Source: Thiohalobacter thiocyanaticus (GTDB lineage Bacteria > Pseudomonadota > Gammaproteobacteria > Thiohalobacterales > Thiohalobacteraceae). Taken from it: a stretch of DNA of 64,000 bases. The notes under the pieces are model-generated. The model had not been told where the DNA came from and made no database searches. It saw nothing but the letters and a program-made list of their open reading frames with translations. The translations under genes were made by a program, and so were the position numbers. Positions 1 to 64,000 of the stretch are shown here, piece by piece (positions within the stretch are counted from its first letter, which is position 1; the number at the start of each line of letters is the position of its first letter). The stretch covers positions 372,001-436,000 of the forward strand of contig NZ_AP018052.1 of NCBI RefSeq assembly GCF_002356355.1. The letters run 5' to 3'.

Positions 1-2212
1 CTCCTACGGTCATGTGCGCGATCTCGTGCCCAAGGGCGGTGCGGTCGATCCCGAGCACGACTTCGCCATGAAGTACGACATCATCGATCGCAATTCCAAG
101 CACGTCGACGCCATCGCCAAGGCCATGAACAAGGCCGACGATCTGATCCTGGCCACTGACCCGGACCGCGAGGGCGAGGCCATCTCCTGGCATCTGTACG
201 AACTGCTCAAGAACAAGAAGGCGGTCAAGGACAAGCCGGTGCACCGGGTCGTGTTTCACGAGATCACCAAGCGCGCCATCCAGGAGGCCATCGAGCATCC
301 CCGCGGCCTGTCCATGGACCTGGTCAATGCCCAGCAGGCGCGCCGGGCGCTGGATTACCTGGTGGGCTTCAACCTCTCGCCGCTGCTGTGGAAGAAGGTG
401 CGCCGGGGACTGTCGGCGGGCCGGGTGCAGAGTCCGGCCCTGCGGCTGATCGTCGAGCGCGAGGAGGAGATCGAGAAGTTCAGGCCGCGCGAATACTGGA
501 CGGTGGAGGCCGACCTGGAAAAGGACGACCAGGCCTTCGTCGCCAAACTCAATGTGCTGCACGGCAAGAAGCTCGGCCAGTTCACGCTGAACAATGAGGA
601 CAAGGCCCGCAAGGTCGAGCAGGAGTTGATCGAGGCCGCCGGCGGCGAACTGACCGTCGGCAAGGTCGAGAAGAAGCAGCGCAAACGCAATCCGGCCGCG
701 CCCTTCATCACCTCCACCCTGCAGCAGGAGGCCTCGCGCAAGCTGGGCTTCACCGCCAGCCGTACCATGCGCGTGGCCCAGCAGCTGTATGAAGGCATCG
801 ACATCGGCGAGGGCGCAGTCGGTCTCATCACCTACATGCGTACCGACTCCGTGACGCTGGCCAACGAAGCCCTCGACGAGATCCGCGAACTGATCAGTCA
901 GCGCTACGGTGCGGACAACCTGCCCGATGCGCCGCGTACCTTCAAGACCAAAGCCAAGAACGCCCAGGAGGCGCACGAGGCCATCCGTCCGACCTCGGCC
1001 ATGCGGGTGCCGGAGGAGATCAAGTCGCATCTCAGCCAGGAGCAGTTCAGGCTCTACGACCTGATCTGGAAGCGCACCGTTGCCTGTCAGATGATTCATG
1101 CCACTATCGACACCGTCGGCGTGGACTTCCCCTGCGGCGAGGGCAACGTGCTGCGCGCCACCGGCTCGACCATCGCCATCCCCGGCTTCATCAGCGTCTA
1201 CCAGGAGAGTCAGGACGACGCCAAGGCCGAGTCCGACGAGAACATGCTGCCGCGGCTGGAGGAGGGCGACGTGGTCAGTCTGGTCAAGCTGCGCCCCGAG
1301 CAGCACTTCACCGAACCGCCGCCACGCTACACCGAGGCCAGTCTGGTCAAGACGCTGGAGGAACACGGCATCGGCCGGCCCTCGACCTATGCCTCCATCA
1401 TCTCCACCCTGCAGCAGCGCGAGTACGTCACCCTGGAGAAGAAGCGTTTCCAGCCCACCGACGTGGGCCGTGTGGTGAGCCGGTTCCTCACCCAGCATTT
1501 CGACCAGTACGTGGACTACGATTTCACCGCCAAGCTCGAGGACGACCTTGACGAGATCGCCCGCGGCGAGCGCGAGTGGGTCCCGCTGCTGCACCAGTTC
1601 TGGGATCCCTTCCAGCAGCGCATCAAGACCAAGGAAGAGGGGGTCTCGCGCAAGGAGGTCACCACCGAGGAGTTGGACGAGGAATGCCCCAAGTGCGGCC
1701 AGCCGCTGCAGATCAAGCTGGGCCGGCGCGGACGCTTCATCGGTTGCAGCGGTTACCCGGAGTGCGACTACACCCGCAATGTCGGCGAGGACAAGGAAGA
1801 CGCCGAGCCCGAATATATCGAGGGCCGCAGCTGTCCCGAGTGCGGCTCGCAGCTGCTGATCCGTACCGGCCGTTACGGCAAGTTCATCGGCTGCTCGAGC
1901 TACCCCGACTGCAAGTACATCGAGCCGTTGGAAAAGCCCGAGGACACCGGCGTGACCTGCCCGGAGTGCAAGCAGGGCAGCATGCTCAAGCGCAAGGCGC
2001 GTTCCGGCAAGATCTTCTACTCCTGCTCACGCTACCCCGACTGCAAGTACGCCGTGTGGAACGAGCCCATCGACGAGCCCTGTCCCGACTGCGGCTGGCC
2101 CATGCTCACGCTCAAGACCACCAAGCGCCGCGGCACCGAGAAGGTCTGCCCGCAGAAGGAATGCAAGTTCAGCGAACCGGTGGAGACGGAGGAGTCAGCG
2201 GACGGGGAGTAG
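1..2212 (+). CDS. topA: DNA topoisomerase I, 3' part (5' end outside window)
   Basis: Type IA topoisomerase that relaxes negative supercoils by single-strand cleavage and passage. The reading frame is open from base 2, and its first residues (SYGHVRDL) are internal to the family, so the true start lies left of the window. The metal-binding TOPRIM motif DPDREGEA is at bases 158-181. The catalytic tyrosine is in YMRTDS (Tyr codon at 833-835). The C-terminus carries four consecutive four-cysteine zinc ribbons, beginning CPKCGQ, CPECGS, CPECKQ and CPDCGW, then an acidic tail. About 736 codons are present, so only roughly the first hundred or so residues should be missing. The annotated start is the window edge, not a start codon. 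Confidence 0.97.
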   Translation, partial: SYGHVRDLVPKGGAVDPEHDFAMKYDIIDRNSKHVDAIAKAMNKADDLILATDPDREGEAISWHLYELLKNKKAVKDKPVHRVVFHEITKRAIQEAIEHPRGLSMDLVNAQQARRALDYLVGFNLSPLLWKKVRRGLSAGRVQSPALRLIVEREEEIEKFRPREYWTVEADLEKDDQAFVAKLNVLHGKKLGQFTLNNEDKARKVEQELIEAAGGELTVGKVEKKQRKRNPAAPFITSTLQQEASRKLGFTASRTMRVAQQLYEGIDIGEGAVGLITYMRTDSVTLANEALDEIRELISQRYGADNLPDAPRTFKTKAKNAQEAHEAIRPTSAMRVPEEIKSHLSQEQFRLYDLIWKRTVACQMIHATIDTVGVDFPCGEGNVLRATGSTIAIPGFISVYQESQDDAKAESDENMLPRLEEGDVVSLVKLRPEQHFTEPPPRYTEASLVKTLEEHGIGRPSTYASIISTLQQREYVTLEKKRFQPTDVGRVVSRFLTQHFDQYVDYDFTAKLEDDLDEIARGEREWVPLLHQFWDPFQQRIKTKEEGVSRKEVTTEELDEECPKCGQPLQIKLGRRGRFIGCSGYPECDYTRNVGEDKEDAEPEYIEGRSCPECGSQLLIRTGRYGKFIGCSSYPDCKYIEPLEKPEDTGVTCPECKQGSMLKRKARSGKIFYSCSRYPDCKYAVWNEPIDEPCPDCGWPMLTLKTTKRRGTEKVCPQKECKFSEPVETEESADGE

Positions 2213-2234
2213 GTCTGTTTCGCGTTGGCGCTGT

Positions 2235-2417
2235 CAACGCAGAGGGCGCAGAGGCGCGGAGACGCAGAGAATGATTAATGCGTGTAGGTTGGGTTAGGTG
2301 CATGGCACCGTAACCCAACATGCCGGCCACTGTCGGGTTACGCTGCGCTAACCCGACCTACCTTCCTGTCCCGCATTTATTATGAATTTTCTTTGCGCCT
2401 CCGCGCCCTCTGCGTTG
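2235..2417. repeat. Inverted-repeat element, family A, with a nested family B element
   Basis: The left arm reads CAACGCAGAGGGCGCAGAGG and the right arm is its near reverse complement ending in CTCTGCGTTG. The same arm pair occurs at 22533-22673, 25985-26118, 40443-40640 and 56044-56130. Between the arms lies a second palindromic element (2284-2361) starting GTAGGTTGGGTTAG and ending CTAACCCGACCTAC, related to the one at 15800-15878. No open frame or transposase is associated. The element fills the gap between topA and the converging EAL gene. Confidence 0.75.
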
Positions 2418-2434
2418 ATCCCGCCTCAGCCCGA

Positions 2435-3268
2435 TCACCCCGCCTTCAGGCTCATCTGCCCCGCCAGGCCCGGCTCGCCGAACAGGTAGCCCTGCAGCAG
2501 GTCGCAGCCCATGTCGCGCAGCATGCCGGCCTGCGCCTCGGTCTCCACTCCCACGGCCACCACCCGTTTGCCCAGCTTGTGGGCGATGTCGATCATGCCG
2601 GCGGCCAGCACCCGGGCCTCGGGCAGGGTCTGCAGCTTGGCGATGAAGCGGCGGCTGAGCTTGATCTCGTCGTAGGGGAACCTGATCAGGGCGGGGATGG
2701 ATGAGTAGCCGGCACCGAACTCGTCAATGGCCAGCTGCACCCCCAGGGATTTCAGTTTCTGCAGCGGCCTGCGCGCCGCACGGGCGTGTTCGACCAGGCA
2801 CTGTTCCGGGATCTCCAGTTTCAGGGCACCGGCCGGCAGACCTTCGATGGCGGCCTCGACCTGGCCGACCAGATCGGCGTCGAGCAACTGCACCGGGGCC
2901 AGGTTGACCGCCACGACGACGGTCGACGACGACAGCCGGTTCCACAGCCGGGCCTGGCGACAGGCCTCGCGCAGGATCCAGTCCCCGATCAGCACGATCA
3001 GGCCGGTGTCCTCGGCGAAGGGCAGGAACTCGCCCGGCTGGACGATCCTGTCCTCGGCCTTGTCATACCAGCGCACCAGTGCCTCGAAACCGGCCAGCCG
3101 GCGCTGCTTTGCATCCATCAGGGTCTGGAAGTGCAGCCGGAACTCATCCTCCTGCCAGGCCCGGTACAGACGGGTGTACATGTAATGCAGGCGGTGGTTT
3201 TCGTGCAGCATGCGGGAGGGTCTCGCTCGGGGTTGGGGAACGGGGCGTACTTTCAGATGATCGGACAC
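2435..3268 (-). CDS. Degenerate EAL-domain protein, probably catalytically inactive
   Basis: A stand-alone EAL domain of 277 residues with a short N-terminal extension and no membrane segment. The signature appears as FEALVRW, and the asparagine of NLAPVQL, both glutamates of EIPE, the lysine of KLS and QGYLFGEP are kept. The second aspartate of the DDFG motif is Glu (DEFGAG). The aspartate after the motif lysine is Ser (KLS). The glutamate of the usual EGVE motif, thought to act as general base, is Val (VAVGVE). These changes suggest it binds cyclic-di-GMP or a partner protein rather than hydrolysing the nucleotide; that is inference from family knowledge. It converges on topA across a repeat element. 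A second possible start is the ATG of MLHENH. Confidence 0.88.
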   Translation of the reverse strand: MSDHLKVRPVPQPRARPSRMLHENHRLHYMYTRLYRAWQEDEFRLHFQTLMDAKQRRLAGFEALVRWYDKAEDRIVQPGEFLPFAEDTGLIVLIGDWILREACRQARLWNRLSSSTVVVAVNLAPVQLLDADLVGQVEAAIEGLPAGALKLEIPEQCLVEHARAARRPLQKLKSLGVQLAIDEFGAGYSSIPALIRFPYDEIKLSRRFIAKLQTLPEARVLAAGMIDIAHKLGKRVVAVGVETEAQAGMLRDMGCDLLQGYLFGEPGLAGQMSLKAG

Positions 3269-3351
3269 GGAGCGGAATTATTGAGCAGTTCGGGCCGGGT
3301 CGGACGCCGGGTTGTTCAAAACCGCTGAGGCGTTGAAGGCGCCGCCGCTGG

Positions 3352-4749
3352 CTAGCCGTACACCACCCCCGGCAGCCAGGTGGCGATGGCCGGCCAGGCG
3401 GCGAGCAGGCCCAGCATCAGCAGCTGGATCAGGATGAAGGGCACCACGCCCCGGTAGATCTGGCCGGTTTTCACCTCGGCCGGGGCCACGCCGCGCAGGT
3501 AGAACAGGGCGAAGCCGAACGGCGGGGTGAGGAAGGAGGTCTGCAGGTTGATGGCGATCATCACCCCCAGCCAGACCGGATCCAGGCCCATGGCCAGCAG
3601 GATGGGGCCGACGATGGGCACCACCACGAAGGTGATCTCGATGAAGTCCAGCACGAAGCCGAGCAGGAACATCACCAGCATCACCACCAGCACCGCGCCG
3701 AAGACGCCGCCGGGCAGGCCGGTGAGCAGCTCAGCGACCAGTTCGTCGCCGCCGTAGCCGCGGAATACCAGCGAAAATACCGAGGCCCCGATCAGGATCA
3801 GGAACACCATGCTGGTCACCTGCGTGGTGCTGCGGGCCACGTCGCGCAGGATGGCGAGGCTGAACTGGCGTTGGGAAATGGCGAGCAGGATGGCGCCCAT
3901 TGCGCCGACCGAGGCGGCCTCGGTGGGGGTGGCCAGGCCGCCCATGATCGAGCCCAGCACGGCGACGATCAGCACCAGCGGCGGCAGCAGGGCGCTGCTC
4001 ATGCGCCGGATCACGCCCGGTCCGCGCAGGGCGGCGACCTCGGCGGCATCCATCGCCGGCATGCTGGCCGGTTTCAGCCAGGCGACCAGCAGGAGATAGA
4101 TCAGGTACAGCCCGACCAGGATCAGGCCCGGGATCAGGGCGCCGGTGAACAGATCGCCCACCGAGACCGTTTCCGGGGCAAAGATGCCCATGTCCAGCTG
4201 GGCCTGCTGGTAGGCGGAGGACAGCACATCGCCCAGCAGGACCAGAATGATCGAGGGCGGGATGATCTGGCCCAGGGTGCCGGCCGCGCAGATGGTGCCG
4301 CTGGCGAGCGCCGGGCTGTAACCGCGGCGCAGCATGGTGGGCAGGGACAGCAGGCCCATGGTGACCACGGTCGCGCCGACAATGCCGGTGCTGGCCGCCA
4401 GCAGCATGCCGACCAGGGTGACCGAGATGCCCAGTCCCCCGCGCAGCGATCCGAACAGGGCAGACATGGTATCGAGCAGGTTCTCGGCGACCTTTGACCG
4501 TTCCAGCATCACCCCCATGAACACGAACAGCGGCACCGCGATCAGGGTCTCGTTGGTCATGATGCCGAACAGCCGGTTGGGCAGGGCGGCGAGAAAGGCG
4601 GGGTCGAACAGGCCGGCGGCTTCGCCGATGAAGGCGAAGATCAGCGCGGTGCCGGCCAGGGTGAAGGCCACGGGGTAGCCCAGCAGCAGTACCAGCGCCA
4701 CGGTGAGGAACATCCACAGCGGCATCCATTCGGCCAGGTGTTCGATCAC
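3352..4749 (-). CDS. dctM: TRAP transporter large permease (DctM type)
   Basis: Large membrane subunit of a tripartite ATP-independent periplasmic transporter, which imports organic acids or related solutes using an ion gradient. The protein has about 465 residues and a dozen or more hydrophobic segments. It begins VIEHLAEWMPLWMF and contains the family-typical GYPVAFTLAG, GATVVTMG and TPPFGFALFYLRG. The start chosen is a GTG whose bases overlap the TGA of the upstream dctQ gene (GTGA), giving translational coupling. Reading further upstream in this frame is possible but gives an arginine/proline-rich stretch that is only the shadow of dctQ. No gene for the periplasmic binding subunit DctP is adjacent, so the substrate cannot be guessed. 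Confidence 0.93.
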   Translation of the reverse strand: MIEHLAEWMPLWMFLTVALVLLLGYPVAFTLAGTALIFAFIGEAAGLFDPAFLAALPNRLFGIMTNETLIAVPLFVFMGVMLERSKVAENLLDTMSALFGSLRGGLGISVTLVGMLLAASTGIVGATVVTMGLLSLPTMLRRGYSPALASGTICAAGTLGQIIPPSIILVLLGDVLSSAYQQAQLDMGIFAPETVSVGDLFTGALIPGLILVGLYLIYLLLVAWLKPASMPAMDAAEVAALRGPGVIRRMSSALLPPLVLIVAVLGSIMGGLATPTEAASVGAMGAILLAISQRQFSLAILRDVARSTTQVTSMVFLILIGASVFSLVFRGYGGDELVAELLTGLPGGVFGAVLVVMLVMFLLGFVLDFIEITFVVVPIVGPILLAMGLDPVWLGVMIAINLQTSFLTPPFGFALFYLRGVAPAEVKTGQIYRGVVPFILIQLLMLGLLAAWPAIATWLPGVVYG

Positions 4750-5288
4750 CGGTGCCGCTCCATCGGCCCGGGTCCGGCAGATACGCCCAGGATCGTGGCC
4801 AGACGCAGCAGCAGCATGGCCAGGCCCTGGATCAGCAGCAGGGCGGGCATGGCCAGCAGCGCGCTCTTGAGCAGGTAGACCGCCGGCAGGCCGCCGGTCT
4901 GCAGAGAGCCTTCGCGCATGGCCCAGCTGTCGGCGACATAGTCCCAGCCGGTCCACAGCAGATACAGGGTGACGGGCAGCAGCAGCACCAGGGTGCCGAG
5001 AAGATCCACCCAGGCGCGGGTGCGGGGAGAGAAGCGGCGATAGAAGATATCCACCCGGACGTGGCCTTCATGGCGCAGGGTGTAGGCGGCGCCGAGCATG
5101 AACACGGCGGCGTGCATCCAGGTCACGCTTTCCTGGATCCAGATGCGGCCGAAGTCGAAGGCATAGCGCATCACCACCACGGCGAACATGACCAGCACCA
5201 TCGCAACGGTCAGCCAGGCCACCAGCCGGCCGACGGCCTCGGCGAGGGTTTCCAGGGCGCGTGCGCCGGTTTCGAGGGGATGGGCCAT
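4746..5288 (-). CDS. dctQ: TRAP transporter small permease (DctQ type)
   Basis: Small membrane subunit of the TRAP transporter, which pairs with the downstream DctM. The 180-residue protein has four hydrophobic segments: about residues 22-42, WMHAAVFMLGAAY, VDLLGTLVLLLPVTLYLL and a last one before the C-terminus. The family-typical RIWIQESV and HVRVDIFY follow the first and second segments. It overlaps dctM by four bases. Upstream is a palindromic repeat and then the DUF2782 gene, so the operon as visible contains only Q and M. Confidence 0.9.
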   Translation of the reverse strand: MAHPLETGARALETLAEAVGRLVAWLTVAMVLVMFAVVVMRYAFDFGRIWIQESVTWMHAAVFMLGAAYTLRHEGHVRVDIFYRRFSPRTRAWVDLLGTLVLLLPVTLYLLWTGWDYVADSWAMREGSLQTGGLPAVYLLKSALLAMPALLLIQGLAMLLLRLATILGVSAGPGPMERHR

Positions 5289-5353
5289 GATGGCCCGGGA
5301 TTATACGGGTTTTTATGGGGTTAGGGGGAGTGTTCGGGGCGCTGCCGGTACGG

Positions 5354-5437
5354 GTAGGATGGGTGGAGCGAAGCGCAACCCATCATGGATAACGATGCTC
5401 CGATGGGTTGCGGCGCATACGCCTTCACCCATCCTGC
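5354..5437. repeat. Inverted-repeat element, family C
   Basis: An 84-base palindromic element beginning GTAGGATGGGTGGAGCGAAG and ending in CTTCACCCATCCTGC, with inner arms CGCAACCCATC and GATGGGTTGCG. Two further copies lie at 43661-43741 and 55384-55478. All three sit between genes. Confidence 0.75.
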
Positions 5438-5463
5438 GGTTCAGTCACGGTGCTGTCCCGGGC

Positions 5464-5811
5464 TCACCAGCTGAAGATGATCCAGCTCGGCACCAGCAGG
5501 TGCGGGTCGAGCTCGTTGCGACGGGTCTCCAGCGAGCCGTCGCCGTCGCTGTCCATCAGGTAGTAGGGCACGCCCTTGCGCGGCGTGACCTTGATCATGT
5601 AGAGCTGATTGTTGATCCGGTATTCCTCCACCGTGCGGTCCTGGCGGCGGATGATGGTGACCTCGGGCTCGATCGCTTCCTGGTCCTGGGGGCCGGCGGT
5701 GGGCAGATCGGGTTCGGGCAGTCCGGGCGGAGCGATCTCCTCGCTCTGCGGCTGGCCGTGGGCGGTGATGCTGAACAGGAGGGCGCTGGTGAGCAGGGCA
5801 GTGCGTCGCAT
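5464..5811 (-). CDS. DUF2782 family periplasmic protein
   Basis: A secreted protein of 115 residues. It begins MRRTALLTSALLFSITAHGQ, a signal peptide with cleavage likely after AHG, followed by a proline-rich acidic linker. The compact C-terminal half (EYRINNQLYMIKVTP, YLMDSDGDG) matches the DUF2782 family, whose members sit beside polA in gammaproteobacteria; their function is unknown. The start is placed at the ATG before the signal peptide, because longer in-frame readings overlap the end of the upstream LOG gene. It lies 43 bases downstream of that gene on the same strand, so the two are probably co-transcribed. Confidence 0.85.
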   Translation of the reverse strand: MRRTALLTSALLFSITAHGQPQSEEIAPPGLPEPDLPTAGPQDQEAIEPEVTIIRRQDRTVEEYRINNQLYMIKVTPRKGVPYYLMDSDGDGSLETRRNELDPHLLVPSWIIFSW

Positions 5812-5854
5812 GGCGGTTCCTTGAATCCGATGAAGCGTTCGAACTGGTGGCGGA

Positions 5855-6580
5855 TCAGAGTTCCAGCAGGATCTCGCGTTCCTGCGCAGAGGGTTCGAAG
5901 CCGCGGTTTTCATAATAGTCGAAAATAGCATTCACGACTTCGTCCGGGCTGTCCAGCACCTGAAACAGGTCCAGGTCCTCGGGCGAGATGGTGCCGGAAG
6001 TGACCAGGGTGGTGCGGAACCACTCGATCAGCCCGTCCCAGAACTCGTGGCAGACCAGGATGATGGGGATGCGCCGGGTCTTGCCGGTCTGGACCAGGGT
6101 CAGGATCTCGGCCAGCTCGTCCAGGGTGCCGAAGCCGCCGGGCAGTACCACGTAGGCCGAGGCGTATTTGACGAACATGACCTTGCGCGAGAAGAAATGG
6201 CGGAAGTTGAGCGCGATGTCCTGGTAGGGATTGCCGGCCTGCTCGTGCGGCAACTGGATGTTCAGGCCGATGCTGGGCGAACGGCCGGCCTGGGCGCCCT
6301 TGTTGGCGGCCTCCATGATGCCCGGACCGCCGCCGCTGACCACCGAGAAGCCGGCGTCGGACAGGGCGCGGGCGATGTCCTCGGCCAGTTTGTATTCGCC
6401 GCTCTCGGGATCGGTGCGGGCGGAGCCGAAGATGCTCACCGAGGGCTTGATGCGCGCCAGGCGCTCGAAACCCTCGACGAATTCGGCCATGATCTGGAAG
6501 ATCTTCCAGGACTCCCGCGTCAGCTGGGTGTCGTTGAGGGGGCGCATGCCCGGGTGCTGGTGGCGTGTCTGGTCGTCCAT
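5855..6580 (-). CDS. LOG-family protein (putative nucleoside 5'-monophosphate phosphoribohydrolase)
   Basis: A cytosolic Rossmann-like protein of 241 residues of the LOG/TIGR00730 family. Family members cleave N6-modified AMP to free base and ribose 5-phosphate, or act as general nucleotide phosphoribohydrolases. Seen here are SGGGPGIMEAANKGA, the nucleotide-binding and catalytic region, and the signature PGGFGTLDEL near residue 150. The N-terminal RESWKIFQIMAEFVEGFE is typical of the longer bacterial subgroup. It is divergent from polA across a repeat element and precedes the DUF2782 gene. The biological substrate is not known from sequence. Confidence 0.92.
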   Translation of the reverse strand: MDDQTRHQHPGMRPLNDTQLTRESWKIFQIMAEFVEGFERLARIKPSVSIFGSARTDPESGEYKLAEDIARALSDAGFSVVSGGGPGIMEAANKGAQAGRSPSIGLNIQLPHEQAGNPYQDIALNFRHFFSRKVMFVKYASAYVVLPGGFGTLDELAEILTLVQTGKTRRIPIILVCHEFWDGLIEWFRTTLVTSGTISPEDLDLFQVLDSPDEVVNAIFDYYENRGFEPSAQEREILLEL

Positions 6581-6690
6581 AGTTTTCTGTCTACCGAGAT
6601 TCCATGATAGTTGTCCACCCGACAGGTAATCTGCCTTCCGGGTGGTAGGGGGATGATACCATTAAGATGTCTCTTATTTATTCAGTTGAC

Positions 6691-6793
6691 CGTCATTGCG
6701 AGCACCCGAAGGGCAAAAACGCAGCGCGGCAATCTCGTGCCAATGAATCAAGTGGTTGGAGATTGCCACGGCGCTTTGCGCCTCGCAATGACG
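6691..6793. repeat. Inverted-repeat element, family D (CGTCATTGCGAG type)
   Basis: The outer arms are CGTCATTGCGAG and CTCGCAATGACG, with inner arms GGCAATCTC and GAGATTGCC, so the element could fold into a long hairpin. It is the only copy of this family in the window and lies in the divergent gap between the LOG gene and polA. The rest of the gap (6581-6690, 6794-6849) must hold both promoters; I could not assign them firmly. Confidence 0.7.
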
Positions 6794-6849
6794 GGGTTAC
6801 ACAATCCATGCCGGATTCGGCGATATCAGTTCTACAAGGATAGGTTTAC

Positions 6850-9558
6850 ATGCCCAGTACCAAGCCGGTCGTCCTGGTGGACGGCTCCTCCTATCTCTAC
6901 CGGGCCTTCCACGCCCTGCCGCCGCTGACCAATTCCCGCGGCGAGCCCACCGGGGCGGTCTATGGTGTGGTCAACATGCTCAAGCGCCTGCTCAAGGACT
7001 ATCAGCCCGAGCACGTGGCGGTGGTGTTCGATGCCAGAGGCAAAACCTTCCGCGATGAGATGTTCGAGCACTACAAGGCCAACCGCCCGCCCATGCCGGA
7101 GGAACTGGCCGCCCAGATCGAGCCGCTGCACGCCCTCGTCCGGGCGCTGGGCTTTCCGGTGCTGCAGGTCCCGGGCGTGGAGGCGGACGATGTTATCGGC
7201 ACCCTGGCCCGGCAGGCCGACGCCCGCGGCGAGCCGGTGCTGATCTCCACCGGCGACAAGGACATGGCCCAACTCGTCGAAGGCGGCATCACCCTGGTCA
7301 ACACCATGAGCAACACCACCCTGGACCGCGCCGGCGTGGTTGAGAAGTTCGGCGTGCCGCCGGAGCGCATCGTCGACTACCTGGCCCTGGTCGGCGACAG
7401 TTCGGACAACATCCCCGGGGTGCCGAAGGTCGGCCCCAAGACCGCGGCCAAGTGGTTGAACGAGTACGGCTCGTTGGATGCGCTGATCGAGCAGGCCGAA
7501 TCGGTCAAGGGCAAGGTCGGCGAGAGCCTGCGTGAGAACCTGGCGCAGCTGGATCTGTCGCGCCAGCTCGCCACCATCCGCTGCGACCTGGAGCTGGAGC
7601 AGGACGTCGACGCCCTGGCCATGCAGCCGCCGGACCGCGCGGCGCTCAAGGCACTCTACGAGCAGATGGAGTTCCGCACCTGGCTGAAGGAGATCCTGGG
7701 CAGCGACGAGTCCGCACAGGCGTCGGAGACGGCCGCGCCGCCCGCCGCCGAGGTCGACTACGAGACCGTGCTGACGCAGACGCAGCTCGACGCCTGGCTG
7801 AAGGAACTGGAGCAGGCCGATCATTTCGCCTTCGATACCGAGACCACCAGCCTGGAATACATGCAGGCCGAAATCGTCGGCCTGTCCTTCGCCGTGGAGA
7901 CGCACCGGGCCGCCTATGTGCCCCTGGCCCACGACTATGCCGGCGCGCCGGAACAGCTCGACCGCGACCGGGTGCTCAAGCAGTTCAGGAAACTGTTGGA
8001 GGACAAGGCACCGAAGAAGATCGGTCACAACCTCAAGTACGACATGAGCGTGCTGGCCAATCACGGCATCGAGCTCAGGGGCATCGCCTTCGACACCATG
8101 CTGGAATCCTATGTGCTGGACAGCACCGCCAGCCGCCACGATATGGATTCCCTGGCGCTGAAATACCTGGCGCACAAATGCACCAGCTACGAGGAGGTCG
8201 CCGGCAAGGGGGCGAAGCAGCTCAGCTTCAACGAGGTCCCCGTCGAGGCCGCCGCGCCCTATGCTGCCGAGGATGCCGACATCACCCTGCGTCTGCACCA
8301 GACCCTGTGGCCGCGGCTGCAACAGGAGAAGACGCTGGAGGGCGTATTCAATGACATCGATCTGCCGCTGGTGCCGGTGCTGTCGCGGATGGAACGCAAT
8401 GGTGTGAAGGTCGACCGCGACATGCTGGCGACCCAGAGCGGGGAACTGGCGCAGAAGATGGCCGAAATCGAGGAGGCCGCGTTCCAGGAAGCCGGTCAGC
8501 CGTTCAACATCGGCTCGCCCAAGCAGATCCAGGAAATCCTGTTCGATCAGCAGGGCCTGCCGGTCCTGGCCAAGACGCCCAAGGGCGCGCCCTCCACCGC
8601 GGAAAGCGTACTGGCCGAACTGGCGCTGGACTATCGTCTGCCGCGGCTGATCCTGGACTACCGCAGCCTGAGCAAGCTCAAGTCCACCTACACCGACAAG
8701 CTGCCCGAACGCATCGATGCCCGCACCGGGCGGGTGCATACCTCGTATCACCAGGCGGTGGCCGCCACTGGCCGGCTGTCCTCCACCGAGCCCAATCTGC
8801 AGAACATCCCGGTGCGCACTGAGTCCGGCCGGCGCATCCGCCAGGCCTTCATTGCCGAGCAGGGCTATCGCATCCTGGCCGCGGACTACTCCCAGATCGA
8901 GCTGCGCATCATGGCGCATCTGTCCGGCGACGAGGGGCTGCTCGCGGCCTTCGCCGCCGGCGAGGACATCCACCGCGCCACCGCGGCCGAGGTGTTCGGC
9001 GCGCAGCCGGACCAGGTCACGAGCGAGCAGCGGCGCAGCGCCAAGGCGATCAACTTCGGCCTGATCTACGGCATGTCGGCCTTCGGCCTGGCGAAACAGC
9101 TGGGCATCGAGCGTGGCGCGGCGCAGGAATACGTGGATCTGTACTTCGCCCGCTATCCGGGTGTGAAGGCGTACATGGACCGCACCCGCGAGCAGGCCCA
9201 TGACCAGGGTTATGTGGAGACCCTGTTCGGCCGGCGCCTGTACCTGCCCGAGATCAACGCCCGCAACCACCAGCGTCGCACCGCGGCCGAACGCACCGCC
9301 ATCAACGCCCCCATGCAGGGGACGGCCGCCGACATCATCAAGCTGGCCATGATCAGCACCGACGCCTGGATCCGCAGCGGCGGGCTGGACCTGCGCATGG
9401 TGATGCAGGTCCACGACGAGCTGGTGTTCGAGGTGGCGGCAGGCGATGTCGAGGCGGCGCAGGCGGCCATCCGCGAGCGCATGCAGACCGCGGCCGAGCT
9501 GGCCATTCCGCTGGAGGTCGAGGTAGGGGTCGGTGCCAACTGGGACGAGGCCCACTGA
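6850..9558 (+). CDS. polA: DNA polymerase I
   Basis: Replication and repair polymerase that removes RNA primers and fills gaps. All three functional regions are present in 902 residues. The N-terminal 5' nuclease begins [16 protein letters not shown] and contains VEADDVIG and [10 protein letters not shown]. The 3'-5' exonuclease has its DxE motif intact (FAFDTETT), so proofreading should be active. The polymerase domain shows motif A (DYSQIELRI), motif B ([14 protein letters not shown]) and motif C (QVHDELVFE). The length matches the E. coli enzyme. It starts at an ATG 8 bases after a purine-rich AAGGA. Downstream lies a probable small RNA and then engB on the opposite strand. Confidence 0.98.
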
Positions 9559-9616
9559 CAGCGGGCGGGCGCCCGAAACCCATCAATCATGCAGGGTAAT
9601 CGCATGCGCCGGCATG

Positions 9617-9645
9617 GGAACTTTCCCGTTCATACCCGCATCCAA
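9617..9645 (+). promoter_or_regulatory. Sigma-E/AlgU-like promoter upstream of the polA-engB small RNA
   Basis: GGAACTT at 9617-9623 matches the -35 element recognised by extracytoplasmic sigma factors of the RpoE/AlgU group. It is followed after 17 bases by TCCAA (9641-9645), close to the -10 forms TCAAA and TCTGA. A transcript would start near 9651. The Pseudomonas sRNA at the equivalent locus, ErsA, is transcribed from a promoter of this class. The -10 is imperfect, so the assignment is a reasoned guess. Confidence 0.5.
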
Positions 9646-9650
9646 CAGTC

Positions 9651-9772
9651 AGGACAGATGGTTCAGGACGTCCGCTCTCCCTCCCTGGAGCGGGCCACTC
9701 CTCCACCCGGTACCCCATCCGGGTGACACCTTGCCCCGGCCGACTTCCCCCTTGCAGCCGGGGCGTTTTTTT
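9651..9772 (+). ncRNA. Candidate trans-acting sRNA at the Spot 42/ErsA locus
   Basis: About 122 nt between the sigma-E-like promoter and an intrinsic terminator. Three hairpins can be drawn. The first pairs CCGCTC (9672-9677) with GAGCGG (9688-9693) around the loop TCCCTCCCTG. The second pairs CACCCGG (9704-9710) with CCGGGTG (9719-9725) around TACCCCAT. The third is the terminator, with loop CGACTTCCCCCTTGCA. Every loop exposes a C-rich run able to pair with Shine-Dalgarno sequences, a design known from C-rich-loop sRNAs. The locus, between polA and engB, is that of Spot 42 in enterics and ErsA in Pseudomonas. No open frame with a ribosome site is convincing here. The exact 5' end is inferred. 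Confidence 0.65.
9733..9772 (+). terminator. Intrinsic terminator of the polA-engB sRNA
   Basis: A perfect 8-bp stem, GCCCCGGC (9733-9740) and GCCGGGGC (9757-9764), with a 16-base loop, followed by G and seven T. It would end both polA read-through and the sRNA. Confidence 0.85.
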
Positions 9773-9791
9773 GCCCGCTCCATCAGGATTC

Positions 9792-10066
9792 AAGAGCGCC
9801 ACGGAATACACGGAAAACACGGACAAGAAATAAAGCGGGCGTATTTGGTCCACTCAATCCTTGCATGTGTACCCGAGCCATATTCATGGCAACCAACAGG
9901 ATTTCTGTTAAATATTACCCACTGCGTCCTTCCCGCGAAGGCGGGAATCCAGGTGTTTCGGGGAGATAGATGCCCGCCGGAGCCTGTGCCGGCCGGTACG
10001 GGCATGCCGAATAAATCAAAGTCTTAAACACATTTCCGTGGCTTCCGTGTATTCCGTGGCGCTCTT
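9792..10066. repeat. Inverted-repeat pair, family E
   Basis: A 23-base arm at 9792-9814 beginning AAGAGCGCCACGGAATACAC is repeated as its exact reverse complement at 10044-10066, right up to the engB stop codon. Between the arms is a weaker palindromic segment near 9928-10000 that contains CCCGCGAAGGCGGGAATCC and resembles family F. No coding potential is evident in this 275-base stretch. Confidence 0.75.
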
Positions 10067-10663
10067 TTATCTTTCCAGCCAGGCGTCGAGCACGGCCCAG
10101 ACCTCCTCCAGCCCCTCCTTCTTCAGGGCCGAGAACAGCTGCACCGTGGCCGGCAGCCCCTCGGCCTCGAGTTGGCGGCGGACCTGCAGCAGGGCGGTCT
10201 TCGCCGCACCCCGCTTGAGCTTGTCGGCCTTGGTCAGCAGGACGTGCACCGCCAGTCCGGCCGCCCGCGCCCACTCCAGCAGCTGGTGGTCGTAATCGGT
10301 CAGCGGGTGGCGGATATCCATGAGCAGGATCAGTCCGGCCAGCGAACGGCGCTGCTCCAGGTAGGCGGCCAGGCTCTGCTGCCAGCGGGCCCGGGTCGCG
10401 CCCCCCACCTTGGCGTAGCCGTAGCCGGGCAGGTCGACCAGCCGGGCGGCGTCGTTGACCTGGAAGAAATTCAGCAGCTGGGTGCGCCCCGGGGTCTTGC
10501 TGGTCCGGGCCAGCGCCTTCTGGCCGGTGATGGCGTTCAGCGCGCTGGACTTGCCGGCATTGGAGCGGCCGGCAAAGGCCACCTCGCGGCCGCGATCGGG
10601 CGGGGCCTGGCGCGGCTCGGCGGCGCTGACCTGAAACCGGGTCTGGGTGTAGGGGTTGTGCAT
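10067..10663 (-). CDS. engB: Ribosome biogenesis GTPase EngB (YihA/YsxC)
   Basis: Essential small GTPase needed for large ribosomal subunit assembly. In 198 residues it shows the P-loop GRSNAGKSS, the G3 motif [10 protein letters not shown] and the G4 motif TKADK, in the usual order and spacing. The substrate-gripping segment [13 protein letters not shown] is the family's switch region. The start is the ATG of [10 protein letters not shown]; a longer in-frame reading crosses the promoter of the divergent cytochrome gene and is compositionally unlike a protein. Its 3' end abuts a repeat arm. Confidence 0.96.
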
Positions 10664-10690
10664 GGGGGCATTTTCCCCGGAATTCCGGGC

Positions 10691-10712
10691 CCTGTCATGT
10701 CCTGATGACAGG
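10691..10712. promoter_or_regulatory. Palindrome between engB and cytochrome c4 genes
   Basis: CCTGTCAT (10691-10698) and ATGACAGG (10705-10712) form a perfect 8-bp inverted repeat with a 6-base spacer. It lies just upstream of the -35 element of the cytochrome c4 promoter and within 30 bases of the engB start codon, a position suited to an activator or a dual operator. The binding factor is unknown. Confidence 0.4.
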
Positions 10713-10721
10713 CCGGTCAGG

Positions 10722-10750
10722 TTGAATTGGGCGGCGGGCGCTGGTATAAA
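10722..10750 (+). promoter_or_regulatory. Sigma-70-type promoter of cytochrome c4 gene
   Basis: TTGAAT (10722-10727) and TATAAA (10745-10750) are separated by exactly 17 bases, a near-consensus housekeeping promoter. Transcription would start near 10757, leaving a leader of about 80 bases before the cytochrome c4 start codon. Confidence 0.65.
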
Positions 10751-10838
10751 TGGCGCTCCGTTTTTGGCCGCATTTCCCGCACGATGCCCGCCGGCATCCT
10801 GAATTTCCAAGGCCTTGAGGCACAGGAGTTCCGTTTCC

Positions 10839-11453
10839 ATGAACAAGCCGTTTGTTTTCGCAGCCCTTTTGTCCGTTTCCGCCGCGCTGGCCGCGCCGGG
10901 CGCGCTGGCCGCGGGTGATGCCAGCGCCGGCAAGGAAAAGTCCAGCACCTGCGTTGCCTGTCACGGCGCCGACGGCAACAGTGCCAATCCGGAATGGCCC
11001 AAGCTGGCCGGACAGCATCCCGACTACCTGGTCAAGCAACTCAAGGAATTCAAGGCGGGCGAGCGCGAGAACCAGACCATGGCCCCGATGGCCGCGCCGC
11101 TGTCCGAGCAGGACATGCAGGACCTGGCCGCCTACTATGCCGCGCAGCAGATCCAGTATGGCGAGGCCGATCCCGACCTGGTGGAACTGGGCGAGCAGAT
11201 CTACCGCGGCGGCAACAAGGCCAGCGGCGTGTCGGCCTGCATGGCCTGTCACGGCCCGGCCGGCAAGGGCAATCCGGCGGCCAATTTCCCGGCCCTGGCC
11301 GGGCAGCATGCCACCTATACCGGGATCCAGCTCAAGGCCTTCCGCAGCGGTGCGCGTGCCAACGACTACGGCAGCATGATGCGCAATGTCGCCGCGCGCA
11401 TGACCGATGCCGAAATCAAGGCCGTGGCCTCCTACATCCAGGGGCTGCGCTGA
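10839..11453 (+). CDS. Cytochrome c4, diheme periplasmic electron carrier
   Basis: A 204-residue exported protein. Residues 1-24 ([17 protein letters not shown]...) are a signal peptide ending in ALAAG. Two homologous halves each carry one heme-binding CxxCH (CVACH near residue 36, CMACH near residue 137) and matching [16 protein letters not shown] segments, the hallmark of cytochrome c4. Axial methionines are likely in the conserved MAPMA and GSMM segments. Family members pass electrons from the bc1 complex to terminal oxidases such as cbb3, encoded further right. AGGAG lies about ten bases before the chosen ATG. The gene is followed by a terminator and then the System II maturation genes. 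Confidence 0.95.
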
Positions 11454-11491
11454 TCGCGTCCCGGGAACTTTCCTGCAATCGATATGACTGA

Positions 11492-11526
11492 ACAAGGGGT
11501 GGCCATGGGCCGCCCCTTGTCGTTTT
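11492..11526 (+). terminator. Terminator after cytochrome c4 gene
   Basis: ACAAGGGG (11492-11499) pairs with CCCCTTGT (11513-11520). The inner TGGCC and GGCCG extend the stem around a 3-base loop. CGTTTT follows, so the U-tract is short. Confidence 0.65.
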
Positions 11527-11610
11527 CCCGGTCCGGTGTTTTGCCCGGATGCAGCCCGATACAGTATGCTTGGCCGACCTGCCAGCTTCTGACAAACTGA
11601 CTGGAATCAC

Positions 11611-13608
11611 GTGAACTCCCCGGCGCAACGCAACATTCCCTCCCGCGGCACCATCCTGCTCGAATTCCTGGGTTCGATGAACCTGGCCATTAACCTGCTG
11701 GTGACGGTGGCGATCGCCTCGGTGGTGGGGACGGTGCTGCAGCAGAACCAGCCCTATCAGGACTACATCATCAAGTTCGGGCCCTTCTGGCACGAGGTGT
11801 TCAAGAGCCTGGGGCTGTACGACGTCTACGCCGCCGGCTGGTTCCTGGTGATCCTGGCCTTTCTGGTGATCTCCACCAGTGTCTGCATCTACCGCAATGC
11901 CCCGAACATGGTGCGCGAGATGCGTCAGTTCCGCACCCGGGTGCAGGCCGTTTCGCTGCGCAACATGCACCAGGTGCAGGAGTGGCACGCCGATGCGCCG
12001 GTCGCTGCGCTGGAGTCGCGTTACCGCGCCTGGCTCAGGCAGCACGGTTACAAGACCCGCAGCGCCGATCACGATGACCACCATCTGATCGCGGCCAAGA
12101 AGGGTTCCTGGAACCGGCTGGGCTACATCTTCACCCACACGGCCATCGTGGTGATCTGTCTCGGCGGTCTGGTCGACGGCCAGTTGCCCGTCCGCATCAA
12201 GGAAATGCTCGGCCAGATTCAGCCGGAGACCCGGGACATCCCGGCCTCGCAGGTGCCCGAGATCAGCTGGCTGCCCGAGGGCAATCCCTCCTTCCGCGGC
12301 AATGTCACCATCCCCGAGGGCGGCCGGGCCGGCATCGCCTTCCTGCAGCTGCGCGACGGCTACCTGGTGCAGCCGCTGCCCTTTACCATCGAGTTGAAGG
12401 ATTTCCGCATCGAGCACTACGTCACCGGGCAGCCCAAGTCCTTCGAGAGTGATCTGGTGATCCACGATCCGGAACGCGAGCAGCCGGTGGAGGCGACCAT
12501 CGCGGTCAACCACCCGCTGATCTACGAGGGCTACGCCATCTACCAGGCCAGCTTCGATGACGGCGGCTCCGGCCTCAGCCTAACCGCCTGGCCGCTGAGT
12601 CATCCCACCCTGGACACGCAGAAGGTGGAAACGGCGGTGTTCGAAAGCCTGGAGGTCGAGACCCCGGCCGGCCGCCAGACCCTGGAGTTCGAATCCTTCC
12701 GCCCCTTCAATGTCAACCCGGCGCCCGAGGATTCCGGCAAGCAGTTCCAGAACTTCGGTCCCAGCTTCACCTACAAGCTGCGCAATACCCAGGGCGAGGC
12801 GCGCGAGTACGAGAACTACATGCTGCCGGTGGAGCTGGAGGGGCGGAAATTCTTCCTCAGCGGGGTGCGCGAGAACCCCAACCAGCCGTTCTTCTACCTG
12901 CACATCCCAGCCGATCCGGCCGGTTCGCCGCAGCGCTTCCTGGCCTTCAACGCCCTGCTGCGAGACGAGGCCAGGGTACGCGAAATCGCCGCCGAGACAG
13001 TGCGCCAGACCTTCAGCGAGCTGCGCCTGCAGGAGCCGGGCATGGTCGAGGAGGTCACCGCCACCATGGGCCGGCTGGTGCGGATGTTCGCCCGCGGCGG
13101 TTTCGACGGCATTGTCGAGCAGGTCGAGGCTACTGTGCCGGAGGATCGGCGCATGCAGGTCATCGATGCCTACATGAAGGTGCTGCGCAATATCCTCAGC
13201 GCCCTCTATGCCGAGGTGCTGCGCGCCGAGGGCGTGGATCTCAGCGCGGGCATCAACGAGCGCGACAGCCGCTTCTACGAGGATACACTCAATGCCGTGA
13301 CCGCGCTGCCCCTGTACGGCTCGCCCTTCTTTCTGCAGCTGGAGAGCTTCGAGCAGGTCCAGGCCTCGGGTCTGCAGATCACCCGTTCCCCGGGCAAGAG
13401 CGTGGTCTATCTCGGCTTCACACTGCTCATGATCGGGGTATTCATGATGTTCTACGTGCGTCAGCGCCGGATCTGGGTGTGGCTGCAGCCGCAGCTGGAC
13501 CAGACCCAGGTCATCCTGGCCGGTTCCGGCGAACGCGACCGGCGCGACTTCGAACGTGAATTCACCCAGTTGTATCAGGGTATTCGCCGCGCCGGGGAAT
13601 CCGGCTGA
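11611..13608 (+). CDS. resB: Cytochrome c biogenesis protein ResB (Ccs1)
   Basis: Membrane half of the System II cytochrome c synthetase, which carries heme across the membrane and attaches it to apocytochromes together with CcsA. The 665-residue protein has the expected layout. Transmembrane segments lie near residues 18-40 and 75-95, with a third (YIFTHTAIVVICLGGL) near 175. A large periplasmic domain occupies about 200-595, and a last membrane segment (VVYLGFTLLMIGVFMMFYV) is near 610 before a short cytosolic tail. The start is a GTG. It lies directly upstream of ccsA, the usual arrangement. Confidence 0.93.
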   Translation: MNSPAQRNIPSRGTILLEFLGSMNLAINLLVTVAIASVVGTVLQQNQPYQDYIIKFGPFWHEVFKSLGLYDVYAAGWFLVILAFLVISTSVCIYRNAPNMVREMRQFRTRVQAVSLRNMHQVQEWHADAPVAALESRYRAWLRQHGYKTRSADHDDHHLIAAKKGSWNRLGYIFTHTAIVVICLGGLVDGQLPVRIKEMLGQIQPETRDIPASQVPEISWLPEGNPSFRGNVTIPEGGRAGIAFLQLRDGYLVQPLPFTIELKDFRIEHYVTGQPKSFESDLVIHDPEREQPVEATIAVNHPLIYEGYAIYQASFDDGGSGLSLTAWPLSHPTLDTQKVETAVFESLEVETPAGRQTLEFESFRPFNVNPAPEDSGKQFQNFGPSFTYKLRNTQGEAREYENYMLPVELEGRKFFLSGVRENPNQPFFYLHIPADPAGSPQRFLAFNALLRDEARVREIAAETVRQTFSELRLQEPGMVEEVTATMGRLVRMFARGGFDGIVEQVEATVPEDRRMQVIDAYMKVLRNILSALYAEVLRAEGVDLSAGINERDSRFYEDTLNAVTALPLYGSPFFLQLESFEQVQASGLQITRSPGKSVVYLGFTLLMIGVFMMFYVRQRRIWVWLQPQLDQTQVILAGSGERDRRDFEREFTQLYQGIRRAGESG

Positions 13609-13777
13609 GCCGGAACGGCGCGGATTCAGCCCCGGTTCAGCGCTGCGGGAGCAAACTGGCCCCGCCGTTGTCTCAGTGGGTGGATTCCTCAATAATACCT
13701 GATGCGTACGCAATGGAATGGGACCGGGGCGGTGCAGCGTCCTTACCCGGGAGACCCGAGCCCAGCAGGAGACCCTC

Positions 13778-14950
13778 ATGTCGGTAACACACGATCAGAT
13801 GATGCAGGAACTTGACGAGCGCCCCTTCCTTCAGCGCCTCGGTGCCTTCGACTGGATCTGGGCCCTGCTGGTGGTGGCGGGCAGCATCTATGCCTGGTGG
13901 CACTATCACACCCTGATGGACGGCTACGAGGTGGCCATCCTGGCCGGCACCGCCGTTTCCCTGGTCGCCTGGGGCTGGTGCTGGAAGCCGGTTCGCCCCT
14001 ACACCCTGGCGGTCACCGCCATCAGTCTGTTTGCCGTCTGGCTCTACGGCACCGATATCGGCGCCCGTGACAGCAATTTCTTCCTGAAGTATCTGGTTGC
14101 CAGCCAGTCGGCCATCATGTGGATGAGCGCGCTCTATGTGCTCGCCACCCTGACCTATTTCTTCGCCACCTTCACCCGTTCGGAGTTCAGCGGCAAGGTC
14201 GCCACCGCCATGACCTGGTCGGCCACTGTCATGGGTACGGTGGGGCTGATGGTGCGCTGGCGCGAGTCCTACCTGGTCAATGCCGACTTCGGTCACATCC
14301 CGGTCAGCAACCTGTACGAAGTCTTCATCCTGTTCGCCGTCATTACCGCGCTGCTGTATCTGTTCTATGAGCGCAAGTACCAGACCCGGGCCCTGGGCGG
14401 TTTTGTGCTGCTGGTGATCTCGGCCGCCGTGGCCTTCCTGCTCTGGTACAGCTTTGACCGCGGCGCCCACGAGATCGAACCGCTGGTGCCGGCGCTTCAG
14501 AGCTACTGGATGAAGATCCACGTGCCGGCCAACTTCGTCGGCTATGGCGCCTTTGCGCTGGCGGCCATGGTGGGCGTGGCCTACCTGATCCGCAACGCTC
14601 AGGAACAGCGCTATCCCGGTGGCAACAGCGTGCTGCCCAGCCTGGAGATGCTGGATGATGTGATGTACAAGTCCATCGCATTGGGGTTCGCCTTCTTCAC
14701 CGTGGCCACCATCCTCGGCGCCCTGTGGGCAGCCGAGGCCTGGGGCGGCTACTGGTCCTGGGATCCGAAGGAGACCTGGGCCCTGATCGTGTGGCTGAAC
14801 TACGCTGCCTGGCTGCACATGCGCCTGACCAAGGGCTGGCGTGGCGCGCCCATGGCCTGGTGGGCGATCGTGGGTCTGTTCATCACCCTGTTCGCCTTCC
14901 TGGGCGTGAACATGTTCCTCTCCGGGCTGCACTCCTACGGCGAACTGTGA
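13778..14950 (+). CDS. ccsA: Cytochrome c biogenesis protein CcsA (ResC/CcsB)
   Basis: Multi-spanning partner of ResB in System II heme ligation. The 390 residues contain about eight membrane segments and the tryptophan-rich WWD heme-handling signature (WGGYWSWDPKETWALIVW) near residue 325. Conserved histidines occur nearby (AAWLHMRL) and earlier in the chain. The start is the ATG of MSVTHDQMM, preceded by AGGAGA; upstream in-frame residues are not family-like. In much of the gammaproteobacteria System I (Ccm) is used instead, so this pair is a lineage marker. Confidence 0.93.
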   Translation: MSVTHDQMMQELDERPFLQRLGAFDWIWALLVVAGSIYAWWHYHTLMDGYEVAILAGTAVSLVAWGWCWKPVRPYTLAVTAISLFAVWLYGTDIGARDSNFFLKYLVASQSAIMWMSALYVLATLTYFFATFTRSEFSGKVATAMTWSATVMGTVGLMVRWRESYLVNADFGHIPVSNLYEVFILFAVITALLYLFYERKYQTRALGGFVLLVISAAVAFLLWYSFDRGAHEIEPLVPALQSYWMKIHVPANFVGYGAFALAAMVGVAYLIRNAQEQRYPGGNSVLPSLEMLDDVMYKSIALGFAFFTVATILGALWAAEAWGGYWSWDPKETWALIVWLNYAAWLHMRLTKGWRGAPMAWWAIVGLFITLFAFLGVNMFLSGLHSYGEL

Positions 14951-14971
14951 AATAAGGTGTTTATTTCCTTG

Positions 14972-15100
14972 TTCCCTCCCCCTTGGCGGGGGAGGTGAGG
15001 AGGGGGGCGTATCTGGACCCTGCATGGGTGGGATACGACGCGCACCCTTCCCACCCCAGTCCTTTTGCCCGTACGGGTGCTCCCCTCAAGGGAGGGGAAG
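14972..15100. repeat. GC-rich palindromic intergenic element
   Basis: TTCCCTCCCCCTTGGCGGGG near the left end and CTCCCCTCAAGGGAGGGGAA near the right end are approximate reverse complements, each also a small hairpin. This is the only copy in the window. It fills most of the ccsA-dsbA gap. Confidence 0.5.
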
Positions 15101-15149
15101 ATGCCTTCCGCAGAAGGGCGAGTAAACGCGACAACCAAGGGATCCAAGA

Positions 15150-15785
15150 ATGAGAAAGTTAATGCAAACCGTTGCTGTGCTGTTCACCAGCCTGTTCCTG
15201 GCCACCGCCCAGGCGGCCAACTTCGAGGAAGGCAAGGAGTACGAGCGCCTGTCCACCGTCCAGCCGACCTCGGCACCGGACAAGATCGAGGTGGTGGAAC
15301 TGTTCTGGTACGGTTGCCCGCACTGCTACCGGCTGGAGCCGCATATCGAGCAGTGGTTGGAAAGCAAACCCGATGACGTCGAATTCGTGCGCCTGCCGGC
15401 GGTCCTGAGTCCGCGCTGGGAATTGCTGGCACGGGCCTGGTATACCGCTGAACTGCTGGGCGTGACCGGGCAGATCCACAAGCCGCTGTTCCAGGCCATC
15501 CATGAGCAGCGCAAGCGGATCAACACGGTCGATGAACTCAAGGCCTTCTTCGTCGAGCAGGGCGTGACGGCAGAGGACTTCGACAAGACCTTCCATTCCT
15601 TCGGGGTGGCGGCCAAGCTCAACCGGGCGCGCGAGATGACCCAGCGCTACCGGGTGCGCGGCGTGCCAGCGCTCATCATCAACGGCAAGTACCGCACTTC
15701 GGCCTCCGAAGCCGGCAGTCACGCGGCCATGATCGAGGTGACCAATCACCTGATCGAGCAGGAACGCGCTGTTACCAGCGACTGA
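15150..15785 (+). CDS. dsbA: Thiol:disulfide interchange protein DsbA
   Basis: Periplasmic oxidant that introduces disulfide bonds into exported proteins. The 211-residue protein has a signal peptide (MRKLMQTVAVLFTSLFLATAQA) and then a thioredoxin fold with the active site CPHC in ELFWYGCPHCYRLE. The helical insertion follows, and the cis-proline loop is VRGVPALIINGKY. The length matches the family. It sits between cytochrome c biogenesis genes and the EEP nuclease gene, as in the corresponding Pseudomonas region, where dsbA lies between cytochrome c4 and the EEP gene. Confidence 0.96.
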   Translation: MRKLMQTVAVLFTSLFLATAQAANFEEGKEYERLSTVQPTSAPDKIEVVELFWYGCPHCYRLEPHIEQWLESKPDDVEFVRLPAVLSPRWELLARAWYTAELLGVTGQIHKPLFQAIHEQRKRINTVDELKAFFVEQGVTAEDFDKTFHSFGVAAKLNRAREMTQRYRVRGVPALIINGKYRTSASEAGSHAAMIEVTNHLIEQERAVTSD

Positions 15786-15799
15786 GATGCAGCCGTCGG

Positions 15800-15878
15800 G
15801 TAGGTCGGGTTAGCCCGAAGGGCGTAACCCGACGGAATTCGGCGTTGTGTCGGGTTACACTTCGCTAACCCGACCTAC
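15800..15878. repeat. Inverted-repeat element, family B
   Basis: The element begins GTAGGTCGGGTTAGCCCGAA and ends CTAACCCGACCTAC, with inner CGTAACCCGAC and GTCGGGTTAC. It is related to the copy nested inside the family A element at 2284-2361. Confidence 0.75.
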
Positions 15879-15889
15879 TTGGATAGGGT

Positions 15890-15917
15890 GGCCCGCCGTC
15901 ATGCGGGCCTTTTTATT
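15890..15917 (+). terminator. Intrinsic terminator after dsbA
   Basis: GGCCCGC (15890-15896) pairs with GCGGGCC (15903-15909) around CGTCAT, followed by TTTTTATT. It lies downstream of the family B repeat and just before the acetolactate synthase gene. Confidence 0.8.
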
Positions 15918-15943
15918 GTCCGATTCCTGATACCATAGACTGT

Positions 15944-17575
15944 ATGAAAGCCGCCGAACTGTTCGTCAGGTGCCTGGAGAACGAGGGTGTGGAGTACATC
16001 TTCGGAGTGCCGGGCGAGGAAAACCTGGACGTGATGGATGCCCTGCTGGACTCCTCCATCCGCTTCGTCACCTGCCGCCACGAGCAGGGCGCCGCCTTTA
16101 TGGCCGATGTCTACGGTCGGCTGACCGGCCGCGCCGGGGTCTGCCTGGCCACTCTGGGGCCGGGGGCCACCAACCTGTTCACCGGCGTGGCCGACGCCAA
16201 CATGGACCATGCCCCGCTGGTGGCCATCTCCGGCCAGGCCGATACCCACCGCCTGCACAAGGAGTCCCACCAGGTGCTGGACCTGGAGCAGATGTTCCAG
16301 TCCATCACCAAGTATTCCTCGCGCGTGGTCGCGCCCAACATCATCCCCGAGGTGGTGCGCAAGGCCTTCAAGCTGGCCCAGACCGACAAGACCGGCGCGA
16401 CCTTCATCGAGCTGCCGGAGAACATCATGAAGCTCGACACCGAGGAGCCGCCGCTGCGCAGCCGCCAGTCGATGCTCTCGGAGCCGCCGCAGGAGAAGGT
16501 GCAGTATGCCGCCGAGCTGATCTCGCAGGCGCGCTATCCCATCATCCTGGCCGGCAATGGCGTGATCCGCTCGCGTGCCTGGAAGGAACTGGCCGGGTTC
16601 GCCGAGCATCTCGGCATCCCCACCGCCAACACCTTCATGGCCAAGGGCGTGATCCCCTTCAAGCATCCCTTTGCCCTGGGCAGTGCCGGCCTGCAGGCCA
16701 AGGACTATGTCAGCTGCGGCTTCTCGCGTGCCGATGTCATCATCTGCATCGGCTATGATCTGGTCGAGTACCACCCGCACCTGTGGCATCCGACGCGCGA
16801 CCGCAAGATCATCCATATCGACACCAGCCCGGCCGAGGTCGATGCCCACTACGAACCCGAGGTCGGCGTGGTCGGCGATATCCGTCACAGCCTCAAGCGG
16901 ATTGCCGAACTGGCCACGCCGCACCAGGGCCATCCCATGCGGGTGCTGCGCGAGGCGCTGATCGAGGACATGAACCAGCATGCCCGCGACGAGGCCTTCC
17001 CGGTCAAGCCGCAGAAGATCATCTGGGACCTGCGCACCGCCATGGACCTGGAGGACATCGTCATCTGCGATGTCGGCGCCCACAAGATGTGGATGGCGCG
17101 CATGTTCCGCTGCGAACATCCCAACACCTGCCTGATCTCCAACGGCTTTGCCAGCATGGGCATTGCCGTGCCGGGGGCAATCGCGGCACGGCTGGCCTGT
17201 CCGGAGCGCCGGGTGGTGGCCGTGACCGGCGACGGTGGCTTCATGATGAACTCGCAGGAGATCGAAACCGCCATGCGGCTGGGCGTGGCCATGGTGGTGC
17301 TGATCTGGAACGACGGCGGCTATGGCCTGATCGACTGGAAGCAGCACAACACCTTCCAGCGCAGTTCCCATGTCGCCTTCGGCAATCCTGACTTTGTGAA
17401 ATACGCCGAGTCGTTCGGGGCGAAGGGCTACCGCATCGAGCGGGTCGCCGACCTGATGCCCACCCTGCGCCGGGCGCTGGCCGATGACACGGTCAGTATC
17501 ATCGACTGCCCGGTCGATTATCGCGAGAACCTGATCCTGACCGAGAAGCTGGGCAACCTGGTCAGCCCGCTATGA
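15944..17575 (+). CDS. Acetolactate synthase, catabolic AlsS-like large subunit
   Basis: Thiamine-diphosphate enzyme that condenses two pyruvates to acetolactate. The 543 residues show the catalytic glutamate segment (CRHEQGAAFMADVYGR), the segment LGPGATNLFTGVADA, and the ThDP/metal motif beginning GDGGFMMN near residue 425. Features such as QMFQSITKYSSRV and GYDLVEYHPHLW resemble the FAD-independent catabolic AlsS/BudB group more than the biosynthetic IlvB/IlvG enzymes. No regulatory small subunit gene is adjacent. Its stop overlaps the start of the next gene (ATGA). Alternative ThDP-dependent decarboxylases cannot be fully excluded, and the physiological role is unclear without a decarboxylase partner nearby. 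Confidence 0.88.
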   Translation: MKAAELFVRCLENEGVEYIFGVPGEENLDVMDALLDSSIRFVTCRHEQGAAFMADVYGRLTGRAGVCLATLGPGATNLFTGVADANMDHAPLVAISGQADTHRLHKESHQVLDLEQMFQSITKYSSRVVAPNIIPEVVRKAFKLAQTDKTGATFIELPENIMKLDTEEPPLRSRQSMLSEPPQEKVQYAAELISQARYPIILAGNGVIRSRAWKELAGFAEHLGIPTANTFMAKGVIPFKHPFALGSAGLQAKDYVSCGFSRADVIICIGYDLVEYHPHLWHPTRDRKIIHIDTSPAEVDAHYEPEVGVVGDIRHSLKRIAELATPHQGHPMRVLREALIEDMNQHARDEAFPVKPQKIIWDLRTAMDLEDIVICDVGAHKMWMARMFRCEHPNTCLISNGFASMGIAVPGAIAARLACPERRVVAVTGDGGFMMNSQEIETAMRLGVAMVVLIWNDGGYGLIDWKQHNTFQRSSHVAFGNPDFVKYAESFGAKGYRIERVADLMPTLRRALADDTVSIIDCPVDYRENLILTEKLGNLVSPL

Positions 17576-18402
17576 GTCCGGCCGAGATCGACACCCTGCT
17601 CGAGCACATCCCGGATCGGGACGGCACCGCCGTGGGCAATACCGGGCAGCATCTGAGTCTGCTCAGCTTCAACATCCAGACCGGCATCAGCACCTCGCGC
17701 TACCGCCACTATCTCACCCACAGCTGGAAGCACGTGCTGCCGCACGCCACCCGGTTCCACAACCTGGATCGCATTGCCCGGCTGGTGGGCCAGTACGACC
17801 TGGCCGGGCTGCAGGAGGTCGACGCCGGCAGTCTGCGCAGCGGCTTCGTCAATCTCACCGAGTACATCGCCCAGCGGGCCGAGTTCCCCTTCTGGTACGA
17901 CCAGACCAACCGCCGCATCGGTCAGATCGCCCGCCACGCGCTCGGCGTGGTCAGCCGGTTCCAGTGCCACGAGATCATCGAACACCGGCTGCCCGGCCCC
18001 ATCGCCGGGCGCGGCGCCCTGTCGCTGCGCTACGGTCAGGGCGAGGAGAGCCTGCTGCTGCTGATCATCCACCTCGCCCTGGGCCGGCGCGCACGGCTGC
18101 AGCAGCTCGACTACCTGAGCGAGCTGGTGAATGCGCAGCGCCACGTGATCCTCATGGGGGATATGAATTTTCCCTCCGATTCCAAGGAGATGGATTACTT
18201 CATCAACCGCACCCTGCTGACCGAGCCGGTGCACGGCCTGCATACCTTCCCCAGCTGGCGGCCCAACCGCAACATCGACCATATCCTGGTCAGCCCCACC
18301 CTGCAGGTGGACCGTATCCGGGTGTTGAATTACCCGGTTTCGGATCACCTGCCCATCGCTATGGATCTGACCCTGCCCGCATCGCTGCGCCTGAACATCT
18401 GA
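17572..18402 (+). CDS. Endonuclease/exonuclease/phosphatase (EEP) family protein
   Basis: A metal-dependent phosphohydrolase fold of 276 residues. Core motifs are LSFNIQTG near residue 33 (metal-binding Asn), AGLQEVDAG (catalytic Glu), LIIHLALG, ILMGDMNFPSD (Asp/Asn pair), NIDHILVS and the terminal SDHLPIAMDL (Asp-His). No signal peptide or membrane segment is seen. The substrate (DNA, lipid headgroup or other) is not determined. The gene is translationally coupled to the acetolactate synthase. Homologues in Pseudomonas lie between dsbA and a diguanylate cyclase gene, as here except for the inserted synthase. Confidence 0.9.
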   Translation: MSPAEIDTLLEHIPDRDGTAVGNTGQHLSLLSFNIQTGISTSRYRHYLTHSWKHVLPHATRFHNLDRIARLVGQYDLAGLQEVDAGSLRSGFVNLTEYIAQRAEFPFWYDQTNRRIGQIARHALGVVSRFQCHEIIEHRLPGPIAGRGALSLRYGQGEESLLLLIIHLALGRRARLQQLDYLSELVNAQRHVILMGDMNFPSDSKEMDYFINRTLLTEPVHGLHTFPSWRPNRNIDHILVSPTLQVDRIRVLNYPVSDHLPIAMDLTLPASLRLNI

Positions 18403-18469
18403 AGACTTCCTGCCCGGCGTCGATACAGACACACGGGGCAGTATTGAACCCACGGGATGCGCAGCCGTC

Positions 18470-20140
18470 ATGACGGAAACCGAACACGCACAACTGGAAA
18501 CCTGGAAGCGCAAGTACTACGACAGTGTCGAACAGGCCGAAGCCCGCGAGCGCCGCTGGGCGGGGATGGAGGAGTTGCTGCGCAGGACGATTACGCGCCT
18601 GAGCCTGGCCGCCGACGGTCTCGACGCCACCCTGGACCGCCAGCTGGGCGAATTGCGCAACGCCATCCGCGACCGGGCTGACGACCGCGCCCTGCAGCAG
18701 CGCATCGAAGCGATGTCGGCCACCCTGGTCAGACTCGATAGCGACCGCGCCAGCGCCGCCCGTACCCCCGGAGCGGTCGAGAGCCTGCAATTGCTGCTGG
18801 AGCAGACCCGTTTCCCGCGCGGCAAAGCGCGCCGGCTCAAGGCGTTGCGCAAACAACTCGACGCCCTGGAGGATGCCGAGGCAGCCAGGGCGGTCGACCG
18901 GGTCGCGGCCCTGCTCAACGAACTGCTCGCGGTTCAGCTGCCGCAGGCCGCAGCGCCGGCGCGCGGTCTGCGCCGCTGGCTCGGCGGCCAGACCCGCCCC
19001 GATGTGGCGGTCGAAGCCGGGGCGTCGGAACCGGGTCCGGCCGGTCCGGCGCCGCAGCAGGAAAGGATGACCGCCCCGGCGTCGGGTGCTGCCGGCCACG
19101 AACTCCTGCTGCAGCTGCTGGAACAGCTGGGGCTGCCGGAGGCCTTCGACGCCCGCATTGAGGCGCTGCAGCAGCGGCTGGAGGAGGACAGCGACTGCGA
19201 TACGCTGGCCGCCCTGCATGAGATCACCGACATGGTGGCCGAGATGCGGGTGCAGTTGCAGCGCGAAAAGCAGGAGATCGAGGACTTTCTGCAGCAGCTC
19301 ACCGACCGGCTGCAGGACGTCGACAGTTTCGTCAAGGGGGCGGAAGGCGAGCGCCAGGCTGCCTACGAGCAGGGGCGGGAACTGGGCGATGCGGTCCAGG
19401 CCCAGGTGCGCGGGATCGAGTCCGATGTTCAGGACGCCCAGGAATTGAGCCAGCTCAAGCAGACGGTACAGGCGCGCATCGACGCCATTGTCGAACACGT
19501 CGAACAGCATCGCCAGGCCGAAACCGCGCGCAATCAGGCCGCCGATGCCCGTGTGCAGACCCTGCAGCAGCGGTTGCACGACCTGGAAGGCGAGGCCGCC
19601 GAACTGCGCGAGCGGGTGCGTCAGCAGCGCAGCCAGGCCCTGACCGATGCCCTGACCGGCATCCCCAATCGCCTGGCCTGGGATGAGCGGGTGCAGCAGG
19701 AATACGCCCGCTGGAAGCGTTTCCAGACCCCGCTGGCGCTGCTGGTCTGGGATGTGGACAATTTCAAACCGATCAATGATGAATACGGACATAAGGCCGG
19801 CGACAAGGTGCTGCGGGTGATCGCCGGCCTGCTGGCCGACAACATCCGCGAGACCGATTTCATCGCCCGCTTCGGCGGCGAGGAGTTCGCCATGCTGGTC
19901 ACCGGCGCCGGGGTCGGGGATGTGAGCCGGGTGGCAGAGAAGCTGCGCGTGGCCATCGAAGCCTGCGGGTTCCACTATCGCGGCCAGGATGTCTCCATTA
20001 CCATCTCCTGCGGCATTGCGCTGTTCGCCGACGGCGATACCGTCGAGGCGGTGTTCGAGCGTGCCGATCAGGCCCTGTACCGGGCCAAGGAACAGGGGCG
20101 CAACCGCTGCGTGCTGGCAGAGGCGGTCGACGGAGGTTGA
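18470..20140 (+). CDS. Diguanylate cyclase with long coiled-coil N-terminus
   Basis: A cytosolic GGDEF protein of 556 residues, with the catalytic domain from about residue 385 to the end. The active-site loop reads RFGGEEF. The inhibitory I-site RETD precedes it by the canonical five residues, so product feedback is expected. The N-terminal two thirds are charged, alanine- and glutamine-rich helices, likely coiled coils (for example LRERVRQQRSQ leading into ALTDALTGIPNR), and include no recognised sensor domain. It resembles the DgcH-type cyclase located in the same gene neighbourhood of Pseudomonas. The next gene starts two bases after its stop, so the two are probably co-transcribed. Confidence 0.93.
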   Translation: MTETEHAQLETWKRKYYDSVEQAEARERRWAGMEELLRRTITRLSLAADGLDATLDRQLGELRNAIRDRADDRALQQRIEAMSATLVRLDSDRASAARTPGAVESLQLLLEQTRFPRGKARRLKALRKQLDALEDAEAARAVDRVAALLNELLAVQLPQAAAPARGLRRWLGGQTRPDVAVEAGASEPGPAGPAPQQERMTAPASGAAGHELLLQLLEQLGLPEAFDARIEALQQRLEEDSDCDTLAALHEITDMVAEMRVQLQREKQEIEDFLQQLTDRLQDVDSFVKGAEGERQAAYEQGRELGDAVQAQVRGIESDVQDAQELSQLKQTVQARIDAIVEHVEQHRQAETARNQAADARVQTLQQRLHDLEGEAAELRERVRQQRSQALTDALTGIPNRLAWDERVQQEYARWKRFQTPLALLVWDVDNFKPINDEYGHKAGDKVLRVIAGLLADNIRETDFIARFGGEEFAMLVTGAGVGDVSRVAEKLRVAIEACGFHYRGQDVSITISCGIALFADGDTVEAVFERADQALYRAKEQGRNRCVLAEAVDGG

Positions 20141-20141
20141 G

Positions 20142-21134
20142 ATGAGTCTGATGGTCAATGGCGAGTTGCGCGAAGGCTGGTTCGACAGTGAGCAGGAGGA
20201 CGGCGAATTCGTCCGCAGGGAATCGCAGTTCCGCAGCTGGGTCACGCCCGACGGCAGTCCCGGTCCCGGCGGCGAGGGCGGCTTCAGGGCCGAGCCGGGG
20301 CGCTACCATCTGTATGTCTCCTACGCCTGCCCCTGGGCTCACCGGACCCTGATCCTGCGCCGGCTCAAACGGCTGGACGCGGTGATCAGCGTCGACGTGG
20401 TGCATCCGCACATGGGCGAGCCCGGCTGGCACTTCGATGCGTCCTTTCCCGGCGCCACGGCCGACACGGTCAACGGCTGCGACTATATGCACGAACTCTA
20501 CCGGCTGGCGCAACCGGACTACACCGGCATCGTCACCGTACCGGTGCTGTGGGATCGCGAGCGGCGCACCATCGTCAACAACGAGTCGGCCGAGATCATT
20601 CGCATGCTCAATTCCGCCTTCGATGCCTGGGGGGATGCGCAACTCGATATGTATCCCGTCGGGCTGCGCGATGAAATCGACGCCATCAACGCCTTCGTCT
20701 ACGAGAACATCAACAACGGTGTCTACCGGACCGGTTTCGCCACCAGCCAGGCCGCCTATGACCGGGCCTTCGACGCCCTGTTCGCAGCCCTGGACGAAAT
20801 CGAGGTCCGCCTGTCACGGCAGCGCTATCTGGTCGGCGGGCGGCTGACCGAGGCCGATTGGCGGTTGTTCACGACCCTGGTGCGTTTCGATGCAGTCTAT
20901 GTCGGTCACTTCAAGTGCAATCGCAATCGCATTGCCGATTTCCCTGCCCTGTCGAACTATCTGCGCGAGTTGTACCAGTACCCCGGCATCGCGCAGACCG
21001 TGAACCTGGAGCACATCAAGGCGCATTACTACTGGAGCCACCCCTGGCTGAATCCGTCGCGCATTGTGCCGGGTGGGCCGCGTCTGGATCTGGCAGCCGC
21101 GCATGACCGGGATCGATACCCGGCACAGCCCTGA
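20142..21134 (+). CDS. Glutathionyl-hydroquinone reductase (Xi-class GST)
   Basis: A glutathione-dependent reductase of 330 residues that removes glutathione from glutathionyl-hydroquinones. It belongs to the YqjG/PcpF/Ecm4 family. The catalytic cysteine lies in YVSYACPWAHR near residue 62. The all-alpha C-terminal domain includes NNESAEIIRMLN, NNGVYRTGFA and the family-typical EADWRLFTTLVRFD and YWSHPWLNPSRIVP. The start is the ATG preceded by GGAGG at 20132-20136, inside the end of the cyclase gene. Readings that extend further upstream in this frame overlap that gene and are not family-like. Confidence 0.94.
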   Translation: MSLMVNGELREGWFDSEQEDGEFVRRESQFRSWVTPDGSPGPGGEGGFRAEPGRYHLYVSYACPWAHRTLILRRLKRLDAVISVDVVHPHMGEPGWHFDASFPGATADTVNGCDYMHELYRLAQPDYTGIVTVPVLWDRERRTIVNNESAEIIRMLNSAFDAWGDAQLDMYPVGLRDEIDAINAFVYENINNGVYRTGFATSQAAYDRAFDALFAALDEIEVRLSRQRYLVGGRLTEADWRLFTTLVRFDAVYVGHFKCNRNRIADFPALSNYLRELYQYPGIAQTVNLEHIKAHYYWSHPWLNPSRIVPGGPRLDLAAAHDRDRYPAQP

Positions 21135-21168
21135 TCTCCGTTCACGGTGAACCACAGAGTCGGCACGC

Positions 21169-22074
21169 ATGCAGATCGAACAGCTGATCCGGGACAACGC
21201 CGACCTGCTGTCGCTGCCCGAGGTCTGTCTGCAGATCCAGCTGCTGGCCGACGACCCCGAGGCCGGGAGGGAGGATTTCGCGCATATCATCATTCAGGAT
21301 CCGGCTTTCACCGCGCAGCTGCTCAAGCGGGTCAACAGCGCTGCCTACGGCCTGCCTTCCCGGGTCGATACCGTCTCCCGTGCCGTCGGTCTGGTCGGCA
21401 TCAATGAACTGCGCAAGCTGGCCCTGGCCATGGCGGCGGTAGAGGTGTTTCGCGGCCAGCCACTGCAGGGCTACGACATGCTTACCTTCTGGCGTCACGG
21501 CGTGTTCGTCGCGCTGGTGGCACAGGGGCTGGCCCGTCAGGCAGGTGTGCTGCATGCCGAGCGCTTGTTCATTGCCGGGCTGCTGCACGACATCGGGCAC
21601 CTGGTGATGTTCACCCGGATGCCGCATGCGTGCGTCCGCCTGGGCCCGGCGGTGCTGGCGCACGCCGAGGATCTGTGCGAGCAGGAGCGTGCGCTGCTGG
21701 GCTGGGATCATGCCGCCCTCGGCGGCGCCCTGCTGCGGCACTGGCAGCTGCCAGAGGAATTGTGCCTGGCGGCCGCGTGTCACCATGCCCCGCTTGGACT
21801 GGAACAGGGTGCCCGCGAGACGGCGCTGGTGGCGCTGGCCAATCAGGTCGCCCACGCCGTCGAGCAGCAGCCGGGGCCAGCAGCAGGCGCCGAACACGAT
21901 CCCTATACCCGTTTCATCGAGATCGAGGATGCGGCACCGGTGCTCGCCGCGCTGGGGCATGTCCCCAGGGAGCTCTGGCGGCAGGCCGGGGTCGGCCCGG
22001 CGGCGGTGCCCGGGTGTCTGCAGCAGGCCGGCGGCGAATTCGATGCCCTGCTGGAACTGTTGTACGGATTCTGA
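21169..22074 (+). CDS. HDOD-domain signalling protein
   Basis: The 301-residue protein is a single HDOD domain (residues about 10-210) plus a helical C-terminus. HDOD proteins are non-enzymatic relatives of HD phosphohydrolases found in bacterial signalling. Typical segments are LPEVCLQIQLLADDP, QDPAFTAQLLKRVNSAAYG, AVGLVGINELRKLAL, and GLLHDIGHLVMF, which keeps an HD pair. It has no receiver or output domain. It begins with ATG about 35 bases after the reductase gene. Confidence 0.9.
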   Translation: MQIEQLIRDNADLLSLPEVCLQIQLLADDPEAGREDFAHIIIQDPAFTAQLLKRVNSAAYGLPSRVDTVSRAVGLVGINELRKLALAMAAVEVFRGQPLQGYDMLTFWRHGVFVALVAQGLARQAGVLHAERLFIAGLLHDIGHLVMFTRMPHACVRLGPAVLAHAEDLCEQERALLGWDHAALGGALLRHWQLPEELCLAAACHHAPLGLEQGARETALVALANQVAHAVEQQPGPAAGAEHDPYTRFIEIEDAAPVLAALGHVPRELWRQAGVGPAAVPGCLQQAGGEFDALLELLYGF

Positions 22075-22164
22075 GTCCTGCCGCCGGGCGCCGGTGCGGC
22101 TTCACGTTTTGTGCCGCGGGGATATCTGTTATGTTCAGGGCTTCGCCCAATGGGAGGGACGAGT

Positions 22165-22509
22165 ATGAGCGATAAGCCCGTCATTACTGACGATCCGCTG
22201 TACCAGCTGCTGCGCCACGGCAAGATCGAGGAATTCAATACCCTGAAGCAGGGCGGCGAGGCTGTGCGCCTGAACGGTACCGATCTGCGCGGGCTGGACC
22301 TGCGCGGGCTGGATGCCGGCGGCATCGATTTCAGTAATGCCTATTTCCGACAGGCGGACGTGCGCGGCATCGATTTCTCGGCCTCCAATCTCGAAGGCGC
22401 GAGCATCCATGCCGCCAAGATCTCCGGTGCCTATTTTCCGTCCGAACTCGATCCCGAGGAGATCACCCTGTCGCTGATCCACGGTACCCGGATGCGGTAT
22501 CGGCGTTGA
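22165..22509 (+). CDS. Small pentapeptide-repeat protein
   Basis: A 114-residue cytosolic protein with a helical head (DDPLYQLLRHGKIEEFN) followed by a run of pentapeptide-type units (TDLRG LDLRG LDAGG IDFSN AYFRQ ADVRG IDFSA SNLEG). These should fold into a short right-handed quadrilateral beta-helix. The end (YFPSELDPEEITLSLIHGTR) caps the helix. The function is unknown; some larger members mimic DNA, but this one is too short to claim that. The start ATG follows GGGAGG at a suitable distance. Confidence 0.85.
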   Translation: MSDKPVITDDPLYQLLRHGKIEEFNTLKQGGEAVRLNGTDLRGLDLRGLDAGGIDFSNAYFRQADVRGIDFSASNLEGASIHAAKISGAYFPSELDPEEITLSLIHGTRMRYRR

Positions 22510-22532
22510 GTCGGAGAGGACGGGAAAGGTCT

Positions 22533-22673
22533 CAACGCAGAGGCGCCAAGGCGCAGAGGACGCCAAGTCGAAATAAAGATCAATCAAGCCGGGATATGGT
22601 GGCCAGCACAGATTCGACTGTGCAAACAGCATTCTATGCTTTGCGTGCCCTGCGCCTTGGCGTCTCTGCGTTG
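22533..22673. repeat. Inverted-repeat element, family A
   Basis: The left arm CAACGCAGAGGCGCCAAGGC and the right arm ending GCGTCTCTGCGTTG bracket about 80 bases without coding signs. The element lies between the pentapeptide-repeat gene and the converging tatC. Confidence 0.8.
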
Positions 22674-22696
22674 AAACAAGGTTTCAATCACAGCCA

Positions 22697-23557
22697 TCAG
22701 TCACGATCGGACTTCTCCGACTTCTCGATCTCGTCCAGTTCGGCGTCCATTTCCTCATCGGTCATCGGCCGGTAGGCGTCGTCCCCGGCTTCTTCCGCGG
22801 CCGCTTCCTCGGCGCGGCGGCGTTCGAAGGAACGTGACAGCAGCACCCCGATCTCGAACAGCAGCCACATGGGCAAAGCCAGCAGGGTCTGGGAGATGAT
22901 GTCCGGCGGTGTCAGCACCATGCCGATGACGAAGGCGCCGACAATGATGTAGGGCCGTTTCTTTGCCAGTGCATCCGGGGTGGTGATGCCCATCAGCACC
23001 AGCAGGAAGGTGGCCACCGGCACCTCGAAGGCGGCGCCGAAGGCGAAGAACAGCATAAGTTCGAAATCGAGGTACTTGCCGATGTCCGGCGTCACCGCCA
23101 CGCCCTCGGGTGCGGTGCCGGTGAGGAAGATGGACAGGATGGGCAGGATCACGAAATAGGCGAACGCCGCGCCGGCATAGAACAGCAGGGTACTGGAGGC
23201 CAGCAGCGGCACCGCCAGGCGTTTTTCGTGCTTGTACAGTCCCGGTGCGATGAAGCCCCACACCTGGTACAGCACGTAGGGCATGGCCAGGAAGATGGAC
23301 AGTACCAGGGTGGCCTTGAGCGGGATCAGGAAGGGCGCGATCACCTCCACTGCGATCATCGATGTGCCTTCCGGCAGGTGCCGGGACAGCGGGTCGGCGA
23401 GGATGGCGAAGATCCGGTCCGCAAAGGGGGCCATCACCAGGAACAGCGCCAGCACCACCACCACCATGCGCATGAGGCGGTCGCGCAGCTCGATGAGGTG
23501 CGCCATGAACGGCTGTTCGACCTCCAGGTCGGGGTCGTTCCGATCGGGGCGGCTCAT
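22697..23557 (-). CDS. tatC: Sec-independent protein translocase TatC
   Basis: Core receptor of the twin-arginine translocase, which recognises RR signal peptides and exports folded proteins. The 286 residues hold six hydrophobic segments with the family signatures FMAHLIELRDRL at the N-terminus, LYQVWGFIAPGLYKHEKR between the second and third segments, and FGAAFEVPV. After the last segment there is an unusually long acidic cytosolic tail (AEEAAAEEAGDDAYRP... to the end). It overlaps tatB by four bases, so translation is coupled. Confidence 0.97.
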   Translation of the reverse strand: MSRPDRNDPDLEVEQPFMAHLIELRDRLMRMVVVVLALFLVMAPFADRIFAILADPLSRHLPEGTSMIAVEVIAPFLIPLKATLVLSIFLAMPYVLYQVWGFIAPGLYKHEKRLAVPLLASSTLLFYAGAAFAYFVILPILSIFLTGTAPEGVAVTPDIGKYLDFELMLFFAFGAAFEVPVATFLLVLMGITTPDALAKKRPYIIVGAFVIGMVLTPPDIISQTLLALPMWLLFEIGVLLSRSFERRRAEEAAAEEAGDDAYRPMTDEEMDAELDEIEKSEKSDRD

Positions 23558-23937
23558 GATTCGCTGTCAGACCTGGGCCTGGATGCGGACCCGGATGGCG
23601 GGCTGGGCGGGGCAGGGCGATCTTCGTCCTGCGCACCGATGTCACGCAGTGATGAGGTGGCCTCGTCGATGCTGGACTTGGCGTCGCGGGCTACGGAACC
23701 GGTCTCTTCTATGATCTCGTGCAGGGGGTTGCTGTCGGCCTGCTTGGCCAGGGTCTGCTTGAGTTCCTCGGCCGCAAGCTCGCGCTGCACATCGGCCTTG
23801 ACCGTGCGCACGACGCCGCGTGCCTTGCCCAGCAGCAGGCCGACCGTGCGCGCCACCTTGGGCAGGCGTTCGGGGCCGATGACCAGCAGGGCGATGATCA
23901 TCAGCAGACCCAGTTCCCAGAAGCCGATATCAAACAT
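23554..23937 (-). CDS. tatB: Sec-independent protein translocase TatB
   Basis: A single-span translocase subunit of 127 residues. An N-terminal membrane helix (MFDIGFWELGLLMIIALLVI) is followed by GPERLPKVARTVG, the TatB-typical hinge and amphipathic helix, then a long polar tail ending in serine- and proline-rich sequence. It works with TatC in substrate recognition. It is encoded between tatA and tatC on the same strand. Confidence 0.95.
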   Translation of the reverse strand: MFDIGFWELGLLMIIALLVIGPERLPKVARTVGLLLGKARGVVRTVKADVQRELAAEELKQTLAKQADSNPLHEIIEETGSVARDAKSSIDEATSSLRDIGAQDEDRPAPPSPPSGSASRPRSDSES

Positions 23938-24009
23938 GGCGCGGACGCATGGCGGGGTTCAGGTGTGATTGCGGCCGGCGGCGGCCGGCGCGGACATTGC
24001 CGGACAGGT

Positions 24010-24237
24010 TCAGACCTTGTCCTTCTCGCGAGTGGATTCGCCCTCGATGGTGCGGTCCTCCCCGGCCTGATCCTCGAGCTGTTCCTTGTTGACCTCCTCG
24101 TCACCTTCCTTGACCGCGTTCTTGAAGCCCTTCACGGCCGTGCCCAGATCCCCGCCCAGGTTGCGCAGGCGCTTGGCGCCGAACAGCACCAGCACGATCG
24201 CCAGGATGATTAACAGTTGCCAGACGCTGATTCCCAT
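24010..24237 (-). CDS. tatA: Sec-independent protein translocase TatA
   Basis: The pore-forming small subunit, 75 residues. It starts [20 protein letters not shown], then has the hinge [12 protein letters not shown] and the phenylalanine-containing amphipathic helix [12 protein letters not shown], then an acidic tail. The shorter tail and FG-AKRLR motif separate it from TatB. It follows hisE by 38 bases on the same strand, joining the his and tat groups in one likely transcript. Confidence 0.95.
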
Positions 24238-24275
24238 AATAACTCCCGCCGCTCAGCGGCGCTGATGATCCAACC

Positions 24276-24596
24276 TTACTTTTGCCGGCGCGCGGCCTTC
24301 TCGTCCAGACCGGACAGGCCGAAACGCCGCTCGAGTTCACTCAGCACATCCTCGGGCCCCAGGCCCTGGTGTGCGAGCATGACCAGGGTATGAAACCACA
24401 GATCCGCGGTCTCATAAACCAGCTGCTCACTGGAGCCTCCCTTGGCCGCGATAACGGTCTCGGTGGCTTCCTCGCCGACCTTCTTCAGGATCGTGTCCAG
24501 CCCCTTGGCGTAGAGCCCGGCCACGTAGGAACTGTCGGGATCGGCCTGCTTGCGCGCCTCCAGTATCCCGGCCAGGCGCTCCAGTGTGTCAGTCAT
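24276..24596 (-). CDS. hisE: Phosphoribosyl-ATP pyrophosphatase
   Basis: Second step of histidine biosynthesis: hydrolysis of phosphoribosyl-ATP to phosphoribosyl-AMP. The 106-residue all-alpha MazG-like protein shows the metal-binding region [15 protein letters not shown] followed by [16 protein letters not shown]. It is a separate gene, not fused to hisI as in enterics. It begins 32 bases after hisI. Confidence 0.96.
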
Positions 24597-24628
24597 GGTG
24601 CATCCTCAGTGTTACTGCACAAAGACGC

Positions 24629-25024
24629 TCAAGGCTGGCGGTATATTTCCCCCGGATCCTTGAGCACCGCTTCGACCGCCTGCCAGTCGCCGTCCTCGAG
24701 CCGGAAATAGAAGCAGCTGCGTCTGCCGGTATGGCAGGCGATGCCGCCCACCTGTTCGATTTTCAGCAGCACCACGTCCTTGTCGCAATCGACCCGGATC
24801 TCGCGGATCTGCTGGACATGACCGGACTCCTCGCCCTTGGGCCAGAGTCGGCCGCGGGAGCGGGAGAAGTATACCGCACGCCCCTCGCGGGCGCTCATGG
24901 CCAGCGACTCCCGATTCATCCAGGCGAACATCAACACCTCGCCCGTATCGGCATCCTGGGCGATGGCCGGCACCAGGCCGTCCTCGGTCCACTTGATCTC
25001 GTCGAGCCAGTTTTCGCCTGTCAT
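24629..25024 (-). CDS. hisI: Phosphoribosyl-AMP cyclohydrolase
   Basis: Third step of histidine biosynthesis: zinc-dependent opening of the adenine ring of phosphoribosyl-AMP. The 131-residue protein contains [29 protein letters not shown], and the metal-binding cysteines of [11 protein letters not shown] and [13 protein letters not shown]. It is a monofunctional enzyme. The gene lies about 150 bases after hisF; the gap (25025-25180) holds no obvious feature. Confidence 0.96.
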
Positions 25025-25180
25025 GAAACAATTATAAAGTGATCTGCAGGGCGCGCGAAGAGTGCAGGGATTTTTATGACCGGATTCGGCGCGGGTGTTT
25101 CGGATTGGAACGCCGGCCGGGCCGGCCGACGCCCTGTACGGTTGGATGGGGCAGAGGCTTTCTGCCGATATTAGAGCAGG

Positions 25181-25954
<774 letters not shown>

Positions 25955-25984
25955 TGCGGGTTGGCTCTTGAAAATGAAAACATT

Positions 25985-26118
25985 CAACGCAAAGGCGCGG
26001 AGGCGCAGAGAAAACCAAGAATATGCAGGCCGTCGATTCGCAGACCCGGATCCCGTTCGGACTCATAACAGAAATTCATAATGACTTTGCGGCCTCTGCG
26101 TCTCGGCGTCTTTGCGTT
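25985..26118. repeat. Inverted-repeat element, family A
   Basis: The left arm CAACGCAAAGGCGCGGAGGC and the right arm ending GGCGTCTTTGCGTTA lie between hisF and hisA. The element interrupts the his operon without breaking a gene. Confidence 0.75.
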
Positions 26119-26137
26119 AATCATGGGTTTTGCCGGG

Positions 26138-26884
26138 CTACTCACCGTCGCAGTCGTTGTCCTGCACGTACTTCTGCGCCTCGGCCAGGTCGAGGGTGCC
26201 CTCGTACAGGGCGCGGCCGATGATTGCGCCCGTGATGCCCTCGTCGGCCACCTCGCACAGGCGTTTGATGTCGTCGATGTTGGTCACGCCGCCGGAGGCG
26301 ATGACCGGGATGGTGATGGACTGGGCGAGCTTGACGGTGGCGTCGACGTTGACACCCTCCATCATGCCGTCGCGGCTGATGTCGGTATAGACGATGGCCT
26401 CGACGCCGTCGCGCTCGAAGCGCTGTGCCATGTCGATCACATCATGGTGGGACAGCTTGGACCAGCCGTCGATGGCCACCTTGCCGTCGCGCGCATCCAG
26501 GCCGACGATGATGTGACCGGGGAATTCCATGCACAGGTCGTTGATGAAGTGCGGGGTGCTGACCGCCTTGGTGCCGATGATCACGTACTGCACGCCGGCG
26601 TCGAGATAGGTCTGCACGGTGTCCTCGTCGCGGATGCCGCCGCCGACCTGGATCGGCAGTTCGGGGAAGCGCTCGGCAATGCGCTGGATCACGCCGGCGT
26701 TGACCGGCTGACCGGCAAAGGCGCCGTTGAGATCCACCAGGTGCAGGCGCCGGGCGCCGGCGTCCACCCAGCGCTGGGCGACCTCGACCGGATCCTCGGA
26801 AAATACCGTGGCGTCCTCCATCCGGCCCTGACGCAGGCGCACGCACTGGCCGTCCTTGAGATCGATGGCGGGTATCAACAACAT
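26138..26884 (-). CDS. hisA: Phosphoribosylformimino-5-aminoimidazole carboxamide ribotide isomerase
   Basis: Amadori-type isomerase in histidine biosynthesis, a TIM barrel related to HisF. The 248 residues begin [17 protein letters not shown], with the catalytic Asp in AIDLKDG. They continue with [11 protein letters not shown], the second catalytic Asp in [15 protein letters not shown], and [12 protein letters not shown]. The order hisB-hisH-hisA-hisF is conserved across proteobacteria. Confidence 0.96.
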
Positions 26885-26933
26885 GGTAAGCTTCCCCTGA
26901 TTATGCGGTGTTGTTGTGTTTGAAATTGGACGA

Positions 26934-27024
26934 CGTCATTTCCGTGCCGGCCTGCGCCGACAGGCTCCGGTGGGAATCCATAAACCGATGTGGCCACTGG
27001 ATCCCCGCCTGCGCGGGGATGACG
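26934..27024. repeat. Inverted-repeat element, family F (CGTCATcCCgGCGAAGG type)
   Basis: Outer arms CGTCATTTCCGTGCC and GCGGGGATGACG, with inner GGAATCC and GGATCC segments, resemble the elements at 40510-40580 and 59616-59687. It lies between hisA and hisH. Confidence 0.6.
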
Positions 27025-27082
27025 ATGTTTTCGGTGTTGCAGCCGGATTTTCAGACCGCGGTGTAAAGGCACAGTCGTTCCT

Positions 27083-27724
27083 TCAGTTTCCATCCCAGCG
27101 CAGAAAATTGGCCAGCAGCTGCAGCCCGGCGTGCTGGCTCTTTTCCGGGTGGAATTGCACGGCAAACAGATTGGCATGGGCCACGGCGGATGTGAAGTCG
27201 ATGCCGTAGGTGCAGACTCCGGCCCGATCTTCCGCGCGTGCCGGAGTGACGTAGTAGCTGTGCACGAAATAGAAGCGCTCGTCCTGGTCGATGCCCTGCC
27301 ACAGGGGGTGATCGCTGTGGTGGACGGCGTTCCAGCCCATGTGGGGGACCTTGAGCGCGGCGCCGGTCAGCGGGTCGGGCATGTCAGCGGGGAAGCGGGT
27401 GACGCGGCCCGGGATCAGGCCCAGGCAGTCGGTGCCGCCGTTCTCCGCGGAATGCTCCATCAGGGCCTGCATGCCGAGACAGACGCCGAGCAGCGGCCGG
27501 CTGACCGCCACCTCGCGGATGACGTCGTCCAGGCCGGTACGTCGCAGTTCCTCCATGCAGTGGCCGATGGCGCCCACGCCGGGGAAGATGACCCGGTCGG
27601 CGTCGAGGATATGCGCCGGGTCGGCGCTGATCCGGATGCGGGTGTCGGCGCCCACATGCTCCACCGCCTTGGCGATGGAATGCAGGTTGCCCATTCCGTA
27701 ATCGATGATGGCGAGGCTGTTCAT
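27083..27724 (-). CDS. hisH: Imidazole glycerol phosphate synthase, glutaminase subunit
   Basis: Class I glutamine amidotransferase that supplies ammonia to HisF. The 213 residues begin MNSLAIIDYGMGNLHSIAKA. The nucleophile cysteine lies in LLGVCLGMQAL near residue 83, and the His-Glu pair is in AVQFHPEKS near the C-terminus. The start ATG matches the conserved N-terminus; an extended reading upstream would overlap hisB and is arginine/proline-rich noise. Confidence 0.96.
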   Translation of the reverse strand: MNSLAIIDYGMGNLHSIAKAVEHVGADTRIRISADPAHILDADRVIFPGVGAIGHCMEELRRTGLDDVIREVAVSRPLLGVCLGMQALMEHSAENGGTDCLGLIPGRVTRFPADMPDPLTGAALKVPHMGWNAVHHSDHPLWQGIDQDERFYFVHSYYVTPARAEDRAGVCTYGIDFTSAVAHANLFAVQFHPEKSQHAGLQLLANFLRWDGN

Positions 27725-27773
27725 GGTCGGCTCGGGGTCGGGATGCTGCGCCCGGACAGGCTGTATCTCAGGC

Positions 27774-28364
27774 TCAGAGGCTGCCCTTGGTGGATGGGAT
27801 CTGGTCCGCCATGCGCGGATCGGCCTCCAGCGCCATGCGCAGTGCCCGGCCGAAGGCCTTGAACACCGTCTCGGCGATGTGGTGGGCGTTCCTGCCGCGC
27901 AGACAGTCGATGTGCAGGGTGGCCGGCACATGATTGACGAAACCCTGGAAGAACTCGTGGAACAGGTCGGCATCGAAGTCGCCGATATGGCTGCGGGGGA
28001 ACTCGACCTGGTATTCCAGCCCCGGGCGGCCGGAGAAGTCGATCACCACGCGCGAGAGCGCTTCATCCAGCGGCACGTAGGCGTGGCCGTAGCGGCGGAT
28101 GCCGCGCTTGTCGCCCAGCGCCTGGCAGAAGGCCTGGCCCAGGGTGATGCCGATGTCCTCGACCGTGTGGTGGGCGTCGATGTGCAGGTCGCCCTCGGCC
28201 CGGATGTCGAGGTCGATCAGTCCGTGCCGGGCCACCTGATCCAGCATGTGCTCCAGGAAGGGGATGCCGGTCTCCAGCCGGCTTTCGCCGGTGCCGTCCA
28301 GGTTGACCCTGACCTGAATGCGGGTTTCCAGGGTGTCGCGTCTGAGTTCGCTCTGCCTCGCCAT
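27774..28364 (-). CDS. hisB: Imidazoleglycerol-phosphate dehydratase
   Basis: A manganese-dependent dehydratase of histidine biosynthesis, 196 residues, monofunctional (no histidinol-phosphatase domain). Histidine-rich metal motifs are visible: [38 protein letters not shown] and [10 protein letters not shown]. It is the first gene of the hisBHAFIE-tatABC run, so the operon promoter should lie in 28365-28500, near the divergent fnr gene. Confidence 0.96.
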
Positions 28365-28530
28365 GCGGGTTCTCTAACTGGGCAATCCATAACAGAAAAA
28401 GATGTGTAAGCCTGCATCCTAGCAGGACTTCTCCCGCAGGACCATGCCTGTTGCCGGCACCTTTCGCCGCTGCGGGCTGGCGCAGACCACCGATATATAC
28501 TACACGTTTGTTAAATCACGCATCAGTTTA

Positions 28531-28544
28531 TTGATTTGCATCAA
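28531..28544 (+). promoter_or_regulatory. Perfect FNR box upstream of fnr
   Basis: TTGATTTGCATCAA is an exact match to the FNR consensus TTGAT-N4-ATCAA. It lies 175 bases before the fnr start codon in the 355-base hisB-fnr divergent region. At the class II spacing the following hexamer is ATATGT, a poor -10. TATACT at 28496-28501 lies upstream of the box, so the box could instead lie downstream of a start site and mediate autorepression, as known for E. coli fnr. It could also affect hisB. The rest of the region is AT-richer than its surroundings and holds no gene I can support. Confidence 0.75.
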
Positions 28545-28719
28545 GCGATCTGGTCAAATCCTATCGATATGTGCCATCGGCAAATCCGTTGTGCGCACAG
28601 GCGCTGCGAGCCACGCAATAGTATGCCAGTAATAGCTTGTTTTAAAAGGGTTTTTACGTGCGGCCGAACAGGTGTTGCGAAGGATCGGCGGATGGACAGA
28701 GTGTAGGGGCAAACCAGTT

Positions 28720-29463
28720 ATGAGCGTACCGGAATCCGGAGTGATCAGCCTGAAGCGCCTGCAGACGGCGTGTGAATCCTGCAGCCTGTTCCAGTTGTGC
28801 CTGCCGCTGGAACTGGCGCACGCTGACCTGGAGGAACTCGATCACATCATCAAGCAGCGCCGGCCGCTGCAGCGCGGCGAGTACCTGTTCCAGATGGGCA
28901 ACGAGTTCCGCGCCGTCTATGCCATCCGTTCCGGCTCGATCAAGACCTTCACCACTACTGACGGCGGCGAGGAGCAGGTTACCGGTTTTCACCTGCCCAG
29001 CGAACTGGTGGGGCTGGACGCCATCACCACCGGCAACCATCCCTGCTCGGCCCGCGCGTTGGAGACCACCAGCGTGTGCGAGATCCCCTTCGATCGCCTG
29101 GAGGAACTGGGCAGCCGCATCCCCGGTCTGCAGCGTCAGTTGCTGCGCATCATGAGCCACGAGATCCTGACCGAGCAGGACACCATGATCTGGCTGGGCA
29201 AGAAATCCGCCGAGGCGCGCCTGGCCGCGCTGCTGCTGCGGTTGTCCAGCCGCTTCAAGGCGCGCAAGTTCTCCGCCTCCGATTTCAACCTGAGCATGTC
29301 CCGCACCGACATCGCCAACTACCTCGGCCTGGCGGTGGAAACGGTCAGCCGCCTGTTCTCGCGCTTTCAGAGCGAGGGCCTGCTGGAAGTCGACCGCAAG
29401 CATGTCCTGATCAAGGACATGGGCGCCCTGGAGCGCATGGCGGGCGCCGACCACCACAACTGA
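28720..29463 (+). CDS. fnr: FNR-type oxygen-sensing transcription regulator
   Basis: A CRP/FNR-family regulator of 247 residues with all features of an iron-sulfur FNR. The N-terminal cysteines appear as ACESCSLFQLC, and the fourth cysteine is in NHPCSAR, together able to hold an oxygen-labile 4Fe-4S cluster. A cyclic-nucleotide-like beta roll follows. The helix-turn-helix has recognition-helix residues ETVSRLFSRFQ, with the Glu-Ser-Arg trio that reads TTGAT half-sites. The start is the ATG of MSVPESG. It is followed by the cbb3 oxidase operon, a common target of FNR/Anr proteins. Confidence 0.96.
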   Translation: MSVPESGVISLKRLQTACESCSLFQLCLPLELAHADLEELDHIIKQRRPLQRGEYLFQMGNEFRAVYAIRSGSIKTFTTTDGGEEQVTGFHLPSELVGLDAITTGNHPCSARALETTSVCEIPFDRLEELGSRIPGLQRQLLRIMSHEILTEQDTMIWLGKKSAEARLAALLLRLSSRFKARKFSASDFNLSMSRTDIANYLGLAVETVSRLFSRFQSEGLLEVDRKHVLIKDMGALERMAGADHHN

Positions 29464-29524
29464 ATACCTGAGTCTTTACCTCGCCTTTCCGCCGACCGCC
29501 CGAGCAGTCGGTTCTGCCTGATTG

Positions 29525-29566
29525 TTGACATGGGTCATTGTCCCTGCTGCCCGCTCACAGCACAGT
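29525..29566 (+). promoter_or_regulatory. FNR-like promoter of the cco operon
   Basis: TTGACATGGGTCAT (29525-29538) is a near-palindromic variant of the FNR box. CACAGT (29561-29566) lies 22 bases after it, where a class II FNR promoter places its -10. The box at 63931-63944 is very similar. Transcription would start near 29573, giving a 134-base leader to ccoN. The match to consensus is 7 of 10 informative bases. Confidence 0.5.
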
Positions 29567-29706
29567 AGCGACTGTGTCATATCCCGCACCCCGCGGCGGC
29601 GTGCCGCCGCTGGAACGGAGTGAACACAGCCTGCAGTGCCAGGAATGAACGGCGTCCAGGCGCCGTTCAGCTTCCCAATTCGTGACGGTAAAGCAGAGGT
29701 TGACTC

Positions 29707-31122
<1,416 letters not shown>

Positions 31123-31134
31123 GGAGGATACGTC

Positions 31135-31743
31135 ATGAGTCATGAAGTCGTTGAAAAGAATGTCGGCCTGATGGCGATCCTGGTGCTGCTGGTGATCAGC
31201 GTCGGCGGCCTGGTGGAAATCGTGCCCCTGTTCTTCCTCAAGAGCACCACCGAACCGGTGGAGGGGCTCGAGCCCTACACGCCGCTGCAGCTGGAAGGCC
31301 GTGACATCTATGTGCGCGAGGGCTGCTACGTCTGCCATTCGCAGATGATCCGCCCCTTCCGCGCCGAGACCGAACGCTACGGCCACTACTCGGTGGCCGG
31401 GGAGTTCGTCTACGACCGTCCCTTCCAGTGGGGCTCCAAGCGCACCGGCCCGGACCTGGCCCGTGTCGGCGGCCGCTACTCCGATGACTGGCACCGGGTG
31501 CATCTGATCAATCCGCGCGACGTGGTACCGGAGTCCAACATGCCGGGCTTCCCCTGGCTGGAGGAGAACGTCCTCGACGGCGCCCACACCGCCAGGAAGA
31601 TGGAGGTGCTGCGGACCCTGGGCACGCCCTATACCGACGAGCAGATCGCCGGTGCCGAGGCCGCGGTCAAGGGCAGGACCGAGATGGAGGCCCTGATCGC
31701 CTACCTGCAGAACCTCGGTACCGCGCTCAAGACCCGGAGGTGA
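31135..31743 (+). CDS. ccoO: cbb3-type cytochrome c oxidase subunit II
   Basis: Membrane-anchored monoheme cytochrome c subunit, 202 residues. One N-terminal helix ([18 protein letters not shown]) is followed by the heme site [12 protein letters not shown], and [17 protein letters not shown] and [10 protein letters not shown] supply the distal methionine region. It starts 12 bases after ccoN with a GGAGG-type ribosome site. Confidence 0.97.
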
Positions 31744-31748
31744 GCACG

Positions 31749-31937
31749 ATGGAATTCGATATCAACACAGTACGATCGATCTTCACTGTCCTGGTCTTCG
31801 TCGCCTTCATCGGCGTCTGGATCTGGGCCTGGAGCAGCAAGCGCAAACCCGATTTCGACGAGGCGGCCAATCTGCCCTTCGCCGAGGACGATAACCCTGT
31901 GCGTGCAGGCAATAAGAAGGAATCGACCCATGGGTGA
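31749..31937 (+). CDS. ccoQ: cbb3-type oxidase subunit CcoQ
   Basis: A small single-span protein of 62 residues that stabilises the cbb3 complex. It begins MEFDINTVRS, has one hydrophobic helix (IFTVLVFVAFIGVWIWAW) and then a basic-to-acidic tail typical of CcoQ (KRKPDFDEAANLPF). The ATG at 31749 is preferred because GGAGG lies eight bases ahead; a GTG nine bases upstream is also in frame. Its 3' end overlaps ccoP by eight bases. Confidence 0.92.
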   Translation: MEFDINTVRSIFTVLVFVAFIGVWIWAWSSKRKPDFDEAANLPFAEDDNPVRAGNKKESTHG

Positions 31938-32841
31938 CTTCACATTCTCGAGCGATTTCTGGAGTTGGTGGGTGATCGTGCTCACCGTCGGCAACATCCT
32001 GGGCTGCTGGTGGCTGATCGTCTGGACCATGAAGAAACGCGCCGGCGAGGCCGCCAGCGGCGATGTGACCCACCACACCTGGGACGAGACACTGCAGGAG
32101 TACAACAATCCGCTGCCGCGCTGGTGGCTGTGGCTGTTCTACATCACCCTGGTGTTCGCCGTCATCTACCTGGTGCTGTACCCCGGGCTGGGCAAATTCC
32201 GCGGCGTACTGGGCTGGACCGGCGAGGTGCGCTACGAGAAGGAAATGGCGCAGGCCGAGGCCAAATACGGTCCCATCTTCGCCAATTACGCCGAGCAGGA
32301 GATCCCGGCACTGGCGGCCGACGAGGAGGCGGTGCGCACCGGCCGGCGGCTGTTCCTGAATTACTGTGCCACCTGTCACGGCTCGGATGCCCGCGGCTTT
32401 CCCGGGTTTCCCAACCTGACCGACGACGCCTGGCTCTTCGGCGGTGACCCGGCCAGCATCAAGACCAGTATCCTGAACGGCCGCGGTGGCCAGGGTCTGA
32501 TGATGGCCTGGGAGGGGCAGCTGGGCGAGCAGGGCGTCGATGAAGTGACCGAGTACGTCCTGCAGATCAACGGCCGCGAGGTGAACACGGAGCTGGCCCG
32601 GAAAGGCCAGCAGCATTACCAGCAGATGTGCGTGTCCTGCCATGGCATCGAAGGCAAGGGCAACCAGGCGCTGGGTGCGCCGGACCTGACCGATGCCGCC
32701 TGGCTCTATGGCGGTTCGCCGGGCACCATCCGCGAGAGCATCGCCAAGGGGCGCAATGGCAGGATGCCGGCCCACAAGGACTTCCTCGGAGAGGACAAGG
32801 TGCATCTGCTGGCGGCCTACGTCTACAGCCTGTCGAACTGA
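31930..32841 (+). CDS. ccoP: cbb3-type cytochrome c oxidase subunit III (diheme)
   Basis: Diheme cytochrome c subunit of 303 residues that feeds electrons to CcoO. Two N-terminal membrane helices are visible (about residues 12-32 and 60-80), as in some Pseudomonas CcoP proteins. Two class I cytochrome domains follow, with CATCH near residue 144 and CVSCH near residue 234, each with later methionines (for example GRNGRMPAH). The start ATG lies inside the end of ccoQ, giving translational coupling. Confidence 0.97.
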   Translation: MGDFTFSSDFWSWWVIVLTVGNILGCWWLIVWTMKKRAGEAASGDVTHHTWDETLQEYNNPLPRWWLWLFYITLVFAVIYLVLYPGLGKFRGVLGWTGEVRYEKEMAQAEAKYGPIFANYAEQEIPALAADEEAVRTGRRLFLNYCATCHGSDARGFPGFPNLTDDAWLFGGDPASIKTSILNGRGGQGLMMAWEGQLGEQGVDEVTEYVLQINGREVNTELARKGQQHYQQMCVSCHGIEGKGNQALGAPDLTDAAWLYGGSPGTIRESIAKGRNGRMPAHKDFLGEDKVHLLAAYVYSLSN

Positions 32842-32950
32842 GTAGCGCCAGAACTGTCAGCGGCGGGCCCCGGGCGGCCCGCCGCTGGCGTTTGCGGCCG
32901 GGAAAACCCGGATTCAGCGCAGGGATTTAAGTCCGCCGGCGCGGCCGTTT

Positions 32951-32992
32951 TTGCCCCAGATCAGGGTCCTGTCATACGCCGGGCGCTATAGT
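32951..32992 (+). promoter_or_regulatory. FNR-like promoter of ccoG
   Basis: TTGCCCCAGATCAG (32951-32964) keeps seven of ten consensus FNR positions. TATAGT (32987-32992), a good -10 hexamer, lies exactly 22 bases after it, the class II geometry. Transcription would begin near 32999, about 30 bases before the ccoG start codon. Confidence 0.5.
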
Positions 32993-33029
32993 AGTCGTTA
33001 TTCTGGAATGCACCACACGGATTGAACCG

Positions 33030-34424
33030 ATGAACCAGAGCGCGCCGACACCGAACGACCGCGAGGTCGAAAACGTCCTCTATCAGAAACGCCAGAAGGT
33101 CTATCCGCGCGAGGTGCACGGCCTGTTCGCCCGCCTGCGGGTGGCCGGCGTGCTGGTGCTGCTCGGCCTGTACTATTTCGTTCCCTGGCTCACATACGAT
33201 GGCCATCAGGCCGTGTTGTTCGACCTGCCGGCGCGCAAATTCCATATCTTCGGACTGGTGTTCTGGCCGCAGGATTTCTTCTACCTGGCCATGCTGCTGG
33301 TCATCGCCGCCCTGTCGCTGTTCTTCTTCACCGCGCTGGCGGGCCGGCTCTGGTGCGGCTACGCCTGCCCGCAGACGGTGTGGACCGAGGTCTTCCTGTG
33401 GATGGAGCGCAAGATCGAGGGCGATCGGCCCCGGCAGATGAAGCTGGACAAATCGCCGCTCAACTTCAGAAAATTCCGCATCAAGGCCACCAAGCACGCC
33501 GCCTGGATCGCCTTCGCCGCCTGGACCGGTTTCACCTTCGTCGGCTTCTTCACCCCCATCCGCGAACTGGGTGCCTCGCTGATGAATTTCTCCCTCGGTC
33601 CCTGGGAGACCTTCTGGATCCTGTTCTACAGCTTCGCCACCTACGGCAATGCCGGCTGGCTGCGCGAGCAGGTCTGTATCTACATGTGCCCATATGCGCG
33701 CTTTCAGAGCGCGATGTTCGACAAGGACACCCTGATCATCTCCTATGACGAAAGCCGGGGCGAGCCGCGCGGATCACGCAAGCGCAGCGAGGATCGGGCC
33801 GGGAAGGGGCTGGGCGACTGCATCGACTGCACGATGTGCGTGCAGGTCTGTCCCACCGGCATCGACATCCGCAACGGCCTGCAGTACCAGTGCATCGGCT
33901 GCGCGGCCTGCATCGATGCCTGCAACGACGTGATGGACAAGATGGATTATCCGCGCGGTCTGATTCGCTATACCACCGAGAACCGGCTCGAAGGCAGGCC
34001 TACTCACGTGCTGCGCCCGCGCACCCTGGTCTATGGGTTCATTCTGCTTGCCCTGCTGGCAGGTCTGATATATGCCATCGCCAACCGGGTGCCGGTGGAT
34101 CTGAACATCATCCGCGACCGCAATGCGCTGTATCGCGAGACGCCCATGGGGCTGGTGGAGAACATCTATACGCTCAAGCTGATCAATATGGACGAGCATG
34201 CGCACAGCTATCAACTGACGATCGAAGGTCTGGAGCAGGCGGAACTGGTCTACCGGGAGGATGCGCTCAAGGTGCCCGCGGGCGCGGTGGCCGAACTGCT
34301 GGTGCAGGTCCGGATCGATCCGGTGCATCTAGACCGGCCCAGCAACGAGATATTCTTCGTCCTGGAGTCACTGGAAAACCCGGACATCCGCATCCGTCAG
34401 TCCGGACGCTTCCTCGGTCCCTAG
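33030..34424 (+). CDS. ccoG: Cytochrome c oxidase accessory protein CcoG (FixG/RdxA)
   Basis: A membrane iron-sulfur protein of 464 residues needed for cbb3 assembly, with a proposed role in copper reduction. It shows several N-terminal membrane helices with the motif WCGYACPQTVWTE, then a cytosolic ferredoxin-like domain with two CxxCxxCxxxC clusters (CIDCTMCVQVCP and CIGCAACIDAC). A further membrane helix near residue 345 and a C-terminal immunoglobulin-like periplasmic domain follow. It lies downstream of ccoP as in many FixG-containing operons. Confidence 0.96.
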   Translation: MNQSAPTPNDREVENVLYQKRQKVYPREVHGLFARLRVAGVLVLLGLYYFVPWLTYDGHQAVLFDLPARKFHIFGLVFWPQDFFYLAMLLVIAALSLFFFTALAGRLWCGYACPQTVWTEVFLWMERKIEGDRPRQMKLDKSPLNFRKFRIKATKHAAWIAFAAWTGFTFVGFFTPIRELGASLMNFSLGPWETFWILFYSFATYGNAGWLREQVCIYMCPYARFQSAMFDKDTLIISYDESRGEPRGSRKRSEDRAGKGLGDCIDCTMCVQVCPTGIDIRNGLQYQCIGCAACIDACNDVMDKMDYPRGLIRYTTENRLEGRPTHVLRPRTLVYGFILLALLAGLIYAIANRVPVDLNIIRDRNALYRETPMGLVENIYTLKLINMDEHAHSYQLTIEGLEQAELVYREDALKVPAGAVAELLVQVRIDPVHLDRPSNEIFFVLESLENPDIRIRQSGRFLGP

Positions 34425-34436
34425 CGGAAACTCGAT

Positions 34437-34931
34437 ATGAACACGCCCTGGTACAAGCAATTCTGGCCCTGGTTCCTGATCTCCCTGCCGCTGTCGGCCG
34501 TGATCGGCGGCATTGCCACCCTGATCATCGCCATGCACAGCCCCAATGCCATGGTGGTGGACGACTATTACAAGGAGGGGCTGGCCATCAACGAGATCCT
34601 GGCGCAGGAGCGGGCGGCGGCTGAACTGGGGTTGTCCGGCCTGCTGCGGTATGCGCCCGGAGCCGACGATGTCCGGCTGGAATTGATGTCGCCGAACGCC
34701 GATGCCGTGCCCGAGTATCTCGAACTGCTGCTGGTGCATCCCACTCTGGCCGATAAGGATCAGTCGCTTAGGCTCGAAGCAGCGGTGCGCGGCCGGTATC
34801 TGGCGGCCATGCCGGAACTGTCTCCCGGCAACTGGCATCTGATTGTGTCGCCGCCGGATGGAAGCTGGCGCTTGACGGGCCGGATGGTCCTGCCGCAAGG
34901 TGGTCAGGCGAGGCTGACCCCGGGCGTCTGA
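34437..34931 (+). CDS. ccoH: FixH/CcoH family protein
   Basis: Assembly factor of the cbb3 oxidase, 164 residues. One N-terminal membrane helix (WPWFLISLPLSAVIGGIATLI) is preceded by MNTPWYKQF. VVDDYYKEGLAIN follows, typical of FixH, and then a periplasmic beta-rich domain ends in GSWRLTGRMVLP. It begins 12 bases after ccoG. The copper ATPase gene ccoI and ccoS, which often follow, are not in this window. Confidence 0.93.
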   Translation: MNTPWYKQFWPWFLISLPLSAVIGGIATLIIAMHSPNAMVVDDYYKEGLAINEILAQERAAAELGLSGLLRYAPGADDVRLELMSPNADAVPEYLELLLVHPTLADKDQSLRLEAAVRGRYLAAMPELSPGNWHLIVSPPDGSWRLTGRMVLPQGGQARLTPGV

Positions 34932-35042
34932 AACAACGCACCACGGGCCACCATGTTAGTGCGGTTGATCGCGGCGAGCCCGTATCCGGGAAGGCCGCGC
35001 GCACCGCGCATAACGATATAAAAAAGCCGTAGGAGGTGTGGT

Positions 35043-35336
35043 ATGTCGAACGAGATACCTCTGGTTCAACGCGTTATCTCCATTCTGTGGCCGTCGTTCC
35101 TGACGTCCTCCCTGGCCACGATCCTGTTCTTCACCGCCTTCGATCCCCTGTATCTGCTGGCGGGGACGGCGTTGGCGGAGCTGAGTCGGATGGGTGCCTA
35201 TACGCTCGGATTCTTCCTGTTCTGGGGGCTGACGACGCTGACCAGCGGGCTGACCTGCTATTTCAGTCAGCCCTGCGATGAGAATCGCCGCCGCACCCGG
35301 GGCGGGCACGACGATGGTTTGAGCAGCGCGCTCTAG
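35043..35336 (+). CDS. Small membrane protein downstream of ccoH, unknown function
   Basis: A 97-residue protein with two predicted membrane helices (about residues 13-44 and 52-74) and a short basic, histidine-containing cytosolic tail (ENRRRTRGGHDDG). The ribosome site AGGAGGTG at 35031-35038 is a perfect complement of the 16S tail, suggesting strong translation. It lies 111 bases after ccoH on the same strand, so co-expression with the oxidase accessory genes is plausible. I do not recognise a named family. It converges on the ABC permease with three bases between the stop codons. Confidence 0.75.
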   Translation: MSNEIPLVQRVISILWPSFLTSSLATILFFTAFDPLYLLAGTALAELSRMGAYTLGFFLFWGLTTLTSGLTCYFSQPCDENRRRTRGGHDDGLSSAL

Positions 35337-35339
35337 AGT

Positions 35340-36113
35340 TCAGCTGCGGATGCCCACTCCGCGGTTGAGCAGCATGAGCGCAAATCCGTACAGCCCCGCG
35401 ATGAAGCCGAGGATGATGGCGTAGGAAACATAGATGTTGATGTCGCTCACGCCCAGCAGGCCGTAGCGAAAGGCGTTGATCATGTACAGGATCGGGTTGA
35501 CCAGCGACACCCCCTGCCAGAATTCGGGCAGCATCTCGATGGTGTAGAAGATCCCGCCCAGGTAGGTCAGGGGCGTGAGCACGAAGGTCGGGATGATGGA
35601 GATGTCGTCGAAGCTCTTGGCGAAGACTCCGTTGATCAGCCCGGCGAGGGCGAACAGGATCGAGGTCAGTACCACGACCGTGACGCTCACGAACAGATTG
35701 TGCACCTGAACGTCGCTGAAGAAGAAGGCGGTGGCTGTCACCGCACTGCCCACCACCAGGCCGCGGGCCACGCCGCCGGCCACGAAACCGCTCAGGATCA
35801 GATGGTTGGGGATGGGCGAGACCAGCATTTCCTCGATGTGGCGCTGGAACTTGGAGCCATAGAAGGACGAGACCACGTTGGCGTAGGAGTTGGTGATCAC
35901 CGCCATCATGATCAGCCCCGGCACGATGTAGTCCATGTAGCGATAGCCTTCCATGTCGCCGATCTGGGAACCGATCAGGTTGCCGAAGATGACGAAGTAC
36001 AGCGCCGTGGTGATCACCGGCGGCAGTACCGTCTGGATCCAGATGCGGATGAAGCGCAGGAATTCCTTGATCAGGATCGTCTTGAAGGCCGTGTACTTCT
36101 CGCCCGGCGTCAT
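35340..36113 (-). CDS. ABC-2 type transporter permease (YadH-like)
   Basis: Membrane subunit of an export ABC transporter, 257 residues with six hydrophobic segments. The segment beginning LTPLTYLGGIFY and the sequence NPILYMINAFRYG are typical of ABC-2 permeases of the YadH group. The start ATG overlaps the ATPase stop by four bases; longer readings upstream are shadows of that gene. The substrate is unknown. Confidence 0.92.
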   Translation of the reverse strand: MTPGEKYTAFKTILIKEFLRFIRIWIQTVLPPVITTALYFVIFGNLIGSQIGDMEGYRYMDYIVPGLIMMAVITNSYANVVSSFYGSKFQRHIEEMLVSPIPNHLILSGFVAGGVARGLVVGSAVTATAFFFSDVQVHNLFVSVTVVVLTSILFALAGLINGVFAKSFDDISIIPTFVLTPLTYLGGIFYTIEMLPEFWQGVSLVNPILYMINAFRYGLLGVSDINIYVSYAIILGFIAGLYGFALMLLNRGVGIRS

Positions 36114-37054
36114 CCGGCGGCTCCCTTGTGGCGATGGTTGCTCTTGTCGTCCACTAGGTCCAGGAACAGCTGTTCCAGCCGGTTGCTCTTGTTGCGCATG
36201 CTGAGCACCTCGATACCGTACCTGCTGAGTTCCGTGAACAGGCCGTTGAGGCTGCACTCGCGCGAGATGTCCGCTTCCAGTGTACTGGGGTCGACCTGGC
36301 GCACCCTGTAGCCCGCCAGCGGCGGCACTGCGTCGATGGGCTCACGCAGGTCCAGTACAAAGGTTTCGGTGTGCAGCTTGTTCAGCAGCACCTTCATGTT
36401 GGTGTTCTCGATGATCTCGCCGTCGTCGATGATGGCGATGTTGCGGCACAGGCTCTCGGCCTCTTCCAGATAGTGGGTAGTGAGGATGATGGTGGTGCCC
36501 TGCTCGTTGATGCGCCGCAGATACTCCCACATGGAGCGGCGGATTTCGATGTCCACTCCCGCGGTGGGCTCATCCAGGATCAGCAGCCGCGGCCGGTGGA
36601 CCAGGGCGCGGGCGATCATCAGCCGGCGCTTCATGCCGCCGGAGAGGTTGCGCGCCATGACCCGGCGCTTGTCCCACAGACCCAGTTCCTTCAAGTACTG
36701 CTCGGCCCGCTCGAAGGCCAGCGTGCGCGGGATGCCGTAATAGCCGGCCTGATTGACCACCACCTCGACCACCGGCTCGAACATGTTGAAATTGAATTCC
36801 TGCGGCACCAGGCCGAGGCAGCTCTTGGCCGCGGCCTGGTCGGTATCCAGGTCGTGGCCGAATACCCGTACCGACCCGCTGGTCTTGTTGGTCAGCGAAG
36901 CGATGATGCCGATGGCGGTGGATTTGCCGGCCCCGTTGGGTCCGAGCAGGGCGAAGAAATCACCCTCGGCGACATCCAGATCAATGCCCTTGAGGGCGAT
37001 CGGGCCGTTGGGATAGGTTTTCCTCAGCTGTCGGATGGTCAGTGCCTGGGTCAT
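36110..37054 (-). CDS. ABC transporter ATP-binding protein (YadG-like)
   Basis: ATPase subunit, 314 residues. Walker A is GPNGAGKST near residue 39, the Q-loop follows in LVPQEFNFN, the ABC signature is LSGGMKRRL, Walker B is LLILDEPTAGVD, and the switch histidine is in ILTTHYLEEAE. The C-terminal 90 residues form the extra domain seen in ABC-2 exporters. The start is the ATG of MTQALTIRQL. It is divergent from the PepSY/PhoPQ-like operon and is probably transcribed together with the permease. Confidence 0.95.
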   Translation of the reverse strand: MTQALTIRQLRKTYPNGPIALKGIDLDVAEGDFFALLGPNGAGKSTAIGIIASLTNKTSGSVRVFGHDLDTDQAAAKSCLGLVPQEFNFNMFEPVVEVVVNQAGYYGIPRTLAFERAEQYLKELGLWDKRRVMARNLSGGMKRRLMIARALVHRPRLLILDEPTAGVDIEIRRSMWEYLRRINEQGTTIILTTHYLEEAESLCRNIAIIDDGEIIENTNMKVLLNKLHTETFVLDLREPIDAVPPLAGYRVRQVDPSTLEADISRECSLNGLFTELSRYGIEVLSMRNKSNRLEQLFLDLVDDKSNHRHKGAAG

Positions 37055-37231
37055 GACAGATGTTGTTGCCGGCCGGAAAACGTGAGAGTTTACAACCCGA
37101 GGGCGGGACAGGGCCACAAACCGGGCGCTCGCGGCGGGATTCAGGCGGGATTCAGACAGTCCGGGCTAGATTGGTCCCATGTCGGCGGCCCGAACGGACG
37201 ACAATACCGAGACGAACAGGTTTCTCATTTC

Positions 37232-37516
37232 ATGAAAATCAGCCAATTCCTCGCGCCCGCGCTGCTGGGCCTGCTGCTGATGGCTCACAGCGTTCCGGTC
37301 CCGGCGCAGCCGCCGCACGACGGTGACGAAACGGTCCGCCAGGGCAGTGGCGACGCCGGGCTGGATCGGGCCGTGGCCGAGGTCGAGCGGCGCACCGGCG
37401 GCCGGGTGCTGTCGGCCCGGCGGGTCGAGCGCGACGGCCGCTCCGCCTACCGTATCAAGCTGCTCACCCGCGACGGCCACGTGCGGGTGATCTGGCAGGA
37501 CGCCGCCGGTCGATGA
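37232..37516 (+). CDS. PepSY-domain periplasmic protein
   Basis: A 94-residue exported protein. The signal peptide is MKISQFLAPALLGLLLMAHS..., with cleavage likely after VPAQ. A short mature part follows whose end (GGRVLSARRVERDGRSAYRIK, DGHVRVIWQDA) is a PepSY-like fold. Such proteins often accompany PhoPQ-type two-component systems, where a role in sensing or inhibition is suspected. Its stop overlaps the start of the response regulator gene (ATGA). Confidence 0.85.
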   Translation: MKISQFLAPALLGLLLMAHSVPVPAQPPHDGDETVRQGSGDAGLDRAVAEVERRTGGRVLSARRVERDGRSAYRIKLLTRDGHVRVIWQDAAGR

Positions 37517-38193
37517 AGGCGCTGGTGATCGAGGACGAGGCCGCCCTGCGCGAACAGCTCGGCGCCAGTCTGCGCGAGCAGGGCTATGCCGTCGATGCCG
37601 CCGGTGACGGCGAGGAGGGCCTGTACCTGGCGCGTGAGTATTCCCCCGACATCGCCATCATCGACCTGGGCCTGCCGGGCGTAGCCGGAGTCGAGGTAAT
37701 CCGCCGCCTGCGGGCCGAGGGCGCGGGTCTGCCCATCCTGATTCTGACCGCGCGCGGGCGCTGGCAGGACAAGGTCGAGGGTCTGGAGGCCGGTGCCGAC
37801 GACTACCTGGTCAAACCCTTCGAGACCGAGGAGCTGCTGGCCCGGCTGCGTGCCCTGCTGCGGCGCAGCGGCGGCTGGAGCCAGGCGCAGCTGCGCTGCG
37901 GGGCGGTGACGCTGGACCCGGCCGCCCAGCAGGTAGCGGTCGACGACCGTCCGGTTGAGCTGACCGCCTATGAGTACCGTCTGCTGCACTATCTGATGCT
38001 GCACGCCGGCAAGGTGATGTCCAAGACCGAGTTGACCGAGCACATCTACGAGCAGGACTTCGACCGCGACAGCAACACCATCGAGGTCTTCATCGGCCGG
38101 CTGCGGCGCAAGCTGGATCCGGACGGCACCCTGCAGCCCATCGAGACGGTGCGCGGGCGCGGTTACCGGCTGGCGCTGGCGCGCGAGGCATGA
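37513..38193 (+). CDS. OmpR/PhoP-family response regulator
   Basis: DNA-binding response regulator of 226 residues. The receiver domain has the acidic pocket (VIEDEAALREQ), the phosphoacceptor aspartate in AIIDLGLPG near residue 51, and the lysine in YLVKPF. The winged-helix output domain ends with NTIEVFIGRLRRKLDPDG and ETVRGRGYRLA. It is coupled to the PepSY gene upstream and overlaps the kinase gene downstream by four bases, so all three proteins are probably made in step. Confidence 0.95.
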   Translation: MKALVIEDEAALREQLGASLREQGYAVDAAGDGEEGLYLAREYSPDIAIIDLGLPGVAGVEVIRRLRAEGAGLPILILTARGRWQDKVEGLEAGADDYLVKPFETEELLARLRALLRRSGGWSQAQLRCGAVTLDPAAQQVAVDDRPVELTAYEYRLLHYLMLHAGKVMSKTELTEHIYEQDFDRDSNTIEVFIGRLRRKLDPDGTLQPIETVRGRGYRLALAREA

Positions 38194-39548
38194 ATTCGCT
38201 CAAGGCCCGGCTGGTCCTGGCCGGGGTGATGATCCTTGCCGCCTTTCTCGGCCTGACCGGCCTGGCCCTGGACCAGGCCTTCCAGGCCAGCGCCCGGGAA
38301 GGGGTGCGGGCCAAGCTGCAGGCCCAGGTCTACGGCCTGCTCGGGGCGCTGGAACTGGATGCCGGCGGCCGGGTGCAGATGCCCGACCAGTATCCCGACC
38401 AGCGTCTGCAGCAGCCCGGCTCCGGCAGCTATGCCCAGGTGATCGCCGCCGGCCCCGGTCAGTCCGCCGCACCGGTCTGGTCCTCGCGTTCCCTGTTGGG
38501 CCGCGAACTGGGCTATCACCATGTCCCGCTGGATTCCGGCCAGATCCATTTCGAGCGTACCGCCCTCGGCCGGGACGGTCTGTTCGAGCTGCGTTTCGGC
38601 GTGGTGTGGGAATACGCCCCGGCCAGGAGCCGCGAACTGGTACTGCGGGTGCTGGAGTCGGATGCGGCATACCGCGGCCAGCTGTGGCAGTTCCGGCGCA
38701 GTCTGGTGCTGTGGCTGGGCGTTGCCGGCGCCATCCTGCTGCTGATGCAGGTGCTGGTGCTGCAGTGGGGGCTGCGTCCGCTGCGGCGCATCCCGGCCGA
38801 TCTGCAGCGCATCCACGCCGGTGAGGCCGAGGCCCTGGGGGGGCACTATCCCCACGAACTGCGCCCGTTGACCGAGAACCTCAACGAATTCATCCGCGCC
38901 GAACGTACCCGCGGGCAGCGCTACCGCGACGCCATGGCCGATCTTGCCCACAGTCTCAAGACCCCGCTGGCCGTGATCCGCGGCGCGGTGGGCCAGTCCC
39001 GGGAAGCGGAGCTGAACCAGGTGATCGGTGAGCAGACCGCGCGCATGCAGGAGATCGTCGATTATCAGCTGCAGCGTGCCGCCCTGGCCGGACGCGGCGG
39101 TCTGCGTAAACGGGTGAACCTGTACACCACGCTGCAGCGGATCAGGGATTCGCTGAGCAAGGTCTACGCTGACAAGCAGCTTGAATTCGAACTCCGGGTC
39201 GATCCGGCACAGGAACTGGCGATCGAGGCCGGTGACCTGATGGAACTGCTCGGCAACCTGCTGGACAACGCCTGCAAATGGGCCGTCGCCCGGGTGCGGG
39301 TGAGTGCCGGGATCGACGCTGCCGAACTGCGGCTGAGTGTCGAGGACGACGGACCGGGTATCGACGCGGCCGACCGCGACCGCATCCTGCAGCGCGGGGT
39401 GCGGGCAGACGAGGCCACTCCCGGGCATGGCATCGGCCTGGCCATGGTGCGGGATATCGTTCAGGCCTATGGCGGCCGGCTGGAAATCGACGCCAGTGCG
39501 GAACTGGGCGGGGCCCGGCTGGTGCTGGTGCTGCCGCGCACGGCGTGA
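38190..39548 (+). CDS. PhoQ-like sensor histidine kinase
   Basis: Membrane sensor kinase, 452 residues. A first membrane helix at about 8-30 and a second near 172-192 enclose a periplasmic sensor region of about 140 residues. A HAMP-like linker follows. The phosphoacceptor histidine lies in DLAHSLKTPLAVI. The ATP-binding domain has the N box GNLLDNACKWA and G boxes VEDDGPGID and GHGIGLAMV. Its pairing with a PepSY protein and a PhoP-type regulator suggests sensing of divalent cations or envelope stress, but the ligand cannot be told from sequence. Confidence 0.94.
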   Translation: MNSLKARLVLAGVMILAAFLGLTGLALDQAFQASAREGVRAKLQAQVYGLLGALELDAGGRVQMPDQYPDQRLQQPGSGSYAQVIAAGPGQSAAPVWSSRSLLGRELGYHHVPLDSGQIHFERTALGRDGLFELRFGVVWEYAPARSRELVLRVLESDAAYRGQLWQFRRSLVLWLGVAGAILLLMQVLVLQWGLRPLRRIPADLQRIHAGEAEALGGHYPHELRPLTENLNEFIRAERTRGQRYRDAMADLAHSLKTPLAVIRGAVGQSREAELNQVIGEQTARMQEIVDYQLQRAALAGRGGLRKRVNLYTTLQRIRDSLSKVYADKQLEFELRVDPAQELAIEAGDLMELLGNLLDNACKWAVARVRVSAGIDAAELRLSVEDDGPGIDAADRDRILQRGVRADEATPGHGIGLAMVRDIVQAYGGRLEIDASAELGGARLVLVLPRTA

Positions 39549-39580
39549 ATTCGACTGCGCTGGAGCGGATCCGGCGAGGG

Positions 39581-39844
39581 TCAGGAACCCCTCTCCATCA
39601 ACTCGTCGAGCCGGCCCTCCATGTGCAGTTCGGTGAGGTCGGCGAAACCGCCGATCCATTCCCCGTCGACGGTGAACTGGGGTACCATGCGGGCCCCCTG
39701 GGTGATGCGGCTGAACTCGCGCAGCGCGGCGGGATCGCCGTCGATGCGGATCTCGTCATAGGCGATGCCCCATTTTGCGAGCAGCGCCTTGGATTTATCG
39801 CAGATCGGGCAGTGCCCGGTGCTGTATACTGTCAGCCTTGCCAT
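39581..39844 (-). CDS. Glutaredoxin-family protein
   Basis: A small thiol reductase of 87 residues with the active site CPIC (YSTGHCPICDKSK), instead of the common CPYC. The cis-proline loop is ARMVPQFTVDG, and GGFADLTELHMEGRL forms the glutathione-binding helix. It is probably a dithiol glutaredoxin. It is divergent from the HExxH-motif gene with only 50 bases between start codons. Confidence 0.9.
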   Translation of the reverse strand: MARLTVYSTGHCPICDKSKALLAKWGIAYDEIRIDGDPAALREFSRITQGARMVPQFTVDGEWIGGFADLTELHMEGRLDELMERGS

Positions 39845-39894
39845 CGGGTCGATCTCCAGGATTCAACTGTTCAGTTTGCCGCAGGCACCACCGC

Positions 39895-40419
39895 ATGTCG
39901 ACCAGTACCGCCGCCGTCCAGTCCGCCGTAATGACCGTGGCCGAGCTCGGGGCCACCGCCCTGGCCGGGCTGCTGCAACGCTATGGCCTGGCGCCGGTCC
40001 CGGTGGCGGCGGGAGATGAGATCCCGGGCAGTTTCTGGGGCGAATCCGAGGCCGGCCTGATCGGCAATCGGCTGTATATCCGCTCCGATACCCCGGTGCA
40101 TTCGGCCCTGCACGAGGCCTGTCACTACATCTGCATGGACAGCGACCGGCGCAGCGGCCTGCACACGGACGCCGGCGGTGACTACGCCGAGGAGGATGCC
40201 GTGTGCTATCTCCAGGTACTGCTCGCCGTTCGGCTGCCCGGTGTCGGCCGTGACCGTCTGCTGGCCGACATGGATGCCTGGGGCTACAGCTTCCGGCTGG
40301 GTTCGGCCCGGCGCTGGTTCGAGACCGATGCCGAAGATGCCCTGGCCTGGCTGCAGCGCGAGCGGCTGGTGGACGCGCACGCAAATCCCACCTGGCAACT
40401 GCGGGATGCCGCGGGTTGA
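39895..40419 (+). CDS. Uncharacterised protein with an HExxH metal-binding motif
   Basis: A 174-residue soluble protein of unknown function. The sequence SALHEACHYICMD contains HEACH, an HExxH signature used by zinc peptidases, near residue 76. EEDAVCYLQ follows about 25 residues later and could give a third metal ligand. The C-terminal part (WFETDAEDALAWLQRERL) looks helical. No signal peptide is seen. The start is the ATG of MSTSTAAVQ. A peptidase-like activity is a guess based on the motif only. Its promoter region is shared with the glutaredoxin gene. Confidence 0.75.
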   Translation: MSTSTAAVQSAVMTVAELGATALAGLLQRYGLAPVPVAAGDEIPGSFWGESEAGLIGNRLYIRSDTPVHSALHEACHYICMDSDRRSGLHTDAGGDYAEEDAVCYLQVLLAVRLPGVGRDRLLADMDAWGYSFRLGSARRWFETDAEDALAWLQRERLVDAHANPTWQLRDAAG

Positions 40420-40442
40420 GTCTCGCCGTTCAATCCCCATTT

Positions 40443-40640
40443 CAACGCAGAGGCGCGAAGGCGCAGAGAACGCAAAGTAATTTAAATAGAAACTCTGGCT
40501 GATTTCTTTCGTCATCCCGGCGAAGGCCGGGATCCATAGGGAAACAGGCAGATGGGTGCCGGCCTTCGCCGGCATGACGGATTGATCAGAATTTCCAGGA
40601 TGTTTTTCTGTTTTCTCTGCGCCTTGGCGCCTCTGCGTTG
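40443..40640. repeat. Inverted-repeat element, family A, with nested family F element
   Basis: The outer arms begin CAACGCAGAGGCGCGAAGGC and end GGCGCCTCTGCGTTG. Inside, at 40510-40580, is a complete family F element beginning CGTCATCCCGGCGAAGGCCG and ending CCTTCGCCGGCATGACGG. This is the same nesting pattern as at 2235-2417 but with a different guest. It occupies the 268-base gap before the rhodanese gene. Confidence 0.8.
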
Positions 40641-40687
40641 AGGTTTTTTTCAATGACCAACACCCACTTCCAGCACAGGAGAAAACC

Positions 40688-41098
40688 ATGTCCGACGCCC
40701 CGAAAGGCCTGATGGAATTCGTCAAGGACGCCAAGTCCCGCATCAAGGAGGTCGACGGCGACCAGCTCGAATCGATGAAGCAGGAGCGCCCAGACCTGAT
40801 GATCCTTGACGTGCGCGAGTCCAGCGAGCACGAATCGGCCCACATCGAGGGGGCCATGCTGATCCCGCGCGGCATCCTGGAGGCCGCGGCCGATACCCGC
40901 TATCCCAAGCATTCCGAAGTCCTGGTCAATGCCCGCAGCCAGCCGGTGGTGGTGTACTGCGCCTCCGGCGGGCGCTCGGCCATGGCCGCCGACACCCTGC
41001 AGCAGATGGGCTTTCAGGAGGTCTACAGCCTGGCCGGCGGCATCGAGCAGTGGGAGAAGGACAGCCGCCCCCTGGTGCGCGAGGCGCGTTACGTCTGA
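40688..41098 (+). CDS. Single-domain rhodanese-like sulfurtransferase
   Basis: A cytosolic protein of 136 residues. The rhodanese domain spans residues 25-130, with LMILDVRESSEHESAHIEGA and the active-site loop VVYCASGGRSAMAA, where the cysteine carries the persulfide. The loop is six residues long, as in sulfur (not phosphate) transferring members. A 25-residue charged N-terminal extension precedes the domain. It is followed by an intrinsic terminator. Confidence 0.93.
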   Translation: MSDAPKGLMEFVKDAKSRIKEVDGDQLESMKQERPDLMILDVRESSEHESAHIEGAMLIPRGILEAAADTRYPKHSEVLVNARSQPVVVYCASGGRSAMAADTLQQMGFQEVYSLAGGIEQWEKDSRPLVREARYV

Positions 41099-41179
41099 CC
41101 GTTGTATTAAATTCACGAACCTCTGATTTATTCATGAGATATATCAATTAGTTAATAAGATTCTGCGCGTTTCTTCCCC

Positions 41180-41220
41180 AACCCGCCATCGGCCCATGCG
41201 CCATGGCGGGTTGAGTTTTT
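41180..41220 (+). terminator. Intrinsic terminator after rhodanese gene
   Basis: AACCCGCCAT (41180-41189) pairs perfectly with ATGGCGGGTT (41203-41212) around a 13-base loop, followed by GAG and five T. Confidence 0.75.
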
Positions 41221-41269
41221 CCCCGCCTCGCCGACACAACTCCTGGAGTCACGTAACAACGGATTTTCC

Positions 41270-42895
41270 ATGGCGTTGTGGAGCCTCAAAGGCAGAACCA
41301 TCCTGGTGGTGGACGACTTTCCCGAGATGCGCTCGATGCTGCGCAGCATGCTCGCGATGTACGGTGCCGATGCGATTGAGCAGGCCCGCAACGGGGAAGA
41401 GGCCATCGAGAAGATGCAGGCCCGACCCTTCGAGATCGTGCTGTGCGACTACAACCTGGGCGAGGGCAAAGACGGCCAGCAGGTGCTGGAGGAGGCCAAG
41501 CACCGGGACCTGCTGCCCTATGACAGCACCTTCGTGATGGTGACCGCCGAGAACACCTCCGAGATGGTCATGGGGGCGCTGGAATACCAGCCCGACGCCT
41601 ATCTGTCCAAGCCGGTCACCAAGACGGTGCTGCAGGCGCGGCTGAAGAAGCTGCTGGACAAGAAGGCGCAGATGGCGCCGGTGGCAAAGGCGCTGGCGCG
41701 TCACGATTACAACCAGGTCATCGCCCTGTGTGATCGCTTCATCGAGCAGGGGACCAAGTTCCGCTACGAACTGCTCAAGCTCAAGACCGACATGCTGCTC
41801 AACATCGGCGAGTTCGATCAGGCCGAGGCGCTGGTCACCCGGGTGCTCGACGACCGCGAACTGCCCTGGGCGCGCATGGGGCTGGGCAGGGTCCGGTTTC
41901 ATCGCCAGGATTACGAAGAGGCGATCGCCACCTTCGACGCGGTGATCGAACAGCAGCGCAATTTCGTCGCGGCCTATGACTGGCGGGCGCGGGCGCTGGA
42001 GCGCAAGGGCGATGTGGCCGCGGCGCAGGAAAGCCTGCAGCAGGCAGTCAGTGTCTCGCCCAAGTCGCTGCAGCGCCAGCGCGCGCTGGCCGACATTGCC
42101 GATTCCAATCAGGACTACGCCACCACCGAGAAGGCCCGCCGCCAGGCGCTGCGGGTCGGACGCGGGTCGGTGCTGCGTCAGCCCACGGATTACAGCGGCC
42201 TGGCCCGGGCCCTGGTCAAGCAGGGCAGCGCGAAGGAAGGGCTCAAGGTGCTGGACCAGCTGCGTCACGAATGCCGGGAGGATCCCCGCACCGGGCTGGT
42301 CGCGGCCGTGGCCGAGAGCGGCGTGCAGCAGGCGCTGGGCAACGCAGCGCAGGCCGCCGCCGCGCTGGAATCGGCGCTGGAACTGGCCGCCGGGCAGCCC
42401 GAACTGCTCACCGACGCGGTCGGCAACGAGCTGGTTCAGACCTGTCTCGAGCAGGGGCGCACCGAGCAGGCCCACGAGGTGGCGCGCAGCCTGGTCAAGA
42501 ACAATCACGACGATGAGGATGTGCTCAATCGCCTGTCCATGATCTATCGCGAGGCCGGCCTGGCCGAGGCCGGCGACGACCTCATCCGCAGCACGCGCGA
42601 GGAGGTGGTCGAACTCAACAATGAAGGCGTTGCGCTGGTCAACGCCGGCAGGATCGAGGAGTCCATCGACTTCTTCTCCAACGCCGTCAAGGTCATGCCC
42701 AACAATGCCGTGTTCAACCTCAATGCCGCGCACTCCCTGATTCTGTTCATGAAGCACAGCGGGCCCAGCCGGGAGCATCTCACCCGCGCACTGGATTACA
42801 TCCGGGCCGCCGAGGGTGATGAAATCCATCGCGACTGGCGCAACAACCTCATGCGCGCCTGCCGCAGCATGGCGGGCGCCATTCAGAACGGCTGA
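41270..42895 (+). CDS. Response regulator with TPR-type C-terminal region
   Basis: A 541-residue protein with an N-terminal receiver domain (residues 1-125) containing LVVDDFPEMR, the phosphoacceptor aspartate in IVLCDYNLGEG and the lysine in YLSKPV. The remaining 400 residues are alpha-helical repeats of TPR character (for example LALYDRF-like helices, DQAEALVTRVLDD, EEAIATFDAVIEQQ, NEGVALVNAGRIEE). It has no DNA-binding or enzymatic output, so phosphorylation probably switches protein-protein contacts. The next gene, 14 bases downstream, encodes a soluble histidine kinase that is the likely partner. Confidence 0.9.
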   Translation: MALWSLKGRTILVVDDFPEMRSMLRSMLAMYGADAIEQARNGEEAIEKMQARPFEIVLCDYNLGEGKDGQQVLEEAKHRDLLPYDSTFVMVTAENTSEMVMGALEYQPDAYLSKPVTKTVLQARLKKLLDKKAQMAPVAKALARHDYNQVIALCDRFIEQGTKFRYELLKLKTDMLLNIGEFDQAEALVTRVLDDRELPWARMGLGRVRFHRQDYEEAIATFDAVIEQQRNFVAAYDWRARALERKGDVAAAQESLQQAVSVSPKSLQRQRALADIADSNQDYATTEKARRQALRVGRGSVLRQPTDYSGLARALVKQGSAKEGLKVLDQLRHECREDPRTGLVAAVAESGVQQALGNAAQAAAALESALELAAGQPELLTDAVGNELVQTCLEQGRTEQAHEVARSLVKNNHDDEDVLNRLSMIYREAGLAEAGDDLIRSTREEVVELNNEGVALVNAGRIEESIDFFSNAVKVMPNNAVFNLNAAHSLILFMKHSGPSREHLTRALDYIRAAEGDEIHRDWRNNLMRACRSMAGAIQNG

Positions 42896-42909
42896 TACGA
42901 GGAACCTGT

Positions 42910-43605
42910 ATGTCCACCGAACCGGAGCCCTATGACTTCTCCCTGATCCTGGCCAACTCCGTGCACGACATGAAGAACTCGGTCGGCATGCTGATCGGGG
43001 CGCTGGACGAACTCGGCGGCGGCGAAGCCGCGATCGATGATCCCGCCCTGCGCGACATGAGCAAGCTGCGCTACGAGGCCAAGCGGCTCAATGCCAACCT
43101 GATCCAGCTGCTGGCCCTGTACAAGATCAATGAACTCGGTTATGCCCTGAACATCGTCGAGAACGACGTCGAGGAGGTGATCGAGGAGTGCTTTCTCGAG
43201 CAGGAGGCCTTCATGGAACTGCAGGGCGTGGTGTTCGAAATGGACTGCGATCCCGAACTGGTCTGGTTCTTCGACCGCGAACTGGTCAGCAGTGTGCTCA
43301 ACAGCGTGATCAACAACGCCTACCGCTATACCCGCGATCGCATCCGCATCGGCGCCGGAACCGTCGACGGCCGGCTGGCCCTGTTCGTGGAGGACAACGG
43401 GCCGGGCTATCCCGATGCCATGCAGGTCAATTCCGCCCCCGATCTGGGTCAGGCGATCGACTTCAAGAGCGGCTCAACCGGCCTGGGGCTGTATTTCACC
43501 GCCACCATCGCCCGCATGCACCAGCACAAGGACCGGGAAGGCTATATCGAACTGGCCAATACCGGCATCGACGGCGGCGGGCGCTTTACCCTCTATCTGC
43601 CCTGA
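42910..43605 (+). CDS. Compact soluble sensor-less histidine kinase
   Basis: The 231-residue protein consists of a dimerisation/phosphoacceptor region and an ATP-binding domain only. The probable phosphohistidine is in SVHDMKNSVGML near residue 19. The N box is VLNSVINNAYRYTRD, and G boxes are FVEDNGPGYPD and GSTGLGLYFTA. There is no membrane helix, PAS or GAF domain, so the signal must come from another protein, perhaps through the TPR regulator encoded just upstream. It starts with ATG after a purine-rich GAGGAA. Confidence 0.88.
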   Translation: MSTEPEPYDFSLILANSVHDMKNSVGMLIGALDELGGGEAAIDDPALRDMSKLRYEAKRLNANLIQLLALYKINELGYALNIVENDVEEVIEECFLEQEAFMELQGVVFEMDCDPELVWFFDRELVSSVLNSVINNAYRYTRDRIRIGAGTVDGRLALFVEDNGPGYPDAMQVNSAPDLGQAIDFKSGSTGLGLYFTATIARMHQHKDREGYIELANTGIDGGGRFTLYLP

Positions 43606-43660
43606 AAGGGGCCGGGTGCTGGGTTCCGGGTGCGGGATCTGGGATAATAAACAACTCCGG

Positions 43661-43741
43661 GTAGGATGGGTGGAGCGAAGCGCAACCCATCGTCGGTCCG
43701 CATCGATGGGTTGCGGCGCACAGCGCCTTCACCCATCCTAC
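43661..43741. repeat. Inverted-repeat element, family C
   Basis: The element begins GTAGGATGGGTGGAGCGAAG and ends CTTCACCCATCCTAC, with inner arms CGCAACCCATCG and CGATGGGTTGCG. It is nearly identical to the copy at 5354-5437. Confidence 0.8.
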
Positions 43742-43775
43742 TCTCCAGTGTAATCAGTCCCCAGAGCCTGTATTC

Positions 43776-44285
43776 ATGCCCGATTTCATTCCCCTCAATA
43801 TCGCCGTACTCACCGTCTCCGACACGCGCAGCGAGGCCGACGACACCTCGGGCCGCGCTCTGGTCGAGCGCCTGGAGGCCGCCGGCCACCGGCTGGCCGC
43901 GAAGGCCATCGAGCCCGACGACATCTACCGCATCCGCGCCCGCGTTTCAGGCTGGATCGCCGACCCCGACGTGCATGTCGTGATCACCACCGGCGGCACC
44001 GGGGTGACCGGGCGCGACGGCACGCCGGAGGCGATTCAGGTACTGCTGGACAAGGAGATCGAGGGCTTCGGCGAGGTCTTCCGCATGCTCTCCTATGAGG
44101 AGATCGGCACCTCCACCCTGCAGTCGCGGGCGCTGGCCGGGGTGGCCAACGCCACCTATGTGTTCTGTCTGCCCGGCTCCAGCGGCGCCTGCCGCACCGG
44201 CTGGGACAAGCTGATCCAGCAGCAGCTGGACATCCGCACCCGTCCCTGCAACCTGGCTCAACTCATCCCGCGGCTGCGCGAGTGA
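43776..44285 (+). CDS. moaB: Molybdenum cofactor biosynthesis protein MoaB
   Basis: A molybdopterin-binding fold protein of 169 residues that acts like an adenylyltransferase in molybdenum cofactor synthesis. It begins MPDFIPLNIAVLTVSDTR and has TTGGTGVTGRDGTPEAI, GFGEVFRMLSYEEIG and the binding-loop segment FCLPGSSGACRTGWDKL. Its 3' end overlaps the converging gene by 23 bases. Confidence 0.95.
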   Translation: MPDFIPLNIAVLTVSDTRSEADDTSGRALVERLEAAGHRLAAKAIEPDDIYRIRARVSGWIADPDVHVVITTGGTGVTGRDGTPEAIQVLLDKEIEGFGEVFRMLSYEEIGTSTLQSRALAGVANATYVFCLPGSSGACRTGWDKLIQQQLDIRTRPCNLAQLIPRLRE

Positions 44286-44589
44286 GCGGTTCCCAGCCGC
44301 CGTCGAAATCCTGCAGATCCACTTCCTGCAGGCGGCGATTGACGTAGAGCTTGTCCAGGGTGTCTGCGGGCAGATCGACCGGGTTGCCGTCGCGGTCCAG
44401 GTAACGCCAGTGGCCGTGGCGGACCAGTTCGAACAGGGTCACCATGATGTCGTCGAAGCGGATCCGGTATTCGGTGGCCAGACGACGGAAATCATTGAGC
44501 TTGAGCGGGACCTGTTTCTTTCCATACTCGTCCTCGGCCAGGGCGGCGAGGGCGACATCCCATTTCGGCGCTGTGTTGTGTTCTGGCAT
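44263..44589 (-). CDS. Conserved-looking hypothetical protein
   Basis: A 108-residue soluble, acidic-to-neutral protein that I do not assign to a family. It is helical in the N-terminal half (DVALAALAEDEYGKKQ, LKLNDFRRLATEYRI), with RFDDIMVTLFELVRHGHW and a C-terminal segment NRRLQEVDLQDFDGGWEPL. Codon use and the sharp ATG start fit a real gene. It converges on moaB with a 23-base overlap of coding sequence. Confidence 0.7.
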   Translation of the reverse strand: MPEHNTAPKWDVALAALAEDEYGKKQVPLKLNDFRRLATEYRIRFDDIMVTLFELVRHGHWRYLDRDGNPVDLPADTLDKLYVNRRLQEVDLQDFDGGWEPLTRAAAG

Positions 44590-44763
44590 GCTTGCGGGCT
44601 TCGGTTGAGGGTTTGATCAGATCTATCGCACGCCGGCGGGGATTCTTTAGCCGCCGCAGACAGGCGCTGCTTCGAAGAATTCGATTGTCACCATAAATAT
44701 ATTTCGTTGTGCCGGCCGTGCAAAGCGGTTTTACTGCGCCCTTTGTGTCTTGAACCCGTCCCC

Positions 44764-45567
44764 GTGAACCGGATCAGATTCGACCCGCTGCGCACCCTGG
44801 GCATGCCGCGGCTCGTCCATGTCAAGCCCGAGCATATGTACCGGCATCTGGAGCAGATCCGGGTGGCGGACTGGTTGCTGTTTCCCGCCGCCTGGCAGGT
44901 GAATGCCCTGCACTACGGCCTGGGTAGGCGTATCTTTCCCAGCCCGGCGACCTACCACCTGGGCCACAGCAAGGTCGAGATGACCCGGGCCCTGCTGGCC
45001 GTGTGTCCGCACAATGTGCCCGAGACCTGGATCGGCGCGGCCACCCCGGCCCAGCTCGAGGAGGCGCTGGAGACCCTGAGTCTGCCGCTGGTGGCCAAGG
45101 TGCCGCGCTCGGCCCGCGGCGAGGGTGTGCATCTGATCGAAAGCCGGGCGGACCTGCTGGCCTATGCCCGACACAGCGAGGTGCTGTACCTGCAGGAGTA
45201 TCTGCCCATTACGCGTGATCTGCGCATCGTATACGTCGGCGACCGGGTGGTCAGCGCCTACTGGCGGCAGGCCGCGCCGGGCGTCTTCCATACCAATGTC
45301 GCCCGTGGCGGCAGGGTGCATTTCGATGACATACCGGCGGCGGCCATTGCGCTGGTCGAACAGGTCGCGCGTCGGCTCGGGATCGACCATGCCGGCTTCG
45401 ATGTGGCCGAGGTTCAGGGGTGGTTCTACATTCTGGAGTTCAATCCGCTGTTCGGGCTGGAGGCGCTCAACCGGCAGGGCATACGCATTGCGCCGCTGAT
45501 CGAAGACTACCTGCGGCGGGCCGGTGGGCCTGCCGACAGCGACCCGGACGCGCCGCTGGCGGCCTGA
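44764..45567 (+). CDS. RimK-like ATP-grasp protein
   Basis: ATP-grasp ligases join a carboxylate to an amine using ATP. This protein of about 267 residues shows LPLVAKVPRSARGEGVHLI (ATP-binding lysine and glycine-rich loop), YLQEYLPITRDLRIVYVG, and the metal-binding end FYILEFNPLFGLEALNRQ. The N-terminal pre-ATP-grasp part is short. The substrates are unknown; RimK relatives add amino acids to proteins or small molecules. The start is uncertain: GTG at 44764 is used, a TTG at 44707 and an ATG at 44803 are also in frame, and no ribosome site decides among them. Confidence 0.82.
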   Translation: MNRIRFDPLRTLGMPRLVHVKPEHMYRHLEQIRVADWLLFPAAWQVNALHYGLGRRIFPSPATYHLGHSKVEMTRALLAVCPHNVPETWIGAATPAQLEEALETLSLPLVAKVPRSARGEGVHLIESRADLLAYARHSEVLYLQEYLPITRDLRIVYVGDRVVSAYWRQAAPGVFHTNVARGGRVHFDDIPAAAIALVEQVARRLGIDHAGFDVAEVQGWFYILEFNPLFGLEALNRQGIRIAPLIEDYLRRAGGPADSDPDAPLAA

Positions 45568-45592
45568 CGGCCGCTTCCACACGTGGCAGGCG

Positions 45593-47416
45593 TTATTCCT
45601 CCGAACTGTAGAGCAGCCGGTACAGTGACTGTACCACCTGCTCGTGGCGCGTCTCGTTCAGTTCCACGTCCTCGGCCAGATACCGGGTGTAGCTCTTGGT
45701 CATTTCCGTCAACCGGGTGAAGCGCAGCAGCCGCAGTTGTTCGCCGTCGTTGAGCAGCAGCAGGCTCCCGGCGTGGAACAGGCCGGCGGGAACGATGTAG
45801 CTGTGTGCCGCGTCCTCCGCAGTGAGCACGATGCAGCGCTGGTACTGGGTGTGGGCCCCGTGACCCTCGATGCCCCGCACCGCCACGGCACGGGTGGTGC
45901 CGGGGATCAGGCGTGCACCGAGTTTCAGTGACAGGTCCGGATCGGTGCGCATCCAGCGGATCACTGCCAGGCACCAGCGGTCGGTATCCTTGCACTCCTG
46001 CACCGCCAGCAGCGAACCAACATTGATGTTGATATGTGCGTCGGCCGGGCAGGTGAAGCCGAAGCCGCTGTCGCTCTCGTCCAGGGTTGCCAGCTGCGCT
46101 GCGCTGGCTGAGATGCGCTGTTCCAGAGCGGTCTCGATCTCGGTCTTGCTGCGGTTGGAGGCGACGTTGGCGCGCTTCCACACGTCGTCGTCACGGGCGG
46201 TGTAGTCGAAGCCGTAGCTGCGCGGCTTGATCACCCCTTCCTCCAGCTTGCGGCGCATCTCGTTCTCGCGCCAGCTCTCCTGTTCCATGGGCACCAGCGA
46301 CAGGTCGCTGCCGCCCTGCATGCGGTCGCCATGCATGTGGATCTCGAACGCCTCCGGATCGAATTCGCTGCGGCCCGAAAGGTAGTAGTGCGCCGGGGTC
46401 AGCCCGGCTACCACCATTGCCTGGGTGCAGCGCTCGGCGCGCTGTTCGACGCGCGTTGGACGCCGGCTCCAGGCATTGCGCAGCCGGCGCAGCAGGTCGC
46501 GTTCCTGATGCTCGCGGTAGCTCAGTTCCTTACGTTGGGTCAGCGTCATGACCTGGTCGGCGGTGATGCGTTCCAGTTCGCGGATGTCCAGCAGGCGGGT
46601 CGCAGCGGGCTCACCCGGACGGGCGGCCACGCCGTGGCGCGGCGGGGCGTCGCTGTCGAGATCGATGAAGTAGCGCTCGGCGGTGAGCGATTCCAGCGGC
46701 TCGTCGTATTCCTCCGCGTGACGCAGACGCACCGCCCCGGCCCATTTGCGCAGCCGTGCATAGACTTCGTGGATCTCGTTCTGGAACAGATGAAAGGGAT
46801 TGCACAGGGCCGCGATCACGATCTGGGTATAGGCAATGCCCAGCGACCAGTCGGACATGTGCTCGACCCGCGCGGTGGCCAGATCATGGCCCTCGGCGAA
46901 GCGGTAGAGTTGATGGATCTCCCCCCACACGCCTTCCGGCGCATTGCGATAGATGGCGTAGGCGATCAGGACCCGACGGGAGAGTTGTTCGGTGGCCTGG
47001 AGCAGGCTTTCGTGCAGGATGGTCCGTGATTGCCCGTCGAGTTCATCCGGCGCCCGGGCCAGCTGCATGGCCAGCAGTTTGTAGCCGTTGGCCATTGCCT
47101 CCAGCAGCGCCTGGGCCTGATCGTAGAGCACAAGTTTTTCCCGCTTGAGGGGGAAGTTGACCTGTCCGCACTGGGTGCAGAAACGCTCGATCAGGTGTGC
47201 CGATTCGGCAGCGAAGGCGCTCATGAGGGCATGGCGGATGCCGGGTTCGATTACCGTCTGATTGATGCGTTTGAGCCTGGTGACCAGGGCGTCGGCGAAT
47301 TCAGCCTGGTTGAGCTTGGGCAGGCTGTCCAGCCAGCTCTGGATGGCCGTGACGGTATCGTCCGGACCGGGCTGGTGGATCAGAGGCGGGATACTGAGAT
47401 CGAGTCGAGTCATCAC
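45593..47416 (-). CDS. Large cytosolic protein with PilZ-like C-terminal domain
   Basis: A 607-residue protein without membrane segments. The N-terminal 350 residues are helical, with one CxxC pair (FCTQCGQVNF). A middle segment links to a C-terminal beta-rich region in which DESDSGFGF fits the DxSxxG motif of PilZ domains, followed by GSLLAVQE and LAVIRWMRTDPD, the strand pattern of PilZ barrels. The arginine-rich RxxxR part of the motif is not clear, so cyclic-di-GMP binding is uncertain. The last 100 residues form a further domain (FRTLTEMTKSYTRY-like helix). It is preceded by an MFS transporter gene on the same strand. The family name is not known to me. Confidence 0.75.
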   Translation of the reverse strand: MMTRLDLSIPPLIHQPGPDDTVTAIQSWLDSLPKLNQAEFADALVTRLKRINQTVIEPGIRHALMSAFAAESAHLIERFCTQCGQVNFPLKREKLVLYDQAQALLEAMANGYKLLAMQLARAPDELDGQSRTILHESLLQATEQLSRRVLIAYAIYRNAPEGVWGEIHQLYRFAEGHDLATARVEHMSDWSLGIAYTQIVIAALCNPFHLFQNEIHEVYARLRKWAGAVRLRHAEEYDEPLESLTAERYFIDLDSDAPPRHGVAARPGEPAATRLLDIRELERITADQVMTLTQRKELSYREHQERDLLRRLRNAWSRRPTRVEQRAERCTQAMVVAGLTPAHYYLSGRSEFDPEAFEIHMHGDRMQGGSDLSLVPMEQESWRENEMRRKLEEGVIKPRSYGFDYTARDDDVWKRANVASNRSKTEIETALEQRISASAAQLATLDESDSGFGFTCPADAHININVGSLLAVQECKDTDRWCLAVIRWMRTDPDLSLKLGARLIPGTTRAVAVRGIEGHGAHTQYQRCIVLTAEDAAHSYIVPAGLFHAGSLLLLNDGEQLRLLRFTRLTEMTKSYTRYLAEDVELNETRHEQVVQSLYRLLYSSEE

Positions 47417-47446
47417 GTCACCAGCAGGATAGCAGATTCTCCCGCT

Positions 47447-48718
47447 TCAGGCGGGTGGCGGGGCCGACGGGTTGTCGGCGGCCTCTCCATCCTCGGCCTC
47501 CACCCGGGGGTCGAGCTCCAGCACGGCCGGCGAGGTGCGGGCCATGGCGACGAATTCGCCCTGCTCTTCGGTCGGGATGACCGCACCCACACGGCGCCGG
47601 CGGGCCGAGTATAAGGCCAGCAGCATCAGCAGGATGGAGAAATACAGCATCAGTCCGTGGCTGCCCGACCATTCGATGGCCAGGCCGGCCAGGATCGGTC
47701 CGATGGCGGAGCCGATACCGCTCAGCAGCAGCAGGCTCTGGCTGGACTCGAGCATGTGATTGGAATCCAGGTGGTCGTTGGTGTGGGCGACTGACAGTGA
47801 GTAGACGGAAAAGGCGCAGCCGCCGAGGGCCACCGACAGGATCAGGGCATACTGGAGGTGGGTGACGGAGAGAAAGAAGACCGCCAGCGCGGCGACCGCG
47901 CCGAGCAGACTGACATTCTGCAGCACCAGCCGGCGGTCGTGATTGTCGGACAGGTGGCCGATGGGGAACTGCAGCAGGGCGCCGCCGAAGATCACCGCAC
48001 TCATGAACAGGGCGATGCCGAACTCGGTCAGACCCACGCCGGTGGCATAGATCGGTCCCAGACCCCAGAAGGCGCCGCTGACCAGGCCGGAGATGAGCGC
48101 GCCGATCACGCCCAGCGGCGAGGTACGGTAGAGCTGGCGCAGCCCCAGATGCGGCACGCTCACGGGCGTGGGCTGCAGCATGCGGGTCAGCGCGATCGGT
48201 ACCAAAGCCAGCGAGAAGAACAGGGCGCTCAGCACCAGGGGTTCGGTACCGTCGAAGCCATAGATCAGCAGCATGTACTGGCCCGAACCCAGGGCCAGCA
48301 GATTGATGGTCATGTAGACGGCGAACAGCCGGCCGCGGTTTTCGTTGGTGGCCAGGTTGTTGAGCCAGGACTCGATGGCGAGATACATGCCCAGCATGCT
48401 GATACCGGTGAGTACGCGCAGCAGCCACCAGGCCAGCGGGTCCACCCACAAGGCATGCAGAATGACCGAGGCGCAGCCGATGGCCGCGAAGGCGGAGAAG
48501 CTGCGGATGTGGCCGACATTGTGCTGGATGCGCGGGCAGACATAGGAGCCGACCACGTAGCCCAGGAAGAAGCCGGACATGATCAGTCCGGTGAGATCGT
48601 TGGACAGGAACTCGGCGCTGGCGCGCAATGCCACCACGGTGCCGAGCAGGCCGGAGCCGAGCAGTAGCAGGGCAACCGCGGTCAGCAGCGAGTAGATGGA
48701 ATAGAAGGTTCTCAGCAT
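47447..48718 (-). CDS. MFS transporter (YcaD-like)
   Basis: A major facilitator of 423 residues with twelve hydrophobic segments. Typical loop sequences are VVGSYVCPRIQHNVGH after the second helix, AIESWLNNLATNENRGR near residue 117, and FPIGHLSDNHDRR in the second half. The C-terminal 40 residues are a polar, acidic cytosolic tail. It resembles the YcaD/YfkF group, whose substrate is unknown. The gene lies 30 bases upstream of the PilZ-like gene on the same strand. Confidence 0.9.
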   Translation of the reverse strand: MLRTFYSIYSLLTAVALLLLGSGLLGTVVALRASAEFLSNDLTGLIMSGFFLGYVVGSYVCPRIQHNVGHIRSFSAFAAIGCASVILHALWVDPLAWWLLRVLTGISMLGMYLAIESWLNNLATNENRGRLFAVYMTINLLALGSGQYMLLIYGFDGTEPLVLSALFFSLALVPIALTRMLQPTPVSVPHLGLRQLYRTSPLGVIGALISGLVSGAFWGLGPIYATGVGLTEFGIALFMSAVIFGGALLQFPIGHLSDNHDRRLVLQNVSLLGAVAALAVFFLSVTHLQYALILSVALGGCAFSVYSLSVAHTNDHLDSNHMLESSQSLLLLSGIGSAIGPILAGLAIEWSGSHGLMLYFSILLMLLALYSARRRRVGAVIPTEEQGEFVAMARTSPAVLELDPRVEAEDGEAADNPSAPPPA

Positions 48719-48801
48719 GGCGGCCCGGCCAGTTGATAGCGCGTGAGCATAGCAATGGCGCCAGTAGTAGGGAAGCTGTCAGATCAGATCGACAGCCGGC
48801 G

Positions 48802-49113
48802 TCAGGGCTTGAGCGCTGGTTCCTGCACCAGAACCCAGGGTGCGATGACCACTGCCCACAGTTCCGGGTCGCGCGCGCGCCAGTCGCGGGCGGTGTCGGT
48901 GTCCAGGTGACGGACCCGGTCGTCGGCCAGCCAGGCCTCGACGGCGGTCCGGTCGTCGTTGGCGAAGGCGACCGCCACCGCCACCAGGTCCAGCTCGGCG
49001 GCGACATGGATGACCACGCCGCGGGCGAAGTGGCGCTCCAGTTCCGCCCAGCGGATGCGGGCGGTCTCCCGATTGAGGGATTCGACGGTGTGGCGGGGGG
49101 AATGCGGGTTCAT
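48802..49113 (-). CDS. DUF2288 family protein
   Basis: A small cytosolic protein of 103 residues. The sequence ETARIRWAELERHFARGVVI followed by AAELDLVAVAVAFANDD matches the DUF2288 family of proteobacteria, whose function is unknown. The start ATG is seven bases after the stop of the DksA-like gene; another in-frame ATG ten codons upstream lies inside that gene. No strong ribosome site favours either, so translational coupling is likely. Confidence 0.8.
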   Translation of the reverse strand: MNPHSPRHTVESLNRETARIRWAELERHFARGVVIHVAAELDLVAVAVAFANDDRTAVEAWLADDRVRHLDTDTARDWRARDPELWAVVIAPWVLVQEPALKP

Positions 49114-49120
49114 CGGAGGA

Positions 49121-49471
49121 TCACTGTTCACGCCGTTCGGCACAGGCCAGGCACAGGGCGTTGGCCGGGTCGGCGTTCAGGCGGCCGGCGCCGATCGGTC
49201 CATCGCAGTCTAGGCAATAGCCGTACTCGCCTGACTCGATGCGTGCGAGTGCGGCCTGGATGCGCCGGTATTCGTCCTGTGCCCGCGCATCGCCGGCACG
49301 GGCCATGGCCTGGGCCTGCATGGCGTCCATGCGCGACAACCTGCCGGTGCGGGTCTGGTCCAGTTCCACCGTCGCGCCGGCCTCGCGCCGGATAGCGGCC
49401 ATCGTCTCCAGTTCGTGGGCGCGCATCAGCAGCCGCTGCCGCAGGGCGTCGATGTCGATGTCTTCGCGCAT
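49121..49471 (-). CDS. DksA/TraR-family zinc-finger protein
   Basis: A 116-residue regulator-like protein. A coiled-coil N-terminal half (LRQRLLMRAHELETM) with acidic tip residues is followed by the four-cysteine zinc finger YCLDCDGPIG ... LCLACAERRE. Family members insert into the RNA polymerase secondary channel and modulate transcription with or without ppGpp. It is shorter than DksA (about 150 residues), so it belongs to the short TraR/YbiI-like group. Confidence 0.9.
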   Translation of the reverse strand: MREDIDIDALRQRLLMRAHELETMAAIRREAGATVELDQTRTGRLSRMDAMQAQAMARAGDARAQDEYRRIQAALARIESGEYGYCLDCDGPIGAGRLNADPANALCLACAERREQ

Positions 49472-49523
49472 GGGAGAAATGATAACGCAGCTTGCAGCGG
49501 CTCGATACGGGTCCCGCGGAGCC

Positions 49524-50486
49524 TCAGCCCGGGTCGGAGTGGAGTTCGCTGCGGTTGCGGCCGCCTTCCTTGGCCCGGTACAGCGCCTGGTCGGCCTGCT
49601 CCAGCCACTGCTGGGGTGTGCTGAGTTCAGGGCCGAGTTCGGCCACCCCCAGGCTGATGGTGTGGTCGATCACCTTGTCTTCGTATTTTACCGTCAGCGC
49701 TTCGATCTTCCGGCGCAGGCGCTCGGCCACATAGCGGGCGCAGGCGGCATCGGTGTCGGTGAGGATGATGGCGAATTCCTCGCCGCCGTAGCGCCCGGCG
49801 ATGTCCGTGGTGCGGATGGTCTCGCGCAGGGTGGCGGCGGTCACGCGGATGACCTCGTCGCCGGCCTGGTGGCCGTGGGTGTCGTTGACCGCCTTGAAAT
49901 GGTCGATGTCGAACATGATCAGGGAACAGGGCGTTTTACTGCGCTGGAAGCGGGCGAACTCCTGATGCAGGCATTCCTCCCAGTAGCCGCGGTTGTTCAG
50001 TCCGGTGAGCCGGTCGGTGCGTGAGAGTTGTGCCAGCTGCGCATTGGCCTGTTCCAGTTCCCGCTTGCCCAGGGCGGTGTCGGTGACATCGTAGATGATG
50101 ATGCCCACGTGGCGGATGCGGCCGTCGGCCGAGCCTACCGGTATCAGGGTGACGTTCTGGTACATGTGCTCGGCCGGTGAGCTGATGGGCCGGTAGGTAC
50201 GGAATTTCAGCAGATAGGGGCGTTGTTCCCAGGTGGTGAAGGCGCGGGTGTTGAGCTCGAACACCATGTCCAGTTTGCGTTTGAACCAGGCCTCGGGGAT
50301 CTCGCCGAACAGGTTGAACAGGTTGTTGCCCATCACGTGCGCCGGGGTCAGGCCGCTGTGGTTCTCCATGAAGCTGTTCCACATCTGCACGCGGTAATCG
50401 CGATCGAGAACCACCAGGCCGACGTCGATGGTCTGCAGCATGTCCATCAGCCAGTGGATTTCCTTGATGTCGATCTTGTTTTCCAT
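49524..50486 (-). CDS. PAS-GGDEF diguanylate cyclase
   Basis: A 320-residue cytosolic cyclase. The PAS domain (residues 12-145) includes VVLDRDYRVQMWNSFMENHSG. The GGDEF domain follows from about 155 with LSRTDRLTGLNNRGYWEE, FDIDHFKAVNDTHGH and the active loop RYGGEEF. The I-site RTTD sits five residues before the loop, so product inhibition is expected. It starts two bases after the stop of the receiver-CheC gene, so the two are translated from one message and probably act in one pathway. Confidence 0.94.
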   Translation of the reverse strand: MENKIDIKEIHWLMDMLQTIDVGLVVLDRDYRVQMWNSFMENHSGLTPAHVMGNNLFNLFGEIPEAWFKRKLDMVFELNTRAFTTWEQRPYLLKFRTYRPISSPAEHMYQNVTLIPVGSADGRIRHVGIIIYDVTDTALGKRELEQANAQLAQLSRTDRLTGLNNRGYWEECLHQEFARFQRSKTPCSLIMFDIDHFKAVNDTHGHQAGDEVIRVTAATLRETIRTTDIAGRYGGEEFAIILTDTDAACARYVAERLRRKIEALTVKYEDKVIDHTISLGVAELGPELSTPQQWLEQADQALYRAKEGGRNRSELHSDPG

Positions 50487-50488
50487 GC

Positions 50489-51484
50489 TCAGGTGTACTT
50501 CAGGTAGTCGATGCGCTCATTGAGCAGCTGCAGCGAATCTCCGCTGATGAACAGGGTCAGGTCGCAGTGGATGTCGCGGTCCTCGATGGCGTAGTCCAAC
50601 TCTATGACCAGGATCTGCTCGTTGCAGTCCGCGCGGGGATGCAGCAGTTCCTGCCAGGAGGTGTGGCGTCCGAGGACGGTGGGATGACTCTGGCTGAAAT
50701 CGATGTCCAACTGCTCGGCAATGCCGTTCAGGCAGGCACCGATCAGGATGCCGGCGGTATCCATGATCAGCTCGACCTCGGCGGCCGCGTCCAGTTCGCC
50801 CTCGTAGTGCATGAGTTCGGCCAGATGGCTGAAGCTGGACTCGGTGAAGCTGAGCAACGCCTCACCGCCGATGCCGGCGCCGATGAAGCCCTGGCTGACC
50901 ACGAAAATGGCCTCGCTGTGGGGGGCGTGTTCGAGGGCCTGCTGCAGGGCGCTGCGCTCGGTCAGTCTGAGCCGGGGGACCGGCAGCTTCACGAACACCC
51001 CCAGGTTGCGGGCAAGCAGGTCGGCGGCCCGGCCCATGGCGATGTTGACGATCTCCTGGTGCACGTCCAGCGCCCCGATTTCGATGTCCACCTCGCGCGG
51101 CGCATCAGCGCTGCCATCGAAACGGATACCGAACTTGTTCAGGATGGTCTCGACCTTGGGGGCGTCGATGGGCTTCCTGATGTAGTCCATCGCGCCCAGT
51201 CCCAGCACCCGCTCGCGTGCCTCGGGCTGGATATCGCCGGAGACCACGATCACCATGGCCGGCAGATCGCGGCGACGGATCTCGGCCAGGGTCTCGTAGC
51301 CGTCGAGCACCGGCATGTTGAGATCGAGGAACAGCACGTCGCCCCTGCCGGCGGCAATGGCTTGCAACGCCTCCTCGCCGTTGGCGGCGAAGCTGATCTC
51401 CACATCCCAGCCTGCCGGCAGGGCGCGCGCCATCTGCTTGCGGGCGAAGCTGGAGTCATCGCAGATCAGGACGGGCGTGGGCAT
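50489..51484 (-). CDS. Response regulator with CheC/CheX-like domain
   Basis: A 331-residue protein. The receiver domain has VLICDDSSFARKQM, the phosphoacceptor aspartate in VLFLDLNMPVLDG and the lysine in YIRKPID. The C-terminal 200 residues resemble CheC phosphatases: DVHQEIVNIAMGRAADLL contains the Glu and Asn of the CheC active-site pattern, with a proline about 21 residues later. The second repeat (ELIMDTAGILIGACLNG) lacks the Asn, so only one active site is expected. It may dephosphorylate a partner regulator. It is coupled to the downstream cyclase gene. Confidence 0.88.
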   Translation of the reverse strand: MPTPVLICDDSSFARKQMARALPAGWDVEISFAANGEEALQAIAAGRGDVLFLDLNMPVLDGYETLAEIRRRDLPAMVIVVSGDIQPEARERVLGLGAMDYIRKPIDAPKVETILNKFGIRFDGSADAPREVDIEIGALDVHQEIVNIAMGRAADLLARNLGVFVKLPVPRLRLTERSALQQALEHAPHSEAIFVVSQGFIGAGIGGEALLSFTESSFSHLAELMHYEGELDAAAEVELIMDTAGILIGACLNGIAEQLDIDFSQSHPTVLGRHTSWQELLHPRADCNEQILVIELDYAIEDRDIHCDLTLFISGDSLQLLNERIDYLKYT

Positions 51485-51585
51485 CGGGGCATTAAGGTCT
51501 TGCCGGTAACGGCACAGTGCTTGTTATTGGTGGAATGCTGCCATTATCTGCCCGTAGCGGCGGCTTGGCCATAGCTGCGGCCGCA

Positions 51586-52497
51586 TCAGTCGTCGCCAGT
51601 GCTATGCATGTCAAATAATCGGCGGGCGTTGTCCAGCCGCAGCTTCTGCCCCAGTGCGGGATCCAGTCGGCCGATCCAGCCGCGATGAAAGTCGATGAAG
51701 CGGCCGTATTCCTCCCAGCCGGTGTCGTCCCGGTCCCAGCCGTCCAGCTGCTCGACCGGCCAGACCGGGTCCGAGCCGACCATGAAGCGGTCGGGATAGC
51801 GGCGGATCAGGGCCTCCCATTCCGGCAGCAGGGCGCCGTCGGCGGCGGTGATGGGATGGCGTACATAGCGCCAGGGGTCGCGGGCCGAGAGTTCCGCCCA
51901 GACATTGGGGCAGGCGGCGAGCACGGCGTCGACCGCTGCGGGTTCGAGGATGGCACCGGCGTGCGCCCACAGGATGCGGGTCTGCGGATGGGCCTGGCAC
52001 AGCCCCAGCAGGTAGTCGTTGCGGCTGAACTCGGTGTGCAGCATCACCGGCACCTCGAACTCGGCACCCAGTTCCAGCAGGGTGCGGATGACCGGGGTGT
52101 CCCAATCGGGGGTGAAGCCGCCGATCAGGTGCAGCTCTCCGATGCCGTGGTAGCGGCCGCCGGCCAGGGCCTCGCGGGCCCGCTGCGGCACCTCCTTGTC
52201 GAAGGCCCAGCGCGACCACTCGCCGCTGTCGCGATAGGGACTCCAGATGGGAATGATGCGCTGCGGGGCGAGTTGCGCCAGTTCCAGTGCCAGCGCCGGC
52301 GGGGTGCCGATCACCACCGCCAGTTCGATATGGTGCTTGGCAAGGATGTCCGCGGCCGTTCGGGCCGGAGTGGTGTCCTTCTGATTCCACTTGTAGTGGA
52401 TGTGTATGTCCGCCATCGGCCGGGGTTCGGCGGCCAGGCTGTGGCCACCCGGCAACAGCAGTGCCGCAAGCAGGGCAAGGGAGCGGAAGGGTGTCAT
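51586..52497 (-). CDS. Exported metal-dependent hydrolase (amidohydrolase superfamily)
   Basis: A 303-residue protein with a signal peptide (MTPFRSLALLAALLLPGGHS, cleavage probably after LAA). It is a TIM-barrel hydrolase: DIHIHYKW gives the first metal-binding HxH, MLHTEFSR and ILWAHAGAIL give the later histidines, and MVGSDPVWP gives the catalytic aspartate. This is the pattern of the amidohydrolase_2 group. The location would be periplasmic, which is unusual for the group. The substrate is unknown. The start is the ATG before the signal peptide. Confidence 0.85.
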   Translation of the reverse strand: MTPFRSLALLAALLLPGGHSLAAEPRPMADIHIHYKWNQKDTTPARTAADILAKHHIELAVVIGTPPALALELAQLAPQRIIPIWSPYRDSGEWSRWAFDKEVPQRAREALAGGRYHGIGELHLIGGFTPDWDTPVIRTLLELGAEFEVPVMLHTEFSRNDYLLGLCQAHPQTRILWAHAGAILEPAAVDAVLAACPNVWAELSARDPWRYVRHPITAADGALLPEWEALIRRYPDRFMVGSDPVWPVEQLDGWDRDDTGWEEYGRFIDFHRGWIGRLDPALGQKLRLDNARRLFDMHSTGDD

Positions 52498-52590
52498 GGA
52501 ACGGCCTCCGTTATCGAAGCTTGCTGCAGGAGTGCTGCAGCGGCGCTTCGCTGCCTTGGCCTGTGTGAGCACACAACGGCTGAGTGTCAT

Positions 52591-52884
52591 CTAACTTACG
52601 TTCTCATTAGTAAGCTGGTTGTGCGCGGAGGTCAGCAGCTGCAGCTTGGCATGGCGCGGCAGCCGCTTGATGGCGGCTTCGCGGCGGCTGGCCGAGGCGC
52701 GACTGTGCCCGGCCTCGAGATAGACGACGGCTTCGGGGGTGCGACCGCGGAAGTAGCGCGCCCCGCGCCTGTCAGCGTGCTGACGGAAGCGGCGCTCCAC
52801 GTCCGTGGTGATCCCGGTGTACAGGCTGCCGCCCGCGCAGCGAATGATGTAGACCTGCCAGGATGTGTCCGTGAGCGCCATCAT
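52591..52884 (-). CDS. GIY-YIG nuclease-domain protein
   Basis: A 97-residue protein of the YhbQ-like GIY-YIG group. The motif appears as VYIIRCAGGSLYTGITTD, with the conserved arginine in DVERRFRQH and the metal-binding glutamate region in AVVYLEAGHSRASAS. Small members are proposed DNA repair nucleases, but most remain untested. A second in-frame start lies one codon downstream. Confidence 0.9.
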   Translation of the reverse strand: MMALTDTSWQVYIIRCAGGSLYTGITTDVERRFRQHADRRGARYFRGRTPEAVVYLEAGHSRASASRREAAIKRLPRHAKLQLLTSAHNQLTNENVS

Positions 52885-53120
52885 TCCGACATACTACTTC
52901 CATGGCAGCCTGAAACCAACCGGCGGCAGGTTGCGAAAATATCACATTCCGGCTTGATCTGGCGCAAGGCCTGCAGATTGACAGCAGGGCGGCAGGAACT
53001 AGTTTTGATAATGGAGAGATGGCTTTTTTCATGCAGTCTGAACATGGCCTGTCGTTGTGCCGATGCCGGGGAACGTGCCGGCACTGGATGATGACGGGTC
53101 AGGCACAAGGAGATGCAGGC

Positions 53121-53789
53121 ATGTTTGATACAACCCAGTGTAGTCGTCTTTCAAGGTCCTGGATCGGCGTCGTGCTGAGTGCGGGACTGGTCCTGCTGGC
53201 CGTCCCCGTGGCGCAGGCCGAGCCCGTCGGTTATGTCTCGGAAAGCGCCGGCGGTATCGTCCGCAGCGACTATGGCGAATGCGTGCATACCTCGGGCTGG
53301 TCGGAAAGCCTGGCGATCATGGAGTGCGAGCCCGGGCTGGCCGCAGCAGAGCAGCCGGCGGAAACCGAGGTGGCGGCAATGGAGCCCGCACCGGAACCGG
53401 TGCTGCGGCGCATCAATCTGAGCTCGGATACCTACTTCGAGTTCGACCGGGCGGTCCTGACCCGTGAGGGGATGGACAAGCTCAATGAAATTGCCCGGAC
53501 GCTCAAGCAGGCCCGCGACCCCAGTATCCATATCGTGGGGCATGCCGACCGTATCGGCGCCGAGGACTATAACCTCAAGCTCTCGCGCGACCGCGCCCAC
53601 GCGGTTGAGCAGTACCTGGTGCAGCAGGGGGTGCCCGCTCAGGCCCTGCAGGTCAGCGCCATGGGCGAGTCCAGCCCGGTGAAGGAGTGCGCGGGCATGC
53701 GCGGGCAGGCGCTGATCGACTGCCTGGGGCCGAACCGGCGCACCGAGATCGAGTTCTCCGCCTTTGAGGTCGTCGAGCCGGAGCGTTAG
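53121..53789 (+). CDS. OmpA-family outer-membrane/peptidoglycan-associated protein
   Basis: A 222-residue exported protein. The N-terminus (MFDTTQCSRLSRSWIGVVLS...) includes a signal peptide ending VAQA. A short domain with two cysteines follows (GECVHTS and IMECEPG), then a proline/glutamate linker, and the OmpA C-terminal domain. That domain shows FEFDRAVLTREGMDKLN, HADRIGAEDYNLKLSRDRA and the final NRRTEIEF, with the conserved peptidoglycan-binding Asp and Arg. There is no beta-barrel. AAGGAG lies eight bases before the ATG chosen. An intrinsic terminator follows. Confidence 0.9.
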   Translation: MFDTTQCSRLSRSWIGVVLSAGLVLLAVPVAQAEPVGYVSESAGGIVRSDYGECVHTSGWSESLAIMECEPGLAAAEQPAETEVAAMEPAPEPVLRRINLSSDTYFEFDRAVLTREGMDKLNEIARTLKQARDPSIHIVGHADRIGAEDYNLKLSRDRAHAVEQYLVQQGVPAQALQVSAMGESSPVKECAGMRGQALIDCLGPNRRTEIEFSAFEVVEPER

Positions 53790-53830
53790 GCCGGCTGTCA
53801 TCCGCGCCATCGGGCGCGGGTTACGCATGA

Positions 53831-53863
53831 CGCCGCCCGTTCACGAAACGGGCGGCGTTTTTT
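53831..53863 (+). terminator. Intrinsic terminator after OmpA-family gene
   Basis: A perfect 11-bp stem (CGCCGCCCGTT, 53831-53841, with AACGGGCGGCG, 53847-53857) and a 5-base loop, followed by six T. It is the strongest terminator in the window. Confidence 0.9.
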
Positions 53864-53945
53864 GTTCCGGCGCCGCCTCGGCGCTTTCTTCCGACCCCGG
53901 CTTGAATTAATGTGTCGGCAAACCGGGCGGAAAAGGAATAACAAC

Positions 53946-55358
53946 ATGCAACAGGAGCCTACCTTTCGCGAGAGTGTGAACCTGATGGTCGATCGCGCGA
54001 TCAGCGCGGTCGGTCTGGATGCGGGCACGGCCAACGCCATCAAGGCCTGCAACGAAGTGCTGCAGGTGCAGTTCCCGGTCAAGATTCGCGGCAAGATCGA
54101 GGTCTTCACCGGCTGGCGCGCCACTCACAGCACCCATCGCCTGCCGGCCAAGGGCGGGATCCGCTACGCCTCCTATGCCGACCAGGACGAAGTCGAGGCG
54201 CTGGCGGCACTGATGACCTACAAGTGCGCCATCGTGGATGTGCCCTTCGGCGGCTCCAAGGGGGCGCTCAATATCGACCCCACTCTGTACGAGCGCGATG
54301 AGCTGGAACTGATCACCCGCCGCTTCGCCCTGGAGCTGGTGCGCAAGGGCTTTCTCAATCCCTCCACCAACGTCCCCGCACCCGACATCGGCACCGGTCA
54401 GCGCGAAATGGCCTGGATGGCCGACACCTACAAGCAGCTGCATCCCGAGGACATCAATTACACCGCCTGCGTGACCGGCAAGCCGGTGCATCACGGCGGC
54501 ATCCGCGGCCGGGTCGAGGCCACCGGTCGCGGTGTGCAGTACGCATTGCGCGAATTCTTCCGTCATTCCAAGGACGTCCGGCGTGCCGGACTGGACGGCG
54601 GCCTGGACGGCAAGCGCATCGTCATCCAGGGGCTGGGCAACGTCGGCTATCATGCCGCCAAGTTTCTGTCCGAGGAGGACGGGGCCCTGATCACCGCCAT
54701 CATCGAACGCGATGGTGCCCTGATCAATGATGCCGGCCTCAATGTGGAAGAGGTCTACCATCACATCATCCAGCACCACACGGTGCGCAACTTCCCCGGT
54801 GGAACATTCGAGGAGAACGGCGCGGCGGTGCTGGAGAAGGAATGCGATATCCTGATCCCGGCGGCGATGGAGGGGCAGATCACCCTGGAGAATGCCGAGC
54901 GCATCCAGGCGCGGATGATCGTGGAGGCGGCCAACGGGCCGGTGACCTACGGCGCCGACGAGGTGCTGAACAAGCGCGGTGTGGTCATCATTCCCGATGC
55001 CTTCGCCAACGCCGGTGGTGTGATCGTGTCCTATTTCGAATGGATCCGGAATATCTCCCATATCCGCTTCGGGCGCATGCAGCGCCGCCATGACGAGGTG
55101 CGCGGCCACCAGATGGCCGCTTTCCTGGAGGAAATGACCGGAGCCAGTATCACCGACGAGATGCGCAACCGGATCGCCCATGGCGCCGACGAGGTGGACC
55201 TGGTGCGCTCCGGCCTGGATGACAGCATGCGTATGGGCTATCAGGAGATCAGCGAGGCCCTGCGTGAGGGCGAGACCATCAACGACCTGCGCACGGCCGC
55301 CTATGCCGTGTCCATCCGCAAGATCGCGCGGTCCTATCTGGACGTGGGGCTGTTCTGA
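53946..55358 (+). CDS. Glutamate dehydrogenase (Glu/Leu/Phe/Val family)
   Basis: An oxidoreductase of 470 residues interconverting glutamate and 2-oxoglutarate. The substrate-binding lysine is in LPAKGGIRY, the catalytic lysine in DVPFGGSKGAL, and the conserved Asp in PAPDIGTGQREMAWM. The coenzyme domain begins IVIQGLGNVGYHAAKF, and the end of the signature is ANAGGVIVSYFEW. The GLGNVG loop is compatible with NAD, but the preferred coenzyme is not certain. AAGGAAT precedes the ATG chosen. It is monocistronic between a terminator and a repeat. Confidence 0.92.
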   Translation: MQQEPTFRESVNLMVDRAISAVGLDAGTANAIKACNEVLQVQFPVKIRGKIEVFTGWRATHSTHRLPAKGGIRYASYADQDEVEALAALMTYKCAIVDVPFGGSKGALNIDPTLYERDELELITRRFALELVRKGFLNPSTNVPAPDIGTGQREMAWMADTYKQLHPEDINYTACVTGKPVHHGGIRGRVEATGRGVQYALREFFRHSKDVRRAGLDGGLDGKRIVIQGLGNVGYHAAKFLSEEDGALITAIIERDGALINDAGLNVEEVYHHIIQHHTVRNFPGGTFEENGAAVLEKECDILIPAAMEGQITLENAERIQARMIVEAANGPVTYGADEVLNKRGVVIIPDAFANAGGVIVSYFEWIRNISHIRFGRMQRRHDEVRGHQMAAFLEEMTGASITDEMRNRIAHGADEVDLVRSGLDDSMRMGYQEISEALREGETINDLRTAAYAVSIRKIARSYLDVGLF

Positions 55359-55383
55359 GTCAGGAGTGAGGAGGTTTGGTGGT

Positions 55384-55478
55384 GTAGGATGGGTAAAGCG
55401 CAGCGCAACCCATCGCAATCCTTTGTGGCCGGGCGGAAGCATGATGGGTTGCGGCGCAGGCGCCTGCACCCATCCTAC
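55384..55478. repeat. Inverted-repeat element, family C
   Basis: The element begins GTAGGATGGGTAAAGCGCAG and ends GCCTGCACCCATCCTAC, with inner CGCAACCCATCG and GATGGGTTGCG. It separates the converging glutamate dehydrogenase and lipoprotein genes. Confidence 0.75.
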
Positions 55479-56134
55479 CGGTTCGCTCCATCCGCCTGCG
55501 GGTTGTCCTGCCGGGGCAGTTCCAGTATGACGTGCCGGCCCAGTGCGCGGCGCATCTGGTCGATGCTGGGCGTCTGCGCCTGGGACGGATGATCGAAGGC
55601 CCCGCCGCAGATCAGGGCGCGCACGTCCGCCCGGCCATCCGCATGCAGCCGCATGTGCCAGGCCTGCATGATATCGCCCACGTCCGAGCCGAACAGGCCG
55701 ATACCGATACCGATGCCGATTCGTCCGGCGACCTGGACGGCCCGGCTGTCCACGACCTCGCTGATGCGCCGCTGCACATCCGTGACAGTGAACTCACCGG
55801 CCGGGACCGTCTGCGGGGCATCGCTGACCCGGTTGACCTCCAGCTGGCAGTGCGGGGCGAAATGATTCACGCCGCGCCCGGTGATCCAGCCGTCCTGTAA
55901 ATACACCCGTGCCGAGCGCGCCGGAATGGTGATCGCCTCGGGCAGGATCACCCGGGTGCCCAACGGCGGGGGATACCAGGGGCTGGCGGTGCCGCGCGAC
56001 GCCTGCGTGGCGCAGCCCGCCAGGCCCACTGCCATGGCGGCAATAACGCAGAGTGCGCAGAGACGCGGAGACGCAAAGGCAATGAAATCGAATTTCTCTG
56101 CGCCTTTGCGTCTCCGCGTTCTCTGCGTTGACAT
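55475..56134 (-). CDS. Slp-like outer-membrane lipoprotein; signal peptide partly encoded by a repeat
   Basis: A predicted lipoprotein. The lipobox GLAGC places the acylated cysteine about 40 residues from the start used. The mature part contains GTRVILPEAITIPARSARVYLQDG and a glycine-rich GRIGIGIGIGLFG, with no enzymatic motif. It is broadly Slp-like, but the family is not certain. The start codon and the N-terminal MSTQRTRRRKGAEKF stretch lie inside an inverted-repeat element (56044-56130, family A) that has merged with the reading frame. The ATG at 56134 is used; a TTG four codons upstream and an ATG at 56035 just before the lipobox also exist. The gene follows a DsrE-family gene by about 17 bases. 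Confidence 0.7.
   Translation of the reverse strand: MSTQRTRRRKGAEKFDFIAFASPRLCALCVIAAMAVGLAGCATQASRGTASPWYPPPLGTRVILPEAITIPARSARVYLQDGWITGRGVNHFAPHCQLEVNRVSDAPQTVPAGEFTVTDVQRRISEVVDSRAVQVAGRIGIGIGIGLFGSDVGDIMQAWHMRLHADGRADVRALICGGAFDHPSQAQTPSIDQMRRALGRHVILELPRQDNPQADGANR
56044..56130. repeat. Inverted-repeat element, family A, inside a lipoprotein signal sequence
   Basis: This 87-base copy has arms TAACGCAGAGTGCGCAGAGA and GCGTTCTCTGCGTTG and is the most compact of the family A elements. It is read through in frame on the minus strand as the charged n-region and part of the hydrophobic core of the lipoprotein signal peptide. Confidence 0.8.
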
Positions 56135-56150
56135 CGCCACTGCCAAAGAA

Positions 56151-56675
56151 CTACCGAATCGACTCGATGCTGTGACGCCGCTCCAGCACCTGGGGCGTGA
56201 TCAGGGCATAGCCCTGCTGCTGCCAGTGGGCCAGTTCCGTGATCGCCGATGGTGTGATCACGATGAAATCCTGGAAGTCCTCCCGCTGGTAGCCGTAATC
56301 CTCGGCCGCCAGGCCGCACACCCGGAACTCCACGCCCAGCTGGGCGTAGTAGCGCATGCGGGCGACGGCATCCCGGTATTTCTCCTCATTGTGCCGGGCC
56401 ACGGTGACAATCTCGGTGCCGTGGATGATCACCTTGATGTTCATGAATTCCGGGGCCTGGCCATAGGGCGCCTCGGTCAGGGGGTTCATGAAGGAGCGCA
56501 GCCAGTACAGGGCGCTGTTGATCTTGGCCGGTTCGTCGAAGTAGAAATCGAACATTACCTTCTGTTCGCCGTAAGGCGTCTGCTCGAAACGAGCGCCGGC
56601 GGGGCTTGACTCCGCTGCCGCCGGCGACAGCCAGAGCAGCAGGGTGAGAGCGACGAAGGTGCGCGGCAGGTTCAT
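56151..56675 (-). CDS. Exported DsrE-family protein
   Basis: A 174-residue protein. The signal peptide is MNLPRTFVALTLLLWLSPAA. The DsrE/DsrF fold follows, with the strand-helix pattern of KVIIHGTEIVTVARHNEEKY, a conserved cysteine in FRVCGLAAEDYG, and FIVITPSAITELAHWQQQGY. DsrE-fold proteins handle sulfur or act in redox sensing; periplasmic members remain poorly studied. The start is the ATG before the signal peptide. It is upstream of the lipoprotein gene with about 17 bases between them and probably shares its transcript. Confidence 0.88.
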   Translation of the reverse strand: MNLPRTFVALTLLLWLSPAAAESSPAGARFEQTPYGEQKVMFDFYFDEPAKINSALYWLRSFMNPLTEAPYGQAPEFMNIKVIIHGTEIVTVARHNEEKYRDAVARMRYYAQLGVEFRVCGLAAEDYGYQREDFQDFIVITPSAITELAHWQQQGYALITPQVLERRHSIESIR

Positions 56676-56736
56676 GATGGGCTCCCGGGGCAATGGGGCT
56701 GTACCGGCAAGCATAGTCCGCCGTAACGGCCGGGCA

Positions 56737-56764
56737 ATAAAAAACCCCGCCGGTTGGCGGGGTT
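56737..56764 (-). terminator. Intrinsic terminator of the cold-shock gene
   Basis: On the minus strand AACCCCGCC pairs with GGCGGGGTT around AACC, followed by a T-rich tract (plus-strand AATAAAAAA at 56737-56745). Confidence 0.85.
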
Positions 56765-56790
56765 TGGCATGCGCCGCAATGGTCCGGGAT

Positions 56791-56997
56791 TCAGCCCTGG
56801 GCCACCACGTTGGCAGCCTGCAGGCCCTTCGGCCCCTGCTCCACGTCGAAGCTGACGGCCTGGCCTTCGGCCAGGGTCTTGAAGCCACTGCCCTGAATCG
56901 CGGAGAAGTGCACGAACACGTCATCGCTGCCGTCTGCCGGCGAGATGAAGCCGTAACCCTTGGACTCGTTGAACCACTTAACAGTACCAGTACTCAT
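56791..56997 (-). CDS. Cold-shock protein (CspA family)
   Basis: A 68-residue nucleic-acid-binding OB-fold protein. RNP1 is KGYGFISP and RNP2 is VFVHFSAI, both intact. Family members act as RNA chaperones and are induced by cold or expressed constitutively. GAGGTAA lies about seven bases before the ATG. A long untranslated leader lies upstream, typical of cold-regulated csp messages. Confidence 0.96.
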
Positions 56998-57192
56998 GTA
57001 AATTACCTCAGTAAATCATGTTTCAAAATTGTGAATCTAATTGCAGGTCGAGAAAGGCAAGGTGCAGGAGTAACCAAGAGGGTGCTTCTGGATGACCTAA
57101 CGAACGTGCAACCAATTCTTTTCGTGGCCGCAGGATGGCGGTGCCCCCGGGCGACCACGCCCTGAAGTATACACGATTATCAAAAAATGCAA
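56998..57192 (-). promoter_or_regulatory. Promoter and long 5' untranslated leader of the cold-shock gene
   Basis: On the minus strand TTGCAT (57192-57187) and TATACT (57171-57166) form a sigma-70-like promoter with a 15-base spacer. The implied start near 57158 leaves a leader of about 160 bases without an open frame. E. coli cspA has a leader of similar length that acts as a temperature switch; the same mechanism is a guess here. Confidence 0.5.
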
Positions 57193-57321
57193 GTAAAAAT
57201 TTCGACCCGCTGCAGCCGGGGGTTGTGCCGTGCATCGACCGCAGGATCAGTGATATTTATTGGGATAATCCCGGCACGGGGCCTATGGTTGTAAGTACCC
57301 CATAACCCGGGAGATACGGCC

Positions 57322-57555
57322 ATGGCTGATGCAATCGCTGATGTAATGATACATGTGGACGAGACCCTGGACCGGGATGCCCTCAAGCGGCTGGAGGCGG
57401 CGGTCAGGGAAAACGGCTGCGTCACCAGTGCCGATGTGCCCGAGAACCGGCCGCACATGATGCTGGTGACCTACAACGCCAGGTGCGTCTCCGCCCGGGA
57501 GATCCTGCAGCTGGTCACCGGTCAGGGCGTGCATGCGGAACTGGTCGGCATGTAG
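57322..57555 (+). CDS. Small HMA-like protein without metal-binding cysteines
   Basis: A 77-residue protein with the beta-alpha-beta-beta-alpha-beta pattern of heavy-metal-associated domains (VMIHVDETLDRDALKRLEAAV, MMLVTYNARCVSAREILQLV, GVHAELVGM). The CxxC of copper chaperones is missing; one cysteine is in ENGCVTS. The function is unknown. It starts with ATG after GGGAGA and lies between the divergent cold-shock gene and a converging DUF2189 gene. Confidence 0.75.
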   Translation: MADAIADVMIHVDETLDRDALKRLEAAVRENGCVTSADVPENRPHMMLVTYNARCVSAREILQLVTGQGVHAELVGM

Positions 57556-57572
57556 TACCGCCGTCGCCGCGG

Positions 57573-58385
57573 TTACTGGTGATCGGCAGCGGGCATGCCG
57601 GCCAGGGGCTCATGTGCCGGCCAGGCGCTGGCGTCGATGGTATCGCGGTAGGCGTGCCAGGTGGCATGCCCCAGCAGCGGCAGCAGGAACACGAAGCCGA
57701 ACAGGGCGGTGGCGAAGCCCAGCAGCACGCAGAAGAAGATGATCAGCGCCCAGACCAGCAGCGCGGCCTTGTTGCGCAGCACCGCGTTGGCGCTGGTGAT
57801 CACGGCGGTGATCGCATCCACCCTGCGGTCCATGATCATCGGCAGGGAGAAGGCGCTGGCCGTGAACACCACGGCGGCGAATACCGCGCCGACGGCGCTG
57901 CCGATGGCCAGAAAGCCGGCCAGATCGCGCAGACTGTAATCCCCCTGCACCGGAAAGAATACATGCACCATGGTGGCCGCCCGGGCCCAGATCAGAAAGA
58001 TCACCAGCAGCACCGTGGAAAAGATCAGCAGATCCTTGAGGTGCCGCCCGCCCTCGCGCAGGCAGTAGCCGGGTACGGGGCGCCGGCCGGCCTCGATCTG
58101 GCAGCTGAACGAGTACAGCCCCAGCGCCAGTACCGGGCCGACGAACAGGAAGCCGGTGGCCAGTCCCAGGTACAGGCCGAGGGCGCCGAAACGCCAGCTC
58201 AACAGCGCGATCAGGGCGCTGAGCAGAGCCATGACCGCCCCGTAGCCCAGGCTCAGTACCGGGGCGCGACGCATGTCTTCCAGTCCGGCGCGCAGCCAGC
58301 ACAGCGGGGCGGTGGGTTCCAGTCTGCGCGCCGGGGCGGCGAAGGGCAGGGCGTCGATGTCAGGCCCATCCTCTTGCTCGTCCAT
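57573..58385 (-). CDS. DUF2189 family membrane protein
   Basis: An integral membrane protein of 270 residues with about six hydrophobic segments. WLRAGLEDMRRAPVLSLGYG and GHATWHAYRDTIDAS at the C-terminus are family-typical. The function is unknown; such proteins often lie near respiratory or cytochrome genes in proteobacteria. The region upstream (58386-58658) is a 273-base divergent gap without a gene. Confidence 0.85.
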   Translation of the reverse strand: MDEQEDGPDIDALPFAAPARRLEPTAPLCWLRAGLEDMRRAPVLSLGYGAVMALLSALIALLSWRFGALGLYLGLATGFLFVGPVLALGLYSFSCQIEAGRRPVPGYCLREGGRHLKDLLIFSTVLLVIFLIWARAATMVHVFFPVQGDYSLRDLAGFLAIGSAVGAVFAAVVFTASAFSLPMIMDRRVDAITAVITSANAVLRNKAALLVWALIIFFCVLLGFATALFGFVFLLPLLGHATWHAYRDTIDASAWPAHEPLAGMPAADHQ

Positions 58386-58658
58386 GCTGACCTCGCCGTC
58401 TGTGATATTCAGTTGTAATCCCGACAGGGTTATCCAGACAGAGAATCGGTCGAGGTGGGGTGAAATTCAAGCCGCCGGGGCGGACCCGGCTCCGGTGGAG
58501 TGGAATCAATGTCAGTAATTTTTACAGTCCTGTTCGGTCGAATGAAATTTTATCTTGAATATCAGTATTCTGAGGTTTCTGCATGATTCATGCATGGTGA
58601 GCAGTTCACTAGTATTTCACCCGGGCCGCAGCCCTGGTGCCAGCAAGGAGAAACCGAA

Positions 58659-59468
58659 ATGAAACTGATAACAACACTGGCCCTGGCGGCAACCGGGGCG
58701 CTGGCTTCCGTCCAGGCCCATGCCGTCGCCGTGGACCTCACTGGCTGGACGGCCGAAGGCGGCAGTTCCTCCTGGAATGTTCAGGCCGGCAATGATTCGG
58801 TGCTGCAGACCGTCAACGGTGCGCCCACGGTCTTTTTCGATCCCAGCGCCACCAGTAGCCAGGGCACGGCCCTGAGCGGCAATATCCGGGTCGGCGCCGA
58901 AGGCGATGACGATTTCATCGGCTTCGTGCTCGGCTACAACAGCGGCGAGATCTTTTCCTCCAGTGCCGATTTCTACCTCATCGACTGGAAGCAGGGCGAC
59001 CAGGCCGGTTGGGGCCAGGGCCTGGCTATCTCCCATGTCACCAACGGCTCCAACGGCAATACCACGGGCACGGGCGGCTCCTACTGGCAGCACACGGCCG
59101 GTGAAGTGGACCTGATCACCCGGGCGAACAGCCTGGGCAACACCGGCTACACCGACCTGATCGATTATGCCTTCAACATCATCTTCACCAGTAACCTGAT
59201 CGAGGTGAGCGTCAACGGCACCACCGAGATCAGCATCACTCCGGCGGATGTGGCCGGCGTGTCCAGCTTCTCCGATGGCAGCTTCGGGTTCTACAACTAC
59301 TCGCAGGCGCAGGTGCTCTACAGCGCGATCCGTTCAACGGACTGCTCGCAGACCCCCGATGCCCCTGAATGCCAGACCGGGACCATCCCCGAACCGACCA
59401 CGCTGGCACTTATCGCGGTCGGGCTGCTGGGCATGGGCGCAGCCGGCAGGAAGGCCGCCAGCCGCTGA
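58659..59468 (+). CDS. PEP-CTERM exosortase-substrate protein with thrombospondin C-like domain
   Basis: A 269-residue exported protein. The signal peptide is MKLITTLALAATGALASVQAH. The body has a beta-jelly-roll pattern in which FIGFVLGYNSGEIF and FYLIDWKQGDQAGW resemble the thrombospondin C-terminal (TSP_C) domain. The C-terminus has IPEPTTLALIAVGLLGMG, then basic residues, which is the PEP-CTERM sorting signal for exosortase. It is therefore likely anchored or secreted as part of an exopolysaccharide-linked matrix. AAGGAG precedes the ATG by eight bases. The associated exosortase is not in the window. Confidence 0.9.
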   Translation: MKLITTLALAATGALASVQAHAVAVDLTGWTAEGGSSSWNVQAGNDSVLQTVNGAPTVFFDPSATSSQGTALSGNIRVGAEGDDDFIGFVLGYNSGEIFSSSADFYLIDWKQGDQAGWGQGLAISHVTNGSNGNTTGTGGSYWQHTAGEVDLITRANSLGNTGYTDLIDYAFNIIFTSNLIEVSVNGTTEISITPADVAGVSSFSDGSFGFYNYSQAQVLYSAIRSTDCSQTPDAPECQTGTIPEPTTLALIAVGLLGMGAAGRKAASR

Positions 59469-59485
59469 GCACCGGATGCAGCCAC

Positions 59486-59516
59486 AAAACCCCGTTCGTC
59501 AGAACGGGGTTTTTTT
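59486..59516 (+). terminator. Intrinsic terminator after the PEP-CTERM gene
   Basis: AAAACCCCGTTC (59486-59497) pairs with GAACGGGGTTTT (59502-59513) around GTCA, followed by further T. It could also work weakly on the other strand. Confidence 0.9.
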
Positions 59517-59615
59517 ATGTCCGGACGGGCCTGTCGCAGGCATAAAAAAGGTTCATCGCGCATTTCCGGGCAAGGCAAGCGAACCAGCCCAGCCGGCAGG
59601 TCGGTAACCCAGAGC

Positions 59616-59687
59616 CGTCATCCCGGCGAAGGCCGGGATCCAGATACCTCGGCGGCCTCTGGATTGCGGCCTGCGCCGCAATGACGG
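59616..59687. repeat. Inverted-repeat element, family F
   Basis: The element begins CGTCATCCCGGCGAAGGCCG and ends GCCTGCGCCGCAATGACGG. It is the counterpart of the nested element at 40510-40580 and lies between the converging PEP-CTERM and metH genes. Confidence 0.75.
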
Positions 59688-59757
59688 ATGCTGGCTTGGT
59701 TTACCTGTGGGGGCTGCAGCGACTCTTGAGCAACCCCGCAAATCTGCGAAGAACCAT

Positions 59758-59784
59758 AAAAAAGCCCGCCGGAAGGGCGGGCTT
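59758..59784 (-). terminator. Intrinsic terminator of metH
   Basis: On the minus strand AAGCCCGCC and GGCGGGCTT pair around a short loop, followed by T-rich sequence (plus-strand A6 at 59758-59763). It sits 24 bases after the metH stop codon. Confidence 0.85.
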
Positions 59785-59807
59785 CGCATTGGGCCGCGGC
59801 CGCGGCC

Positions 59808-63596
<3,789 letters not shown>

Positions 63597-63930
63597 GCGT
63601 CAGTCTCTTGGTTGCTAAATGATTGGGAAATTTAAGGAAAATTTCGACAATTCTAACATCCGGGGCGGATGGAGTCACATCGAAACCCGCCTGCAAGCCA
63701 CCCTGAGGGTCCCTAACAGACTGAAGCGGTGGAATAAAAACCAACTTGCAACGGTCGCCGCAAGGCCAGCCCTGTGCCCCTTCGTGAAACAAGGTATTTA
63801 ATGTTCCACGAGGCGTTCGGCGCGGCCGGACACCAGGACCGCGTTGGTGTTTGTGGCTCGACATTTACCAGGTATAGTCTAGGTTTAATATAAGTCATAT
63901 GCCTCAATTACGAACCGTTGCCTCCGGCAT

Positions 63931-63972
63931 TTGACTCAGGTCATACACCGTGGGGAGGCTGCGGGCCATACT
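63931..63972 (+). promoter_or_regulatory. FNR-like promoter at the right edge, driving a gene beyond the window
   Basis: TTGACTCAGGTCAT (63931-63944) closely resembles the box in front of ccoN. CATACT (63967-63972) follows after exactly 22 bases, the class II FNR geometry. Transcription would start near 63979 and read out of the window, so the target gene cannot be seen. Confidence 0.5.
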
Positions 63973-64000
63973 GCGGCCGCAATCGCAACCAACAGGAATA

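Follow-up and report, generated by a model that had tools for sequence, protein, structure and literature searches.

A predicted polA-linked small RNA with three C-rich loops and a sigma-E-type promoter in Thiohalobacter thiocyanaticus, and its homologues in Gammaproteobacteria

The window analysed here is a stretch of 64,000 nucleotides of the Thiohalobacter thiocyanaticus genome (contig NZ_AP018052.1, positions 372,001 to 436,000). It contains two convergent genes named by HMM: polA, encoding DNA polymerase I, on the forward strand (6850-9558), and engB/ysxC, encoding a GTPase, on the reverse strand (10067-10663, with the stop at 10067 and a start codon picked by eye). Beyond engB, apparent cytochrome c4, ResB, and ResC/CcsA genes can be recognized by eye among the ORFs. 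The predicted sRNA gene described below is located in the gap between polA and engB. The remainder of this gap is filled by a 37-nt inverted repeat (9787-9823 and 10035-10071), which overlaps the engB stop; its arms are 89% complementary and lie 211 nt apart. The repeat may be a mobile palindromic element, because an arm-like sequence is also found 3′ of the sRNA in two congeners (L002 and L003).

The predicted gene is on the forward strand. The sigma-E/AlgU-type promoter named in the first-pass annotation is present there letter for letter, with the −35 element GGAACTT at 9617-9623, the −10 element TCCAA at 9641-9645, and a spacer of 17 nt between them (within 9617-9645). Judging by the promoter spacing, transcription would probably start at about 9651, giving a short 5′ leader (9651-9669); the leader sequence ACAGATGGTT is retained in two congeners. 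Hairpin 1 (9670-9695) has the stem 9670-9677/9688-9695 and the loop TCCCTCCCTG at 9678-9687, and hairpin 2 (9704-9725) has the stem 9704-9710/9719-9725 and the loop TACCCCAT at 9711-9718. Hairpin 3 (9733-9772), with the stem 9733-9740/9757-9764 and the loop CGACTTCCCCCTTGCA at 9741-9756, is an intrinsic terminator ending in a run of seven T (9766-9772), and a terminator-like site was called at it. The earlier description of three stem-loops with C-rich loops, of which the third is a terminator with seven T, is exact to the base. The loops contain CCCTCCC, CCCC, and CCCCC, respectively. The predicted RNA (9651-9775) folds with −54.2 kcal/mol, compared with a mean of −43.4 kcal/mol for shuffled sequences (z −3.25), and none of the 200 shuffles is as good. 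A small ORF of 22 aa with an ATG at 9658 was rejected as unconserved; its frame and length differ in L002 and L003. When the window was scanned with Rfam, no family over threshold was found at the sRNA site; anti-hemB, sX13, and others align there with sub-threshold scores. Elsewhere in the window, a cspA thermoregulator RNA can be noted on the reverse strand (56737-57129; 89.6 bits, above the Rfam cut-off).

A DNA search of 56 relatives revealed homologues in eight genomes, including that of the window, and all but one belong to the same family. In the loci that were read, contig-end losses aside, a GGAAC box is followed by three hairpins, the stems of which differ while the loops are similar. 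A covariance model built from three congeneric sequences only (R1) was used to search 86 loci (598 kb), most of them picked for holding a polA relative, and yielded 55 matches with E values of at most 1, nearly all on the polA strand past the polA stop. The same RNA is recovered right after polA in most of the 86 loci. MAFFT alignments of diverse homologues were kept out of the models, with hairpins 2 and 3 misaligned in them.

The second covariance model, R2, was built from 42 R1 matches, with no Xanthomonadaceae in the seed. On whole genomes, R2 finds the sRNA in 144 of the 276 gammaproteobacterial genomes and in 115 of the 216 genera, mostly as one copy per genome and sometimes as tandem copies, up to four. 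The stems and C-rich loops, expected earlier in close relatives, are therefore conserved far beyond the genus. Here we take Betaproteobacteria to be inside the sampled class, as in GTDB. In a wider sample of the phylum, only five matching genomes came from outside the class (best E 3e-6, the others above 1e-4).

Several features of individual loci can be noted. Rows of two to four copies with differing stems are found in G166 contig 33, G259 contig 8, L080, L043, L023, and L106; those of L080, L043, and L023 appear as tandem pairs among the R1 matches. In Halieaceae and related loci (L032, L045, L049, L056, L067, L068, and L073), the variant present has an additional hairpin (GTAGC..GCTAC) ahead of the others, and its loop 1 is often CTCCATG. 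A contig titled Nitrospira sp. (L039) carries a gammaproteobacterial-type polA with 72% identity to the window polA and is probably mis-binned.

Covariation in the stems was analyzed in 85 matches. Standard pairs occupy 95.5% of the cells, and changes on both sides occur in 21 of the 22 pairs, that is, in all 21 variable pairs; as the alignments were fitted to the model, this percentage and these pair counts are flattered. Two-sided changes are found in all eight pairs of hairpin 1, all seven pairs of hairpin 2, and six of the seven pairs of hairpin 3, the seventh being invariant. The covariation score is 0.662, compared with 0.167 for shuffled and at most 0.126 for slid controls, and the 42 seed sequences give the same picture. 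Model fitting does not account for the two-sided changes or for the independent genomic position. As for the loops, CUCCC is kept in loop 1 of 65 of the 85 matches, CCCC in loop 2 of 71, and CCCC in loop 3 of 58. Given that the stems vary while the loops stay constant, the loops are probably the working part of the molecule.

The sRNA sX13, which has three C-rich loops and is encoded downstream of polA, was described in Xanthomonas in 2013, and its loops were tested by mutation (PMC3771888). It consists of three stable hairpins with loops of 4C, 4C, and 5C, the last hairpin being the terminator; it is an independent transcript that acts in trans, is Hfq-independent, becomes more abundant in salt and at 37 °C, and represses mRNAs with G-rich 4G motifs via its C-rich loops (PMC3771888). 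With this precedent, the three-C-loop design is not new; in the first-pass annotation, in which sX13 is not named, it was said to look different from Spot 42. R2 finds the sX13 genes in register in three genomes (38.6, 38.4, and 35.3 bits), and all three follow polA. Conversely, the sX13 model (RF02232) gives 36-48 bits at R2 places, for example, in G166, G085, G133, and G220. The window RNA obtains 20.0 bits on this model over its full length, below the gathering cut-off of 50, and was therefore not classified as sX13. With the reciprocal profile matches, the homology of the window family to sX13 is well supported.

The gene neighborhood was counted at 66 loci from the genome-wide matches, including three sX13 loci and one ErsA locus. 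Convergent engB is downstream in 43 of them, cytochrome c4 is downstream in 39, and polA precedes the sRNA on the same strand in 41; at least one of the three genes is placed as in the window in 59, and some of these loci are short, so that polA may fall just outside. Copies without polA mostly still adjoin engB or cytochrome c4, which indicates that the sRNA is more than a polA tail. These counts bear on the explanation that the element is nothing but the terminator of polA plus two additional hairpins, or part of an mRNA 3′ end, and that no trans-acting RNA exists. Such an explanation agrees with a position 111 nt past the polA stop and with an end in a terminator. However, hairpins 1 and 2 covary, the C-rich loops are constant across the class, the element has its own promoter motif, copies exist without adjacent polA as well as in tandem, and the homologous sX13 is itself an independent trans-acting transcript (PMC3771888). 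We consider this explanation very improbable. The fold, the covariation, and the flanking polA and engB genes agree with the earlier proposal of an sRNA gene at the Spot 42/ErsA position, and the stretch 9617-9772, judged by this comparative sequence evidence, encodes a real small regulatory RNA.

The pattern GGAACTT-N15..18-TCNAA occurs once in the 64-kb window, compared with 0.03 expected. Upstream of the homologues, GAACT with a −10 element at fixed spacing was found in 66 of the 114 distinct upstream regions, while 200 rounds of dinucleotide shuffling gave a mean of 0.7 and a maximum of 4. The −35 and −10 boxes are conserved and the bases between them vary freely. The spacer is 16 nt in 57 of the 66 motif-bearing regions, the commonest −10 elements are TCATA and TCTTA, and the motif mostly lies 48-58 nt ahead of hairpin 1. 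The window promoter, with TCCAA and a spacer of 17 nt, is slightly off this family mode. The genome contains one RpoE above the curated cut-off, and an apparent RseA-type anti-sigma gene can be seen by eye downstream of rpoE. The motif count and the RpoE orthologue speak for the sigma-E/AlgU-type promoter proposed earlier ahead of the sRNA, and sigma-E control of the predicted sRNA can be inferred with good support.

Alternatively, the RNA might be a structured member of this family that is constitutive or depends on another sigma factor, either as a housekeeping RNA or by processing of polA read-through, with GGAACTT being a relic or a secondary promoter. The strict pattern is absent from 48 of the 114 homologues, many of which have a near form, and the sX13 loci show only CGAACC..TTATA. 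In addition, sX13 is abundant in standard medium too (PMC3771888). On the other hand, chance would give 0.7 motifs rather than 66, their distance from hairpin 1 is near-constant, and no sigma-70-like site was found at 9300-10100. In many copies, engB or cytochrome c4 is the neighbor and polA is not directly upstream, and ErsA is sigma22-dependent. Taken together, this alternative seems unlikely.

The best reading, which we hold to be quite probable, is a sigma-E-dependent trans-acting sRNA of a polA-linked family that represses mRNAs by loop pairing. It is supported directly by the structure, its covariation, the locus, the conserved promoter motif, the loop conservation, and the sX13 homology; from these, transcription, sigma-E control, the pairing mechanism, and the targets are inferred. 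The intergenic gene would be transcribed by RpoE (sigma-E) from GGAACTT-17-TCCAA under envelope stress into a trans-acting small RNA of about 122 nt, and hairpin 3 with its seven T would terminate the transcript. Three rigid stems would expose the single-stranded C-rich loops, which, by analogy with sX13, may base-pair to G-rich segments in or close to the ribosome-binding sites of several mRNAs and reduce their translation. The earlier idea of repeated anti-Shine-Dalgarno loops is reasonable in this respect, but the pairing sites of sX13 are 4G motifs, which need not coincide with the Shine-Dalgarno site (PMC3771888).

Possible targets were searched for with loop 1. The 8-mer complementary to it occurs 2-10 nt before an ATG (CAGGGAGG-N2..10-ATG) at 30 sites of the genome, compared with three sites for the reversed pattern, a control that is blind to normal Shine-Dalgarno sites. 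About half of the 30 ATGs open a frame of at least 60 aa. The candidates include hflC, a CheW-like gene, a LuxR-type response regulator, and a gene whose product was recognized by eye as porin-like; all of them are candidates only, because the 8-mer shares sequence with the normal Shine-Dalgarno consensus. The match between loop 1 and the Shine-Dalgarno core is too general for target specificity to be read from the sequence. Hfq is present in the genome. The hfq gene was rejected as a conserved target of the kind known for sX13, with no GGGG within 50 bases on either side of its start.

Other known sRNAs were compared with the family. ErsA is a sigma22-dependent post-transcriptional regulator encoded in the polA-engB gap (PMC5819304, PMC8575079). 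At a Pseudomonas locus with 142.7 bits on the ErsA model (RF01719), R2 gives a weak match in register, with 25.3 bits (E 3e-4 for 90 kb of sequence); the match in another ErsA genome, with 25.2 bits, is equally weak. The ErsA model obtains 30-37 bits at R2 places, and the window RNA is not among its matches at E up to 5 (cut-off 50). Homology to ErsA is only suggestive on these scores. Anti-hemB corresponds to the expressed sRNA ncS04 of B. cenocepacia (PMC5688073). The window RNA obtains 28.2 bits on its model RF02837 (E 1.3e-4), below the cut-off of 49.5. Matches to this model, mostly at R2 coordinates, occur in 133 of the 276 genomes; the cut-off is passed by 15 of the 276 genomes and is attained by one polA-downstream locus. 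By the coincidence of the matches, the homology to anti-hemB is well supported. The window RNA would then be a member of a widespread polA-linked family to which sX13 also belongs, as do very probably anti-hemB and probably ErsA. Another RNA-like element, which also has a terminator and has a C/U-rich loop, is found in the genome of the window (G000:C1:633514-633613, or L239:1515-1614); its neighbors, named by eye, are an ECF sigma gene on one side and a PilT/PilU-like gene on the other. It obtains 23.8 bits on R2 and 30.9 on anti-hemB and is possibly a divergent paralogue of the sRNA.

The polA-engB slot is shared with Spot 42, and a sequence-diverged Spot 42 orthologue might be supposed there, the more so as R2 gives 13.6 bits at E. 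coli spf. Yet a neighboring stretch outside Spot 42 obtains 13.4 bits in the same test, and the Spot 42 model (RF00021) gives the window RNA 14.9 bits against a cut-off of 80 and has no match in the 276 genomes, with the E. coli control positive. On these scores Spot 42 was rejected as a relative, and we regard the orthologue as extremely unlikely.

The authors of the sX13 study noted a resemblance among polA-adjacent sRNAs of distant bacteria that lack similarity in sequence, and asked whether similarly acting sRNAs are encoded at other polA loci as well (PMC3771888). The first half of this question can be answered with yes: about half of the gammaproteobacterial genomes sampled contain a polA-linked sRNA, and a covarying structure and a sigma-E-like promoter are shared across the family. 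We lean towards the view that a single ancestral C-loop sRNA under sigma-E control, located beside polA/engB before gamma- and betaproteobacteria split, gave rise to ErsA, sX13, and anti-hemB in their separate lineages, and that about half of the class keeps a conserved envelope-stress sRNA unrecognized by Rfam as one family. A class-wide polA-linked family joining sX13, anti-hemB, and probably ErsA looks new; a literature search, without preprints and most subscription journals, found no paper that joins the three. Separate sRNA stories would merge into a single testable question, that of a common envelope-stress regulator, the findings on sX13 and ErsA could predict function in uncultured Gammaproteobacteria, and annotation pipelines would gain a family that is currently missed.

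Like sX13, the window gene is directly downstream of polA, and its RNA has three C-loop hairpins, the last being a terminator. Unlike the CCCC of sX13, its loop 1 contains CCCTCCC, a variant of the 4C motif, and the promoter region of sX13 reads CGAACC..TTATA instead of GGAACTT..TCCAA. Hairpin 1 of the Burkholderia anti-hemB (CCGCU..CCUCCCUG..AGCGG) and its terminator are nearly as in the window RNA. In some strong matches (L153, L154, and L157), polA, engB, and cytochrome c4 are not adjacent. The window RNA shares with ErsA the polA-engB gap and an apparent AlgU/sigma-E-type promoter motif; however, ErsA uses an unpaired, U-rich domain located between SL1 and SL2, unlike the layout of the window RNA, and its effect on anr requires Hfq. 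Spot 42 of enteric bacteria and Vibrionaceae occupies the same slot, but their control probably differs: Spot 42 is under CRP control in E. coli, while the window RNA is preceded by a sigma-E-type promoter motif.
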